Below, piece by piece: positions 1 to 64,000 of a stretch of DNA of 64,000 nucleotides. This DNA is from Okeania sp. KiyG1. Lineage in GTDB: Bacteria > Cyanobacteriota > Cyanobacteriia > Cyanobacteriales > Microcoleaceae. The stretch's first letter is position 1; each line of letters opens with the position of its first letter. Both the position numbers and the translations under genes were made by a program. The notes under the pieces were generated by a model. It saw only the letters and a list, made by a program, of their open reading frames with translations. It was not told the DNA's origin and did no database searches. The DNA lies in assembly GCF_014132355.1 (NCBI RefSeq), contig NZ_BLZO01000011.1, forward strand, positions 62,001 through 126,000, in the 5' to 3' direction.

Positions 1-1
1 C

Positions 2-184
2 CAGCTATGTAATACTTATGATGTAGAACATCAGAATATATATTCTTGGCAGCAATTACAAAAACTTTTAAAGACTCTACCTAGTAGTGGAATAAGAGTT
101 TTAGAATTACAAACAAACCGCCAACTAGATGCTAGATGGCGGTTAGATAATTTAGATAAATTTGCAGCAGATTTATTGCTATAG
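2..184 (+). CDS. menD: MenD C-terminus (partial, cut by window edge)
   Basis: The first 60 codons are open from the window edge to a TAG at 182-184. The peptide contains YDVEHQNIYSWQQL and SSGIRVLELQTNR, which match the C-terminal end of 2-succinyl-5-enolpyruvyl-6-hydroxy-3-cyclohexene-1-carboxylate synthase, the ThDP enzyme of menaquinone/phylloquinone synthesis. In cyanobacteria this pathway makes the phylloquinone of photosystem I. The catalytic domains lie outside the window, so only the family assignment can be judged. menB of the same pathway lies 12 kb away on the other strand. Confidence 0.75.
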   Translation, partial: QLCNTYDVEHQNIYSWQQLQKLLKTLPSSGIRVLELQTNRQLDARWRLDNLDKFAADLLL

Positions 185-477
185 CAGAAGGAAGAAGGAA
201 GAAGAAAGAAGGAAGAAGGAAAAGTATTACTTTGTCTGAGTTTTAAGCTATAGGTAAGCATTTCCTCCGGAATGCTGCGCAAACAGCTGTCAGCTATTAG
301 CTAGCCTCCTATGGTCGGAACTGCGTTAACAGCTATTAATTTTGGGGAAGGTAAAAATAATTTAGAAATTGAGACAGAATAAAAGTTACTGTTAAAGTTC
401 CCTTCCTAAACCTTAGAAGTAATTATTCATTACTAATTGCTTATAGCTGACTGCTAATAGCTGAATGCTTACAGTTA
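184..477. repeat. Intergenic repeats: GAAGGAA heptamers and dispersed palindrome
   Basis: No gene seen. A (GAAGGAA)n short tandem repeat starts at about 186. The dispersed palindrome GTAAGCATTTCCTCCGGAAT...GCGCAAACAGC follows at 253-300. This palindrome recurs many times in the window (for example 27448, 28130, 37880, 49505 and 50315). The TTA just before 478 is the target duplication of the adjacent insertion sequence. Confidence 0.6.
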
Positions 478-1389
478 GAGACTGTTTGTAAAACAAATCT
501 TAAGAACAGCCAGATTTTTTAGCACTAAGCCTTCGTAAGATTAATCTAATCATTGCAGTGTAAATCAGAGCTTCACTAATCTCTGGTAGTTGTTCATAGT
601 CGAGAACTAAACGTCGGTTGTGAAGTAGCCATGCAAAAGTTCTCTCTACTACCCATCGCCTGGGCAAGACTTCAAATTCTTTACTGTTGCGCTTGATTAT
701 TTCCACTTGTGCTGAAATCAGCTGTGCGATCGCTAGCTGAAATTTCGGTCCACTATAACCAGAGTCAGCCCAAATTAATTCTATGCGAGAAATATTATCA
801 GCCTGTTCCATGACCAATGCCATAGCTCCCAAGCGTTCTCCCATATTTGCTTCACGCTCCTTGTACCCCTAGTAGTAACCCTTGAGTATCAACCAATATA
901 TGACGCTTACGGCCTTTTACTTTTTTGCCGCCATCATAGCCATATACCTCCCCCTTTTTGCCGTTGTTTTTACCGATTGAGAATCGACAACTGCTGCAGT
1001 AGGTTCTCGGTGTCGTGTTTCAAGTATTCTTGTTTCTCGCCGTAGAGTATGATTTATTTCCTCCCAAACACCATGTCGTTGCCATTTACGTACATTCAGT
1101 TGATACAGTTTGCCAAGGTGGTAGATCATGGGGCAAAGAACGCCAATGACAACCAGAATAAAGGATATAGAAGATACCATTAACTACTTCTGTGAGATTA
1201 GCGTTTGGTTTTGGCCCTCGTTTTTGAGGTTTGGGTAGCAAAGGTTCTAGTAGTTCCCACTCGCGATCGCTTAGGTCACTGGCATAAGATTTTCGGGACA
1301 TTGATTTGACACTTATCATTGATTTTTTTATTTTCCTACCTTAAATACCTCTTCATGGCCATCTTTAGCTTTTTTTTACAAACAGTCTC
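478..1389 (-). mobile_element. IS5-type insertion sequence, 912 bp, with TTA target duplication
   Basis: The ends are imperfect inverted repeats: GAGACTGTTTGTAAAA at 478, with its complement ending at 1389. The element is flanked by a 3-bp direct repeat TTA at 475-477 and 1390-1392. A 3-bp TNA-type duplication fits the IS1031/ISL2-like groups of the IS5 family. The intact ends and duplication mean the boundaries are well defined even though the transposase is broken. Confidence 0.75.
500..1301 (-). pseudogene. IS5-family DDE transposase, broken into three frames
   Basis: Three consecutive pieces in different frames make one transposase. The N-terminal piece (from about 1301) has YASDLSDREWELLEPLLP and GCHWRSLPHDLPPWQTV. 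The middle piece (about 917-1130) has YQLNVRKWQRHGVWEEI and the first catalytic region [11 protein letters not shown]. The C-terminal piece (500-844) has ELIWADSGYSG and the RRWVVERTFAWLLHNRRL region that carries the last acidic residue in this family. At least two frameshifts separate the pieces, so it is probably inactive unless programmed frameshifting is used, which this group does use at one site. Confidence 0.75.
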
Positions 1390-1392
1390 TTA

Positions 1393-1852
1393 TAGTCATT
1401 CCAGTTAAGATTGAAACAAGGGTTTCTTGCCTTGAAAGAGTTTCAGCTGAAAAAGTGTTTCAGTCTTATTCAGAATGACTATAGAGGAAGTAGTCAGATA
1501 TTTTATCCCTTAATTTTTCTGCAATTATAGCAATGTGCGCTGGCATATTTACACATTATTTTTTGTACACCTTTTCGCTTACTGCATTTTAAGCTGGACA
1601 TTGTAAATACCTGAGCGCTCATTGCTATATTATGCCCAAAATCCTAACTTTTTGGTCGTTCAAGCTTAAAAATTTGCACTTTTGTACAGCGAAAAAAAGC
1701 TAAAACTTTTACCTGTCAATGCCTTTATATTTAATCAGCAAGCCTTAATTATTAATTATTAATTATTAATTATTAATTGTTGAAAGTTCCCTATTTCCTA
1801 GCGCATAATCCTATAATAATTTAATTTTTCTTACTCTCAAATAATCCAAAAT
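1393..1852. repeat. Intergenic region with an eroded MITE and a heptamer repeat
   Basis: No gene seen. An inverted repeat TAGTCATTC...GAATGACTA spans about 1393-1482. From about 1485 to 1748 lies an eroded copy of the element whose ends read TTAGGGTTTGCTGA / TCAGCAAACCCTAA; only its right end (AATCAGCAAGCCTTAA) is clear. The heptamer ATTAATT is repeated at about 1747-1780, downstream of the glutaredoxin gene. Confidence 0.5.
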
Positions 1853-2170
1853 TTATACAGCAGCAGGCTTACTCAATAAAGGATCTAACTCACCCTTTCC
1901 ATCTAAAGCATAAATCTCATCACAGCCACCAATATGTTGGTCATTGATAAAAATCTGTGGCACAGTACGATATCCATTCGCACGTTCAGCCATAGTATTC
2001 CTGGCAGCTGCATTGCCATCTATTTTGTATTCTGTATAGTTGACACCTTTCCACCACAGCAAAAGTTTTGCCCTGATACAATAGGGACAAGTTTGCCAAG
2101 TATAAATTTCAACGTTAGCCTTGATTTTTTCTGGATGACGACCAAGAATAGGATTAATAAAATCAAACAT
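1853..2170 (-). CDS. grxC: Glutaredoxin 3 (GrxC-type dithiol glutaredoxin)
   Basis: The product is a 105-residue dithiol glutaredoxin that reduces protein and glutathione mixed disulfides with electrons from glutathione. The CPYC active site is at residues 28-31, the cis-proline motif YRTVPQIFIN at about 67-76, and the GGCDEI glutathione-binding turn follows. The N-terminus has about 17 residues more than the minimal fold (MFDFINPILGRHPEKIK), as seen in other cyanobacterial GrxC proteins. In many cyanobacteria it sits next to gshB, but no gshB is visible here. The start ATG at 2170 has only a weak purine-rich upstream sequence. Confidence 0.9.
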   Translation of the reverse strand: MFDFINPILGRHPEKIKANVEIYTWQTCPYCIRAKLLLWWKGVNYTEYKIDGNAAARNTMAERANGYRTVPQIFINDQHIGGCDEIYALDGKGELDPLLSKPAAV

Positions 2171-2686
2171 TTTTAGTAATTAGCCCTAGTAATAAATTAG
2201 CAAGTTTAGATACTTTTTAACGTATTTTTCGAGAAAATTGCAACCACTTAACCTAACCTTCTGCCCTCTTTAGCAATTTTATGACTTGATAAAAAGTGTC
2301 TTTTTTATAAAAATATCTATAAATATTTTGCTCAATATTTTTGTATTAGATCGTATCTGGTTGAATACTGATAAATAAGAATAAGGGAGCAGGGAGTGGG
2401 GAGCAGGAAGAATGAGAAAGATTTGCCATTGAAGTGAGAGAATAGTTTTTTTATCGCTAATTAAACAGACATGATATTGTACTAACCTTAGTAACTATTT
2501 ACTATAAATACTCTGTTATATATTCCCGAAAGCTATATTTAAAGTACAGTAATGATTGACTCAAAAATTAATATCGATATCTTGTGGGTTTAGCCCTCAT
2601 CTTCATTTGTGTTTGCATTTTATTTCTCATGTATAATTCTCGGGAAATTTGAGAAAAATAATGAGCTGTAAATACTAAATTAACCA

Positions 2687-2827
2687 TCAAAAAATTAAGG
2701 CAAAAGTCAGCTTCAAAACGTTGTAAATATTTAATTCATTGAAGACCGTCAAGAGGGCAAAGAAAACGGAACAAAGACCAAATCCAGAAGCAAAAGAACT
2801 GAGAATTAGCCAGCGTAATTTAGACAT
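2687..2827 (-). CDS. Possible 46-residue membrane peptide
   Basis: The short ORF begins MSKLRWLILSSFASGFGLCS and continues with a strongly hydrophobic stretch (VFFALLTVF), a short polar break, then another hydrophobic end. It looks like one or two membrane segments. There is an ATG start but no good Shine-Dalgarno sequence. The rest of the 2171-3327 interval is AT-rich with no other gene visible. It is not a family I recognise and may be a chance ORF or a fragment of a longer decayed membrane protein. Confidence 0.3.
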   Translation of the reverse strand: MSKLRWLILSSFASGFGLCSVFFALLTVFNELNIYNVLKLTFALIF

Positions 2828-3327
2828 AATTAAGTTAATAAATATTTAATGAAAGCAGAAGGCATAAATTTTACTTGTAATTGAATCATAAATTAGCTTA
2901 AGTTTAATAGTCATTATGAGTAAGTCCTATAATCACTTTTAGCTGATTTAACTTGAGGAAAAGCAAATCTAAGTTATTTATAGCAGGAAGCATGAAAAAA
3001 CAGGAAAAACATTCCCCTGTCTAAAGATGATTATCACTCTATGTCCTAACCTATCTATCTATTGCCATATAGTATATAGCCCAGTCTGATAACTATGCCA
3101 ATACTGCAATCTCAGTATTTTTGAACAAAATTGTGTAATTTAACAGAAAAATGCCTTGACAGATTATACTTACAACACTTTTCATTTAAGTAGACTACAA
3201 AATTCTCTTGGATTAGGGAGTATCCATTAGCAGGCCACTGTAGTCTATATATTTGAAAATCGCTATAATATCCATCAAGGCTCAAAGTATTGCCAAAATA
3301 TCAGCACATTTAGGAAATAAACAAAAC

Positions 3328-4095
3328 TTACATTTTGTCAAGTTGTTTACGCAAATCTTCCAGTTCAGCATCAACCTCCGATTTTTCTGCTGAACCCTGA
3401 TTTGACGCGGGTAGTTGATTCTGACTTACAGAACCTCCAGAGAGTTGTGCCTTCATCGCCGCTAACTCATCATCAACATCACTACTAGCTTCCAATTTTC
3501 GGAAATCTTCTTCCAAACCACTGCCACCAGCTAACTCTGCTGCAGCTTGGGAGCGAGCCTCCATTTGTAAAACCTTTTCTTCCATCCTATCAAAAGCTGC
3601 CATTGCCCCGCTCGTATTCAGAGAACCCATTGTATTATTGAGTTGCTCCTGAGTTTTAGCCGCAGTCATTCGCGCTTTCAGCACATCCTTCTTAGCCTTA
3701 GCTTCAGAAATCTTACCTTCCAAAGCTGTTAAATTCCGCTTTAAAACTTCTACCTGACTTGTTTGACTGTCCAAAGATACTTTTACAGTGTCTGCTGTCT
3801 CAGAATAAGTCTTCTTACGCTGTAGAGCTTCCTTGGCCAAATTTTCATCTCCCTTTTGTAGAGCTAACTGTGCCCGGGAGTACCATTGATTAGCTTGAGA
3901 TTGAGCTTGATTATATTGTTGTTGGCTACGTTTCTGAGTAGCAATAGCACTAGCAACAGCCTGACGCAACTGGACCAAATCTTCTTGCATATCAATAATA
4001 GACTGCTCTAGCACCTTCTCAGGATCTTCAGCTTTACTTACCATGTCATTAACATTAGCTCTGACAAGGCGACCAATTCTATCAAATAATCCCAT
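3328..4095 (-). CDS. vipp1: Vipp1/IM30, thylakoid membrane ESCRT-III-like protein
   Basis: The 255-residue protein starts MGLFDRIGRLVRANVNDMVS, the amphipathic helix 0 of the PspA/IM30 family, followed by the long coiled-coil of the family (about 25-220). Vipp1 has a C-terminal extension absent from PspA. Here the tail after about residue 220 ends VDAELEDLRKQLDKM, typical of that extension, so I call this copy Vipp1. Family members assemble on the inner face of membranes and support thylakoid biogenesis and stress repair. A ribosome site AAAGGA precedes the ATG. A second, PspA-like paralogue lies upstream on the same strand, separated by repeats. Confidence 0.9.
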   Translation of the reverse strand: MGLFDRIGRLVRANVNDMVSKAEDPEKVLEQSIIDMQEDLVQLRQAVASAIATQKRSQQQYNQAQSQANQWYSRAQLALQKGDENLAKEALQRKKTYSETADTVKVSLDSQTSQVEVLKRNLTALEGKISEAKAKKDVLKARMTAAKTQEQLNNTMGSLNTSGAMAAFDRMEEKVLQMEARSQAAAELAGGSGLEEDFRKLEASSDVDDELAAMKAQLSGGSVSQNQLPASNQGSAEKSEVDAELEDLRKQLDKM

Positions 4096-4671
4096 AATTT
4101 TATTTTTCCTTTGATGTTTAACTTAGCTTCTAGCTCTTACTGGCCAATACTAACTACTATAGGCCAAATTTTTCATTTATATAGATAAGGAGACTCTCCC
4201 CATAGCTATATATTCATTTTAAGTCTTTCTTTCTCCGCAAACTACCGCTTAACTCAACTTACTCAAGCTTACTCAAAAACCTGAAAGCTTAGTTGAACAC
4301 AAGTGGATCGACCACCACAGGGTTAAACGGCAAACCCTTTATTCCTTGGTCGAAGACATCAGAAATTACTTTTTAATTATATTAATGGAGATAATTTTCT
4401 ACTCGACTATTTCGTTTGTGAGTTAATTTTTTTAACCGATGAGAATGACATTTATTATGGTTAGTTTTTATTGAAATAAAATAAACGACTAAAAAGTCGC
4501 CCGCTTATGGGCGAGGCTTTAAACCCAATTTTCTGGTAAGTGGTTGAAAAGGCGTACAAATAATTATTCTGTTTTTCTCGGACTTGAACATCAATCGATA
4601 CCTGTTTAATTTGCTGTTGGCAATTCCCCTCCCGTTAAATCAGACGTTATAACAGGAGACCCCTTGCCAAA
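4096..4671. repeat. Repeat-rich gap with two IS605-type end hairpins
   Basis: No gene seen between the two PspA-family genes. A hairpin GTCGCCCGC...GGGCGAGGC followed by TTTAAACCC lies at about 4495-4545, like the end of the tnpB element near 12.15 kb. A second hairpin end, CTCCCGTTAAATC with its partner GGAG, lies at about 4628-4665, like the ends at 13.24 and 61.97 kb. These are scars or miniature copies of transposable elements inserted right behind the pspA-like gene. Confidence 0.5.
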
Positions 4672-5357
4672 TCAAGTTGGATTTTGAGAATTAGTTCCTC
4701 TAGGCAACATTTCCGCCTTCATCGCCTCCAACTCAGCCTCAATATCATTACCCTCTTCCAAAGAAGCAAATTGTTTTTCTAAACTATCAGTTCCCAACTC
4801 AGCGATCGCCTCAGACTTAGCCTCAAGCTGCATTACTTTCTCTTCCATTTTCTCAAAAGCACTCAAAGCATTACCAGTATTCACAGTGCCCAAAATTTCA
4901 TTTAACTTTTCCGAGGCCTTAGCAGAACGTGCCCTAGCAATATACATATTCTTTTTAGTTTGGCCTCACTAATTTTTTGTTCCAACTGTCTCATATTTTG
5001 CTTCAGCTTTTCCATTACCTGTTTTTGCTGTTCCACCTGAACTTTCATCGCTGTAGCAGTTTCTTGGTATGACTTGCGCCTAGTTAGAGCTTCCCGTGCC
5101 AAATTTTCCTGGCCTTTTTGCAAAGCCAACTGCGCTCTCCTATACCATTCATCTGCAGTAGACTGAGCTTGAGAATATTGTCGTTCAGTACGTTTTTGAG
5201 TAGCGATCGCCTGTGCCACTGCCTGACGTAGTTTCACCAGGTCATTTTGCATCTCTGTCACTGTCTGCTCCAGAACCTTCTCTGGATCTTCCGCACCAGA
5301 AATTAAAGTATTAACATTAGCACGAATTACCCGCCAAACACGGTCTAAAAGTCCCAT
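4672..5357 (-). pseudogene. PspA-family protein, interrupted by one frameshift
   Basis: The two ORFs (start 5357, end 4672) join into one PspA/IM30-type protein of about 228 residues. The N-terminal part has MGLLDRVWRVIRANVNTLIS and the coiled-coil up to EQKISEAK. The C-terminal part resumes with MYIARARSAKASEKLNEI and ends without the Vipp1 tail, so it is PspA-like. The break is a missing A in the run at about 4958-4962; adding it restores AKTKKNMYIARAR. The ATG has a good GAGGGA site. If the frameshift is a sequencing error, this is an intact PspA next to Vipp1; if real, the truncated product loses its last helices. Confidence 0.8.
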
Positions 5358-5482
5358 AAAGACTATCCCTCTTCATTATTATTTATTATATTGTGATATT
5401 ATCTATAAGCAGGGAACAAGGAACAGAGAACAGGAAAAAGTGGGAAAAACATTTCCCTTGATTTGGATCATCATCCGCATAA

Positions 5483-5674
5483 TATAGAATCCGGTTGAAT
5501 AGTTATTGTATAGTTGGGAGTAGGGGACCCACCCTAACCCCGACCGTGGAGGGAAGAGGGGAGTGGGGGAGTAGGGGAGCAGCAGGGAAGTAGGGGAGTA
5601 GGGGAGATTAAAGGCTTGAAGTAATTATAGAAATTATCAACTATCAACATATACTATATAACCGGATTCTATAT
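5483..5674. repeat. MITE-like inverted repeat element
   Basis: ATATAGAATCCGGTTGA at the left and ATAACCGGATTCTATAT at the right form terminal inverted repeats around about 160 bp of G-rich AGTAGGGGAG-type sequence. Single ends of the same kind (AGAATCTGGTTAT) recur near 13.63, 13.73, 13.84 and 55.49 kb. No coding potential is visible. Confidence 0.55.
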
Positions 5675-5701
5675 AAGTCCTAAACTAGCTGTCTATTGCT
5701 A

Positions 5702-6960
5702 TAGTTAATTGAGTGACATACTCCCACACTAACCTTGCGGTATAGTGTGGGCTTCTCGTTTCCCAGTCCCGGTACCCCGTCGGACAAGCGCGTGCTTTAA
5801 GGACGGAATGCCCTACCGCCCTATTTTTGATATTTATTGCTGCATTCACATCACGATCGATCGCAATACCGCAATGCGGACAAGAATGAGTTCGTATGTT
5901 TAATTTTTTGGGAACTTTTTTTCCACAGTTTGAGCAATTTTGGCTGGTATTTTTGGGGTTCACTGCTATAGTTTTCTGTCCAGCATTTTCGGCTTTGACA
6001 GTTAAAATAGTTAGAAATTGTCCCCAGCCAGCATCATTAATTGATTTACTCAAACGAGTCTTTGCTAGCCCTTTAATGTTTAAATTTTCATGGGCGATAA
6101 CTTCGGCTTTTGATAACAATTCATTAGCTGTTTTGAAATGAAAGTCTTTACGTTTATCGGCTACCTTTTTGTGTTGTTTCGCTACAGACAGAAGAGCTTT
6201 TAACCATCTTTTACTACCTTTCTTTTTACGAGATAAACGTTTCTGTAGAGTCTTTAATCGCTGCTGAGATTTTCGATAGTATTGGGGTATGGGGACAGAT
6301 TCTCCTTCACTTGTTACTAAGAATTCCTTCAGTCCCATATCAATTCCCAGAGTGTTTTTTAATGTAGGTTCAACTTTAGTTGTTAAAGCTGGAACTGATT
6401 TGTCTTCTAGGGATAAAGTTACATAATAACCATCTACTTTACGGCTAATTGTTACTGTTTTAATTTGAAAACCTTCTGGTATTGGACGATGCTGAATTAA
6501 CTTTACTTTTCCTATTTTGGGCAAATTAATCTGATTTCCTTCAATACAGTTAAGTTTGATTTGAGGATAAGTAAAACTGCGATAACGTCCTTTTCCTTTA
6601 AACCTTGGTTTGCCTAATCGCTGCCCGTTTTTATCTGCTTTAAACCACAAGCACAAAAGCTAGTTTTACCCGTTTAATGCAATCCTGGCATACCTGAGAA
6701 TGAATTAATTTGTACTCCCGAAATTTATCTTTGGTATTGACCAAATCCTTTTTCTGAGAGTAATAATCTGGATTATCTCTTAGTTGAGGAATTGGCATCA
6801 CTAAGGGGCAAGCGTTAACCGGACAACAGTTTTCTGACCACCATGAGAACCGCTCGCCTAATCTATAGTTGTACTGCCGACGTAACAATTCTAACCACAG
6901 TTCTATTGTGGCTATTTGTTCTTTGTTCGGCCTTAACTTGTATTGGTAGGCAGTGCGCAT
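5702..6960 (-). pseudogene. tnpB: TnpB (RNA-guided nuclease family), one frameshift
   Basis: Two ORFs join into a TnpB of about 400 residues. The N-terminal piece (6960-6640) starts MRTAYQYKLRPNKEQIATIE. The C-terminal piece carries the RuvC-like catalytic motifs GIDMGLKEF and [10 protein letters not shown], the zinc finger [11 protein letters not shown]...CPHCG, and [11 protein letters not shown] with the last aspartate. The break near 6655 (KRVKLAF / [10 protein letters not shown]) is a one-base loss in a T run. TnpB proteins are guided by an RNA from the element end to cut DNA and favour element retention. All three acidic residues are present, so only the frameshift argues against function. 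Confidence 0.8.
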
Positions 6961-7003
6961 ATCTGCTTTAACTTAGTGTATGCTTTTATTTTAACACCAA
7001 ATT

Positions 7004-7434
7004 TTGAAAATGACAACTAATATGCAATCGGATTTTGTATCAAGTGGTCGTTCAGTGTCAGATTTAAAAGCCCATTTAATCTTAACAACCAAATACAGGA
7101 AAGATGTTTTTACAGCATCAATGCTGGCTCGCTTAAATAAAATTTTGGAAGAATTATTAATTAAATGGGAGTGTAAATTAGTAGAATTTAATGGGGAAGA
7201 AAACCACGTTCATATTTTGTTTCAGTATCATCCCAACGTTATGTTAAGCAAGCTAGTTAATAACGTTAAAACAGTTACAAGCCGACGATTAAGAAAAGAA
7301 TTTTCAGCAACATTTTAATGCTATTTACTGGATGCGATGTTTTATGGAATGGCTCTTATTTTATTGCTTCTTGCGGTGGGGTAACAATTTCCACTTTGAA
7401 AAAGTACATTGAAAATCAGAAAACCCCAGAATAA
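7004..7434 (+). pseudogene. tnpA: IS200-type TnpA (Y1 HUH transposase), frameshifted
   Basis: The first 104 residues are in one frame and hold the HUH motif in ENHVHILFQYHP. The remainder needs two further frames: QQHFNAIYWMRCF, then WNGSYFIASCGGVTISTLKKYIENQKTPE ending at 7434, which holds the expected catalytic tyrosine (KKYIENQ). All parts of a single-strand Y1 transposase are therefore present, but two frameshifts (near 7310 and 7345) split them. As sequenced it could not mobilise this element or the miniature elements in the window. Confidence 0.75.
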
Positions 7435-7535
7435 TATTGTAAATTAGTGGGACATCTCCTCCCACTAATTTACCGCCAAGTAGTCTCACACCAAATTAAA
7501 ATTATGGTGTGAGGCTTCTTGGCGGGTCAGCTAAA

Positions 7536-7916
7536 AAAATAGGGCGCTGTTGAATCAAGGAAGGAATGAATTTTTGGGAATTAGGTCAATCTTAGCAAAG
7601 TTTAAGAGGAAGACAAAGCTCACTTCAATGTATCCAGTTGATTATTTTTTCAGTAGTTAGTAGTTATATTGAAATCCATATCAGTCTAGTTAAAATATCA
7701 GCCACATCATATTAACTATTAGTTCAATAGACATAGGCACAGTCGTCAAAAATCAAATCAATTATCAGGCAAAAATCATCAATACTTTCTCCCTGTTCTG
7801 TAGGGATGTTGTATGCAACGTCCCTACAAACTCCCTACTCCCTCTTTTCTGGAGAGGTCTAATGGAGTTAAGTGTTCAATTTTGAGTGGTGATTAAAATT
7901 ACTTAGGCCAACAATT
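7536..7916. other. Intergenic region, no gene seen
   Basis: AT-rich sequence with one copy of the dispersed palindrome GTAGGGATGTTGTATGCAAC (about 7801-7828). Related palindromes occur near 18.05, 28.08 and 58.72 kb. Nothing else is recognisable. Confidence 0.5.
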
Positions 7917-9167
7917 TTAATAATTCTCACGTGGTAACTTATAATATTTCGCATTAACCTTTTCCTGCCGTAATTCTTGGAGAAATTCCTTTGCTTTTTC
8001 TGGGTCCCAAAAAGCTCCCATTTGTATCTTCATACCATTAGGGGTTTCACGAATATAAGCATCTGAGACTACTTGCTGTGCATTGTATAAAGACTCTTCA
8101 TTCACATAATCTACAACAACATAATACCAACCATTCTCTGACTGTATAGGAGTAGTTATTTGAGAACTGTCTACTGTTGGAGATGGCACTGGAGAAGATG
8201 GAGTAGTTACAACAGATTGTTGATTAGCAGATTGAGTAGACTGAGGTAATAAGGTGCTGCTGAGATTATCAAGTTCTGCACCTGGTTTATAAGTAGGTTG
8301 TGCCACAGTATTAGAACTTCCCGATATTGGAGGTGGTACCGCAGGTCTTAATGTGGCAGTGGGAGATGGAAACTGGCTAGGTTGAGGATTAACATTACTT
8401 AGGGTGTTCAAATCTAAATCTACAAATTCTTGAGATGCCAAGTCAGGAGATTTTGGTAAAGGTTGCTCTTCTCTATTTTGACCATTACCAGCAGTAGTCT
8501 CATCTGTATCTTGTTGAGCTGAAGTATTTCTTAACAAACGGTCTAAACCAAGATTTTTCAGACCTGATGGGTTCATCAGAACATAACCCAAAGTTGTACA
8601 AGAAATCAAAAACAGAAACATGGAAATTATTCCTAGAGGAGTAAACAAACTTGCTAAGTAATTAGGTTGCTCCTGACGACGCGATTTTAATTCGTCTAAA
8701 CTCTCTAGAAGTTTTTCTGAAGATTCAAGGTTGTCATCTGGCGCTGTGGAATTATCTGTATCTAATTGAGATGTCTGTTTCTGGCCATCCCGATCTTCTG
8801 CATCACCTCTGTTGGCCATAGTAAGTTCTGATGGAGTTGGAGGTTCGATCTCTACTGGTGAATTTTTGTTAGCTGAAGTATTAGATATTTTAGAGTCTTC
8901 TAGTAATGATTTTGGTTCCGATAAAGGTAATGGGGATGCTGTTTGGTCATCTCCTGGTGATACAGAAATTAATTCGGGTGTTTTATAAATTTGTTTATTA
9001 CTATTTTGCTGAGAAACTTGTAATTGTTCTGTTTGCCTGCGGTACTTGCGATATCTTGTTAATTCTGCTTCTAGTTGTACATCTAAGCTGTCCATTACAG
9101 CTTGCAAAGTGGGATTCAATTGGTCTGTAGAGCTTTTAGTGGACTTAACCAAAGAACTTTGACTCAT
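7917..9167 (-). CDS. Single-pass membrane protein with SPOR-like C-terminal domain
   Basis: The 416-residue protein has a charged, coiled N-terminal region (about 1-165), one transmembrane segment around residues 170-195 (LGIISMFLFLISCTTLGYVL), a long Pro/Ser/Gln-rich low-complexity linker, and a compact C-terminal domain of about 75 residues. That domain (GWYYVVVDYVNEESLYNAQQ ... MKIQMGAFWDPEKAKEFLQE) has the repeat pattern of SPOR-like domains, which in other bacteria bind denuded peptidoglycan. I infer a periplasmic or wall-facing C-terminus. It is divergent from the DUF721 gene with 72 bp between the starts. The function is not established. Confidence 0.65.
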   Translation of the reverse strand: MSQSSLVKSTKSSTDQLNPTLQAVMDSLDVQLEAELTRYRKYRRQTEQLQVSQQNSNKQIYKTPELISVSPGDDQTASPLPLSEPKSLLEDSKISNTSANKNSPVEIEPPTPSELTMANRGDAEDRDGQKQTSQLDTDNSTAPDDNLESSEKLLESLDELKSRRQEQPNYLASLFTPLGIISMFLFLISCTTLGYVLMNPSGLKNLGLDRLLRNTSAQQDTDETTAGNGQNREEQPLPKSPDLASQEFVDLDLNTLSNVNPQPSQFPSPTATLRPAVPPPISGSSNTVAQPTYKPGAELDNLSSTLLPQSTQSANQQSVVTTPSSPVPSPTVDSSQITTPIQSENGWYYVVVDYVNEESLYNAQQVVSDAYIRETPNGMKIQMGAFWDPEKAKEFLQELRQEKVNAKYYKLPRENY

Positions 9168-9239
9168 TTGAGAACTCCTATTACTTACTCAATACATTTT
9201 ATATTTTAGATAGAATGTCCCAACTATCGTAAAACTACT

Positions 9240-9800
9240 ATGGATTTTCAATCTCTCAATCAGATTTTAGGCTATCTCCAAATTATGGAGCGATCGCCCC
9301 AACAACAACAGTTTCTGAAGCTGATGGAATATTGGGAGCAAGTTTTAGGAGTTATGGCTACCCAAACTCAACCTCTATATATAGACCGGGGAGTTTTATA
9401 TGTAGCAACATCTAGTGCTGCTTTGTCTCAAGAACTTAGTTTTCGGGTGCCCCAACTTTTAGATAAGCTCAATCATTTTTTACCCACACCCCTGGACAAT
9501 ATCAGGTTTTCTGCTGCTCACTGGCATCCAATTGACTCTCATAAGTCGAGACAAACTGAAAAAAATGATTGGCTAGAGCATCCTAGCATGATTCCTCAAT
9601 CTCAAAAAGTAACCTTGGAAGACTCGACTCACAAAAATCAAAGTCCTAAAGCCACATTTAAAAATTGGGCTAAAACTATCAATACCCGCTTTCAAGGTTT
9701 ACCTCTATGTCCTCAATGCCAATGTCCTACACCCCCAGGAGAAATTCAACGTTGGTCAGTATGTGCAATTTGTGCCACTAAACAGTGGTCATCAAGTTAA
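9240..9800 (+). CDS. DUF721/DciA-like protein with zinc ribbon
   Basis: The 186-residue protein begins with a DUF721 (DciA-like) domain: WEQVLGVMATQTQPLYIDRG, GVLYVATSSAALSQELSFR and the following helix. DciA is the ancestral loader of the DnaB replicative helicase in many bacteria. After a variable linker, the C-terminus has a four-cysteine knuckle, CPQCQCP...CAIC (about residues 159-181), as in cyanobacterial members. A role in helicase loading is inferred from the domain only. The start has no strong Shine-Dalgarno sequence. Confidence 0.75.
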   Translation: MDFQSLNQILGYLQIMERSPQQQQFLKLMEYWEQVLGVMATQTQPLYIDRGVLYVATSSAALSQELSFRVPQLLDKLNHFLPTPLDNIRFSAAHWHPIDSHKSRQTEKNDWLEHPSMIPQSQKVTLEDSTHKNQSPKATFKNWAKTINTRFQGLPLCPQCQCPTPPGEIQRWSVCAICATKQWSSS

Positions 9801-10226
9801 GCTTTAATTCTTTCATAATTTTAACTCCTAAAACGTAATTGAAAAGACAAAAACATTAATTTCTATACTAAGTAGGTGACTAAAAATTTTTGATAGTTTT
9901 TTTTCATCTATCTTTATGGGCTTTGAGGCAAAAATCTTTTCCATTACTGGGTTTAAATATTATCTATTTTACTTTGATCTGAGTTACCGTTTAACTTGAT
10001 CCCTATCAAGTTTCCCGAAATAATGTATGAATAAATACATTTTCTCTTACAAGATTTTACATAAATGTTTCTGTTTATAAAGCAATTATAAAAATAATAT
10101 AAATTTTATTCAATTGATAGGGATATTCAGAATCTAGATATCACAATGGATTTAATAGATTAAAACCACCAGTCACTAGGGTTCAAAATATTAAGATAGA
10201 CTTAATTAAATTTAGGAAAATTTTTT
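9801..10226. other. Intergenic region, no gene seen
   Basis: AT-rich, without clear ORFs or members of the repeat families found elsewhere. It is probably the promoter region of the small cysteine protein downstream. Confidence 0.4.
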
Positions 10227-10442
10227 ATGAAACCCACTTTAGTTTGTCGTAATTGTCGATACTATTTACCAGAAGGAAGACGTGGTGGTGTTTGTCAAAA
10301 GTTAACAACGCCAGTTGAAAGTAATTGGAAAGCTTGTTCATTAGCTTCATCTCCCTTTAATAAATCCTGGGAAAATATTGAGACCATAGCTATCTGGAAT
10401 CAGCAAATTGAGCAAAATTTGGAAGTAGTTAGTGTTACTTGA
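10227..10442 (+). CDS. Small four-cysteine protein (hypothetical)
   Basis: The 71-residue product starts MKPTLVCRNCRYYLPEGRRG. Cysteines fall at 8 and 11 (CRNC), about 23 and about 37, which could bind one metal ion. It is followed by an FNKSWENIE segment. The sequence looks conserved-protein-like and the gene stands alone, but I know no function for it. AGGAAAATTTTTT precedes the ATG and offers a plausible ribosome site. Confidence 0.65.
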   Translation: MKPTLVCRNCRYYLPEGRRGGVCQKLTTPVESNWKACSLASSPFNKSWENIETIAIWNQQIEQNLEVVSVT

Positions 10443-11123
10443 AATCAAAGTTAAAAGCCTTGTTTGTTTTTTCTTTCAAGAAAGTGCTTGATACCCTTTT
10501 ATTAAGAATAAGGTTGATCTCCAATTTTTTTAGCTCAACTAACTAACAAAATTGGAGTTAGTTACTATGAGAAATATAAGTTAATATCTTACTTGACGTT
10601 CTCCTCTGCCTAAAGGCAAGAGGATTCTAAGTATCACTATCCAGATTTTCTCTTTCGTCGAGTCGGCTTATCTGTTTGGGTTTCCCCATCCAGACAGAGG
10701 CCAGTCTCTCCAGAGATGTTACTTTCCCCGCGCCCCGGGGTAGTTGATAGTTGCTTGAGAGCAGATTGGAGAATATTAATTGCGGCATTCTCGTCCCTAT
10801 CTGCTTCATAACCACAGTGGGGACATTTATGGGTTCTAGTGCTTAAGGTTTTGCTTACTTTTTTGCCACAGTTTGAGCAGTTTTGAGATGTATTGAATGG
10901 CTCAACTGCAATAACTGGAATGCCATAAATGCTGCCAAAATACTCTAACCATTCCCTGAATTTATACCAAGCTGCATCATTAATTGATTTGGCCAAATGA
11001 TGATTTTTAACCATGTTACGCACTTTTAGGTTTTCTATCGCTACCAAGTCGTTAGACTCGATGACGTGCTGCGCTTCTTTACAAGCCCAATCGTTACGTC
11101 TGCGTGATACCTTGAGATGCGAC

Positions 11124-11161
11124 GGCGCTCTATGTGCGGACGCAGGTTCCGCACCCGCGCC
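11124..11161. repeat. GC-rich palindrome inside tnpB, in frame
   Basis: GGCGC at 11124 pairs with GCGCC ending at 11161. An inner stem TGCGGA...TCCGCA closes a short loop. It sits where TnpB relatives have only a few residues between the RNRL and HLKVSR motifs, so it looks like an inserted element that left the reading frame intact. Confidence 0.55.
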
Positions 11162-11605
11162 TTCTCTACCCAACCGATTCCTTGCTTTTATCCTGTTTTT
11201 GCTACCTTTTTTAGTACCAGATAAACGCTTCTGTAGCTTTTTGATTTGGCGCTCATCCTTTCTGAAAAACCGAGGATTATCGACTTGATTACCTTCAGAA
11301 TCGGTGTAGAAATGATTTAAACCTACATCTAATCCCGTTTGTTTTCCTGTTAATTCTTTTTTTTCCTCCCTGATGTGGTCAATTAAAAACTGAGCATAAT
11401 AACCGTCATGCCTTCTAATTATTCTAACTCGTTTAATTTGTTTGAGTTGATAATAATGAAGGTTGCGACTTCCCCATAGTTTAAAAGTACCAACTTCAAA
11501 TTTATCCGTTAAAGTCAAATAACGTCTATCTTCTGAAAGTTTCCAACCAGAGGTTTTATATTCAACCGAGGCTCTAACCTGATACTTTTTAAACTTAGGA
11601 TACCC

Positions 11606-11656
11606 TCTCTTGGTGCGCGTTCCCTTGCGACTTCCGTCGTCGCGGGGTCGCACCGC
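11606..11656. repeat. 51-bp structured palindrome inserted in frame in tnpB
   Basis: The 51 bp equal 17 codons between PGKK and GYPKFKK of TnpB. On the minus strand it starts GCGGTGCGACCCCGCG and ends GCACCAAGAGA. Outer stem GGTGC/GCACC, inner stem GCGA/TCGC. It is clearly related to 62302-62352, where the stems read GGTCA/TGACC and GCGT/ACGC. Confidence 0.7.
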
Positions 11657-11696
11657 TTTTTTACCAGGCACTTTAGCTTTACCGATAAATTGTGGT

Positions 11697-11812
11697 TTAA
11701 AGCCTCCCTTTTAAGGGGAAAAAGAAAAAAAATTTCCTTTGAGTCAATCCTATCCGTTTTCAAGGAGAGGTAATTATTAATTATTAATTATTAATTATTA
11801 ATTGTTGAAAGT
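11697..11812. mobile_element. Miniature IS605-end element (PATE-like) nested in tnpB
   Basis: About 115 bp with GGTTTAAAGCCTCCC...GGGG at one end and CCTATCC...GGAGAGG at the other, then a run of ATTAATT heptamers. Both ends match the ends of the full-size element that contains it. There is no gene inside. Such end-only elements would depend on a transposase in trans. Confidence 0.6.
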
Positions 11813-12366
11813 TTTTGTAGAATCTTTCAATAGCTGCCCAAGCCCTCTCAGCATGAGCTTGTCTTGCCATTGAATTCAGTTTTTTTGCCCAGGGAAAATC
11901 TAGATTATCTGCTAAGATTTTACAGTATTTGTAGGCATCACTACGACTCTTAACCTGCCCGTCAATCCATGCTTTGATGATGCTATTGCGGACAAAACGC
12001 CCCGTACGAATAGCCTCATCCAGCTTTTCGTATTGGAATTTTTCTCCTTCTAATTTCATCTCATAAACCAGCATGGTTTTATTGTTTTTACCTACGATAG
12101 ATGTAGCATTAAAAGCCAGAAAATGACAACTAACTTGCCAAAAAAGCCGTCCTTTCAGGACGGGGCTTTAAACCCATTTTTTTCGGTAAAAAAAAGCTAC
12201 ATTTTTATCCTTACCTATCCTGGGGCGCAGGGAAAATAACGCCTAGCAAAGAGACCGACCTGTTCTTGAATAGGGAAACTCAGACAAGTAAGCCGACTCG
12301 ACGAAAGAGGAAGCTTAAATAGTGATATTTAGAATCTTGGTGTCTTTAGCCGGGGAAAACTTCAAT

Positions 12367-13236
12367 CTAAGGTAACCAAGGGTATTTACGAAAGTCTGGA
12401 GGTCTTTTTTCTAGGAATGCTTTTTTACCTTCAGCTCCTTCCTCTGTCATGTAGTAAAGAAGAGTAGCATTACCAGCCAATTCTTGTAGACCAGCTTGCC
12501 CATCACAGTCAGCATTAAAAGCAGCTTTGAGACAACGAATAGCGATCGGGCTTTTTTCCAGAATTTCTGATGCCCACTTAATACCCTCTATTTCTAGTTC
12601 CTCTACAGGTACAACACAGTTAACCAAGCCCATTTCCAAAGCTTCTTGAGCTGTATACTGCCGACAGAGGAACCAAATTTCTCGTGCCTTTTTCTGACCA
12701 ACAATTCTAGCTAAATAACTGGCCCCAAAACCACCATCAAAACTACCTACTTTAGGTCCAGTTTGGCCAAAAATTGCATTGTCAGCAGCAATAGTTAAGT
12801 CACAAATAATATGCAAAACATGACCCCCCCCAATAGCATATCCAGCAACTAAAGCAATGACAACTTTGGGCATGGAGCGAATTAAGCGTTGTAAGTCCAA
12901 TACATTCAGTCGTGGTACTCCAGCTTCATCAACATAACCTGCTGTACCTCTTACACTTTGGTCTCCACCAGCACAGAAAGCATACTTACCGTCTGTGTGA
13001 GGTCCAGCACCTGTAAACAAAACCACTCCAATATTTGGGTCTTCACGAGCATCAACAAAAGCATCATAAAGTTCAAACACAGTTTTAGGACGAAAAGCAT
13101 TACGCTTGTGGGGACGATTAATAGTTATTTTGGCAATTCCATCAGTTTTGTGGTAAAGAATATCGCTATACTCTTTAACAATTTGCCACTTTATTTGCAA
13201 AGGCTGATTACTCATATTTTTAGAAGTTGTTGACAT
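12367..13236 (-). CDS. menB: 1,4-dihydroxy-2-naphthoyl-CoA synthase
   Basis: The 289-residue crotonase-fold enzyme closes the second ring in phylloquinone/menaquinone synthesis. It has [17 protein letters not shown], the long [20 protein letters not shown] loop that distinguishes Men[21 protein letters not shown], the oxyanion-hole segment [24 protein letters not shown], and the C-terminal [14 protein letters not shown]. Length and motifs are normal, so it should be functional. The start ATG at 13236 lies 1-2 bp from the end of an IS605-type remnant whose terminal GGGAGA is the only good ribosome-site match, so a mobile element appears to have replaced the native leader. Confidence 0.95.
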
Positions 13237-13237
13237 T

Positions 13238-13515
13238 ATCTCCCGTTAAATCAAAGATTATAATGGGAGATTGCCAAACTTCACGATTTAGGGTGACAGC
13301 TTGAGTGGCACTTATCTAGACTGTTGCCAGTCCCCGACAGTACACCAACGAGCGTCAATTTGCTCCACGAGCTGCAAAGGCCGCAGTGACAACTCAGTGT
13401 TATGATGTTCCCATTGCATCATAATTCTATATCAATAGAGTGCTGGCTTGTTTGTTTGGTCGCGATTCATCTCCTGGTAAATCGGAGATTATACCGGGAG
13501 TCCTCACTAGCTCGA
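13238..13515 (-). mobile_element. Deleted IS605-type remnant in front of menB
   Basis: One end (CTCCCGTTAAATC...ATGGGAGAT, 13239-13272) and the other end (CTCCTGGTAAATCGGAGATTA...GGGAG, about 13472-13502) match the two ends of the tnpB remnant at 61.48-61.97 kb, in opposite orientation. Between them is a short piece of the tnpB 3' region (the CHLSCHPKS-coding part). About 230 bp present in the 61-kb copy are deleted. Confidence 0.7.
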
Positions 13516-13530
13516 TTTTTGATAGATATT

Positions 13531-13892
13531 TTGTTGATAATTTCTTAAATTACTTTAATATTCAATCTCTCCCACTCCTTTGAGAAGTCAGAAGTCAGAA
13601 GTCAGAAGTCAGAAGTTAGAAATTATATAGAATCTGGTTATGTTGATAATTTCTTAAATTACTTCAATCTCCCCCACTCCTTTGAGAAGTCAGAAGTCAG
13701 AAGTCAGAAGTCAGAAGTTAGAAATTATATAGAATCTGGTTATGTTGATAATTTCTTAAATTACTTTAATATTCAATCTCTCCCACTCCTTTGAGAAGTC
13801 AGAAGTCAGAAGTCAGAAGTCAGAAGTTAGAAATTATATAGAATCTGGTTATGTTGATAATTTCTTAAATTACTTCAATCTCCCCCACTTCC
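13531..13892. repeat. Three tandem copies of a 102-108 bp unit
   Basis: Each unit contains TTTGAGAAGTCAGAAGTCAG (starting 13579, 13681 and 13789), AGAATCTGGTTATGTTGATA and TTTCTTAAATTACTT. Inside each unit AGAAGTC is itself repeated four times. Units alternate between TAATATTCAATCTCTCC and CAATCTCCCCC joints. There is no coding potential. This is the leader region of tadA. Confidence 0.8.
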
Positions 13893-13947
13893 CTACTCCC
13901 TAACTCCCCCACTCTCAAATATATGATAAGTATTCAGGGGTTTTACG

Positions 13948-14418
13948 ATGATTGACCATTCGAGTTATATAGTCCATCAAAAGTGGATGAGTCGAGTATT
14001 AGAATTGGCCAAAATTGCTGGTAATGCGGGAGAAGTACCAGTTGCAGCTGTAATAGTAAACTCAGATGGCAAGTTGATTGCAGAAGCTCAAAACCGACGG
14101 CAGCGAGATTTTGACCCTACTGCTCATGCAGAAATATTGGCTTTGCGACAAGCGGGACAAATTTTGCGGAATTGGCACTTAAATCAATGTACTCTCTACG
14201 TTAATCTAGAACCTTGCCCGATGTGTACAGGGGCAATATTGCAGGCAAGAATAGGTTTATTGGTTTATGGAGCAGACGATCCGAAAACTGGCACAATACG
14301 AACTGTTGCTAATTTTCCAGATAGCGTTTTTTCTAATCATCGTCTGGCTGTATTGGGAGGAGTAATGGAATCTGTTTGTCGTCAAGAATTACAGTCTTGG
14401 TTTGCTCGTCTTCGGTAA
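13948..14418 (+). CDS. tadA: tRNA adenosine-34 deaminase
   Basis: The 156-residue zinc deaminase converts A34 to inosine in the tRNA-Arg anticodon. The zinc ligands and catalytic glutamate are visible: HAEILAL (H60, E62) and PCPMC (C90, C93), with NRRQRDFDPTAH before and TGTIRTVANF after. Normal length. The ATG at 13948 follows CAGGGG at a suitable distance. It has no operon partner; repeats lie on both sides. Confidence 0.93.
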   Translation: MIDHSSYIVHQKWMSRVLELAKIAGNAGEVPVAAVIVNSDGKLIAEAQNRRQRDFDPTAHAEILALRQAGQILRNWHLNQCTLYVNLEPCPMCTGAILQARIGLLVYGADDPKTGTIRTVANFPDSVFSNHRLAVLGGVMESVCRQELQSWFARLR

Positions 14419-14878
14419 ATAATAGAAATTTGATCAATGTTTGCTACATTTTCTTGAGTAAGGGAGTAGGGAGTGGGGGAGTGGGGAGTGAGGGAGTAGG
14501 GGAGTAGGGGAGTAGGGGAGAAGTAAAAATAAGAATAATTAACAATAACTAGCTAATAATTGTCAAAAAAGTTATTCAGTTTGTGTTTATTTAGTAAAGT
14601 AACTAACTTTGAAAGTAATCCTAAATCCGGTTGTAAAACCAACTTTTTAATATTGACTAAATCTTTTATATCAAGCTGTTACGCGATAAAGATAAAAGGT
14701 TTATGAAAACCGGATTTAGTATAAGATAGGTCCATAAAAATCAAAAAGATGATAACTGAGGTGTTAATTTATATCATAGTTGACAGTAGAATAAGTGTCA
14801 TTTAAGAATGCCACTATACCAGGAATAAAATTTAGCTTAGAGTCAAGAAATTAAGTTAGATGATTGAGCTAAAAAACT
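14419..14878. repeat. Intergenic repeats, including an inverted-repeat element
   Basis: At 14431-14520 is an eroded end of the TTTGATAAATGTTTGCTACA repeat family followed by a G-rich GGGAGTAGGG stretch. At 14620-14721 CTAAATCCGGTTGTAAAACC pairs with GGTTTATGAAAACCGGATTTAG across about 60 bp, a small MITE-like inverted repeat. No gene seen. Confidence 0.5.
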
Positions 14879-15601
14879 ATGATAAATCTTGACTTTATCC
14901 AAGCTTTTTTAAGGAAAGTACATTCTCCAATAAATTCAAAATATTCTAGCATTTCTCCTTGGTTAGCATCTTTGTCTTATTTTTTAGGTCGTCACATACT
15001 AATGCCGTTTTATTTTCGTAGAATAAATATTATTGGAAAAGAGAATATTCCGAAAGATGGAGCTGTGATTTTAGCTCCTACTCATCGTTCTCGTTGGGAT
15101 GGGTTAATTATACCTTATACAACAGGTAGGTTAGTGACTGGTCGAGACCTAAGATTTATGGTTAGTATGGATGAAGTTAGAGGTTTACAAGGTTGGCTTA
15201 TTAGGCGTTTGGGTGGATTTCCTGTTAACCCAAAAAATCTGACAGTTTCTTGTTTTCGTCATGGAGTAGAATTAATGTTAAATAGGGAAATGTTAGTGAT
15301 ATTTCCTGAAGGTAAAATTTTCCGCGATCGCCAAGTTCATTCTCTCAAAACAGGATTAGCTAGAATCGGATTACAAGCTGAGTCTTATCAAGAAAATCTT
15401 GATGTTAAAATAGTGCCTATATCTTTGAATTACAATCCAGTTATTCCACGTCGTGGTTGTAGTGTTATGGTTCGTATTGGTGTTCCTTTATCTGTAAAAG
15501 ATTATATTTATGGTTCATGTAAAAAGCAGGCACAAAATTTAACTATGGATTTAGAAGCAGCGCTTAAAAATATAGATGGGCATTCAACAATTAACAATTA
15601 A
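14879..15601 (+). CDS. PlsC-type 1-acyl-glycerol-3-phosphate acyltransferase family protein
   Basis: The 240-residue protein has the HX4D acyltransferase block APTHRSRWDGL (about residues 67-77), the second block region DLRFMVSMDEV, the FPEGKIFRD substrate block (about 142-150) and the IVPISLNYNP block. This fits lysophosphatidate acyltransferase, acting at the inner membrane in phospholipid and glycolipid synthesis. The N-terminal part is weakly hydrophobic. Cyanobacteria have several paralogues, so the exact acceptor is uncertain. The ATTAATT heptamer repeat begins exactly at its stop codon. Confidence 0.8.
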   Translation: MINLDFIQAFLRKVHSPINSKYSSISPWLASLSYFLGRHILMPFYFRRINIIGKENIPKDGAVILAPTHRSRWDGLIIPYTTGRLVTGRDLRFMVSMDEVRGLQGWLIRRLGGFPVNPKNLTVSCFRHGVELMLNREMLVIFPEGKIFRDRQVHSLKTGLARIGLQAESYQENLDVKIVPISLNYNPVIPRRGCSVMVRIGVPLSVKDYIYGSCKKQAQNLTMDLEAALKNIDGHSTINN

Positions 15602-15684
15602 TTATTAATTATTAATTATTAATTATTACTCCTCCTGAAAATGGATAGAATTTGCTAACAATATTTTTTTAATTTATCTATTCG

Positions 15685-15795
15685 GGTGTATCTCAATGCG
15701 TGAATAAAGCCAAAAATTTATCGCTTTTAGGGAACACCGGATCTGGGAACAGGGAATAGGAAAAAAGTATTTTTACAAATATGAGATGCACCCAT
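15685..15795. repeat. MITE-like element, GGTGCATCTCA family
   Basis: The left end reads GGTGTATCTCAATGCGTGAA and the right end TATGAGATGCACCC, inverted relative to each other, with AAAGCCAAAAATTTATCGC and GAAAAAAGTATTTTTACAAA inside. A near-identical copy lies at 62251-62416, interrupted there by the 51-bp palindrome. Confidence 0.7.
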
Positions 15796-15831
15796 CTATT
15801 CTTTAAATCAGAGGTTATAAATAGGGCTTGC

Positions 15832-16099
15832 TGATTAAATCTAAAAGCATTGACATATAAAGACAAGTGCCTTTTTGGGGCCTTTAAAAAGTGCCTGGTT
15901 TTCAGCTCTTCATGCTCAAAGAAAGAGCGTATTTTAGGCTCATAGTTGAGCAGAATAATCTTGGGACAAAACTTAGCTCCTACCTCCTCGCTCATTCCCC
16001 GTTCTTCCTGTCTTCCCCTCCTGGGAGGGGTTAGGGGTGGGTTGTCTCCTGTCTCCTGTTTCCTACCCCTACTAAAAGACTTTTGAGCGCAAACCCTAA
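15832..16099. repeat. MITE-like element, TTAGGGTTTGCTGA family
   Basis: Starts TAGGGCTTGCTGATTAAATC and ends GAGCGCAAACCCTAA. The interior holds CTTTTTGGGGCCTTTAAAAA and the conserved block around ATTTTAGGCTCATAGTTG, shared with the copy at 55522. No protein is likely, although the minus strand is open by chance. Confidence 0.65.
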
Positions 16100-17213
16100 A
16101 TATTGATTATTTGGTAAATCAGAGAAGAAAGAGGAAGGAATAATAAATATATTTTTCTCGCTAATCAGGGTGAATAATTAACTTTCATTGTGAGTCTAAA
16201 GTTTTTAAATTTTATGGCAAAATCAATATTCTATACCTAAGAATATGGAAAAGGCTTTTATTTATTTATAGTGATTTTAAAAGATTCTTGATTATCCTAA
16301 ATTTTCAGCACACCTGAATACTCTCAAAAAATATATAATATTAGCTTGATAAATGTTTGCTACAAATAATAGATGATTTTTGTATGGGGTTGGTTTGTTT
16401 TTGTCAAAAGTTATTGAGCTAACTCAGCGAGGAAATATATTATTGTTATTGTTATTGTTATTGCTTTTTCTAACTTATTCATTCTTTTCTAGATAACTCA
16501 AGCCTTCTTCGTTAACTACATTATTTTTCAATAATTGATAATTGATAATGGATAATTGATAATTACCTCTCCCTAAAAGGAAGAGGATTGAATAAAAGGA
16601 AAATATTTTCTTGTTTCTCCACGGCGAGTGAGAGGCTTTAAACCTTAATCATTCGGTAAGATTTTTTTGAAAAATGTTATAGTATGATAGTTATCAATAA
16701 TTTGGAAAAAATCCAAAACTAATATGAAATACTAAAATTTTTGTTATTTACCCTTTTTCTTGTCAAAGAGGTTTAAGGGAGATATTGCGTAGCATTCTTT
16801 TTCATATTTCATATATAGTAGAATTAAGAAGGAAGAAGGAAGAAGGAAGAATCTGGCGTTGCCTGAGTTTTAAGTTTTTGATATATCCGCGCTCTTTCTT
16901 TTGACTGCTATAACATCATAATATTAAATATTTGAGTAGTGATATACAAGTAGTAATTTTTATAGTTTTTTTCTAAAAATGAAAGGGATTTACTTATCAA
17001 TATCACTACATTTACAGAACTTCAAATTTTTGTAGTTCCTATCTTTTTTACCTTTTCTGTATTTCTGTACAACTTTATAGAAGTTTACACGGATAGTTAG
17101 GAAAAGTTTAAGAACGACCGCTATTTATTATTTCCAAAAATTCTAAAAATTTGTACTTAATTTAGTAGAAAATCCCTGTACATTTAAGACTGCTATATGA
17201 GGATATTTTGTAT
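16100..17213. repeat. Long AT-rich intergenic region with one miniature IS605-end element
   Basis: A miniature element lies at about 16549-16665: CCTCTCCCTAAAAGGAAGAGGATT at one end, and GGCGAGTGAGAGGCTTTAAACC then ATTCGGTAAG at the other. TTATTG is tandemly repeated at 16438-16463. A GAAGGAA repeat lies at about 16831-16848. I see no gene in the remainder. Confidence 0.5.
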
Positions 17214-17627
17214 ATGAAGTCAGTATTCACAAATTTTATCCCTAATTTTCAATCTAGGCAAATTGTTTGTTTGGAGTATGAAAATACTTGTTTATATGCA
17301 GAAGTAATTCAAGTATTAGAAAAACGCAAAATGTGTTGGGTTCGTCCTTTGTTATTGAAATTATCTACTTCAGAAGTTAGGAGTGAAAATCATCAAAACA
17401 ATTTAGAAAAATCAAATTTATGGGATTTGCGAGATGGTGCTGATTTGGTTTGGCCGATATGTTTATTCAGGGAAGCTATTGATACAGAATTTATGCCACT
17501 TTTGACTGAATTAGAATTGCTAGACAGTCAAGAGAAAAGTCTGCAAATTTCACACCAAAAATTACAACATTTTGTCAGGAAAGTTTGGCAAGCTTATCCT
17601 GATGTTTTTCCCTTGATTCAGGATTAA
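17214..17627 (+). CDS. Conserved-looking hypothetical protein
   Basis: The product is 137 residues from the ATG at 17214, which has GAGGA about 10 bp upstream; an in-frame TTG two codons earlier is a weaker start. The sequence has a beta-rich N-terminus (RQIVCLEYENTCLYAEVIQV), the motif MCWVRPLLL, WDLRDGADLVWPICLFREA and a helical C-terminus ending QAYPDVFPLIQD. I do not recognise the domain. Codon use and clean boundaries suggest a real gene. Confidence 0.6.
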   Translation: MKSVFTNFIPNFQSRQIVCLEYENTCLYAEVIQVLEKRKMCWVRPLLLKLSTSEVRSENHQNNLEKSNLWDLRDGADLVWPICLFREAIDTEFMPLLTELELLDSQEKSLQISHQKLQHFVRKVWQAYPDVFPLIQD

Positions 17628-18164
17628 TATTTGGAATATTTGATAAGTAATTAATCTAGCAATTAATTGATGTTATTTTTCTTGTATTTTCTATATATAA
17701 TGACTTTTAAAAATGGGATAATTGTTTGATTAGTGAGCTACTAATACCAAGCTTGATAAATATTTGCTACATTTTCTTGAACTGGTGACCCACCCCTAAT
17801 ACCATTTATCAAAAACTTTTATACATTTTATTGGGTAGGGTAGTAGGGGAGTGGGGGAGTTAACCCACCCTAACCCCTCCCAGGAGGGGAAGAATAAACA
17901 TAAGAATAATTAACATTAAATTTACTCAAATTAGCAAAAAAATTATTCGGCTCTTTTTAATTACTTAATAACTGAAGTGTTACCTAAGTATAGCATTACT
18001 TTTGGGAATTGGTATAACCCCTCCTAGGATGGGGAATAGGAGAGTAGGGACGTTGCATACAACGTCCGAGAGTGAGTAGTAAACATAAGAATAATTAATA
18101 ATAACTAGGGTGCTAATTATCAAAAAAGTTATTCAGTTTTTTAGAGTAGGAATAATCTCGACTA
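17628..18164. repeat. Intergenic region filled by a MITE-like element
   Basis: The element at about 17742-18016 starts TAATACCAAGCTTGATAAAT and ends GGGAATTGGTATA. The interior holds CCCACCCCTAA-type and GGGGAGT-type repeats and ATAAGAATAATTAACATTAA. A GGGACGTTGCATACAACGTCC palindrome follows at about 18047. This belongs to the family also seen at 23212, 27913, 46174, 49158 and 53993. No gene. Confidence 0.6.
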
Positions 18165-19868
18165 TCAAATGTTACATTTTGCGAGTTTTTCTGCTAGATA
18201 AGGAGCGCCAAAATTCCAAACATGAGAAGTAACTCTAAAAGGAAGATGTCCGTAAGGAGCTGAAATTTGATATGTAATATTTTTATATCTTTTATACTTC
18301 TCGCCCCACCCTACTTGCTTGATAAAAATGTCAGCGATAGCTACATTATGAATTCCTGGTTTACCTCCTACCTCGCTCCAAATTTGTTTTTGAATGCTAA
18401 ATCCAAATTTACCATCACTATATTTAATCCACAATTGATTAATTTTATCTAAGTCTTTGCAGGGGATATTTTCGATATCTTCTAAATTAAGCCAATAGTG
18501 TTTTTTTCGATCTACCAGTGAAAGTATAATTTTGAATGTTTCTCGGTCTGCTTCTTGAAATTTATCGGATGATAATAGGTTTTCCAAAGTTGTGTAATCT
18601 ACTTTTTTATCTATATAGTTAATAGTTGTTTGGGGAATATCTGGAATATTAGTTTCGGGTAAAGGTTGGGGTACTTTTTGAGGTTGTGTAGTGGGATGAG
18701 ATTTTTGTTGTGGGATAGGAGTAGGTTGAGGGGGTGAAGGGCGAGAAGTTATCGAAAAATTCAGCTTGGGAGAATAGATATAAGTCACAACAATAAATAT
18801 GAGTATACCTGTTCCAATTGGTAATATATTTGCTTGTCCTTGATAAAAAGTTTTGACAGAATTTTGATAAAGAGGTTTGATACCTGGAATATTTAAGGTA
18901 GCCATTTGAGACATAATTGTTCGAGAAACCTGAGATATTTGAGACATAAGACTCTGAGGTTTAACTTGAAGTAATGTCAACCATTCCTGTACAGTCTGAG
19001 GGCGGTTTTCAGGTTGAATTTCCATTCCTTTAAGAATGGCATTATTCACGCGATCGCTAATTTTTTTATTGATTTGTTTTGGTTCTACTAATAGGTCTTG
19101 TTTACCGGTTTTTTTTATCAGCTTGAAAATCAACTTTAAAGCGAAGCGGATTTGTTTTGGTAAGGGGGTTTTATGTATGGCTAATTGAGTATGATATCTA
19201 TCTATAGAGTTAGGTAATGGAGAGTTAGTGAGAAGTACATAAAGTGTGGCTGCTAAAGCATAAATATCTGTATATTCTCCTGGTTTATGTTTGCGAGTAT
19301 ATTGTTCTATAGGTGCATAACCTGGTGTATAAAATTGGGTGAAGCTGTTGGTTTGATTGGGAATAAAGTCACGGGCAATACCAAAATCAATTAAAACTAC
19401 TTCTTGTGTGTTTTTGCGCAATATAATATTTTCTGGTTTGATATCCCGGTGCAGAATTTTTTTGCTGTGAATTACTATTAGTGCATTAGCAATTTGCTGA
19501 ATATAATAGAGTGCTCTTTGTGCGGGTAATATTCCTTGTTTATTGATAACATCAGCTAAGTTATCTCCCTCTATAAATTCCATGACAATACAATAGAGTT
19601 GTCCCTCTTGAAAGGAATGATAAAATTTGACGATATTCTGATGCTGGAATTTTTTTAGTTGTTCAGCTTCGTATCGAAATCGCTTTTGAAATTTACCAAA
19701 ATCAGGTAGTTTTTGTACCCGATTATTTAAGGTTTTAATAACTACTTTTGTGCCGATATTCTGATTATCCCATGCTAAATAGGTGATGCCGAAGCCTCCT
19801 TCTCCTAAATTTTTTTCTATGGAATATCTGCCGTTATTTAAAGTAGTACCTGGTAGCCAGTTGTTCAT
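18165..19868 (-). CDS. Ser/Thr protein kinase with C-terminal GUN4 domain
   Basis: The 567-residue protein has a complete eukaryotic-type kinase domain: glycine loop LGEGGFGITYLAW (21-33), VVIKTL lysine 45, HRDIKPEN (140-147), DFGIARDF (161-168), and the GYAPIEQY activation segment. Residues about 345-365 (IGTGILIFIVVTYIY) are a membrane anchor, followed by a Pro/Gln-rich linker. The C-terminal 135 residues (YTTLENLLSSDKFQEADRET ... DGKFGFSIQKQIW ... WNFGAPYLAEKL) are a GUN4 domain. GUN4 proteins bind porphyrins and regulate Mg-chelatase; in kinases this domain is thought to be a sensory input. Transmembrane signalling by a tetrapyrrole-like ligand is inference. Confidence 0.88.
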   Translation of the reverse strand: MNNWLPGTTLNNGRYSIEKNLGEGGFGITYLAWDNQNIGTKVVIKTLNNRVQKLPDFGKFQKRFRYEAEQLKKFQHQNIVKFYHSFQEGQLYCIVMEFIEGDNLADVINKQGILPAQRALYYIQQIANALIVIHSKKILHRDIKPENIILRKNTQEVVLIDFGIARDFIPNQTNSFTQFYTPGYAPIEQYTRKHKPGEYTDIYALAATLYVLLTNSPLPNSIDRYHTQLAIHKTPLPKQIRFALKLIFKLIKKTGKQDLLVEPKQINKKISDRVNNAILKGMEIQPENRPQTVQEWLTLLQVKPQSLMSQISQVSRTIMSQMATLNIPGIKPLYQNSVKTFYQGQANILPIGTGILIFIVVTYIYSPKLNFSITSRPSPPQPTPIPQQKSHPTTQPQKVPQPLPETNIPDIPQTTINYIDKKVDYTTLENLLSSDKFQEADRETFKIILSLVDRKKHYWLNLEDIENIPCKDLDKINQLWIKYSDGKFGFSIQKQIWSEVGGKPGIHNVAIADIFIKQVGWGEKYKRYKNITYQISAPYGHLPFRVTSHVWNFGAPYLAEKLAKCNI

Positions 19869-20411
19869 CGGAGTTAAATTAATAAGATTATTAATTGGGT
19901 TTATTCATAAGTTTAGTTTCCCCATCTATTTATATCTAAACCAGCTTCAAAAAATATTGCTAAAAAGTTGTTGATAAGAGTATGGGCAATTTATGTTTGC
20001 GAAGCATTCTATAAAAGATTACTTGTACAAGAGTTAGAAAAAGTGGAAATCTCTGATATGAAATTAACTCAAAGGTTGTTCCATCTAAATCGGTAATTTA
20101 TTTCTACAGTCAGAAAATCATCAAAGGGTGCATTTAATATTTGTAAATTGATAACTCAGGTAAGGAGATAATAAAAGTTTCAGCCTTGGATAAAGTGTGT
20201 TTTGTTAAAACTGAGATGCACCGATAACAAGAAGCATATATTGTAAAATTCAAACCATTTATCTTCTTTTTTTTAATACTTATCTGTTCCATTTTTCCTA
20301 TTCCCTACTCTCTGACTGTAGTAATATTTTATTAAATTGGTATTAAGAGTTTTGCTAGGTTTTGTAGGTAGTTTGACTGTAATTATTTTTTTAATTTGGT
20401 ATCAATAATTT
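19869..20411. other. Intergenic region with an eroded inverted repeat
   Basis: No gene seen. GGTGCATTTAA at about 20127 and CTGAGATGCACC ending about 20221 look like the eroded ends of the GGTGCATCTCA element family. The rest is AT-rich. Confidence 0.4.
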
Positions 20412-20846
20412 TTAATCTCTCAATGTTGAGAATGCAATAGGACTAATTGTAACTAATACTGTCACAAATAAAAGTGCTATTTTTTGTTCAACATTTGTCA
20501 TTTCCCAGGCTTCTTCTAAACCTATAGTGAGAAAAGCTGTGCGACTATCGTGTAATAAAATATTTTGCGCAGTTCCTAAAAAAGAGGTATAAGCATCAAA
20601 AATAATGGCAGCCACATGAACTACTTTTAACACTAGGTATATTATATTTGTTTCACATTCTGACCAAATATCTTTTGTACTAATACTCAATCCTAAAATT
20701 AAAGCGCTACCAACTATGGCAGTCATATAAATACCAATATTTCCTTGATTCAAATTAGTCACTCCCAATAACCCTACTATGCCGAGAAAACTTGTAACCA
20801 AGTCCCAAAGAGACCCTATTATCAAAATACCTAAAAATATTCGCAT
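20412..20846 (-). CDS. Four-helix membrane protein (hypothetical)
   Basis: The 144-residue protein is almost entirely membrane-like. Hydrophobic segments lie at about 2-28 (FLGILIIGSLWDLVTSFLGI), 38-55, 68-85 (IIYLVLKVVHVAAIIFDAYT) and 118-140. A polar stretch LLHDSRTAFLTIGLEEAW separates the last two. A strong AAGGAG site precedes the ATG. It is the last gene of a three-ORF group on the minus strand (21299 to 20412). Family unknown. Confidence 0.65.
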   Translation of the reverse strand: MRIFLGILIIGSLWDLVTSFLGIVGLLGVTNLNQGNIGIYMTAIVGSALILGLSISTKDIWSECETNIIYLVLKVVHVAAIIFDAYTSFLGTAQNILLHDSRTAFLTIGLEEAWEMTNVEQKIALLFVTVLVTISPIAFSTLRD

Positions 20847-20880
20847 TTTATTTCACTCCTTAGCTAAACTTTTTAACCTA

Positions 20881-20940
20881 TTACCTAAAAAACAGCATAA
20901 TTCCAGCAATAATAATTGCTACAACCCAAAGTATTACCAT
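20881..20940 (-). CDS. Possible 19-residue transmembrane microprotein, translationally coupled
   Basis: The ORF encodes MVILWVVAIIIAGIMLFFR: one hydrophobic helix ending in arginine. Its ATG overlaps the stop of the upstream 119-codon ORF as TGATG (20938-20942), and the 144-residue membrane protein starts 34 bp after its TAA. It has no ribosome site of its own, which suits coupling by stop-start overlap. It may still be a chance ORF. Confidence 0.4.
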   Translation of the reverse strand: MVILWVVAIIIAGIMLFFR

Positions 20941-21299
20941 CAATAGATTAGTTGGAATTTTTTTAATTTATGGTTATTTTTGTTTTGGTTGATTAGTTTA
21001 TTTTCGCTCTTTAATACTTGATTTTCCCTAATTACTGGATAACTGGTAGGTGATGCTTCTGCAATTTCCCACTTGTGAATAAAATTCTGAAATTCTGCTG
21101 TTGACATCCCATAAAAAAAACCTTTCCAAGAGTACCATGAAGTTTGAATTGACCAGTTCCGGATTGGTAACTGATTGTTATTTTTTTGATCGATAAATTC
21201 TATATAAGTTTTAGCGTCAATCAAACTACCAGTTTGTTTTAAGTTAGTTTCTAATTGTTTCCAAGAGTCGAAAAACTCTTTTTCCTGTTTAGCAGACAC
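20940..21299 (-). CDS. Hypothetical soluble protein of 119 residues
   Basis: Starts at a GTG (MSAKQEKEFFDSWKQLE). The protein is polar and helical, with WSIQTSWYSWKGFFYGMS in the middle and a basic, asparagine-rich tail NQNKNNHKLKKFQLIY. Nine T residues in a row lie just upstream of the GTG on the coding strand, so the true start could be further upstream if that run is miscounted. Together with the two downstream membrane ORFs it forms a tight group. Family not recognised. Confidence 0.5.
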   Translation of the reverse strand: MSAKQEKEFFDSWKQLETNLKQTGSLIDAKTYIEFIDQKNNNQLPIRNWSIQTSWYSWKGFFYGMSTAEFQNFIHKWEIAEASPTSYPVIRENQVLKSENKLINQNKNNHKLKKFQLIY

Positions 21300-22163
21300 T
21301 TCAAAAGCAAAAAAAAACTTATCTGCATGGTAAATTTGTCAGAATTCAATTAAATACCTCCTGTTTAGTATTGATGAAGTAATCGATAACTAATACTTTT
21401 TCTCTTGAATGGTGCAACTAATTTTTGCCTTTGTCAGCCAAGACTGCTTTACTCTAAAATTTTCTGATTTAAGATTCCTTTACTACGGAAATTTTATCGG
21501 TTTTTTTGATTTATTTGATTTCAATAAGCCACACTCATCAGAGCATTCAGCTATCAGCTATTAACTGATTGTTCTTGGAGAAGGAATGAATATTGATATA
21601 TTGCTCCATAATTAAAAGTTATGAGTAAAAATATTTCCCTTGACCTTAGCAATTTAATAAATTACACAGCTAGTAGCAAAATTTCATCCTTCGTGTACTA
21701 GGAAAATGAAAATTTTTTCGGAGAATGAAGCATCCCTATTTTTTAGGGAGTCGAGTAGATAAATCAGATACTATTTCATAGAGAAATTGGCATCAAAAGA
21801 ATACAAAGAATAATTCTTATACAACAACTCCTATATCTTTTCAGAAAAGTCAAAAATTAAAAGCAAAGATTGATTTAACTGAACAGTTTAACTGACAATA
21901 ATTTCATACAAAATAGTTGTATGAAAGTTGAAAATTATATATGACATGATTTTAGTAAGTAGGTAGGTCTAATTAAACGTTAAAAAAATTGTCGGGGCGG
22001 GTTTAACCGAAAGCTTTGACTTCAGCGCTTACGAGTTCTAAAAATCCACCCTCTAATATTGCGTTTATTTATGCTCACTTACTTAAATGGATAGCAAAAA
22101 TAACAAATAGGTATATATTAACAACTAAATTTTTCTTTTGTCAGTGATAAATATTGATAAAAA
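21300..22163. other. Intergenic region, no gene seen
   Basis: AT-rich interval between diverging transcription units. It has short inverted repeats but no ORF with coding character and no clear member of the MITE families. Confidence 0.4.
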
Positions 22164-23008
22164 GTGACAAAAAGTAGCGCATTATTCAAAGCTATGTTAA
22201 AGTACAATACAAAACTAATTCCTAAGTTGACAAGAATGAATGTGGAAGAAGCACTGGCTATTGTAGAAGATGTCTTAGATGATGAAGACTGCCTGAATGA
22301 TATTGAAGAGTTTATTTTTAGGGAATGTTGGCAAGGTAAACAGTCTTATGAAGAAATGGCGAAAAGTTCTCCCTATGATAGTGAATATATTAAGTCTGTT
22401 GCAGCAAAATTATGGAAAAAATTATCGAAAACTAAAGCTTTTAATGAAAAGGTAAAAAAATAATCTTCGGTCAGTTATTCGACGATATTTACAGAGACAG
22501 AAAGTTATATCAAATCAAAATCAAATAATAGGAGTAAATCTCAGTGGAACTAATTTAAGTGTAAATGAAGCTAACTTATGTCAAACAGATTTACATGAGT
22601 TAATCGTACTGACAAATGGTAAAAAATTAGAGGAGGAAAGTACAAGTACTAAAGCCGATCACCAACAAAATAAATCCTACTTGAAAAACACAGTTAACTG
22701 GAATGGTTTAGATTTTAATTCTCAGGCAGAAGTAAAAATTGCCGAAGCACTCGATCGCGCCAATATTATATTTTTCCCTAATACAAAAATTAGATTGACC
22801 ACTGCCACAGGTAGAGAAAATAAAATAGTTAATTTCGTCATATTACACAGAAAAAAATAGGAATTATTCAAATTAGTGACAAACCTTTTTACCCAGATAC
22901 AAACTTGGATGCCGAAATTAAATTAATTCAAAATTATGATATTTCCTCCTGTACTAAACAACCAGATAAAGTTATAGCCGAATTTTTAGAGTTATTAAAT
23001 CAAGCATA
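22164..23008 (+). pseudogene. Decayed VMAP-HTH / pentapeptide / nuclease-like gene
   Basis: Three frames in sequence make one protein. The first (GTG 22164 or ATG 22236, to 22463) has MNVEEALAIVEDVLDDEDCL and YEEMAKSSPYDSEYIKSVAA, the small HTH domain found at the N-terminus of vWA-MoxR-associated and NLR-like cyanobacterial proteins. The second (about 22463-22858) has pentapeptide-like LSGTNLSVNEANLCQTDLHEL, then NWNGLDFNSQAEVKIAEALD and IIFFPNTKIRLTTATGRENK. The third (to 23008) has IGIIQISDKPFYPDTNLDAE and PDKVIAEFLELL. The tail resembles a PD-(D/E)XK-like domain common at the end of such proteins. Two frameshifts make it a likely pseudogene. Confidence 0.65.
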
Positions 23009-24052
23009 AATAAAAATATCTTGATATATTTTGAACTTATTCAACCTAATCATTTGTTATACATCAGAAAATATATCTGAAAATACTGTCAAAACTTAGA
23101 ATTATGAGTTATAGCACAAAGAATAAAGAAGAGGCAAAAAATAAAAAGTTTAATTATTGATATTCCCAAGCTTGCAACTATCTTATAAGTCAAATACATT
23201 TATAACTGCTGTTATACCAAATTGATAAATATTTACTACAAATAGTTAGGCTATTTCTTAGGAGTCACTGAGTCAGGAGTCAGGAGTCGTATGGGAATTG
23301 CTTCAATACCAGTTTTTAGGTTGTAAATTCTCTTTTTTGTCAAAGATATATTTCCTGCAAAATCTTTTTATCGCACTTACTATTCGTAACATTCTTTTTT
23401 CACGCTTGGTATTATATATATACAGAAGAAATGAAAAGATACTATATATAGCGGATTCCATATTGGTGAGGTACACCCATTGCTGGCAATATGCTATAGC
23501 GGGCAAGATGTCCTCACAGGAAACATTAATTGTTAATATCTGTACTTCATATATAGCATTTCTCAAGTTACTAAGGTACAGTTATTTTTTTTATTTTCTA
23601 TTCCCTACTCCCTACTCCGTAAAACGAAGGATTTTTGTACCTGACGCTTCTTGAGAATTGCTGTAGTATATAGTAAACAAAAACTATAATAATCTTATTT
23701 TAGTTAGGCATAAAATATCTTCAAATTAAGGAGCATCTGAACTGAGAATATGAAATACGGGAAAATAATTTCTGAATTTCGGTCTATTTATTTGTTTTTA
23801 TAAATTATTTAATACTGCTATATAACCGTAGAAATATTTAGTTTTTAACACTCATGCGTTGTGTAATTTTGAGATAAATAATTATTAGCCTATTTGATAG
23901 GGAATAGAATAACTTCAGAAATAAACAAAGTGAAATCCCCTCGTCATATCCAATTGACCAAGAGAAGAAAAAAAGTTTTTTTTTAGTCAATCCTTTTCTT
24001 TTCAAGGATGGGTAATTGTTAATTATTAATTATTAATTATTAATTGTTGAAC
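23009..24052. repeat. Intergenic region with a MITE-like element and a miniature IS605-end element
   Basis: The MITE of the TACCAA/TTGATAAATATTTACTACA family spans about 23212-23416. Most of a miniature IS605-end element lies at about 23935-24047, including CAATCCTTTTCTTTTCAAGGATGGGTAATT and ATTAATT heptamers. Its last base is only 3-6 bp from the cyclase ATG. No gene seen. Confidence 0.55.
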
Positions 24053-27000
24053 ATGTATTTAAAATCTCTGACTAAATTAGTTGCTCAAATTTCCGGAAAA
24101 GTTCCCATCCGTATCACTCTAATAGTGCCATTTGTAGTGCAAATTTTTGGGGTGGTAAGTTTGGTGGGATATATTTCCATGAGAAATGGCCAGAGAGCTG
24201 TTAATGATGTAGTTACTCAACTATTAAATGAACAAGTTGCTAGGGTTGAACAAAGTTTAGAAGCTTATCTTCGTGTTCCTCATCAGGTTAATCAAATTAA
24301 TGCTGCTGCTATTCGTAATGGTCAATTAGATTTAGAAAATACCTCTCTATTAGAAAATTATTTTTGGCAACAACTACAAATTTTTGATGTTTTAACTTTT
24401 ACGGGATTAGGGTTAGAAAATAAGGTCAATTTGGGGGCGGAAAGATTTGATAATGGTACTCTGACTGTGAGAGTTTCCACCGCAGAAAGTAACTATATTT
24501 TTGAAACTTATTCTACAAATCAATTTGGCGAGCGGGTTGAGTTATTAAGCAGTATTAAATTCGATCCGCGCACTCGACCTTGGTATAAAGCTGCTGTGGC
24601 AAGCGGTCAACTTATTTGGAGTAAAATTTATCCTAATACTGCTGGTATTACTGCTTATCTTGGTGCATCGATGCCTTTTTATAATCAGCAGGGAAAATTG
24701 CAGGGTGTATTACTAACTAATATTAATCTGTCAAAAATTGGAGATTTTTTAGGTGGCTTAAAAGTTGGTAAAACAGGACAAGTTTTTATTATTGAGCGTT
24801 CGGGAATGTTAGTGGCTACTTCTACGGGCGAAAAGCCTTTTCATACTACAAATAAAGCTTATGGAGCCCAACGAGTTAAAGCTACTGAAAGCCAGAATGA
24901 TTTGACTAGAGCTACAGCAAAATATTTAGCCAAAGAGTTTAACTTCAATCAATCAATTAATAGTCAACAATATCTAGAATTTAAATTTGAAGGTCAACGA
25001 GAGTTTATTAATGTCAAACCTTTTCAAGATAAATATGGTTTAGATTGGTTGATAGTAGTAGTAATTCCAGAAACAGATTTTCTAGAACAAATATATCAAC
25101 AGACAAAGATTACGATTGTACTTTGTCTATTAGCTTTACTTTTAGCAACGGCAATTGGAATTTTAACATCTCGTTGGTTGGTGCAGCCAATTTTACAATT
25201 AAAAGATGCAGCTACTGCTTTATCAGAAGGAGAATTTAATCAGATAATAAATTTACAACGCGAGGATGAAGTAGGTGTCCTTGGTAAAGCTTTTAATTCT
25301 ATGGCTTTTCAGTTACGAAATTCCTTTGATATTCTCAAAACGAAGAATGAACAACTAGAACGTTTGGATAAATTAAAAGATGAATTTTTAGCTAATACAT
25401 CCCATGAACTTCGTACTCCTTTAAATGGAATCATTGGCATTGCAGAATCATTGATAGATGGAGCCGCAGGAAAATTGCCATCCCAAGTTAAAACTAATCT
25501 TTCTATGATTGCTACTTCTGGTAGAAGATTATCAAATTTGATTAACGATATTCTAGATTTTTCTAAACTTAAACATCGAAATATTGAGTTGCAAATAAAA
25601 CCAGTGGGAGTTAGAGAACTAACAGAAATAGTGCTGACTATTTCTCGTCCCATGATTGGCAAAAAGTCTTTACAACTAATTAATTCTATTAGTCATGATA
25701 TGCCGTTTGTGGATGCTGATGAAAATCGACTCCAGCAAATTTTTTACAACTTAATTGGTAATGCAATTAAATTTACAGAGTCAGGTACTGTTGAAGTATC
25801 GGCTAAACTTTTAGAAAATCAAGAAATTGAATCTACTAATCAACTTCCCCTACTAGAAATTACTATTGCCGATACAGGTATTGGCATTCCAGAGGATAAA
25901 TTAGAGAGAATTTTTGAATCATTTGAACAAGCAGATGGCTCTACAGCTAGAGAATATAATGGAACAGGTTTAGGTTTAGCTATTACTAAAAAATTAGTAG
26001 AATTACATGGTGGTAATTTGTATGTTTCATCAGAAATTGGAGTATGGTCTAAGTTCAAATTTACTTTGCCAATATCTCAAAATCAAACAGTTGATTTTCC
26101 ACAACTTTCTTGCCCTTTACCAATATCTTTAATTACAGAATTGGGGCAAAAAAATCAAGATATAGCTTTAGAAGGTTTAGTAGCCGAAAGTGGAGACTTT
26201 AAAATTTTAATTGTGGATGATGAACCAGTAAATCTCCAAGTTATCATAAATAATCTAGCTTTACAAAATTATGCTATTACTCAAGCTAATAATGGTATTG
26301 AAGCATTAGAAATAATTGAAAATGGCTTGATTCCAGATTTAATTTTACTGGATGTAATGATGCCTCACATGACAGGTTATGAAGTGACAAAGAAGCTGAG
26401 GGAAAAATTTTTACAAAGTGAATTACCAATTGTGATGTTAACAGCAAAACCATTAATTTCTGATTTAGTCGAAGGTTTTCTTTCAGGGGCAAATGATTAC
26501 TTAACGAAACCTTTTTCTAAACCAGAATTACTTGCCAGAATTAAAACTCATATTCGTTTAGCTAAAATAAATGCTGCTTATGGTCGTTTTGTTCCCCATA
26601 GTTTTTTACACTTTTTAAGACGCGAGAGTATTGTGGATGTCAAATTAGGGGATAATGTCAAGAAAAAAATGTCAATTTTATTCTCTGATATTCGCTCTTT
26701 CACAACCTTAAGTGAAACTATGACTCCAGAGGAAAACTTTAAATTCATTAATGCTTATTTGTCTCGAATGGAACCAGCAATTTTAGAGAATGAAGGCTTT
26801 GTTGATAAGTATATTGGTGATGCCATTATGGCTCTTTTTGGAAGAAGAGCAGATGATGCGGTTAGTGCCGGAATTAATATGTTAAAAAGTCTGGATTTAT
26901 ATAATCAAGAACGCCAAAAAATCCAGCAGCAACCTATTAAAATTGGCATTGGAATAAATACCGGCGACCTAATGTTAGGAACTGTGGGAGGTGGTAAAAG

Positions 27001-27435
27001 AATTGATGGTACAGTAATCAGCGATGCTGTTAATTTAGCCTCTCGTTTAGAAAATTTAACTAAGTTCTATGGAGCCAATATTTTAATCAGTCAAAATACT
27101 TTATTTGATTTAGAAGAATTCGATAAATTTAATTATCGTTTTTAGATAGAGTTAAAGTCAAAGGCAAAAAAGAAGCAGTTGCAGTATTTGAAATTTTGGA
27201 TGGAGATGCTGAAGCACAAAAGCAATTAAAAATTCAAACCAAAACTGAATTTGAACAAGCTATTATTTTTTATTATCAACAGAAATATTCAGCAGCAAAA
27301 GAAATTTTCTTAAATATTTTCCACATCAACCCCGAAGACAAAGCTGTAAAACTTTATCTCAAACGTTGTAAAAAATCTCAAATTTACGGCATTCCAGAAG
27401 AATGGAAAAAAGATATAGTAATTACAGATAAATAG
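24053..27435 (+). CDS. Hybrid sensor histidine kinase, receiver and class III nucleotide cyclase (one frameshift)
   Basis: About 1,127 residues. Order: transmembrane helix (about 20-45), periplasmic Cache-like sensor (about 50-345, with RTRPWYKAAVASG), second helix (ITIVLCLLALLLATAIGI), HAMP, HisKA (SHELRTPLNGIIG), HATPase_c (NAIKFTE, ADTGIGIP, GTGLGLAI), receiver (ILIVDDEP, LLDVMMPHMTGYE, NDYLTKPF), cyclase (FSDIRSFTTLSE, GDAIMALFG, GIGINTGDLMLG, ISDAVNLASRLE) and a TPR-like tail. This resembles CyaC-type cyanobacterial enzymes. A T is missing near 27138-27142 (FNYRF then LDRVKVKGKKEAVAVFEIL); without it the protein stops just after the cyclase core. ATG 24053 is preferred to the TTG codons upstream. 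Confidence 0.9.
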
Positions 27436-28672
27436 TAAGTAATATTATGGTAAGCATTTCCTGCGGAATGCTGCGCAAACAGCTATTAGCTGTCAGCTCT
27501 CAGCAAAAGAAGGAGGTTTTAATGAATATAGACTGTTTAGCCAGCTTTTATAGGAACTATAAATTCTGACTCAATTAGTAAAGTAAAGCTGTAAGTATTC
27601 AGCCATAAGCAGTCAGCTCTCAGCTTTTTAATTAACAAAGCAACCATCGGCTTAACTTCATAATACATTTTCAACTAATTATTGGAAATTTCCAGAAAAG
27701 AGGGAACGGGGAACAGGGAACAGGGAGGAATAATTGATAATTTATGGGTAATAATTGATTTTATTTTTGATTTTTACCAGATGTCTATTGGAAATCTCTC
27801 AATTACTTTTTTCTCCTTTAAAGGTAATAAAAAAAACTGATAGCTGATGGCTGATAGCTGAATGCTGACGGCTGAATGCTTACATATTATGTCTGGTTGA
27901 ATACTTATACAGTAATACCAATTTGAAAAAAGAATGCTATGAAAAGTGCCTCTCGACCAGACATACTTAAAAATAGTGGCTATCGTGCATTTTGAATAGT
28001 TATTCATATCTTTTTTACCTTTTTTTCAATATTTCCTTCTTCTTCCTTCTTCCTTCTTCCTTCTTTCGTACGGACGCCCTTATGCAACGTCCCTACTATT
28101 TGTAACAAACACTTATCAAATTGGTATAAGCATTTCCTGCGGAATGCTGCGCAAACAGCTATTAGCTGTCAGCTTTCAGCTTTCAGCTCTTAGCTTCAGG
28201 GTTTAAATGAATATAGACTGTTTCAGCTAGCTTTTATAGTAAGTATAAATTCTGGTTCAATTAGTAAAGTTTTTATCTAAAACTAAAAGCAAAAGAAATA
28301 ATATTTTCTTATATTCAATCCTCTCGGTTTTAACCAGAGGTAATTATCAATTATCCATTATTAATTATCCATTAATGAATTCTTCCCTGCTAATACTATT
28401 TATAACAAGTACTTATCACCCTTGGTATTAGCTACTTTGATTTTTGTTACATACTTTGTTTTTTTGTTGTAAAAATAAATTAATATACTCAACCATTCCC
28501 TAGAAAAAATCCTTGATCGGATGGTATAATTAAAAAATCTTAATTTAAGACGAGTCACACAAAAACACTATATATAGTAAACAAAAACTATAACGTTACA
28601 GATATATAGCGTTTATACCTCATACCTTGTGTAACCCCTCATGAAAATTCAAGTATTATAAATAAAACTAAA
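27436..28672. repeat. Repeat-filled intergenic region before glcD
   Basis: Two direct copies of a segment of about 140 bp begin with the palindrome GTAAGCATTTCCTGCGGAAT at 27450 and 28131; both continue with GAATATAGACTGTTT and CTTTTATAG. Between them a MITE of the TAATACCAA...TTGGTATA family lies at 27913-28127. A partial miniature IS605-end element lies at about 28315-28380. TATAAT at 28525-28530 could be a -10 box, but no convincing -35 box is visible. No gene seen. Confidence 0.55.
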
Positions 28673-30151
28673 ATGCTTACTAAAGATAAACAACAAACAA
28701 AACAAAATTGGAAACAAATAGCCAAACAATTTGAAGCAGTTGTAGGCAAAAAAGGCGTAGTTCAACGCAAAGAAGAATTATTAGTATATGAATGTGATGG
28801 TCTAGCTAGCTATCGTCAACGTCCCGCATTAGTAGTATTACCACGCACTACTGAACAAGTCGCAGAAGCAGTAAAAATATGCGATCGCTTGAATATTCCT
28901 TGGCTTCCTAGAGGTGCAGGAACTGGTCTTTCTGGAGGAGCATTACCAATAGAAAATTGTGTTTTAATTGTCACTTCATTAATGCAGAAAATCCTGAAAA
29001 TAGACTTAGAAAATCAACAAGTTGTTGTACAACCAGGAATTATTAATAATTGGGTAACACAAGCAGTTAGTGGAGCTGGTTTTTATTATGCTCCTGACCC
29101 TTCTAGTCAAATTATTTGTTCTATTGGTGGGAATATTGCCGAAAATTCTGGGGGTGTTCATTGTCTCAAATATGGTGTGACAACTAATCATGTTTTAGGG
29201 TTAAAAATAGTTACTCCCGAAGGTTCAATAGTTGATATTGGCGGACAAATTCCAGAGATGCCTGGTTATGATTTAACAGGTTTATTTGTAGGTTCCGAAG
29301 GTACCCTGGGAATAGCTACAGAAATTACTCTCAGAATCCTCAAATCTCCTGAATCAGTTTGCGTGCTTTTAGCAGGATTTCCTAATATTGAATCTACCGG
29401 ACAAACTGTGTCAGATATTATCAGTTCTGGCATTATTCCTGGGGGGATGGAAATTATGGATAATTTCAGTATTAATGCTGTGGAAGATGTGGTCAAAACC
29501 AATCTATATCCGCGAAATGCTGCTGCTGTTTTATTAGTAGAATTAGACGGTTTAGAAGTAGAAGTTGAACAAAACAAAAAGCGCATCAAAGAAATATGCG
29601 AAAAAAATGGAGCTATAGAAATAACTACTGCTCATGAACCAGAAAAACGGATGAAGTTATGGAAAGGACGGAAAGCTGCTTTTGCTGCTGCTGGTAATAT
29701 TAGTAAAAATTACTATGTACAAGATGGAGTAATTCCTCGGACAAAAATGGCTTATGTTTTAGGTGAAATTGAAGGAATTAGTCAAAAATATGGTTATCGT
29801 ATTGCTAATGTATTTCATGCCGGGGATGGGAATCTTCACCCGTTAGTTTTATATGATGATGCTGTTGAAGGTGCTTTTGAAACTGTGGAAGAAATAGGTG
29901 GAGAAATTCTCAAGATTTGCGTAGAAGTTGGTGGTAGTTTATCTGGAGAACATGGCATTGGTTCAGATAAGAAATGTTATATGTCTTTAATGTTTAATGA
30001 GACAGATTTAGAAACGATGCAATGGGTAAGGAGTGTTTTTAATCCCAAGGGTTTAGCTAATCCTGAAAAAATATTTCCTACACCTAGAACTTGTGGAGAG
30101 TCTGCTAATATTCAGCAGGTTAAACAGTTTCAGGGAGCAGAAGTTTTTTAA
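28673..30151 (+). CDS. glcD: Glycolate oxidase/dehydrogenase subunit GlcD
   Basis: The 492-residue FAD-linked oxidoreductase oxidises glycolate (or D-lactate) in the photorespiratory salvage route. The FAD-binding half has PWLPRGAGTGLSGGALPIEN, IGGNIAENSGGVHCLKYGVT and GLFVGSEGTLGIATEITLRI. The C-terminal FAD-oxidase half has YVQDGVIPRTKM, NVFHAGDGNLHPLVLYDD and SGEHGIGSDKK. Length is normal and no break is visible. The other Glc subunits are not nearby, as usual in cyanobacteria. An isolated gene with MITEs on both sides. Confidence 0.93.
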   Translation: MLTKDKQQTKQNWKQIAKQFEAVVGKKGVVQRKEELLVYECDGLASYRQRPALVVLPRTTEQVAEAVKICDRLNIPWLPRGAGTGLSGGALPIENCVLIVTSLMQKILKIDLENQQVVVQPGIINNWVTQAVSGAGFYYAPDPSSQIICSIGGNIAENSGGVHCLKYGVTTNHVLGLKIVTPEGSIVDIGGQIPEMPGYDLTGLFVGSEGTLGIATEITLRILKSPESVCVLLAGFPNIESTGQTVSDIISSGIIPGGMEIMDNFSINAVEDVVKTNLYPRNAAAVLLVELDGLEVEVEQNKKRIKEICEKNGAIEITTAHEPEKRMKLWKGRKAAFAAAGNISKNYYVQDGVIPRTKMAYVLGEIEGISQKYGYRIANVFHAGDGNLHPLVLYDDAVEGAFETVEEIGGEILKICVEVGGSLSGEHGIGSDKKCYMSLMFNETDLETMQWVRSVFNPKGLANPEKIFPTPRTCGESANIQQVKQFQGAEVF

Positions 30152-30167
30152 ATTTTATTTGCCCTAA

Positions 30168-30529
30168 TTAGGGTTTGCTGAAAAAGTCTTTTAACCCACC
30201 CCTAACCCCTTCCAACCCACCCTAACCCCTCCCAGGAGGGGAAGGTAGGAGACAACCCACCCCTAACCCCTCCCAACCCACCCTAACCCCTCCCAGGAGG
30301 AAGGTAGGAGACAACCCACCCTAACCCCTCCCAGGAGGGGAAGACAGGAGAAATGGAAATTATAGAGGAGGTAGGAGGAAGAATAATCCCTTGATTATTC
30401 TGCGCAACTATGAGCCTAAAATGCTAATTTTTTGAACCATTACAACCATTAAGGCTAGACTTTTTTCAACTAAAAAATGCGCTCAACCTTTATATGTCAA
30501 TGCTTTTAGATTTAATCAGCAAACCCTAA
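30168..30529. repeat. MITE-like element, TTAGGGTTTGCTGA family
   Basis: Begins TTAGGGTTTGCTGAAAAAGT and ends AATCAGCAAACCCTAA. The left half contains five runs of ACCCACC(C)CTAACCCCTCC with CCAGGAGG palindromes. The right half contains the conserved AAAAATGCGCTCAACCTTT block shared with 37285-37532. Confidence 0.75.
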
Positions 30530-31141
30530 TTATAAATATTTTCTAGTGACTAAATCAAAAAACTGTAGATGAAGATAGAGGCTATAAAACATCTTTTTTG
30601 TGACGGCAAGTTAGCGTTACTTTTAGAGAAGGGGAGTATGATCTAGCGATAAATTTTCCACTTCCTACTTCCTCTTTATTTTTCAGTCAGATTACACATA
30701 AATATCAACCCCATCTTTATTTTAAATAGATATCAAATGGGTTCTATAAACCTCCTAGTTAACATCTTCCTTCTCTACTCATGCGTATGTCACAATAAGA
30801 CAATGCAATACAAGTGTGCTTCAGGCGAAAGAAAAAAAATCCTTTTAGCCAATTCTCTTCTTTATAAGAAGAGGTAATTATTAATTATTAATTGTTAATT
30901 ATTAGGCGAAAATACTCTGAAGGTAAGAATTTCACCATATCTTTGACTTCCCAATATAAATTTTTGTACTCTTCATCCAACCGCCATAAGCAAGTCTACT
31001 TAATAGCCGCCAATAAAGCAAAGAATCTCCCATTAAAACTGTGTTTGGTTAATGAGAGATTATTAAAGTATTGCGGTTAGATATTCTTTTTGGCCTGTGG
31101 AAATAGGACTTTAAACCCAAATTTTGGGTCTATCCTAGTTA
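30530..31141. repeat. Intergenic region with a miniature IS605-end remnant
   Basis: A partial miniature element at about 30827-30905 has CAATTCTCTTC...GAAGAGGTAATTATT. A short hairpin ACCCAAATTTTGGGT at about 31114-31128, next to GGACTTTAAACCC, lies just behind the downstream CC-tailed gene and may act as its terminator. The small plus-strand ORF at 30892-31080 has no recognisable features. Confidence 0.45.
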
Positions 31142-31783
31142 CTAAGAACAACAGCAAGGAATATATGAATTAGGAGGTGTATAATTACTATTATCTCGGT
31201 TGTTAAGCCAGTTTGATAATTCTTCTTTTGTGAGTGTTGCTTCACTAAATTGTGGGCAAGGTGGAAAGGCAATCATTACTGTCAAAACATTAGGACTATT
31301 TGGAGTAGGATCTTGAATAGACCCATTAGCAATAGTAGCATCAGTTTTAAATACTACTATGCCAGACTCAATGTCATGCTTATTAAAAAGTGGAAAGTTA
31401 TAAAGACCTTTGCTTTCATCCTTAACGTCAGCAAAAACTTTACTCAAAAATTCACCGTATATAGTCTTGTCTTGAGGTTTTGCACCCATTAATTTTGCCA
31501 AAGAAGGCAATTTATCTGTAGAAGTATGGTTTTCTAACTTATCAAAATTTTTTGTAGGGTTTTGAAACCAGTGTCTAGCTTGTTTGGCCAAAGGATCTGA
31601 TTCTGCATATAACCATATATAGGAAATAATTTGAGAAATCATCTTTGTTCGAGTCAGTGCATGTCGCAGAAATGAACCTTGAAATAGTTTGTCAGAGTTT
31701 GAGTTTTCTAACAATTGGTTTTCAGCTAACTCTGAAGACTTTTGCCGATCGCTTACACGCAAATTTTCGGGCGATAATACCAT
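31142..31783 (-). CDS. CC-tailed protein A: candidate large precursor ending YIPCCCS
   Basis: The 213-residue protein ends PPNSYIPCCCS. Residues about 41-58 (HALTRTKMISQIISYIWL) and 166-192 (NVLTVMIAFPPCPQFS ... LTKEELSNWL) have counterparts in the 32236-33273 product, which ends YPYLPMSCCT. Clustered Cys/Ser/Thr at the extreme C-terminus is what azole-forming cyclodehydratases act on, and such an enzyme is coded 3 kb away. The ISQIISYIWL helix also vaguely recalls the AW-containing helix of nitrile-hydratase-like leader peptides. That it is a modified precursor is inference; it could equally be a metal-binding tail. The ATG at 31783 follows TAGGTTG. Confidence 0.6.
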   Translation of the reverse strand: MVLSPENLRVSDRQKSSELAENQLLENSNSDKLFQGSFLRHALTRTKMISQIISYIWLYAESDPLAKQARHWFQNPTKNFDKLENHTSTDKLPSLAKLMGAKPQDKTIYGEFLSKVFADVKDESKGLYNFPLFNKHDIESGIVVFKTDATIANGSIQDPTPNSPNVLTVMIAFPPCPQFSEATLTKEELSNWLNNRDNSNYTPPNSYIPCCCS

Positions 31784-31942
31784 AGTGCAACCTACCTAAT
31801 AGTCTTTTATTAAAGTTGAAAAATCTTTTCTCTAAAAGAGTCTGAAATTTTTAGTTTAATGATACCAGTTCTCCAAAAAAGGAGAAAGGTATTTAGACTA
31901 TATCCTAGCAAATTGAAACCTGCAAATTTTACCTCAAACTCC

Positions 31943-32157
31943 TCAAACTTTATAGAAACATTTAGGATTATCCCAAACAATCTTTTTAACTATCTCCTGA
32001 GATAAGTTTCCCTCAAGTTCAACAACATTTTTCACAATATCTGGCTGACGATAAATATGTGGATAATCTGAGCCAAATGTTAAATTATCAGACCCAATAA
32101 ATTCAATTATCCCAGAAAGATAAGCTTCAGATGGGTCAGCCGCAATATAACATTGAC
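31943..32157 (-). pseudogene. Amidohydrolase-family C-terminal remnant
   Basis: The minus strand reads CQCYIAADPSEAYLSGIIEF then IGSDNLTFGSDYPHIYRQPD and VWDNPKCFYKV before a stop. FGSDYPH is the metal/active-site motif near the C-terminus of amidohydrolase 2 (TIM-barrel, decarboxylase-like) proteins. Only about 70 residues remain and there is no start, so it is a truncated gene. It lies between the two CC-tailed genes on the same strand. Confidence 0.65.
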
Positions 32158-32235
32158 AGTGACAATATTATCGTCAGGCGATCGAGTGAAGTTTACCACT
32201 TTGCTTACTTATGACTCATTTTTTTAAGGCTTAAT

Positions 32236-33273
32236 TTAAGTACAACAACTCATTGGTAAATAAGGATAGGGAGGTAAAACATATTCTATATGAATACCAT
32301 CTTTTGAGTTCCACTTTTTCTTTGCAAATGGGAATTCTGTAGATTTTGGTTTCCGTACTATATCTTGTGAATATGCCCAATTTTTGATAGTATCGGCAGT
32401 TAGTATGGGTTGAAATAGTCCATCGTCATCGCAATCTGCCTTTTCTACTACATTAGGACGTTGAGGATAAGGAATAAACACTCTATAGAAAGGAGGTTGA
32501 TTCTTTCCTACCTGCTGAATGTCTTCCATAGTCCCTACAAAGCTGTTCCAAACGACCTGAATACTGTATAAACAAGACGCTTCATAAGTAGACATAATGG
32601 GACTCTTTAATACTTCTATATATCGATCGCCTTTTTTGTAATAAGCTTGTCCACAAAACAACAAATTCAAACAGATATTTCGCCAACTTTCTTGATTTTT
32701 CTTGATAATCATTTGACGGTCAGATTTAGTTGCTGAAGATTCAGACTTAGTACGATCTGGCGGTCTATTAGCACTCAGAAATAGTTTCCTAATAATCTTT
32801 AATGCTAATACTTTCTCTTCTTTTATTTCAGCCTCTTGGTTACTACTAATTTTTGGGTCTACTAATGATGTCTTTTCATCAATGGTAGCCTCTATTTGAT
32901 CGTCCCTGAGCCATGTCTCAGCAATCAATTGAGATAATTTTCTAGCTGCCAGAAGCCTCCGCAAAGCATGATATTGATTGATGAACATCTTATCATCTAT
33001 GCTTTTTTTCTTAAACTTCATCACTGCCTTCATGTCTAATCCCTCATGGGGAAAATTGTCTATTTTTTCATTTCCTATTCCTGGCAACTTTTCTTTTAAA
33101 TATTTTTTAGTTCCTGTATATACTGTTGTTTTGATTCCGAGATGAGAGTTATCATCTTCTTCCACTAAAAGAATTTGGTATTGAAAATTTTCCCCTGAGA
33201 TAAATTTGGGGATAGAACTTCATATCCAGATAATTTTTGATTATTAGTGCTATCTAAATCGAAAGGCATCATA
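32236..33273 (-). CDS. CC-tailed protein B: candidate large precursor ending YLPMSCCT (one frameshift)
   Basis: From ATG 33273 the frame reads MMPFDLDSTNNQKLSGYEVL and then breaks near 33202-33207. Adding one T gives PNFISGENFQYQILLVEEDD and runs on in the 309-codon ORF to about 345 residues. Shared blocks with protein A: HALRRLLAARKLSQLIAETW, FYRVFIPYPQRP, LTADTIKNW and the tail PPYPYLPMSCCT. The interior is lysine-rich and charged, so most of the protein is probably a folded or helical carrier. A miniature IS605-end element abuts its start. The role as substrate of the nearby cyclodehydratase is inference. Confidence 0.55.
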
Positions 33274-33284
33274 AATCTTACCGA

Positions 33285-33405
33285 ATAATTAAGGTTTAAA
33301 GCCTCTCCTTTAAAGGAGAAACAAGAAAAAACTTTCCTTTTATTCAATCCTCTTCCTTTTAGGGAGAGGTAATTATTAATTATTAATTATTAATTATTAA
33401 TTGTT
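33285..33405. mobile_element. Miniature IS605-end element upstream of a CC-tailed gene
   Basis: About 118 bp: TTAAGGTTTAAAGCCTCTCC...GGAG at one end, CAATCCTCTTCCTTTTAGGGAGAGG at the other, then four ATTAATT units. It is the clearest copy of the family, nearly colinear with the nested copy at 11697-11812. Its left end is about 12 bp from the ATG at 33273. Confidence 0.65.
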
Positions 33406-33576
33406 TAATACCTCCTCAAATTGTTATTTAATCATCTAAAAAGACCAGTCATTTCAGCTATCAGTTATCAAAATAATTGGGTCGTGCAACCTCACCTTTT
33501 AAGGCCAAATATTTTTAGAGGTTTGCTCAAATCACCGTAATAACTTCTGACTTCTGACTTCTGACTTCTGACTTCG

Positions 33577-34350
33577 TTAACCTTTCTGCTGACGACGCAA
33601 ACTAGCCATTGCTAAACTCACAACACCAACAGAAAATAGTGACATAGAAACTGGTTCTGGCACTGTTGCTAATTCATCTGCCAATCCTTCTCCTATAATC
33701 ACATCCCCTAGTTTAACTTGAAATGCTAGTTCCGAACGATGGGGAGCTGGGTTATCTTTATCTTTAAGGTCTCTAGGATCTCCAGTCCAAGTCATAGTTG
33801 TTGTACCCGTCAATGTGAAACTCTCCTCTAGATCGGTTAACCATAAATATTGGGAACTATTCCAATAATCACATCCTTCAGAGCAGGTAAAACTAGAATT
33901 TTCCGCGATCGCCTGACCATTTAGGATTAGATTATCTACCACAACACTATTATCTTGTTTACGAGCTGTTGTGCGGATAAATAAATCGTTTAAAGTATCT
34001 GTAATACTGTATTCCAAAGTTTTTCCACCAATTTCGTAGGTTAGTGTACCGTCATCGAATGTCAGAGTAAAATCTTCTCCTTGTCCGTTTACCCAATCAA
34101 AGGAACGGTACTCAGTGGGAACTATTTGATGGCCATTTTCATTATCGTAATGGATGTTAAATTCATGTTCTGCTGCTCCTGATAGATCCCCAATTCGTCC
34201 CTCTGCAGCAACATCTATTGTTGCACCTAGTTTATTAAAATCTGCTTCGCCATTGATAACACCTCCTAGAGTAAAAGCATTTGCTGAAACTGGCGCTCCC
34301 AAAAATCCGACCGCTGCTGCTAATGCTAGGAATGATGTGTACTTATTCAT
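33577..34350 (-). CDS. PEP-CTERM sorted exported protein
   Basis: The 257-residue protein has a signal peptide (MNKYTSFLALAAAVGFLGAP then VSANAF) and a C-terminal PEP-CTERM tripartite signal: VPEP, the hydrophobic segment MSLFSVGVVSLAMASL and the basic end RRQQKG. Family members are exported, cut and anchored or released by an exosortase, usually in organisms with extracellular polysaccharide. The middle is beta-rich with a single CSEGC pair; no enzymatic domain is apparent. Divergent from the cyclodehydratase. A run of TGACTTC repeats follows its stop. Confidence 0.85.
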   Translation of the reverse strand: MNKYTSFLALAAAVGFLGAPVSANAFTLGGVINGEADFNKLGATIDVAAEGRIGDLSGAAEHEFNIHYDNENGHQIVPTEYRSFDWVNGQGEDFTLTFDDGTLTYEIGGKTLEYSITDTLNDLFIRTTARKQDNSVVVDNLILNGQAIAENSSFTCSEGCDYWNSSQYLWLTDLEESFTLTGTTTMTWTGDPRDLKDKDNPAPHRSELAFQVKLGDVIIGEGLADELATVPEPVSMSLFSVGVVSLAMASLRRQQKG

Positions 34351-34977
34351 CTACTTTGCTCCTTGACCCTCTTGTTTTTCTACAATTCCAATCTAAGCTA
34401 CTAAGAAGCCGATCCGCCACTAAAATAGTAATAATTTACACAATCTTTAAGGTAAGTGAGGAGCTTAAGTATTAATAGGTAAAAGCCATAATTATAAGAT
34501 AATCAGCGTATCTGCAAATATACGTGATACTGAGTAATAATTCAATTCATGTATCAGTATTTACTCGTGATTCTCTGTATAGCAGAAGGAAGAAGGAAGA
34601 GGGAAGAAGGAAGAAGGAAGAAGGAAGAGGGAAGAGGGAAGAAGGAAAAGTATTATTACACAGGACTTACGCAGAGACTCTATATATAGAGAGGGCGAAT
34701 GCCATTACCCCCTACAGATGGTGGTTTGACAGTCAATTTGCGTAAGTCCTGATTACAATTGATAACTGATAACTGAATAACTGAAATGACCCTTGATAGA
34801 ATAAAATTATTTTGGCAAGAAAATTTGACCAAGAAATAAGGTCTCTAGTCTCCCCTTTTAAGGGGATAAAAAAGAAAATTCCAGATTTAAAGTCTCTGAC
34901 TTTCCTAGGTCATGCTGCGCAAACAGTGGTCGGTACTGATAACTGATAACTGTTAACTAATAACTGAAATAATAAAT
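34351..34977. repeat. Divergent promoter region with heptamer repeat and a 91-bp MITE
   Basis: A long (GAAGGAA)n repeat spans about 34582-34648. At 34661-34751 CAGGACTTACGCA and TGCGTAAGTCCTG form 13-bp terminal inverted repeats of a 91-bp element. CTCCCCTTTTAAGGGGA at about 34852 is a lone IS605-type end. Promoters for both flanking genes must lie here, but I cannot pick them out. Confidence 0.6.
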
Positions 34978-37283
34978 ATGCTCAATCAACCTAATTTTAA
35001 TCCCGCTTACTTAGTTGAAACCCTAGAACCAGATACGGTATTTTTCATATCTGAAAGAGAATCTGTCTGTTTACAAGACCCTCTTTATTATCGTTTAGTT
35101 CAGTTAATTGATGGTCAGCGAAATGTTGATGAAATTATCGATATTCTACAATTAGAAATTCTACAAGACCAAGAATTAACACAAGAAAATCCTAATTTTT
35201 TCAAGAGATTCTGAATTTTAGTATTAAAATCCAACAAGCTATATTTCAATTACACAAACAAGGATATCTATTAGAAAACAATGATTTATTACCGTCTAAT
35301 TTAGCTATTCTTTGTCATCATCTCCAGATTCTTCAGTCTCAAGCTAGTCATCAATTACAATCGACTAAAGTTACTGTCAAAACATTAGGTTCGGTAACAG
35401 ATGAAGAATTTATTTCTCTGTTAAAATCTTTTCATATTCAAGTAGCTGAAGACGGAGATTTAACGATTATTCTAACTGACGATTATCTCCATCCTGATTT
35501 AGCTGAATTTAATCAACAAGCTTTAGCCTCTCAAGCTCCTTGGATGTTAATCAAACCATTAGGAACTATTGCTTGGATTGGACCTTTATTCCAACCTAAT
35601 CAAACAGGATGTTGGGATTGTTTTGCCCAACGTTGGCGAGATAATCGACCGATTGAAGAGTTTATTAATAGAAAGAAAGAAGGAGCAAAACTTTTAACTC
35701 CTCCCCTTGGTTTTTCTCAGGCAACAATTCAAACAACTTTAAATATAGCTGCGACAGAAATTTTTAAATGGATTATCCAAAAAGGCAATCCTAGATTAGT
35801 AGGAAATCTGATTACTTATGACCATCTAACTCTACAAACTCAAAACCACATTTTAGTTAAACGTCCTCAATGTCATAGCTGCGGAAATGTATTTAATAAA
35901 CAACCTTTACCTGTAGTTTTAGGACATCGAAAAAAAGCCTTTACTGCTGATGGCGGACATCGTTTTTGTTCTCCCGAAGAAACTTTGAGAAAGTATCAAC
36001 ATCATATTAGTCCGATTACAGGTGTTGTACGAGAATTAGCTAAAATTCCCAGTCAAGGATTACTTCATACTTATGTTGCTAAACATCATTTTCGCAATGT
36101 TTTCAACAATTTAGATAGTTTACGGCAAAATATGGGTGGTAGAAGTGCGGGGAAAGGAAGAACCGATAGTCAAGCAAGAGCAAGCGGTTTTTGTGAGGCG
36201 ATCGAACGTTATTCTGGGGTTTTTCAAGGAGATGAAATTAGGGAGCAAGGGAGTTATGAAAAGTTGGTAGAAAAAGCTATTCATCCAAATCAGTGCATGA
36301 TTTTTAGCGAGGAACAATATCAAAATCGAAAAGAGTGGAATGTTGAGTGTAAAGGGTGGTTTCAAAAAGTACCAGAACCTTTTGATGAAACGAGAATAAT
36401 TGATTGGACTCCTGTATGGTCTTTGACAGCTCAAGAGTTTAAATATTTACCTACTTCTTACTGTTACTATGGTTATCCTGAATCTGATTCTTCTGATTTA
36501 TTAGATTGTTGGTCTGATTCTAATGGTTGTGCTGCGGGAAATACGATAGAGGAGGCAATTTTACAAGGTTTTATGGAGTTGGTAGAAAGAGATTGTGTGG
36601 CTTTATGGTGGTACAATCGGTTGTCAACACCTCAAGTGGATTTAGACAGTTTTGACCAGCCTTATTTTCAGCAGTTAAAACAATATTATCAAAGTCTGAA
36701 TCGGGATTTATGGGTGTTAGATATTACGAGCGATTTGAATATTCCTTGTTTTGCTGCTATTAGTCCTAGAAAGGATAGAGAGGTAGAAGATATTGTATTG
36801 GGATATGGGGCGCATTTTGACCCAGAAATTGCTATTAGTCGAGCGTTGACTGAGGCGAATCAAATATTGCCTAATGTAGTATCTTTTCAGGAGGATGGCA
36901 CAACGAATTATCCCCCTTCTGCTGATGTATTAGCTCTTAAATGGTGGCAAACCGCAACTTTAATTAATCAACCTTATTTGGTTCCTAATAATGAAGTTAT
37001 TGCTAAAAAAAGTAGTGATTATTTTCAATTAGCTAGTGACGACCTATTAGAAGATGTTAAATTGTGTCAGCAAATTGTTGAGAAAAATGATATGGAACTA
37101 TTAGTATTAGACCAGACTCGTAGTGATGTTGGGTTGAGGGTAGCTAAGGTCATTGTTCCAGGAATGCGTCATATGTGGAAGCGATTAGGGTTAGGAAGAT
37201 TATATGATGTTCCGGTTAAAATGGGATGGTTGAAAGAGTCTTTAAAGGAAGAGGAATTAAATCCTTTTCCTATGTGGATGTAA
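34978..37283 (+). CDS. Fused E1-like / YcaO cyclodehydratase (TOMM azole synthase), one frameshift
   Basis: Reading through one break (a missing T at about 35199-35205, PNFF then QEILNF) gives about 768 residues. Order: winged-helix leader-binding region (1-90, LVETLEPDTVFFISERESVC), E1/ThiF-like part with the zinc cysteines CWDC and CHSC (about 212-302), and a complete YcaO domain with FCEAIERYSG, GNTIEEAILQGFMELVERD and TEANQIL, ending NPFPMWM, a variant of the usual PxPxP tail. Such SagC-SagD/PatD fusions use ATP to turn Cys/Ser/Thr of a precursor into azolines. No dehydrogenase, protease or exporter is nearby. The two CC-tailed proteins are the obvious substrate candidates. Confidence 0.85.
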
Positions 37284-37284
37284 A

Positions 37285-37532
<248 letters not shown>

Positions 37533-37637
37533 ATAATTTTTAATAATATTATGTCAGGAGTCAGGAGAGAAGAAGGAAGTTTTTGTTCGCGTTTGCGTAG
37601 TATTCCGTAGGAAAGTGGAACGAAGTTCTATTGCTAA

Positions 37638-37862
37638 TTAGGGTTTGCTGAAAAAGTATTTTGGTATGGGGTAGGAGTCAGGAGTCAGGAGGAATTTAGA
37701 GGAGGTAGTCGGATATTTTATCCCTTGATTTTTCTGCAATTATTCTTCCTTTTATTCTAACTTTTTGGTCGCTAAAGCTGAAAAAGTTGCACTCTTTTTC
37801 GCTGTAAAAAAGCTAAAACTTTTACCTGTCAATCCTTTTAAATTTAATCAGCAAGCTCTAAT
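37638..37862. repeat. MITE-like element, TTAGGGTTTGCTGA family
   Basis: Begins TTAGGGTTTGCTGAAAAAGT and ends AATCAGCAAGCTCTAA. It carries a different interior subtype (GCACTCTTTTTCGCTG), shared with the eroded copy ending at 1748. Confidence 0.7.
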
Positions 37863-38351
37863 TAAACGGACATCATATAAGGTAAGCATTTCCTGCGGAC
37901 TGCTGCGCAAACAGATATTAGCAGTCAGCTATCAGCAAATAATGAATAATTTCTTATAAGCTTAAAGAAGCATAATTTTACAGTAAGTTTTAATTCTATC
38001 CAAATTTATCAATTGCTTTTATCTCTTCCGATGGTCTTTTAGGGGATGAAAATTAAAATATTCCTGATTTGCATTCCGTAGGAAAGTGGAACGGAATTCT
38101 ATCGCTAATTAAACGGACATCATATAAGTTACTTTCATTAAGTTTTAGTCTAGTTAATCACTAAGAAAAAGAGTTTAAGAAAGAGAGTGAACAAGTCTCT
38201 CTTTGTGAGGGGATGAAAATTAAAATACTCCTGATTTTAAGCTACTAACTTCAGGGGATAGTCACTGTTAACTGATAACTGTTAACTGTTAATTGAACAG
38301 AGGAGGCGGACTGAACTCTGTTCTATTGCCTATTCATGCAGCAAAGCCATT
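37863..38351. repeat. Intergenic repeats
   Basis: A palindrome copy GTAAGCATTTCCTGCGGACT lies at 37880. A direct duplication follows: AATTAAACGGACATCATATAAG at about 37860 and 38106, and GGGGATGAAAATTAAAATA at about 38043 and 38212. No gene seen. Confidence 0.5.
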
Positions 38352-38594
38352 TCATAGATTTTTTGTTAAAGAATATAGTAGAGAAAAACCCCCAAAAAAT
38401 ACAACAGGAAATGAGATCATCAAAATTATTAAACCTAAAGGAGCACCAGAAGAAATTACATAGACTAATATTGCTGTATAGGGAACTAATAAACATATTC
38501 CAGCAAGAGTTAATTTTTTAGGAGTCCATTTAATATCTTTTTTGAGAGGTTCTGTCAGTAATTTTTCGTCTTTTATAAGTTTAAATTTTCCCAT
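38352..38594 (-). CDS. Small two-helix membrane protein (hypothetical)
   Basis: The 80-residue protein has a basic soluble N-terminus (MGKFKLIKDEKLLTEPLKKD) and two membrane segments at about 29-49 (LTLAGICLLVPYTAILVYVI) and 53-75 (LGLIILMISFPVVFFGGFSL). It is 90 bp upstream of, and on the same strand as, the long gap before the next gene, with no clear partner. Cyanobacteria have several families of short photosynthesis-related membrane proteins of this shape, but I cannot assign it. Confidence 0.55.
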   Translation of the reverse strand: MGKFKLIKDEKLLTEPLKKDIKWTPKKLTLAGICLLVPYTAILVYVISSGAPLGLIILMISFPVVFFGGFSLLYSLTKNL

Positions 38595-38683
38595 TACCTA
38601 CTCCTACGACTAATAATCATTACATAGTTTAATTTTACTTACTTTTATTGTAACTATTCCATAAAACTGAAGCAAGCTCAGTA

Positions 38684-41182
38684 TTATTCCCAGTCAAACT
38701 GCATTCCTAAATATTCTTCTAACCTCTGATTATGAGGTTGAAAATATTCACTCAACCTCTGGCGCATCTGATTATTTATTGGTGAATAAGATCCAGGGTT
38801 TAACTTTCTATATTCTGACAGTTGATGTTCTGGCATTCCTAAAAATTCAAAAACTTGTTTCATGGTTTCTACAGGTTTCTCATAAAGGTTTTCTCCTTTT
38901 AAAATCAGTAGTTGTTCTCTGGGAAATACTGTTAACCATTTATTGATAAATTCTATATAAATACCACGTCCTATATAGTTACCTGGTTTCTGCCAATAAT
39001 TTTTGTCTCCCTCTGGTTTTTCGGGATTTTTTCTGAGTATTTCTAACTCGGAATTTATGGCTGTTTCAAAGGAGCGGTCTTCCCAATTTAGTCTAATCCA
39101 ATGATGGTATTGAGAAAAGGCTCTATCTATAGGATTTCTCAATATTACTAATAGTTTAACTTCTGGAAATACATTATATATTCGCTCGGCAGCTTGATGA
39201 TTTTCTAGATAGTTAGGGGTTGCTTCTCCGGTGATAAAATTTTCTGATTTAGGAATTGGAGGAAAGTGAGCAAGATACCAATTAATTCCTTTGTTGAAGT
39301 CTCGATACCAAAAATGTGTTTCTTTTTTTATTGCTGGTATTACATGGGGGTTTTGAGCGATGTAATTTTCTAGTGAAGTTGTACCACTTTTTTGAGCGCC
39401 AATAATAATAAAGTTAGGACCTCTGGCATTTTGTAAATTCCAATGTTGTTTAACAAAGGAGGGATTAAGTTGACGGGTTTTGTTGTAGGAGGCGGTTTGA
39501 TAATTTTTGATTGCTGCATCTAGGTTTCCTGTTGCTGTGAGAATTTCTCCGAGGTTAATGTAAGACCAAATACTGTCTTGATTTTCTTGAGTAATTTTTT
39601 GAAATAATTTTAATATTTGCTTGAGTTTTCCTTGTTTAATAATAAAGTTTAATAAGTTTGAATAGAAGAAAAACCAGGGATATTCGGGTTTGAGTTGAAT
39701 GGCGTGTATATAAGTTTTTATGGCTTCATCAAATCTCTGAAGTTTGAAGAATATGTTGCCTAGTTGATAGTGAGAACGGAAATTTTTGGGATTTTTGTTG
39801 ACGGTGTTTTGGCAGTTGGTAAGTTCCTGGTCTCGTTGATTTTTTTTGTTTTCTAGTTGAGTCAGTTTGTTAGTAATTTCTGGATGATTTTGCTGGACTT
39901 GCAAACCCAGGTTATAAATTATTATTGCTGCATTAAATAAATTTTTCTGTCCTAGTAAGTTTCCTAATTTTAAGTAAAATTCTGGTGCTTCTGGCTGAAT
40001 TGATAATTCTTTAATTGTGCTGGATTTTTGTAGTTGAGGGTTTTGAATAATCTGGGAATAATAGTGAATAGTTTCTGGTAAATTTGATTGAGATTGTTGT
40101 TCGAGGGCGTATCCTAATTTTTCATGGATGTTTGACAAATCTTGATTAATTTTAAAGGCATAAAGAAAAGCTGTTACTGCTTCATTCCACCTTTGTAAGT
40201 TGATGAATGTTTCTCCTAAACTGTAGTAAGACCAGAGAAAATTTGGATTTAATTGAATAGCTTGATGGTAAGCAAGGGTAGCTTTATCTAATTCCTCTTT
40301 TTCTTGGAAAATATTTGCTAATTTATGATGAACTACCCAAGTTTCAGGCTGTAATTTTATGGCTTTTTGATAAGCAGTAATTGCTGCATCTAATTTTTTT
40401 TGATTGACTAAAGCATCTCCAAGACAATGATAAGTAACAGCAGCTTCAGGGTTTAGTTGAACTGCTTGTTCATAAGAGGAAATAGCTTTTTCCCACTGCT
40501 GAATATTGGTGAAAGCTTTGCCTAAGCTGTGATGAGACCAGGAAAATTTGGGATTAAGTTGAATAGCTTTTTGGTAGTTTAATATAGCTTCTTGCCAATT
40601 TCCTTCGCCACTATAAATTTCCCCCAAATTATGATGTGCTTGGGATAGATTTGGATTTAACTTAAGCGCTTGTTCGTAACAGGCGATCGCTTCTTTCTTT
40701 TGCTGGTATTTTAATAGAGTTTTTGCCAATTTCAGATATTCTAAATCTTTTGCCAATTCTGGCTTTAAATTCAGTGCTTTATACAAATAAGAGGCAGCTA
40801 ACTCTGGCTTATCTGTTTGAGTAAATATTTGTGCTAAAGCACTATAAGCACTGGCAAAATTTGGTTGTATATTAGTAGCTTTTTCGTAGCAAGTAATAGC
40901 TTGATGCCATTGCTGTTGTTTGACATAAATTTTACCTAAATTTGCATGAATTTCAGCTAAATTTGGTTGTTTTTCTAGAGCTTTTTTATACCAATCAATA
41001 GCTGAGTCTAAGGCATCTATTTTTTCCATAATTTGCCCTATGGTATTACTAGCTGGTGCAAAATCTGGAACTAATTCTAAAGCTTTTAAGCAAGCGTTAT
41101 AAGCCTTTTCAAAATCTCCTTGAATCAGATAATTTTCTGCTTGCTGGTTTAATTTTAATGCTGCTACCTCTGAATTTTCCAT
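38684..41182 (-). CDS. TPR protein with C-terminal sulfotransferase domain
   Basis: The 832-residue protein is the longest of the cluster. The N-terminal 560 residues are some fourteen tetratricopeptide repeats (for example YYQKAIQLNPKFSWSHHSLG-type units). The last 260 are a PAPS-dependent sulfotransferase: the 5'-phosphosulfate loop IIGAQKSGTTSLENYI, the 3'-phosphate motif LLVILRNPIDRAFSQYHHW and the C-terminal signature LEEYLGMQFDWE. Enzymes of this type sulfate carbohydrates; the TPR part probably binds the acceptor or partners. Role in sheath or extracellular polysaccharide sulfation is inference. Intact. Confidence 0.87.
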   Translation of the reverse strand: MENSEVAALKLNQQAENYLIQGDFEKAYNACLKALELVPDFAPASNTIGQIMEKIDALDSAIDWYKKALEKQPNLAEIHANLGKIYVKQQQWHQAITCYEKATNIQPNFASAYSALAQIFTQTDKPELAASYLYKALNLKPELAKDLEYLKLAKTLLKYQQKKEAIACYEQALKLNPNLSQAHHNLGEIYSGEGNWQEAILNYQKAIQLNPKFSWSHHSLGKAFTNIQQWEKAISSYEQAVQLNPEAAVTYHCLGDALVNQKKLDAAITAYQKAIKLQPETWVVHHKLANIFQEKEELDKATLAYHQAIQLNPNFLWSYYSLGETFINLQRWNEAVTAFLYAFKINQDLSNIHEKLGYALEQQSQSNLPETIHYYSQIIQNPQLQKSSTIKELSIQPEAPEFYLKLGNLLGQKNLFNAAIIIYNLGLQVQQNHPEITNKLTQLENKKNQRDQELTNCQNTVNKNPKNFRSHYQLGNIFFKLQRFDEAIKTYIHAIQLKPEYPWFFFYSNLLNFIIKQGKLKQILKLFQKITQENQDSIWSYINLGEILTATGNLDAAIKNYQTASYNKTRQLNPSFVKQHWNLQNARGPNFIIIGAQKSGTTSLENYIAQNPHVIPAIKKETHFWYRDFNKGINWYLAHFPPIPKSENFITGEATPNYLENHQAAERIYNVFPEVKLLVILRNPIDRAFSQYHHWIRLNWEDRSFETAINSELEILRKNPEKPEGDKNYWQKPGNYIGRGIYIEFINKWLTVFPREQLLILKGENLYEKPVETMKQVFEFLGMPEHQLSEYRKLNPGSYSPINNQMRQRLSEYFQPHNQRLEEYLGMQFDWE

Positions 41183-41314
41183 TAAATTAATATTACTAAA
41201 GCACTTTGGTAAATGCGAGACGAATAATTGTTTATCCAGGCAGATTCTGGTTGCTTTTTCACATAGTTAGTAAAGACTTTTTTAGCTTCTAAAATGCGTA
41301 ATGCGCAACTCAAG

Positions 41315-41473
41315 CTAAGTTCGCATTGCACGTTTGTTAACTTTGGTCATGGCAGAAGTTCCATTAACCATCAAGATGCCATAGTTGTAAACTAAACGAG
41401 CATAACTAGCACATTGAGCCATTTTTGAACGCTTCTGATTACTGAGTTTTAATTTCAATTTTTTGGCGTACAA
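41315..41473 (-). pseudogene. N-terminal fragment of a TnpB-like transposase gene
   Basis: A 52-codon frame (TTG start 41473, stop 41315) reads YAKKLKLKLSNQKRSKMAQC then ASYARLVYNYGI and MTKVNKRAM. The N-termini of TnpB/OrfB proteins look like this (basic strand, then a helix with ARLVYNYGL). GGAGGTGAT lies just upstream on the coding strand. Nothing of the catalytic part remains; it is a truncated remnant next to the TPR-sulfotransferase gene. Confidence 0.55.
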
Positions 41474-42477
41474 TCAAATCACCTCCAACCATGTTGTCAA
41501 GTATTTTTTTGGCTAAGTCAAAAAAATCCCCTTTTTTTTCAGTTCTTGCCGCAAATTGCTAGAGATATTGATAGTAGCAATCAGCTCCTAGTCTCCCCAT
41601 TAATAATTATGTATAAATCAGGAAGTTAAGACCTGAAATTTGACTGTTATCTTAAAGTCTAGAATATAGTGTAGCACTACGCAAATATATGAAGACAGAT
41701 AAGGAAAAATCATCTATAACTAAATTTCTTTATTCATAGACTTTTTCTTCACTATTCGCTGTTGTCCATTCTCTATTCTTTAGCCGTAGCGCTATAGTTA
41801 TCATATTCATAAAATATAGTTTTTTCTAATTAGCTGGTAAGCATTTCCTGCGGAATGCGGAGCTAACAGCTATTAGCATTATTAGGTGTTAGGTCGTAGG
41901 TTGTAGATGTTGGGAAATATACCAATTTTATGTGAAGTGGCACAGAATTATGAAATTTATTAACTTGTCTATCTCGATCTACAGTCAACCTCAATCAAGA
42001 TATTATTCTATGCAGCTTCATATTAATTTGGTAGTAAAAATTCAGCCGTCAACTATTAGCTATTAGCTATTACAGCAATTTTCTAGTTGATGAAGTACAA
42101 AATTTTAGGACTTTGGGAGTAGGGAGTAGGAAAAAAAAGATTAATTTTAAAACTGTACCTCACGCTTCCTCAAAAGTACTTTCATTAATGGATAATTGAT
42201 AACTACCTCTGGTTAAAACCGTCCTTGATTGAATATAAGGAAATATTATTTCTTCTCTTGGTCGATTGGATATGACTCCGAGACCTCGTCATCCCACCTT
42301 TCGGGAAGCTCCGCTCACGACCGCTTTTTTCCCCTTAAAAGGGGAGGCTTTAAACCATAATTATTTAATTATTAATTATTAATTATTCGGTAATTTTGGG
42401 GAAGGTTAAAGTAACCTTTGAAGTTTAAAAATAATAAAAAATTACTGCCAAATTCCTTAGACAAAACCTTAGAAGTA
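41474..42477. repeat. Intergenic region with palindromes and a large miniature IS605-end variant
   Basis: A palindrome GTAAGCATTTCCTGCGGAAT lies at 41838. At about 42188-42395 is an expanded variant of the miniature IS605-end family: CCTCTGGTTAAAACCGTCC at one end, CCCCTTTTAAGGGGAGGCTTTAAACC at the other, and about 90 bp between them containing TTGGTCGATTGGATATG and CGGGAAGCTCCGCT. The same variant occurs at 43545-43830 (inverted) and 53620-53855. No gene seen. Confidence 0.55.
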
Positions 42478-43403
42478 ATTAGGGTTTGCTGATTAAATAT
42501 TAAAGCATTGACTGATATTAGTTTGAGGTTTTTTATGTCTTGAAAAAGTATTAGCTTTTCAGTTGCTCAGATTCAAAAAGTGAGGATTTTCGGGTAGCTA
42601 TGACAGAAAAATCACTCTTACTATTCTTTTGGCTACTGACTCTATAATTCCCATTTATTCTATCTCCTAACTACTCCCTACTCCCTACAAAGAGCAAAAA
42701 GACTTTCCATACACAAACCCTAAATATTAAAGCATTGACTGATATTAGTTTGAGGCTTTTTATGTCTTGAAAAAGTATTAGATTTTGAGTTGTTCAGATT
42801 CAAAAAGTAAGGATTTTCGGGTAGCTATGACAGAAAAATCACTCTTACTATTCTTTTGGCTACTGACTCTATAATTCCCATTTATTCTATCTCCTAACTA
42901 CTCCCTACTCCCTACAAAGAGCAAAAAGACTTTCCATACACAAACCCTAAATATTAAAGCATTGACTGATATTAGTTTGAGGCTTTTTATGTCTTGAAAA
43001 AGTATTAGATTTTGAGTTGTTCAGATTCAAAAAGTAAGGATTTTCGGGTAGCTATGACAGAAAAATCACTCTTACTATTCTTTTGGCTACTGACTCTATA
43101 ATTCCCATTTATTCTATCTCCTAACTACTCCCTACTCCCTACAAAGAGCAAAAAGACTTTCTTCAGCAAAGCCTAAATATTAAAGCATTGACTGATATTA
43201 GTTTGAGGCTTTTTATGTCTTGAAAAAGTATTAGCTTTTGAGTTGTTCAGATTCAAAAAGTAAGGATTTTCGGGTAGCTATGACAGAAAAATCACTCTTA
43301 CTATTCTTTTGGCTACTGACTCTATAATTCCCATTTATTCTATCTCCTAACTACTCCCTACTCCCTACAAAGAGCAAAAAGACTTTCTTCAGCAAAGCCT
43401 AAT
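42478..43403. repeat. Four tandem copies of a 227-bp MITE-derived unit
   Basis: The array opens with TTAGGGTTTGCTGATTAAAT. Units begin TAAATATTAAAGCATTGACT at about 42494, 42721, 42948 and 43174 and close with CAAACCCTAAAT, or CAGCAAAGCCTAA for the last two. Units are nearly identical along their length (GATTTTCGGGTAGCTATGAC, ATTCTTTTGGCTACTGACTC). This is the TTAGGGTTTGCTGA family amplified head to tail. No coding potential. Confidence 0.85.
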
Positions 43404-43838
43404 TATTTATTAGTAATTGCTGATAGCTGTTTGCGCAGCATTCCGCAGGAAATGCTTACATTTGGTATGACTGGATTCTGGCTTAATAAGAACTCTTAAT
43501 ATCGGGTTTAAATCAAGATCAAAAACAATAGCTGATGTCTGAATGCTTACCGAATAAATAATAATTAATAATTAAATAATTCGCTCCTTGAAGCTTCCCC
43601 TTTTAAGGGAAAAAAAGTGGTCGTTTTGCTGGCGCATAACTACGTTAACGCTACGCGACATTTTTGCGTAGCATTCCGCAGGAAAAAGCGTAGCTTCCCG
43701 AAGGGTGGGATGGCCAGGTCTCGGAGCCATATCCAATCAACCAAGAGAAGAAATAATATTTCCTTATATTCAATTCCGTAAGGGTTTTCACCAGAGGTAA
43801 TTATCAATTATCCATTATCCATTATCAATGAATGAAAA
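43404..43838. repeat. Palindrome and expanded miniature IS605-end element
   Basis: An inverted copy of the GCGCAGCATTCCGCAGGAAA palindrome lies at about 43433-43460. An inverted copy of the expanded miniature element lies at about 43545-43830 and itself contains GTAGCATTCCGCAGGAAAAA. Its end is within 10 bp of the stop of the next gene. No gene seen. Confidence 0.5.
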
Positions 43839-45686
43839 TTACTTCCAATCAAATTTCATGCCTAGATACTCTTCTAATTTTTGATTATGAAGTTGAAATA
43901 ATTCACATAACTGGCAATATATATCTGCATTAATTGGAGAATAAGAACCAGAAAAATAATGTTTATAATCTAATAATTGATGATTTGGTAGCCCTAAAAA
44001 ATCAAAAACTTTCTTTGTAGTAGCTGCGGGATTTTCATACATATCTTCACTTTTCAGAATTAAAAATTGTTCCCTTGGAAAAATATTCATCCACTCTTGA
44101 ATAAAATATAAGTAGAAGCCCAGACTTAAATATTTTGGTTTGATACTCCGCAGAAAATCTGCATTAATAATTTGAGATTGATTTGTAGTTTTTGACAATT
44201 TCTTCATTTCTTTAGCTATTACTTCTTCAAAACTTCTTTTTTCTGTTCCTTGTTGTTTAATCATATAGTAATGAGAAACTGCTCTTTCTATAGGATTCCT
44301 TAAGATAGCAATTAACTTAATTTTGGGAAAATAGTTAAACACTTTATTTACTGCTTCTAAAGAATACATATAGTTAGGTGTTGCTTCTCCTGTAGAAAAA
44401 TTATACTGTTTTGGAATTTCCGGAAACTGAGATGAATACCAATCAATTCCTTGGTGAAAATTCAGATCGAAAAAATGTAATTCTTTATTAACAGCAGGTA
44501 AAATTGAGGGATGTTTTATTAGATAAGAATATAGAGATGATGTACCACCTTTAACTGTGCCAATAATCAGAAAATCTGGTTTGCCTGAGCCGATAAAATC
44601 TCCATATTTTTTGACAAATTCTGGACGGTTTCTTGTTAGTTTTGTAGATAAAACTTTTTGATAGTAACTACTAGCTTCCTTAATTTTACCTTGTTGAGTT
44701 AAGATATTAGCTAAGTTCAAATAGTGTTCTGAAAATTCTGGCTTCATCTTAATAGCTTCTTGGTAACAATTAATCAACTGGTTTAATTGATTTTGATCTA
44801 ATTTGACTAGCTGATAACGATGAATAGCTCTAAGTTTAGTATAAGCAGCAAATAAATCAGGTTGTAATTGAATAGCTTTTATATAACAAGCAATAGCTTC
44901 ATCCGAATTTCTTTTTTCTAAAAGAGCATCTCCTAAATCCTTATGAACCAAAGCTAGAGCTGATTGAAAATCTTTGGCTTTTTGGTAATAAGCGATCGCT
45001 TCATCTATTAACCCTTGTTTGTGCAATATATAACCTAGCTGATAATAATACCAGTAAGCATCGGGATTTTTTTCCAGAGCTTGTTGATAAGTAGCTGCTA
45101 TTTCATGCCATTTATTTGTCTTTAATAATGCTTCCCAATAGTTCTTGTAGTACCAAGAATTATTAGGGTCGATATCTATGGCTTTTTGATAAGTTATAAC
45201 TGCTTCATCCCACTTTTTTAATTTAGCTAAAGCTTGTCCTAAATTATTATAATAAATTGATATATTGGGATTAATTTCAATAGCAATATGGTAGACATTT
45301 ACAGCTTCCTTCCATTCTTTTAGTTCCATTAATGCCCTTCCTAGTTTTTGATAATACCAAGAATCATCCGGATTAAGTTTGATAGCCTTGTCGTAACTCG
45401 CAGTTGCTAAATTCCATTGTTTTTGTTGAGAATATAGATTACCTAAATTAAAATGAGCTGGGCTGAAATCAGGATTAATGGCAATTGCCTTTTGATAATA
45501 ATCCTCAGCTAATTCTAGATTACCCATTGCTGCAACTATTCTGCCTTTAGTATTAAAAATTAATGCTAAATCTTCTATTTTTGCCAATACTTCATTACAG
45601 GTGGCATCTGCTTCCTTTAATTTTCCCTGAGCTAAATAAGATTCTGCTTTTTGGTTTAAATCGACTATTGATATTTTCTGTTCCAC
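43839..45686 (-). CDS. TPR protein with C-terminal sulfotransferase domain (paralogue 2)
   Basis: The 615-residue protein has about ten TPR units in the first 355 residues (YYQKAIAINPDFSPAHFNLG type). A sulfotransferase domain follows: IIGTVKGGTSSLYSYLIKHP as the PAPS loop, IKLIAILRNPIERAVSHYYM as the 3'-phosphate site, and the tail LEEYLGMKFDWK. Compared with paralogue 1 the loop has KGGTS instead of KSGTT; the lysine is kept. Intact. Same strand as the other transferases but separated by repeats, so a shared operon is unlikely. Confidence 0.87.
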   Translation of the reverse strand: MEQKISIVDLNQKAESYLAQGKLKEADATCNEVLAKIEDLALIFNTKGRIVAAMGNLELAEDYYQKAIAINPDFSPAHFNLGNLYSQQKQWNLATASYDKAIKLNPDDSWYYQKLGRALMELKEWKEAVNVYHIAIEINPNISIYYNNLGQALAKLKKWDEAVITYQKAIDIDPNNSWYYKNYWEALLKTNKWHEIAATYQQALEKNPDAYWYYYQLGYILHKQGLIDEAIAYYQKAKDFQSALALVHKDLGDALLEKRNSDEAIACYIKAIQLQPDLFAAYTKLRAIHRYQLVKLDQNQLNQLINCYQEAIKMKPEFSEHYLNLANILTQQGKIKEASSYYQKVLSTKLTRNRPEFVKKYGDFIGSGKPDFLIIGTVKGGTSSLYSYLIKHPSILPAVNKELHFFDLNFHQGIDWYSSQFPEIPKQYNFSTGEATPNYMYSLEAVNKVFNYFPKIKLIAILRNPIERAVSHYYMIKQQGTEKRSFEEVIAKEMKKLSKTTNQSQIINADFLRSIKPKYLSLGFYLYFIQEWMNIFPREQFLILKSEDMYENPAATTKKVFDFLGLPNHQLLDYKHYFSGSYSPINADIYCQLCELFQLHNQKLEEYLGMKFDWK

Positions 45687-46511
45687 TATTTTTTTGCTCC
45701 AGAAAAATTGGACAACACTCTTACTCTTTATGTTTGGTGAATATGAATTTCTATATTACAGATAATGAGTCATTTCAGTTATCAGTTATCAGTTATCAGT
45801 TATCAGTACCTCTGGAATAAGGAGGTTTGACATAAGGAATATTCTATTTTTGTAAGCATGACCTAGGAAATGCTTACCTATTTTTTTATCCCCTTAAAAA
45901 GGGAGACTTTAGACCATAATTTTTCTGTAAAAGTCGTAAGCATTCAGCCGTCAGCTATCAGCCATCAACTATTAAAGAAGAAAAAAGCAATTTTATCAAA
46001 GCTTCAGAGTACGAATATCTGGTTGAGAATGTAGTAGAAATTAAACGAATGCTTGCTTCATTCATTAAAAAGCTTATAGCTGACCGCTAATAGCTGTTTG
46101 CGCAGCATTCCGCAGGAAATGCTTACCTCAAAAGTAATGCTATACTTAGGTGACGTTTCAGTTATTAAATAATTAATACCAAATTGATAAATGTTTGCTA
46201 CAAATAGCTAGGATATTTATTAGGAGTCAACCCACCCCTAACCCCTCCCAGGAGGGGAAGTCAGTAGTCAGAATGAATGGTTTAAATACCATTTAAAAGG
46301 CATAAATCATCCTTTTTGTCAAAGAGTATATCCTGTAAAATCTTTTTATTCCTCTTACTATTCGTAACATTCTTTTTAAAATTGGTATAATACAGACAAA
46401 GTCCCTTTTTGCTAATTAGCAGCTTAGTTAATGTTAATTATTCTTATGTTTATTTCTCCCCTACTCCCCTACTCCCCTACTCCCCTACTCCCCTACTCCC
46501 CATTGATGCCT
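45687..46511. repeat. Intergenic repeats including a MITE-like element
   Basis: AGTTATCAGTTATCAGTTATC repeats lie at 45777-45806 and a lone IS605-type end (CCCCTTAAAAAGGGAGACTTTA) at about 45889. A palindrome copy GCGCAGCATTCCGCAGGAAA is at about 46100. A MITE TAATACCAAATTGATAAATG ... ATTGGTATAA spans 46174-46391, and ACTCCCCT repeats run at about 46458-46500. No gene seen. Confidence 0.55.
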
Positions 46512-48843
46512 TTAAATAATATTTATCTTGTCTATAACTTTAGATACTAAGTCATTAATCTGATAATTATATACATTAACTGGTATCAATGTTACCTGAC
46601 GATAATCAAGTAGTAAATCTTGAAAATGAGTTTTCATTATTGAAGATAAACTACGATTTTTATATAAAAGAAAAATCACAGGTGGGCGCTTTATATCGGA
46701 ATAATTAGAGAGGATTTTTGGTATCATTCTTTGCTCAGAACCAATGATAAAAATATCTGCCATCATACAAGAATGAATTAAGTTAAAAAGTTTTTCATCA
46801 TTCTCACCAATTATGCAGGCACAATTTTCTAGACTATTAAATTTGCTAAATTGATTGGATTCATAGGAATTACTAAGTTTGAAAATTTCTTGAGCTTCCG
46901 TAGTAGTCAAGTTCATTTTTTGAATGTTTCTTTTTATAAAATCAAAGCTACGCTTATAACCATCTGAAAAAATGCAGGTTGAGACATTTTCTTCTCCCAA
47001 ATAGCAGATTAAACTTTTAGCAAATTGATAGTAATCTTCTACAGACAATGCATCTACTGTATCTACAAAAAATTTAGATCATTTAACCTTTTTCCAGATT
47101 TTTTTCTTCATCTCTTAAACTCTTTATAGATTTGATAAAAGAACCCCAAGTAGTTTTTATATGAGCTATATCACCGGTTCTAATGTGAACTAATAACTTG
47201 ATTTTTTGAACATCAAAATTTTTCTGAATTTTAACTTGATGTCGATCATTTTCAAAGTAAATTTTTCTGAAGTTAAGATTGTCTTGATAGCTATGAATTT
47301 CTGAATTAATTAATGATAAAATTTTTCCCCTAGCTCTCGTGCCTTTATCTAGCATAAAAATCACAAGAGTATCATTACTAAAATTACGTTTATCGAGTAA
47401 ATTCTGACAATATTGCTGTAACTCATTTAGGGACTTCATAGATTTTAAATCAGCAAAATTATCATCATTAAACTGTAAATATATCCAGCTATAATTACTC
47501 AGATGTATATTTTTAGTATTAACAGACCAATATCGATTAAACCCTAGAAAATCATAAACTTTTTGAGAACTACGATTACTGTTGAAATCAGTATGAATAT
47601 ATTCATAACCTAAAGACATACCTAATTTATAGAACATCATAAATTGAAGTAATTGGTCTGTAAATCCAGCGCGTGTAGGGATAATAGTAAAATTTATAGT
47701 TTTACTACTTTGACTAAAGTTAATTTCTTCCTTTTCTTTGAACAGATCTGTTTGTTTTAGAGAACGCTCCAATTTTTCATGGAACAGATAGTTATCTGGT
47801 CTTAACTCTACTGCACGACGGTAAGCTTGAATTGCTAACTGTAATTTTTTTTGTTGACTTAGTGCTTCTCCTAACTTGTAGTGAAATCTTGCTAAATTGG
47901 GATTAAGCTTGATACCTTGATGATAAATAAGAACTGCTCGATCTATTTTTCCTTGCTTGAGAAATATTTCCCCTATTTTACAGTAACTATCCCAAATATT
48001 AGGATTATTTTCAATTATTCGTTCGTAAAAAATAAGAGCTTCATTTAATTTACCCTGTTCATATAAAATATCTGCTAAATGTTTGCGAGACCAAGGAAAA
48101 TTAGGATTAAATTCTGTAGCTTTTTGAAATGCTTCAACAGCATCATTTAATTTGCCCGTTTCTTGGAAAAGTTTTCCTAGTTTGTGAAATAAAACCCAGT
48201 TTTTCGGTAAAAGTTCAATTAAATTTTGATAACAATTGATAGCCCCATCTAGTTCCCCTCTCTCTACTAAAACTTCTCCTAATTTAGAATAAGCTTCCGA
48301 TAAATTAGGATTTAATTCTATGGCCTCACGATAATCAATTATTGCCTCTTCCGTTTTACCCTCATTTAATAAAATATCCCCATGATTCACCTTTTCTAAA
48401 GCCGTCTTTTCTAATTCTATTTTTTTAGCTTGAGACCAATATTTTTTTGCCAAACTTAAGTTACCTAATTTTTGGCAAACCCTAGATAAATTTCGATAAG
48501 CACCAGGCAAATTTGGTTGTAATTCAATAGCTGTTTCATAGCAAGCTATAGCTGGTTGCCATTCATTTTGTTTAGCATATAAACTTCCAATATTTATGTA
48601 TATCTCCGCCCAATTTGGCTGCTGCATTATAGCTTTTGTATACCAACTTATCGCCTCTTCTAACTTTCCCATTGCCTGTAATATATTTCCTAATGTTTTA
48701 CAAGTCAAAGGATAAACAGGTAATATTTCTAGAGATTTTTCACAGCATAAATAAGCTTCATCTAATTTTCCAGCTTCTAAATAAGATTCTGCTTCTTGAT
48801 ATAAACTAAAAGCTGACATTTCTGGAGTTAAATTTGAATACAT
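46512..48843 (-). CDS. TPR protein with C-terminal glycosyltransferase-like domain (one frameshift)
   Basis: Two ORFs (48843-47083 and 47048-46512) join into about 776 residues. Around eleven TPRs fill the first 370 residues. The rest has FTIIPTRAGFTDQLLQFMMF, KLLVHIRTGDIAHIKTTWGS, then after the break DALSVEDYYQFAKSLICYLG and MADIFIIGSEQRMIPKILSN. HIR(x)GD is the nucleotide-sugar motif of alpha-fucosyltransferase-like enzymes, so I call it a probable GT, not a sulfotransferase. The break is a missing A at about 47093-47097 (NLEK then RLNDLNFFVDTVDA). As read, the protein loses the last part of the catalytic domain. Confidence 0.7.
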
Positions 48844-49344
48844 ATTTCTGTTTTAAAATGTTTGAATTGAAGAAGGAGTCATTTCAGTTATCAGTTATCA
48901 GTTATCAGTTATCAGTCAGAATTTAGGAGAAAATAATAGTGGTCATTTCAGTTATCAGTTATCAGTTATCAGTTATCAGTTATCAGTTATTAGTACCTCT
49001 GCATTTTTGAGAAGTGGGTTCCCATCTATCAATGACTCTAAATTCTCTACAACGCTCCCGACGAGGAGAGCGCGGGTATAAATCCCAACGTTGAGATAAA
49101 AGATAATATTATAACTTGATTGTAGCCTACCCAGATTTTAATCTCTCTTTTCCCCTCTTATACCATTTCTCAAAAACTTTTCTACATTTTGTTGAACAGG
49201 GTAGTAGAGTAGTAGGGGAGTGAGGGAGAAGCAAACATAAGAATAATTAACATTAAATTAGCTAAAATTAGTAAAAAGTAATTTTGCTTATGCTGATTAG
49301 TTGACAACTGAAGTATGGCACAAGTATAGTACTATTTTTGGGAA
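48844..49344. repeat. 10-bp tandem repeats and a MITE-like element
   Basis: AGTTATCAGTTATCAGT repeats occupy 48884-48916 and 48953-48993. The second block has about six units. A MITE with ends TTATACCATTTCTCAAAAAC and GGGAATTGGTATTAA spans about 49158-49353. No gene seen. Confidence 0.6.
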
Positions 49345-51480
49345 TTGGTATTAATTTCAGTTAAGTTTCATTCCTAAATATTCTTCTAGTCTTTGATTAT
49401 GAATTTAGAAATAATCATTTAAAGTTCTAGGGATTGATAAATCAATAAATGTTGGAAATAATCTCATAACCTGATTGTAGTCCACCCAAATTTCAATCTA
49501 TCTTTTTGTAAGCATTTCCTGCGGAATGCTGCGCAAACAGGTGTCAGTTATCAACCATCAGCTATTAACTTAATTGCCCTTTTTTGAGGAATCAGAGTTG
49601 AAAGATTTAATAGAATTAAAAGTCTGAAATAAATTAGCTACTTGCTCACGACTCAATATTACTCAAATCCTTAAACTACTAATTCCTGTTAACGTAGTTC
49701 CTCCGGAGGAGGAAAGCTCACCGCTAATTGCTGTTTGCGCAGCATTCCGGAGGAAATGCTTACCTCTTTTTTTGGAAAAAAATCAAAAAAATCGGGTCTC
49801 CATGCTGAATTTTTAAAGGAATAAAAAATCAAACTCAGGATTTTATTGCCTCCCTATTCCACGAAGTACTGATAACTGAATTTGTTCCTAATTCCAGTTA
49901 AACTTCATTCCTAAATACTCTTCTAGTCTGTGGTTATGAATTTAGAAATAATCATTTAAAGTTCTAGGGATTTATTCATCAATAAATGTTGGAAATAATC
50001 TCATAACCTGATTGTAGTCCACCCAAATTTCAATCTATTTTTTTGGAAAAAATCAAAAAATCGGGTCTCCATGCTGAATTTTTAAAGGAATAAAAAATCA
50101 AACTCAGGATTTTCTTGCCTCCCTATTCCACGAAGTACTGATAACTGAATTTGTTCCTAATTCCAGTTAAACTTCATTCCTAAATACTCTTCTAGTCTGT
50201 GGTTATGAATTTGGAAATAATCATTTAAAGTTCTAGGGATTGATAAATCAATAAATGTTGGAAATAATCTCATAACCTGATTGTAGTCCACCCAAATTTC
50301 AATCTATCTTTTTGTAAGCATTTCCTGCGGAATGCTGCGCAAACAGGTGTCAGTTATCAACCATCAGCTATTAACTTAATTGCCCTTTTTTGAGGAATCA
50401 GAGTTGAAAGATTTAATAGAATTAAAAGTCTGAAATAAATTAGCTACTTGCTCACGACTCAATATTACTCAAATCCTTAAACTACTAATTCCTGTTAACG
50501 TAGTTCCTCCGGAGGAGGAAAGCTCACCGCTAATTGCTTAATGCTTACCTCTTTTTTTGGAAAAAAGTCAAAAAAATCGGGTCTCCATGCTGAATTTTTA
50601 AAGGAATAAAAAATCAAACTCAGGATTTTATTGCCTCCCTATTCCACGAAGTACTGATAACTGAATTTGTTCCTAATTCCAGTTAAACTTCATTCCTAAA
50701 TACTCTTCTAGTCTGTGGTTATGAATTTAGAAATAATCATTTAAACTCCTACGGATTTATTCATCAATAAATGTTGGAAATAATCTCATAACCTGATTGT
50801 AGTCCACCCAAATTTCAATCTATTTTTTTTGGAAAAAAGTCAAAAAAATCGGGTCTCCATGCTGAATTTTTAAAGGAATAAAAAATCAAACTCAGGATTT
50901 TCTTGCCTCCCTATTCCACGAAGTACTGATAACTGAATTTGTTCCTAATTCCAGTTAAACTTCATTCCTAAATACTCTTCTAGTCTGTGGTTATGAATTT
51001 GGAAATAATCATTTAAATTCCTACGGATTTATTCATCAATAAATGTTGGAAATAATCTCATAACCTGATTGTAGTCCACCCAAATTTCAATCTATTTTTT
51101 TTGGAAAAAAGTCAAAAAAATCGGGTCTCCATGCTGAATTTTTAAAGGAATAAAAAATCAAATTCAGGATTTTCTTGCCTCCCTATTGCAAGAGGTACTA
51201 ATAACTGTTGACTGATGACTGATAACTAAATTTACTCTTAATTCCAGTTAAATTTCATTCCTAAATACTCTTCTAGTCTGTGGTTATGAATTGGGAAATA
51301 ATCATTTAAACTCCTACGGATTGATCGATCAATAAATATTTGAAATAATCTCATAACCTGATTGTAGTCCACCCAGATTTTAATCTCTATTTTTTTGACA
51401 AAAATTTCGGATATCAAGCCTTCCTTTTTGAGGGAATAAAAAATCAAATTCAGTATTTTATTGCCTACCTATTCCAGGAA
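49345..51480 (-). repeat. Tandem array of six decayed 3' ends of a TPR-sulfotransferase gene
   Basis: Blocks that would code the tail RRSLNDYFQIHNHRLEEYLG plus MKFNWN start (stop side) near 49357, 49893, 50164, 50683, 50954 and 51245. Each is followed by a conserved block with CAAAAAAATCGGGTCTCCATG. The basic period is about 271 bp. The copies at 49357 and 50164 carry an extra block of about 250 bp that starts with the dispersed palindrome. Most have TAA in place of the CAA codon in DYFQIH, or a stop in FIDE-stop-IRR. The intact parent is the next gene, 51734-53605. Confidence 0.85.
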
Positions 51481-51733
51481 TTACTGATAACTTTTAACGT
51501 AAACATTCAGTTATTAGCTGTCAGCTCTCAGCAATAAAACTCTGCTCTTAAAACTATACTCTATAAACACCTTTTTTAAGATAAAACTTGACCAAAAAGA
51601 GAAGTTAGAAGTTATGTATTTGCTATTAAATCAATTTTTGCCCTCTTCCTTCTTCCTTAGCTGATAGCTGACCGCTGTTTGCGCAGCATGACCTAGGAAA
51701 TGCTTACCTATTAACTGATAACTGAATTTACTC
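51481..51733. repeat. Short intergenic region with palindrome
   Basis: It contains GCGCAGCATGACCTAGGAAA, a variant of the dispersed palindrome, at about 51682, and CTTCCTTCTTCC repeats. No gene seen. Confidence 0.5.
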
Positions 51734-53605
51734 CTAATTCCAGTTAAACTTCATTCCTAAATACTCTTCCAGTCTGTGGTTATGAATTTGGAAATAATCA
51801 TTTAAACTCCTACGGATTGATTCATCAATAGGAGAATAATTTCCCATATTATAATTTTTGTACTCCGAGAGTCGATATTCTGGCAAATCTAAAAATTTTA
51901 AAACCTTCCCCATAGTAACTTCTGGATAGGCATAAAAATCTTCACTTTTCAAAATTAGGAATTGTTCCCGTGGAAATAAACTCATCCATTCCTTAAAAAA
52001 CTCAACATATACTCCTCGTGCTAAATAATTTAATTCCTTCATCCAATAATTAACTTTTTCAGGAGCTTTCGTTAGCTTCTCTAAATCTAATTGAATAGCC
52101 TCCTCAAAAGATCGATTTTCCCAGTTTAATCGTAGCCATTGATAATATTGAGATATGGCTCTATCCACAGGATTTCTTAAAAGTATAATTAACTTAATTT
52201 TAGGGAAAACTTGAAAAATTCTTCTTGCAGCATTCGGATAATCAAAATAACTAGGACTAGCTTCCCCTGTCAGAAAATTTTTCCCTTTTGAAATTGCTGG
52301 AAAATGAGCTAGATACCAATTTATAGACTCATTAAATTTCCAAGACCAAAAATCCATTTCTTTTTTAATCGGAGGAATAATTTGTGGATGTTGAGTCAGA
52401 TAACTATAAAGGGAAGTAGTACCTCCTTTTTGAACTCCAATAATGATAAAATTCGGTCCTTGTACTTCTTCTAAATTCCATGGTTGAGATACTAATTCAG
52501 GGTATGATTTCTGAGTTCGCTGATAACAAGTAGTTTGATAATAAGGTATAGCTTCTTCAATTTTATTCAAACGAGTTAAAGCCTCTCCTATATTGAAGTA
52601 AGACCAATAAGAATCAGGATTAGACTTTTGAAATTTCTGGAAAAAAGTGAGTATTTCTGATAGTTTATCCTCTCTCACAAAAGCTTCCCATATATTGTAA
52701 TAAAACCACCAAGATAGGTCTGGATTAATTTCAATAGCTTGACGATAAGCTACAACTGCTTCATCCCATTTTTGCTGTCGAGTTAAGGCAATACCTAAAT
52801 TATAATAAGACTGACTATTTGGATTTAATTCTATTTTTCTTCGGAGTTCTAAAATTTCTTGGGATAACTGGTATTTTTTATCTAAAACTTGCTGTAGCTT
52901 GTGGCAAATGTCTAAGTCATCTTGATTAATCTCGAGAGCCATTTTATAAAAAATAATCGCCCCATTATTCTTATCTGCTTTAGCTAAATTATTTGCCATT
53001 TCTACAAATAAATTTGGATTATCCTCTAAAAATTCCAGTAATTTATCGTAAATAAGATATTGCCCTCGGTGCTGAATAGCTTGATGATAATCCTGAATTG
53101 CTGCATCTATATTGAAATGATATTTTTGTTCTATAGCATCTCCTAACTTACTGTAAATTCCTGGTGATTCTGGCTGCAACTTAACCACATAAATATAGTT
53201 ATATATAGCTTCATCCCATTTTTTTAACTCTATTAAAGCATTACCTAAATTGTAGTAAGACCAAGGAAAACTTCGATCGATTTTAATTGCATTTTTATAA
53301 GCATTAACAGCATTTTCCCATCTTTGTAATTTGCTTAAAGCATCTCCCAAATTATAATGAGACCAAGAAAAATTATGATTTAATTCTATAGCGCGATAGT
53401 AAAATTTTATAGCTTCATCCCAGTTTTCTTGTTGATGTAAAACCTGTGCTAAATGATAGTAATACCAAGAAAAATTAGGCTTTAGTGTAATAGCTTGATG
53501 GTAGTTTTCAATTGCTAACTCCCATTTTTTCTGTTTAGCATATATAGTTGCAAGTTTGGCATACTCTTCAGGTGTATTCGGATTTAAGTTGGTGCTTGAT
53601 GACAT
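51734..53605 (-). CDS. TPR protein with C-terminal sulfotransferase domain (paralogue 3)
   Basis: The 623-residue protein has about nine TPR units (for example YYHLAQVLHQQENWDEAIKF), then the PAPS loop IIGVQKGGTTSLYSYLTQHP, the 3'-phosphate site IKLIILLRNPVDRAISQYYQ and GNYSPIDESIRRSLNDYFQI leading to the tail LEEYLGMKFNWN. It is intact. Its 3' end has been copied at least six times downstream (49345-51480). The start region abuts an expanded miniature IS605-end element (about 53620). Confidence 0.87.
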   Translation of the reverse strand: MSSSTNLNPNTPEEYAKLATIYAKQKKWELAIENYHQAITLKPNFSWYYYHLAQVLHQQENWDEAIKFYYRAIELNHNFSWSHYNLGDALSKLQRWENAVNAYKNAIKIDRSFPWSYYNLGNALIELKKWDEAIYNYIYVVKLQPESPGIYSKLGDAIEQKYHFNIDAAIQDYHQAIQHRGQYLIYDKLLEFLEDNPNLFVEMANNLAKADKNNGAIIFYKMALEINQDDLDICHKLQQVLDKKYQLSQEILELRRKIELNPNSQSYYNLGIALTRQQKWDEAVVAYRQAIEINPDLSWWFYYNIWEAFVREDKLSEILTFFQKFQKSNPDSYWSYFNIGEALTRLNKIEEAIPYYQTTCYQRTQKSYPELVSQPWNLEEVQGPNFIIIGVQKGGTTSLYSYLTQHPQIIPPIKKEMDFWSWKFNESINWYLAHFPAISKGKNFLTGEASPSYFDYPNAARRIFQVFPKIKLIILLRNPVDRAISQYYQWLRLNWENRSFEEAIQLDLEKLTKAPEKVNYWMKELNYLARGVYVEFFKEWMSLFPREQFLILKSEDFYAYPEVTMGKVLKFLDLPEYRLSEYKNYNMGNYSPIDESIRRSLNDYFQIHNHRLEEYLGMKFNWN

Positions 53606-54619
53606 AAAAGTTGTTCATTAATGGATAATGGATAATGGATAATGGATAATTGATAATTACCTCTGGTTAAAACCGTTACGGAATTGAATATCAGGAGATA
53701 TTATTTCTTCTCTTGGTCGATTGGATATGGTTAGGAAACCCATCCATCCCACCCTACGGGAAGCTCCGCTACGACCGCTTTTTTTTCCCCTTAAAAGGGG
53801 AGGCTTCAAGGCGCGAATTATTTAATAATTAATAATTAATAATTAATAATTCGGTAATAGGTAATTGGCACATTTATAAGCTTAAAACTCAAACAACGCA
53901 ATATTTTTGCTTCTCTCCTAAATAACTAAACATCTTCTTCCTTCTTCCCTTTTTCTTCTTCCTTCTACTATATCAAATAAAGTTTGTAGATTATACCAGC
54001 TTGATAAATATTTGCTACAAATAGACTGGCTATTTCTTAAGAGTTAACCCACCCCTAACCCCTCCTGGGAGGGGGAGTCACCGACTCAGAATAAATGGCT
54101 TCGATATCGTTTTTTAGGTCGGAAATTATATTTTTCGTCAAATAGACATCCACTGCACTTGTCTTTTAAATAGTAAGCAGTATTAAAGTAATTTATAGAA
54201 AATATCTATTGGACGAAAAAGATAAATTACTATATAAAAAATGGTATCAAACCTATTCCCATACGACTCCTGACTCCTGTCTTCCCCTCCCCTCCACGGT
54301 CGGGGTTAGGGGTGGGTTGGGAGGGGTTAGGGGTGGGTTGACTCCTAAGCAGTAACCTAAATATTTGTAGCAAAGATTTATCAAACTGGTATTATCCCTA
54401 CTCCCTTATTTAGATGAAAAAAACCTATCTATTTACACAGGGTAAATCTTCCTATTATCCCGACTCCCTACTCCCTTATTTAGATGAAAAAAACCTATCT
54501 TCTTACACAGAGTAAATATTCCTATTATCCCTACTCCCTACTTCCTACTCCCTTATTTATTTACTCAATTCCGACATAATGAGATAATAGTTAGTAACAC
54601 AAAATATTCTAGAAATTCA
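53606..54619. repeat. Intergenic region: expanded miniature element and a long MITE
   Basis: The expanded miniature IS605-end element lies at about 53620-53855 and shares GAATATCAGGAGATATTATT and TTGGTCGATTGGATATGG with the 42.2-kb copy. A MITE of the TTATACCAGCTTGATAAATA ... TATCAAACTGGTATTA family spans 53991-54394, with an inner inverted repeat. Two imperfect copies of CCCTTATTTAGATGAAAAAA follow. No gene seen. Confidence 0.6.
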
Positions 54620-55438
54620 ATGGGTATATCTATAGAAGTTGACAAAACAACCTTTGCCACCGAAGTCTTAAAAAATTCCCACCAAAAACCTGTTTTAGTA
54701 GACTTTTACGCTACTTGGTGTGGTCCGTGTAAAATGCTCAAACCAATCTTAGAAAAATTGGTTCAAGAATATGACTTTATCTTAGCTAAAGTTGATGTAG
54801 ATCATAATCCAGAATTAGCTCAGACTTATGGTGTAGAGGGAGTACCAGATGTTAAAGTCGTAACTCAAGGAGAAGTTAAACCAGGTTTTGTCGGAGTTCT
54901 TTCAGAGCCAAAACTACGAAACTTTCTAGGTGAACTTAACCTTAAATCAGAACTAGAAACAGAACTAGAAACACTGCGGAACTTAACAAAATCTGGAGAA
55001 CTAAAACAAGCAAAAAATCTTTTAGACCAGCTTTTTCAAAAATATCCTCGTAATATTAGTTTAATCATAGAAGCTGCGAAATTTTTAGTAAGCTTAAATC
55101 GATTAGAAGAAGCTCAAAAACTAATAGAAACTATAGGAGAAAATAACCGAGAATTTTATCCCCAAGTACAAGCAGTAAAAGGACTAATTCACTTTAAACA
55201 AGAAGCAGAAAACCCTGGTGATACTGAACTAGATAAAATGTATGCTCAAGCTTGTAGCTTAACACTATCAGCTAACTATGAAGAAGCACTAAAATTATTT
55301 TTAGATATAGTCACCAGGAATCGTAAATATAAAAATGACGGCGCACGCAAAGCAATGCTGGCAATATTTAATATCTTAGGAGATGATAACTCTACCAGTA
55401 AAGAATATCGAAAGCAACTATTATTAAACTTGTACTAA
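54620..55438 (+). CDS. Thioredoxin-TPR protein, YbbN/CnoX-like
   Basis: The 272-residue protein has an N-terminal thioredoxin domain with an intact active site ATWCGPCKML (C34, C37) and the cis-proline motif VEGVPDVKVV. A helical TPR-like half follows (LKQAKNLLDQLFQKYPRNIS, LEEAQKLIETIG, YEEALKLFLDIV). This architecture is that of YbbN/CnoX co-chaperones, which protect and hand over clients to GroEL under oxidative stress. Unlike E. coli YbbN, both active-site cysteines are present, so redox activity is expected. An isolated gene with no clear Shine-Dalgarno sequence. Confidence 0.85.
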   Translation: MGISIEVDKTTFATEVLKNSHQKPVLVDFYATWCGPCKMLKPILEKLVQEYDFILAKVDVDHNPELAQTYGVEGVPDVKVVTQGEVKPGFVGVLSEPKLRNFLGELNLKSELETELETLRNLTKSGELKQAKNLLDQLFQKYPRNISLIIEAAKFLVSLNRLEEAQKLIETIGENNREFYPQVQAVKGLIHFKQEAENPGDTELDKMYAQACSLTLSANYEEALKLFLDIVTRNRKYKNDGARKAMLAIFNILGDDNSTSKEYRKQLLLNLY

Positions 55439-55521
55439 AAATAGTTCTTCATTTTAACTAGCTATCAGCTATTAACCCTTCATATAGAATCTGGTTATAT
55501 AGTTATGTTCATAATTCTATA

Positions 55522-55809
55522 ATTAGGGCTTGCTGATTAAATCTAAAAGTATTTACAGATAAAGGTTTTAGCCTTTTTGGGGCCTTTAAAAAGTGCCTGG
55601 TTTTCAGCCTAAAACCCTCAAAAAGTTAGTATTTTAGGCGCATAGTTGGGCAGAAAAATCATTCTGATAATTCTTACTCCTACCTCCTCGCTCGTACCCA
55701 TTTCTCCTGTCTTCCCCTCCCCTCCTGGGAGGGGTTAGGGTGGGTTGGGAGGGGTTAGGGGTGGGTTGTCTCCTACCCTCACCCATAAGACTTTTTCAGC
55801 AAACCCTAA
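55522..55809. repeat. MITE-like element, TTAGGGTTTGCTGA family
   Basis: Starts TTAGGGCTTGCTGATTAAAT and ends TTCAGCAAACCCTAA. The interior matches the 15832-16099 copy (TTTTTGGGGCCTTTAAAAAG) and includes GGAGGGGTTAGGG repeats. Confidence 0.7.
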
Positions 55810-56054
55810 TTAGGGTTTGCGTATGGAAAGTCTTTTTGCTCTTTGTAGGAGTCAGGAGTCAGGAAGACCGAGTCAGGAGGAATGGGGAATTTAGAGGAAG
55901 CAGTAAGAAGAATTATCCATTGATTTTTCTGCCATAGTCAGCTCAAAATCCTAATTTTTTAGTCGCTCCAGCTAAAAAAGTTGCACCCCTTCCGGATTTC
56001 AAAAGGCTAAAACCTTTGCCAGTAAACGTTTTTACATTTAATCAGCACAGCAAT
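55809..56054. repeat. Second MITE-like element directly abutting the first
   Basis: Starts TTAGGGTTTGCGTATGGAAA and ends AATCAGCACAGCAATAATT. It shares the AAAGTCTTTTTGCTCTTTGT block with the 42.5-43.4 kb array. The two elements meet with AATTAGGG at the joint, so this site has been hit twice. Confidence 0.6.
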
Positions 56055-56116
56055 AATTACTTCAATATTTAATCTCCCCCACTCCCCCACTCCCCCACTC
56101 CCCGCTCCCCTGCTTT

Positions 56117-57025
56117 TTAAACTCCCATTGGCAGGACTAAACCTTCGCGGGCCATAACTGCCTGGGGAAAAGCTGCTTTGACTTTTTTTGCTATTTCATC
56201 TAGAAAATCATCACTATGAGTAGGTTCATGGTGAAAAATTACCACCCGTTTGACTCCTGCCGCTTTAGCTACTTTGATTGCTTCCTGCCAAGTCGAATGT
56301 CCCCAACCAACCTTAGAAGACTTGGGATTATGATACTCATCATCAGTGTACATAGCATCGTAGATTAATACGTCAGCATTGCGGGATAAATGTACCACAC
56401 TTTCATCCAAGCGGTCGGGAAAATGTTCTGTATCAGAACAATAAACTACCGTCTGTCCATTCCATGTCACTCTATATCCCATTGCTGTGTTAGGATGATT
56501 AAGAGACCCAGTCTCAATCTCAATATCATCCAGCATCATTTTTTCCCCATGCTGAAGCTCATAAAAACGTAAGTCAGCCTGAATACCATTTAAAGGAATA
56601 GGAGAGTTATAATGTAAGATTCTCTGTATGAAGTGCTTTTTCATTGACTCCCCTTCTGGAGGTATAGCTCCGTAGATATGAAAAATATTTCCTTGGGTAA
56701 AAGCAGGAGTAAATAAAGGGAAACCTTGAATATGATCCCAGTGATAATGAGTGAAAAACATATAAGCTTCTATTGGCATTTCCTGCATCATTTCCTCACC
56801 TAATTCTCGTAGACCAGTACCGCCATCAAATATCAGGCGCTTACCAGCTATTTGCATTTCTATGCAGGAAGTATTTCCACCATATCTAATAGTATCTTTT
56901 CCTGGAGTAGGAACACTACCTCTTACACCCCAGAACTTCACTAAAAAATCTCCTATTTGTTCAGGCACCTTGGAGAAATCAACACAATCTTGAGTTAGCA
57001 CTTCAGAAGAAGGTTTAGTTTCCAT
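56117..57025 (-). CDS. MBL-fold metallohydrolase
   Basis: The 302-residue protein has the metallo-beta-lactamase motif HYHWDH (residues 93-98), the DTEHF aspartate region, GWGHSTWQEA and FHHEPTHSDD with the last histidine. The N-terminal KFWGVRGSVPTPGKDT is shared with RNase Z/PhnP-like hydrolases, as is the beta strand RYGGNTSC. These are cytoplasmic two-zinc or iron hydrolases; the substrate cannot be told from sequence. Complete, with an ordinary ATG. Same orientation as aroC upstream, about 180 bp apart. Confidence 0.82.
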   Translation of the reverse strand: METKPSSEVLTQDCVDFSKVPEQIGDFLVKFWGVRGSVPTPGKDTIRYGGNTSCIEMQIAGKRLIFDGGTGLRELGEEMMQEMPIEAYMFFTHYHWDHIQGFPLFTPAFTQGNIFHIYGAIPPEGESMKKHFIQRILHYNSPIPLNGIQADLRFYELQHGEKMMLDDIEIETGSLNHPNTAMGYRVTWNGQTVVYCSDTEHFPDRLDESVVHLSRNADVLIYDAMYTDDEYHNPKSSKVGWGHSTWQEAIKVAKAAGVKRVVIFHHEPTHSDDFLDEIAKKVKAAFPQAVMAREGLVLPMGV

Positions 57026-57202
57026 ATAAATTTTCTTATAGCAGTTTCCACTTTATTAATTTAAAGATTTCTGAATTTTTGGGAAATTGAACTAGGGACA
57101 GAGACATAGAGCACCACAAGAATTGGTTAAGACATTTTTCAATCCTGTTCGTGGAGCGTTTCCGCACCGAAAACCCTTTTAAAGTTAGCTATTCCCTATT
57201 CC

Positions 57203-58327
57203 CTATTCCCCAGCGCGTAGCGCCTTATGTTTCAAACTCTCACACTGTCCATGATGGCGTAATAAATGATCACATAGCACTATAGCTACCATTGCTTCTA
57301 CCATAGGCACAGCTCTAGGTAAAACGCAAGGGTCATGCCTTCCTTTAGCTGCCAACAATGCCTCTTCACCGCTACGACTCACAGTACGCTGCTCTTTACG
57401 AATTGTAGCAGTTGGTTTAAATGCTGCCCGCAACACAATATTTTCTCCATTAGAAATTCCTCCCTGTACCCCTCCAGAACGATTAGTAACAGTCCGAATT
57501 TCCCCTTGCTCATCTGTATAAAATTCATCATTATGCTCGCTACCTGTCAGAGTAGTACCCGCAAAACCAGAACCAATTTCAAATCCTTTGCTCGCTGGCA
57601 AAGACATTACACCCTTAGCTAAATCTGCTTCTAACTTATCAAATACAGGAGAACCAAGACCTTTCGGCACATTCCTGGCCACACATTCAACCACACCTCC
57701 CAGAGAATCTCCCACATCCCGTATTTGCTCTACTAATTCAATCATCCTGTCTGCACATTCAGTATCTGGACAACGGACAATATTACTTTCTACTTGCTCT
57801 ATAGTCACCGTTTCTAGGTCAACAATGGCCTCTAAATTTTTGATGCGCTTCACATAACCGACAATTTCCACGCCAGAATATTGTTTGAGAATTTTTTTAG
57901 CGATCGCCCCTGCAGCAACACGTCCAATTGTTTCTCTAGCTGAAGACCTCCCCCCACCTTGCCAGTTCCTGATACCATACTTAGCATCATAAGTTGCGTC
58001 GGCATGAGATGGACGATATTTACTAGCCATCTCCTGATAATCTTGTGGACGAGCATCCTTATTTCTCACCAAAATCATAATTGGCGAACCCAAAGTTTGA
58101 CCTTCAAATACTCCAGACAGTATTTCACAAATATCTGTTTCTTTGCGTGGCGTAGTAATCTTGCTTTGACCTGGACGCCTACGGTCTAACTCATATTGAA
58201 TTTCTGCAACATCTATTTCTAGTCTTGGAGGGCAACCATCAATTATAACTCCTACTCCTCCTCCGTGGGATTCACCAAATGTTGTGGCCCGAAATAGATG
58301 TCCAAATGTGTTGCCCATGAAACTCAA
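57203..58327 (-). CDS. aroC: Chorismate synthase
   Basis: The 374-residue enzyme converts EPSP to chorismate with reduced FMN, the last common step to aromatic amino acids and quinones. Signatures: [18 protein letters not shown] near the start, [36 protein letters not shown], and [16 protein letters not shown] with [12 protein letters not shown]. Normal length. MGNTFGHLF at 58318 is a possible alternative start three codons in. The end falls in a short repeat-rich gap before the MBL gene. Confidence 0.96.
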
Positions 58328-58799
58328 ACTACAATAAAGGATTAAGACCTATATTTTAACCTGTTTTCTTTCAAGAAAGCACTCAGCGATCGGCAAATAC
58401 TTTGCTCGGTCGAGAGTTTCGACTTAGTTAACAATTTGCGATACGGAGCGCGATATAATACGCTAGTTCTCACACTCAAGTAGTAACGATGGTGAAATTT
58501 GTATCTTCTGCACTAATCGCGACTTAAACATTTCTGGCAGTCTATCTATATAGACATAGACCTCTCCAGAAATCCCGCTCCCTACTAGAAACGGTACAGT
58601 CAGGGTTTGAGGATTTTTTCTGATGTTGATTGACAAAGACTTAAATGTAGGTATAGACTGAACAGATGCGGTTGGGCAAGACCCGTCAATGCCTGTGGAT
58701 GAGTAACCGCCGACGGTAGGGACGTTGCATGCAACCTCCTTACAGCAGTGAAGTAAACATCAATTTGTCACGTTATGTGACGCTTTGTGTCAGTTTTAT
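58328..58799. other. Intergenic region, no gene seen
   Basis: Contains the dispersed palindrome GGGACGTTGCATGCAACCTCC at about 58718 and TTGTCACGTTATGTGACGCT at about 58765. Nothing else recognisable. Confidence 0.4.
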
Positions 58800-59345
58800 A
58801 GAGCAGTTGAGTGACATACTCCCACACTAAGCTTACGCTATAGTGTGGTCTTCTCGTTTCGCTGACCTGCCATTGAATCGGGTTCCACGAGGTTTAAGGA
58901 CGGAATGCCCTGCCTCCCTATTTTTTATAATATTTATCGCCACGTTTACATCGCGGTCTATTACTATGCTACAGTGGGGGCAAGAGTGGATTCTTTTATA
59001 TAATTCCTTCTTAGCTTTTTAACCACAATTTGAGCAATCTTGGCTGGTATTTTTTGGGTTTATTGCTATAGTATTCCGTCCAGTCTTGGCCTCTTTTCCT
59101 AGGTCATGCTTCCCTACGGGATGCTGCGCAAACGCAAACAGAGGAGCTTTCCTATGGTCATGCTGGCCAAACACTAACAGCTTTGACAGTTAAAATAGTT
59201 AGGAATTGTCCCCATCCACCATCATTAATTGACTTGCTCAATCGGGTTTTTTTAGCCCTTTAATATTTAAGTTTTAGTTTCAAGACCCTATTATTAGAGG
59301 CCAGTTAAAATCAGTAATAATCTCCCGTTAAATCTGGATAATGAC
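58800..59345 (-). pseudogene. Decayed TnpB element remnant
   Basis: The left hairpin CCCACACT...AGTGTGG and following sequence match the start of the 5.7-kb element, and the minus strand codes scraps of its zinc finger and [17 protein letters not shown] region. The gene is broken by stops and by two inserted copies of the GGTCATGCT...GCGCAAAC palindrome (about 59101-59185). A separate IS605-type end, CTCCCGTTAAATC, lies at about 59321. It sits between aroC and psbN. Confidence 0.65.
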
Positions 59346-59368
59346 AACGAGAGAGTATTAATCAACAC

Positions 59369-59500
59369 CTAATCTTCGTGTTCATCAAAAGGGTCTCTTA
59401 ACTCCTTAGCGGGAGGTCCGAAGGCTGTGTAAATTGAAAAGCTAGTAATGGCCACAACCATTACACCGATGGAGATACTAAGAACTGTTGCAGGTTCCAT
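59369..59500 (-). CDS. psbN: PsbN, photosystem II assembly factor
   Basis: The 43-residue protein starts MEPATVLSISIGVMVVAITS and ends KELRDPFDEHED. It is the full length of PsbN, with one membrane helix in the first half. PsbN is not a PSII subunit but is needed for assembly of the reaction centre. It is divergent from psbH, the usual arrangement in cyanobacteria and plastids. Confidence 0.95.
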   Translation of the reverse strand: MEPATVLSISIGVMVVAITSFSIYTAFGPPAKELRDPFDEHED

Positions 59501-60055
59501 ATAATTCATTAAAATTATGAGTGTTATAGTTTATAAAAATATAGTCACATAAGACATATCCTTATTTTACAGGTGTTGCCATGGCTGGGTGTTAGCGTTT
59601 GCCTAGCATGACCTAGGAAAGATCCTCCAGAGGAGGCACTACAACACCACTCCAGTTGCTTTAAGTCGGGGGACCCGCCCAACGCACTGGCTCCTCTATT
59701 CCATGGCCAAGGAAATTTGGGACTACTTTTTCTTTTCCTCTTTGCATGATTATCTCCCTGATTCAATTTCTGCTTGGTCATAATACAGAGGCTTGGACGT
59801 AGGTTCTGATGTGTCTAGAGGTAGCGTGTCAGTCCAGGAATTTCACCCTATTAAAATCAGATCGTTGACTCTTGAGGCTATTTGATTGTCTATTATTGCA
59901 GAAATTGTTAAATTATCTAAGGTAGTCGCCCAAATTTCTGGAGACAAAAGAGTATATTTAACTACATAAGACTATATTTATGTACAACGTTTATTATACA
60001 ATATTATTACAAAAGATTAAAAAATTCTGCTGAATTATAGATTACATAGAAACTT
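59501..60055. repeat. psbN/psbH intergenic region with palindrome insertion
   Basis: Unusually long for this divergent pair. A GCATGACCTAGGAAAGATCC variant of the dispersed palindrome lies at about 59608-59630 and has created a spurious minus-strand ORF (59545-59781). From 59900 on the sequence is AT-rich and probably holds the psbH promoter; no clear -35/-10 pair can be fixed. AGAAACTT lies just before the psbH ATG. Confidence 0.5.
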
Positions 60056-60259
60056 ATGGCACAAAGAACTGGATTAGGAGACCTGCTCAAACCTTTAAAC
60101 TCTGAATATGGTAAAGTATCTCCCGGTTGGGGAACTACACTATTAATGGCAGTTTTTATTGGCTTATTTTTTGTCTTCTTGTTGATTATTCTCCAAATCT
60201 ACAACTCTTCGTTGTTGTTAGAGAATGTTGATGTGGACTGGGCTAGTCTCACTAAATAA
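60056..60259 (+). CDS. psbH: Photosystem II phosphoprotein-type subunit PsbH
   Basis: The 67-residue protein: [40 protein letters not shown] and a C-terminal [14 protein letters not shown]. One membrane helix (about 27-47). PsbH lies near CP47 in PSII and affects QA to QB electron flow. It lacks the N-terminal phosphorylated extension of plants, as expected for cyanobacteria. First gene of a run with tatA and pth. Confidence 0.97.
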
Positions 60260-60366
60260 GATGAATTAAAGAGTAGGGCGAAGAAATTCAAATAACTAAA
60301 ATTTCTCCAGCCCTAGCTATATCCTTAAGTACTAATCTCAGATAAATTTTAGGAGTAAAAAACAAG

Positions 60367-60639
60367 ATGAATATTTTTGGTATTGGTCTCCCGGAAATGA
60401 TTGTAATTTTAGTCGTAGCTCTTTTGATATTCGGTCCAAAGAAGCTACCAGAAATTGGTCGTAGTTTAGGGCAAGCGATAAATAGTTTTAAGGCAGGAGC
60501 TAAAGAGTTTGAAAATGAGTTTAAACGAGAGGCAAAACAGTTAGAAGAAGGGTCTCAAGTTAGTCAGTATGCACCTGAATCAGAGTCAGAAAAAGTAGTA
60601 ACTGTTTCTTCTCCTACAGAGACAAGCCAGAAAAGCTAG
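60367..60639 (+). CDS. tatA: Twin-arginine translocase subunit TatA
   Basis: The 90-residue protein has an N-terminal membrane helix (MNIFGIGLPEMIVILVVALL), the hinge FGPKKLPEIGRSLGQAI and an amphipathic, charged helix (FKAGAKEFENEFKREAKQLE) with a variable tail. This is the pore-forming component of the Tat system for folded proteins in the plasma and thylakoid membranes. AGGAGTAAAAAACAAG upstream gives a good ribosome site. It lies 107 bp after psbH; tatC is not in the window. Confidence 0.92.
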   Translation: MNIFGIGLPEMIVILVVALLIFGPKKLPEIGRSLGQAINSFKAGAKEFENEFKREAKQLEEGSQVSQYAPESESEKVVTVSSPTETSQKS

Positions 60640-60816
60640 TGCCGCTACGGGGAAGTCAAAAGTCAAAAGTATTGATTGGAAAGACTTTTAAGATTTTGTA
60701 ACTGGTTAGTTATTTATGCCATCCTGAAGTAGTTGGTAAAAGTAGAGAAAAAAATCACCTGAGCCAATCCAAAAAATTATTATATTTTTGACAATTTAAT
60801 TTTAATTCTTAAAGTA

Positions 60817-61461
60817 ATGAAAGAGGAGGCATCAGGGCAAAATTTAGTGATTCCTCAATTAATTGTAGGTTTGGGAAATCCAGAGCCGAAATACGAAAGA
60901 ACTAGGCACAATATAGGATTTGCAGCAGTTGATACTATCGCCAATATGTGGCAAACTTCTCTATCTGAAAACCGGAAATTTAAAGCGGAAATTGGAGAAG
61001 GCAGAGGTATAAAATCCGATAAAATTTATTTGCTCAAACCCTTGACCTATATGAATAGGTCTGGCCAATCAGTGCGTGCGGTGTTAGATTGGTATAAATT
61101 GCAACCCAATTCAGTGCTGATTATATATGATGATATGGATTTACCAATGGGACGACTGCGACTACGGCTATCAGGGTCGGCAGGTGGCCATAATGGGATG
61201 AAGTCAGCGATCGCTCATTTAGGGACTCAAGAATTTCCTCGTTTACGGATAGGTATAGGTAAGCCAAAGAATGCTGGTGCTGAAAGTAGAGATCCAAATA
61301 CTATTGGTCATGTTTTAGGAAAGTTTAGCCCAACGGAAAGTCAATTAATGACTCAAGTACTGAAATTAGTTGTAGAGGCAGTAGAGCTTTCTATGAGACA
61401 AGGAATAGAAAAAGCGATGAGTCTCTATAACAGTCGTAGTGTCAGCTTACCAGAAGATTAA
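60817..61461 (+). CDS. pth: Peptidyl-tRNA hydrolase
   Basis: The 214-residue enzyme releases peptides from tRNA that has dropped off ribosomes. Seen: LIVGLGNPEPKYERTRHNIG with the catalytic histidine, LLKPLTYMNRSGQSV, IYDDMDLPMGRLRLRLSGSA, GGHNGMKSAIAHLGTQEFPR and GHVLGKFSPTE. The N-terminus has about 13 residues more than the minimal enzyme; a start further in (no ATG near) is not better. Second gene after tatA; a transposon remnant follows the stop. Confidence 0.95.
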   Translation: MKEEASGQNLVIPQLIVGLGNPEPKYERTRHNIGFAAVDTIANMWQTSLSENRKFKAEIGEGRGIKSDKIYLLKPLTYMNRSGQSVRAVLDWYKLQPNSVLIIYDDMDLPMGRLRLRLSGSAGGHNGMKSAIAHLGTQEFPRLRIGIGKPKNAGAESRDPNTIGHVLGKFSPTESQLMTQVLKLVVEAVELSMRQGIEKAMSLYNSRSVSLPED

Positions 61462-61469
61462 TTTACTAT

Positions 61470-61975
61470 CAAAAATGGAGCGAGTGAGGACTCCTGGTAA
61501 ATGGGAGATTATACCGGGAGATAAATCGCGACTAAACAAACAAGCTAGCACTCCATTCAGATAGAATTATGAAACAATAGGAATATGCTTAAGATGCAGG
61601 GTTCGGTCAGTTCTTCAATATCTTAGCTTGGGTATGCAAGAAACGAGGGGTTTATTTTGGCCAGGTAGACTACAGATATACCAGTCAAATTTGTCCAAAT
61701 TGTGGATCACATACAGGCAAAAAAGATTTGTCTGAACGTATTCATAGATGTCCTGAATGTCACTACGAAATAAACCGTGATGTAGCAGCAGCAAAAGTAA
61801 TTTGTCATCGAGGTGTTACTGCGGCCGAGTGCAGATCGTGGTTCAACAAATTGACGCTCGTTGGCGTACTGTCGGGGGTTGGAGACAATCTAGATAAGTG
61901 CCACTTAAGCTGTCACCCTAAATCGTGAGGTTTGGGAATCTTCCGTTATAATCTTTAGATTTAACGGCAGAGGAT
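61470..61975 (+). mobile_element. tnpB-remnant element between pth and the DUF3146-like gene
   Basis: The left end has CTCCTGGTAAATGGGAGATTATACCGGGAG (about 61491-61520) and the right end CTTCCGTTATAATC...TTTAACGGCAG (about 61938-61970). The same ends, in inverse orientation and with a larger internal deletion, lie in front of menB. Inside, only the 3' third of tnpB is left. Confidence 0.7.
61609..61928 (+). pseudogene. TnpB C-terminal fragment (zinc finger part)
   Basis: An open frame without a start reads QFFNILAWVCKKRGVYFGQV, then the finger SQICPNCGSHTG...CPECHYEINRDVAAAKVI with the last catalytic aspartate in NRD. It ends CHLSCHPKS. The N-terminal two thirds are deleted. It is a different TnpB subfamily from those at 5.7 and 10.6 kb. 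Confidence 0.75.
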
Positions 61976-61982
61976 GTCAATA

Positions 61983-62249
61983 ATGAGTTATAAAGGTTTA
62001 CCAGAAACTACTGCTTATGTCAGAGTAACTCGTCAGTCTTGGCAAAAAGGCACTATCGAAGGAGAAGTAAGTGCTGGGTCATTTAATTGGCATTTTAAAT
62101 GGGGTTTTCGCCATAAAAAAACCCTTTACATTCAACCTTCTCAAGGACGTGCTTTAATTCAAGAACCTTTAGGTAGGTTTCTAGAAAAATGGGATTATCA
62201 ACTAGAAGCTGGTGGAGATTACTATTTTACAATTAAAGCAAAATTTTAG
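61983..62249 (+). CDS. Small conserved cyanobacterial protein, DUF3146-like
   Basis: 88 residues from ATG 61983 (MSYKGLPETTAYVRVTRQSW). The sequence is beta-rich with EGEVSAGSFNWHFKWGFRHK and ends GGDYYFTIKAKF. I believe it belongs to the cyanobacteria-specific DUF3146 family, from memory of the pattern only. An in-frame ATG three codons earlier (61974) is less good, since AGAGG, from the end of the adjacent transposon remnant, is well spaced for 61983. Function unknown. Confidence 0.65.
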   Translation: MSYKGLPETTAYVRVTRQSWQKGTIEGEVSAGSFNWHFKWGFRHKKTLYIQPSQGRALIQEPLGRFLEKWDYQLEAGGDYYFTIKAKF

Positions 62250-62250
62250 G

Positions 62251-62416
62251 GTGCATCTCAATGCGTGAATAAAGCCAAAAATTTATCGTTTTTAGGGAAC
62301 AGCGGTCAGACCCCGCGTCGGCGTTAGACGCAAGGGAATGCTGACCAAGAGAGGGAACAGGGAACAGGGAATATATAGGAAAAAAGTATTTTTGCAAATA
62401 AATATGAGATGCACCC
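62251..62416. repeat. MITE-like element, GGTGCATCTCA family, split by the 51-bp palindrome
   Basis: Ends GGGTGCATCTCAATGCGTGA and TATGAGATGCACCC. Compared with 15685-15795 it has an extra 51 bp at 62302-62352. It begins one base after the stop of the DUF3146-like gene. Confidence 0.75.
62302..62352. repeat. 51-bp structured palindrome, second copy
   Basis: GCGGTCAGACCCCGCGTCGG ... ATGCTGACCAAGAGA. Outer stem GGTCA/TGACC, inner stem GCGT/ACGC. It has 41 of 51 positions identical to the tnpB copy at 11606-11656, with paired changes in both stems. Confidence 0.7.
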
Positions 62417-62724
62417 AAATTTTAGAAAAATTTAAGATATTAATTAGGTTGGTGGGAAATTTTAGTTGAACTTTAGCTGAAACAGATTAAAAGTAATTGT
62501 AAGTATAATAAAAGTTATACATAAATATAGTCATATATAGTCAAGTGATGTCAAATATCTTCGTTGATTTATACAAGCATAGCTACTAAATATTTGACAA
62601 AATTTAATAACTCCAAGGCTAAAGGTTTAATAGTATAATGAAATTGGCACGCTTAGTTTCAGACTAAATAATCATAAAAATTCCGAACTCCTCGAATCCT
62701 AATATAATTTTAACCCCTTGATTT
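62417..62724. other. Intergenic region, upstream of a tnpB
   Basis: AT-rich; no gene or named repeat seen. Confidence 0.4.
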
Positions 62725-64000
62725 ATGAAATTAGTTGAGAGACATATCCCATACAAAAATCATCGGTTTTATGCTGAAATTGACCGACTGTGTTTATTGT
62801 CTAAAAATCTCTATAACTATGCTAATTATTTAGTTCGTCAGTCTTTTATATTTGAAAAGACAAATCTATCTTATTATGACCTGCAAAAAACACTCTCTAC
62901 TCAATCAGATTATCAAGCAATACCAGCTAAAGTATCTCAACAAATCTTGATGATTTTAGATAGAAACACCGAAAAGTTTTTAGCAGCAAACGAAGTTTAT
63001 CTAAAGAACCCATCAAAGTTTAAATGCTCGTCCTCGTCTTCCTAGATATAAAAATAAAATAAAGGGAAGATTTCTTGTAGTTTATACCACACAAGCAATC
63101 AGCAAGAAGCAATTAAAACAAGGAATTATTAATCCCAGTCAAACAGGGATTTATCTAAAAACATTAGTACCTACTTCACAAATTAAACAAGTTCGTCTCA
63201 TTCCTAGACTTAATCATTATGTAATTGAGGTCATTTATGAAGCAATGCGAGAAACAATACGAGCTAGAGAAAAATCGTTGTGCCAGTATTGATATAGGAT
63301 TAAACAACTTAGCTACATTTTCATGTCGGCGACAGCCGAAACCTTTAATAAGCGCCGGAATAAAACCCAAGAGTGATCAATGGCAGACCGTTAAAATCTA
63401 TAAATCAATACTACAACAAAGTTAAGAGTTCCTTACAATCTCAACTCAAAGAAAATCAATGGAGTAAGAGGCTGAAAAAGCTGATGCTAAAAAGAGAATT
63501 TAAAATCAACGATTATCTTCATAAACCATCTAGTTTGATTATTAATACCCTGATTAATCAGAAAATAGGAACAGTAATAATAGGACACAATCCAGAGTGG
63601 AAGCAGAAGATAAACTTAGGGAAAAGAAATATTTCATATTTTGTATCTGTTCCCTATAACAGGTTAATAGAAATGTTATCTTATAAAGCCAAGATGGTAG
63701 GGATAGATGTAATTATTACAGAAGAATCTTACACCTCCGCATCAAGTTTTATAGATAATGATTTGATTCCAGTTTACACTGAAGGTGAGAAAAATAATGT
63801 CACCTTTTCAGGAAAAAGAATAAAGCGATGCAGCGCCGCCAAAGGGGGTTTCCCCCATGAACGACTGCATCAAGACAAAGAGGAATGCAATTGTACCGCA
63901 AGCATTGGATTAATTAATGAGTCACGTGAACGGTTCTTTGAACATTATGAAAAAAGTAGTCCCAAATGTCTTTGACCATGGGATAGAGAAGCCAGTGCGT
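62725..64000 (+). pseudogene. tnpB: TnpB, several frameshifts, with in-frame palindrome, cut by window edge
   Basis: Consecutive pieces in different frames: MKLVERHIPYKNHRFYAEID (to 63045), RPRLPRYKNKIKGRFLVVYT and VRLIPRLNHYVIEVIYE, then SIDIGLNNLATFSC (first catalytic aspartate), KLMLKREFKINDYLHKPSSL, TVIIGHNPEWKQKINLGKRN, and EESYTSASSFIDNDLIPVY, typical of one IS1341/IS605 tnpB subfamily. A 45-bp palindrome (63827-63871) adds 15 codons after GKRIKR. The true C-terminus VVPNVFDHGIEKPV runs off the window in another frame. At least three breaks, so inactive as read. Confidence 0.75.
63827..63871. repeat. 45-bp palindrome inside tnpB, in frame
   Basis: GATGCAG at the left pairs with CTGCATC at the right, and GGGGGTTTCCCCC forms the inner stem. 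Its 15 codons read CSAAKGGFPHERLHQ without a stop. The pattern recalls a palindrome common in cyanobacterial genomes. Confidence 0.65.

Follow-up and report, generated by a model that had tools for sequence, protein, structure and literature searches.

A damaged locus of Okeania sp. KiyG1 encoding a fused E1-like/YcaO enzyme and large NHLP-related proteins as its putative substrates

Introduction

Does the YcaO enzyme encoded at this locus of Okeania sp. KiyG1 act on the large proteins encoded opposite to it? YcaO enzymes of this type usually make rings from Cys, Ser and Thr, and the textbook RiPP leader is short and disordered. A first-pass annotation of the window, by which we mean the whole analysed stretch of 64,000 nucleotides, had proposed that two large proteins are the substrates. 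Comparison with relatives supports this proposal, and we consider it probable, at roughly three chances in four, that the two proteins (A and B) are YcaO substrates, that their tails are cyclised, and that an amidohydrolase and a Ser/Thr kinase act as partners. No published description of such a system was found in a search of the open-access literature.

The locus in the window

The features of the locus are given with their positions in the window, strand, and evidence.

31142..31783, minus: protein A, NHLP-related precursor-like, 213 aa (sequence, family comparison)
31145..31156, minus: proposed core of protein A, CCCS (sequence; tail statistics of the family)
32236..33165, minus: protein B, also precursor-like, 309 aa with a GTG start (sequence; relatives)
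32239..32253, minus: proposed core of protein B, MSCCT (sequence)
33166..33272, minus: N-terminal stretch of protein B in another frame, ATG near 33272 (frame comparison)
31946..32167, minus: amidohydrolase remnant, residues ~295-368 of the ~370-aa relatives (tblastn, hmmsearch)
30906..30989, minus: second amidohydrolase remnant, residues ~270-297 of the relatives (tblastn, hmmsearch)
34978..35214, plus: N-terminal piece of the YcaO protein, 78 aa, with winged-helix and weak PqqD similarity (PF21084, TIGR03859)
35196..37283, plus: fused enzyme, E1-like and YcaO part, open frame (TIGR03882, TIGR03604, PF02624)
~35544-36029 and ~36150-37271, plus: E1-like region and YcaO region (TIGR03882, TIGR03604, PF02624)

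Proteins A and B are homologous and carry the annotated tails, YIPCCCS in A and YLPMSCCT in B. The annotated length of A also stood, but B, for which about 345 residues had been given, has only 309 aa as encoded; its intact orthologue at locus L057 has 345 aa. Upstream of 33165 the window is one base short compared with all four aligned copies listed, which are those of L057, L058, L059, and a fourth that by its coordinates fits L048, on contig C92 of the same genome. The fused E1-like/YcaO gene was confirmed, but it is not complete as had been stated, as the 78-aa N-terminal piece and the E1-YcaO part lie in different frames. All six Okeania relatives used for comparison carry an extra base at this break, and their frames run through without interruption over 771-793 aa. 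The amidohydrolase gene, which had been overlooked in the first reading, is present in the window as fragments only.

The frameshifts in the YcaO gene and in B, together with the amidohydrolase fragments, indicate that the window copy is either decaying or contains assembly errors. If the frameshifts are real mutations, the locus is dead and yields no product in this strain, which would be compatible with the other readings. We give this slightly less than an even chance. The one-base frameshifts and the fragments are consistent with it, and no YcaO gene other than the frameshifted one was matched in the genome at an E value of 1e-5 or better. On the other hand, single-base gaps can be caused by assembly errors, and the same genome holds uninterrupted precursor copies on contigs C92 and C180 and two uninterrupted amidohydrolase genes on contigs C41 and C12.

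The E1-like/YcaO enzyme

The plus-strand product matched TIGR03882 with 174.2 bits (cut-off 36.9) and TIGR03604 with 278.9 bits (cut-off 219.25), and by HMM models alone the enzyme would be placed among the fused E1-YcaO cyclodehydratases of TOMM systems. Its 78-aa N-terminal piece matched PF21084 at 4.8e-8 and TIGR03859 at 0.004. When a profile of 16 relatives was compared with the PDB, the nearest solved structures were MusD, LynD, and TruD (835-902 bits), MusD being the closest. A PxPxP C-terminus goes with azoline-forming YcaO enzymes, not universally. In this enzyme the third Pro is replaced by W in 16 of 16 aligned members, and azoline chemistry is therefore something that we infer.

The proximity to MusD and the altered PxPxP end could also fit a MusD-like action, in which ATP would be used on a C-terminal amide for hydrolysis or trimming, or for thioamide or amidine formation, with no azolines made. 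MusD is reported as a remover of C-terminal residues in the portion of PMC10885120 used here. We regard this explanation as improbable, since neither hydrolysis nor thioamidation needs a tail bias specific to Cys, Ser, and Thr, and TfuA is absent from the 25 neighbour families listed.

The precursor family and its tails

The family ranges from ~110 aa to ~400 aa, with frames up to 420 aa. From 108 family ORFs, two were set aside before the tail count and 11 were removed as duplicates over the last 60 residues, giving 95; the removal of four truncated fragments left 91 for the core and GG counts. At least two Ser, Thr, or Cys residues were found within the last four positions in 84 of the 95, compared with 9.7% among 946 mechanical ORFs outside the family, each of at least 150 codons and from the same loci, and this enrichment exceeds chance. 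A lack of C-terminal Cys/Ser/Thr conservation had been named beforehand as evidence against the substrate proposal; the tail in fact ends in Ser, Thr, or Cys in 84/91 members.

There are 64 distinct cores among the 91 tails, preceded in most members by Y-[IL]-P. In the 83 of 95 ORFs with a tail fitting [YWFHL][ILVF]P, the leaders are conserved and the cores differ, and the core of protein B varies among relatives that are 92-96% identical. The leader contains a motif resembling L(X)4L, together with a Trp that is almost invariant; in protein A, L184-x4-L189, W192, and a PPCP stretch lie upstream of YIP-CCCS. AlphaFold predicted a fold for protein A with a pLDDT of 84.1 and a pTM of 0.81. The C-terminal residue is the only cyclisable one in three of the 91 members (cores IAVC, IAHS, and IAGS).

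Cys-rich tails such as CCCS, PTCC, and PTCTC might instead be sites of metal binding, disulfide formation, or acylation, the YcaO gene being just adjacent. This is very improbable, because Cys is missing from numerous tails (LSSS, FTT, VSGS, LATT) and the family co-occurs almost completely with the YcaO clade in the sampled genomes.

By sequence comparison, the family is best regarded as divergent relatives of the nitrile-hydratase-like leader (NHLP) precursors, nearest to NHLP-Burk. Three of ten short members matched TIGR03793, the best (L133) with 46.8 bits against a cut-off of 50.9, and proteins A and B gave no match to this model at E values up to 1. For TIGR03795, the best of the ten was again L133, with 25.1 bits against a cut-off of 41. 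The NHLP kinship is new to the reading of this locus, as are the damage to the window copy and the two conserved partners, the amidohydrolase and the Ser/Thr kinase.

Distribution and gene neighbourhood

Of 386 cyanobacterial genomes, at least 20 carry the precursor family (a lower bound, with the first six candidates per genome scored), 21 the YcaO clade, and 19 both; the 20th precursor-bearing genome has only a truncated copy. The damaged window locus belongs to a system that is widespread in cyanobacteria. The first-pass annotation had held that homologues occurring widely without a YcaO gene, or a YcaO gene accompanied by a different short precursor, would speak against its proposal. Instead, the homologues are accompanied by the YcaO clade in 19 of the 20 precursor-bearing genomes sampled, and 59 of the 80 loci of the clade adjoin the same precursor family. 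Plasmid-borne examples are pCAL6303.01 of Calothrix sp. PCC 6303, with the precursor CAL6303_RS27790 (tail LIPFTT) and the YcaO gene RS27775, and pNSMS101 of Nostoc sp. MS1, with the precursor RS30860 (tail WIPYTC), the YcaO gene RS30865, and beside the latter the amidohydrolase gene RS30870. The clade was set at about 1000 bits or more against the profile of the window enzyme's relatives, with two copies that are split or broken (G471, G512) also admitted, and so includes 21 of the 30 genomes listed as matches; the nine others, at 600-930 bits, have no precursor match and were left out. If all 30 were counted, YcaO without precursor would rise to 11 genomes.

A PF04909-type amidohydrolase, so assigned from one member, is present at 57/80 YcaO loci. 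With membership set at 528 bits or more, it was counted in 19 of the 20 genomes in which it was matched, G406 (298 bits) being left out. It is nearest to PtmU3, a CoA thioesterase, and to ACMSD-type decarboxylases. A large Ser/Thr kinase lies directly downstream in 41/46; cyanobacteria commonly encode large Ser/Thr kinases of such build. The one kinase scanned (L053) scored 131.7 bits with TIGR03903, under its cut-off of 705.75.

The neighbour scan covered 127 of 161 ORFs, those above 900 aa having been left out beforehand. No family of exporters, C39 proteases, other peptidases, or PatA/PatG-type subtilisin proteases matched more than 3/127. The absence of a dehydrogenase, protease, and exporter, noted earlier for the locus, extends to the relatives, as none is widely common to the loci as far as tested; the exceptions are a SagB gene at the Gloeothece verrucosa locus for the dehydrogenase and ABC-type ATPase ORFs at 6/80 loci for the exporter.

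These data also bear on an ordinary RiPP pathway, in which an unlinked or general protease would cut off the modified tail of 2-6 residues for export as a tiny azole peptide. Variable cores on conserved leaders and several precursors in some genomes (five matches in that of KiyG1) resemble combinatorial RiPP families, and the ABC-type ATPase ORFs would fit an exporter. Haft, in the part of the 2010 paper drawn on here (PMC2887384), expected NHLP relatives to be cleaved on export. The scarcity of exporter and peptidase families among the neighbours argues against such a pathway, as does the lack of a consistent Gly-Gly site, GG being found within the last 45 residues in 13/91 members at inconsistent positions. 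We consider it rather unlikely.

Proposed mechanism

In the reading that we prefer, which builds on the observed homology, conservation, gene neighbourhood, and co-occurrence, the folded leader would dock on the YcaO enzyme through the L(X)4L-like motif and the nearly invariant Trp, and the enzyme would cyclodehydrate at least one Cys, Ser, or Thr in the C-terminal core of 2-5 residues. Because a dehydrogenase, protease, and exporter are not widely common, the rings probably remain azolines, and the tail is probably kept on the protein or processed by the co-conserved PF04909-type amidohydrolase, which may decarboxylate or trim the azoline end. The downstream kinase-ATPase is a likely regulator or reader. 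A more specific version is speculative and rather doubtful: the C-terminal residue itself would be cyclised directly, its carboxylate removed or masked by the ACMSD/PtmU3-like amidohydrolase, and the permanent, protein-borne azoline tail read by the kinase-ATPase inside the cell in signalling or conflict, with no antibiotic exported.

Relation to known systems

Among described systems, the closest is NHLP-Burk, a TOMM system with TIGR03795 precursors and a TIGR03903 kinase/cyclase (Haft, Basu and Mitchell 2010, PMC2887384). As far as the consulted part of that paper goes, both systems have an NHLP-like precursor without Gly-Gly motif and with a Pro-Xaa-Xaa-Pro stretch, a fused cyclodehydratase, and a large Ser/Thr kinase close by, and one of each NHLP-Burk precursor pair ends in Cys or Cys-Cys. 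The present system differs in occurring mostly in cyanobacteria rather than Burkholderia, in the length of its precursor frames compared with the 108-residue leader described there, in test scores under the TIGR03795 and TIGR03903 cut-offs, and in its conserved amidohydrolase, a word that does not occur in PMC2887384.

The NHLP/proteusin azole peptides (TIGR03793), such as MprE-MprC and nostatin A, share with this family L(X)4L, a YcaO cyclodehydratase, and probably a nitrile-hydratase-like folded leader, according to the parts of PMC12455567 and PMC11583998 used. Unlike them, the present family has an expanded leader, no consistent Gly-Gly, a minimal core at the very C-terminal end, and no widely common oxidase or exporter. 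LynD and TruD (cyanobactin heterocyclases) and MusD have the same fused architecture, but relatives of the window enzyme reach about 1000 bits or more with their own profile, the precursors here are unrelated to theirs, and the 25 neighbour families listed include no PatA/PatG-type protease. In bottromycin biosynthesis, PurAH/BotAH is likewise an amidohydrolase in a YcaO pathway and works beside a thiazoline, as described in the relevant part of PMC10885120; among the proteins compared, the PF04909-type enzyme here is nearest to PtmU3 and to ACMSD-type decarboxylases.

The family would join ~110-aa NHLP-like precursors and ~400-aa proteins with a core of a few residues, which would push the protein/protein model of leader recognition to its extreme, and it would form a second lineage with a link between an NHLP-related TOMM and a large Ser/Thr kinase. 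Two questions arise from it: is a YcaO enzyme able to form a ring from the final residue of a protein, and what does the co-conserved amidohydrolase do to the C-terminal end? Clusters of this type are located on plasmids of named, sequenced strains, and both questions are therefore testable.

Results

The first-pass annotation had read part of the window as a possible azole-peptide locus, in which a fused E1-like/YcaO gene lies opposite two large precursor-like proteins, A and B.

31142-31783, minus strand: protein A, 213 aa, tail YIPCCCS
32236-33165, minus strand: protein B, tail YLPMSCCT
31946-32167 and 30906-30989: amidohydrolase fragments beside A and B
34978-35214, plus strand: N-terminal winged-helix piece of the YcaO protein
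Open from 35196, plus strand: E1-YcaO part, in another frame

The two protein ends and the length of A were confirmed in the sequence, but the YcaO gene, reported as complete, has its winged-helix piece and E1-YcaO part in different frames. The plus-strand product scored above the cut-offs of TIGR03882 (E1-like) and TIGR03604 (SagD-type YcaO), and a Pfam and NCBIfam scan of A and B gave no usable match for either. The YcaO region shows 88-95% DNA identity to six Okeania contigs, in all of which (L057, L058, L059, L060, L066, L105) the frame is uninterrupted and the gap absent. The frame of B is also interrupted, 5' of its GTG, and this gap is absent in all four aligned copies visible in the comparison. 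Between B and the YcaO gene lies a Choice-of-anchor W protein (33577-34350, minus strand; 180 bits to NF041928), whose end weakly resembles PEP-CTERM and which shows no sign of membership in the system. The adjoining TPR-sulfotransferase-type protein (38684-41182, minus strand) has relatives near YcaO in the same six Okeania loci and is merely a genus-level neighbour. The window also carries tandem arrays at 42494-43387 (~227 bases), 49767-50314 (~269) and 50552-51492 (~272), and many heptanucleotide repeats throughout.

Matches to A were found in 17 of 195 genomes of the order and to B in 8, own genome counted in both; one A match (G072) was judged to be chance. Iterated searches placed A and B in one family. 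The YcaO gene was present in 16 of 24 fetched regions, one of these cut by the contig end, and in G004 it lies just beyond the fetched stretch. Clustering of these regions gave further conserved neighbours: a protein of ~370 aa, assigned to PF04909 in the scanned member, and a Ser/Thr kinase-AAA-GAF protein of ~1900 aa. Subsets of the regions also had a radical SAM protein and a CxxCH-motif protein of ~550 aa. CxxCH-type proteins of ~480-560 aa with a hydrophobic N-terminus are tied to a subset of precursor loci (L187 17114-18541, L045 10820-12499 and relatives); that of L045, the sole one scanned, had no Pfam match.

The expectation that CC-tailed homologues and the fused YcaO gene would occur together in cyanobacteria was borne out. 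Of 386 genomes of the phylum, 20 yielded precursors and 21 the YcaO clade (limit about 1000 bits, chosen by us); 19 genomes had both (Fisher p 6e-29, without correction for phylogeny). The exceptions are informative: a short precursor ending VPGTC (G042), a 129-aa ORF with the Cys-rich end ACCCCCPCCTCT (G503; weak match, E 0.003), a truncated precursor (G435) and stops in both genes (G512). Of the 19 genomes with the amidohydrolase clade, 17 also carry the YcaO clade, and the remaining two show a weaker YcaO match.

The last residue was S, T or C in 85 of 95 non-redundant family ORFs (84 of 91 without four truncated fragments; 64 distinct cores), and Pro was the commonest residue at position -5 (64/95). 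At least two S/T/C among the last four residues occurred in 84 of the 95, whereas the rate was 9.7% in 946 other mechanical ORFs of the same loci. Seven other ends (VSF, VTF, LSCL, CSSF, ACTV, LTF, LATF) still have S/T/C before the end, and three members (IAVC, IAHS, IAGS) have it at the last residue only. The core differed in 14 of 19 pairs with leader identity of at least 75%; ten of these come from a single group of five Okeania B proteins, which are 92-96% identical and have the cores MSCCT, MSCLC, MSCC, MSCAS and PTCTC. A leader that is conserved and a tail that varies while its composition stays fixed match the pattern of a RiPP precursor.

When the YcaO alignment was scanned against the species-genome collection, 424 relatives were obtained and the best 80 kept, from taxa including Okeania, Microcystis, Nostoc, Calothrix, Moorena and Candidatus Parabeggiatoa. 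Precursors were recognised in 59 of these 80 loci, the amidohydrolase in 57 and kinases in 54. At least six of the 21 precursor-less loci (L062, L064, L065, L067, L119, L129) have only about 1 kb of sequence or less after YcaO, and L115 has a divergent candidate with the tail YIPVYTS. Two observations count against the precursor reading. In L102 and L110 an ORF of 203-205 aa immediately upstream of YcaO contains a Pro-rich stretch but has the tail IMPPVT or FLIGS, and no candidate was seen in several loci despite their long flanks (e.g. L061, L066, L105).

The YcaO profile was nearest to MusD, LynD and TruD (902, 851 and 835 bits), and its C-terminal end is PxPxW, not PxPxP. In the amidohydrolase (28 members, mean column identity 69%), D16, H18, H202 and D325 are invariant, and we take them to be candidate metal ligands. 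Its nearest match was PtmU3, followed among named enzymes by DitZ and ACMSD-type decarboxylases. Of the 46 loci with room for it, 41 have the kinase directly downstream; the single one scanned reached 131.7 bits with the TIGR03903 model (TOMM_kin_cyc), whose cut-off is 705.75. The reported lack of a dehydrogenase, protease or exporter held broadly, as no such family matched more than 3 of 127 neighbours scanned, but the cluster of Gloeothece verrucosa PCC 7822 contains a SagB gene, and 6 of the best 80 loci have ABC-type ATPase ORFs.

In the own genome, the window YcaO copy was the single match at E 1e-5 or better. Further precursors lie on contigs C92 and C180, and uninterrupted amidohydrolases on C41, where one adjoins a kinase end, and C12. 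On C92 (L048, 1332-3046), amidohydrolase fragments stand beside precursor copies in a window-like arrangement, which would fit duplication and erosion of amidohydrolase-precursor units.

Discussion

The system is alike overall to NHLP-Burk, the Burkholderia nitrile-hydratase-like-leader TOMM system. As described by Haft and colleagues, its precursors are paired, with one per pair ending in Cys or Cys-Cys, lack a cleavage motif and have a large Ser/Thr kinase nearby. The cyanobacterial system differs in falling below the curated models, in its larger proteins and in the added amidohydrolase, a word absent from that paper and from the 2015 TOMM survey. No published description of a YcaO/precursor/amidohydrolase/kinase cluster was found in the open-access literature searched.

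Starting from the observed family, its conservation, neighbourhood and co-occurrence, we propose that the YcaO enzyme would cyclise tail residues and that the rings may remain azolines in most species. The tail would probably not be exported, the amidohydrolase may act on the azoline end, and the kinase could regulate or read the product. Bottromycin PurAH, as described in PMC10885120, is a precedent for an amidohydrolase acting at an azoline end. According to PMC12338566, a YcaO enzyme acting directly on the C-terminal residue was first observed in daptides, after decarboxylation. This is a point against simple cyclisation of the end residue; the same order, with decarboxylation first, makes a decarboxylase-related partner suggestive and the question testable.

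Contigs labelled Candidatus Parabeggiatoa (L127, L133) also carry the system, and their short precursors have the tails LPNCC and VPVCSC; this suggests transfer beyond cyanobacteria. The precursor of Nostoc sp. MS1 (L188 4577-5470; 297 aa) has two leader-like segments, RLSQLIAQSWL and RLSQLIAKSWL.
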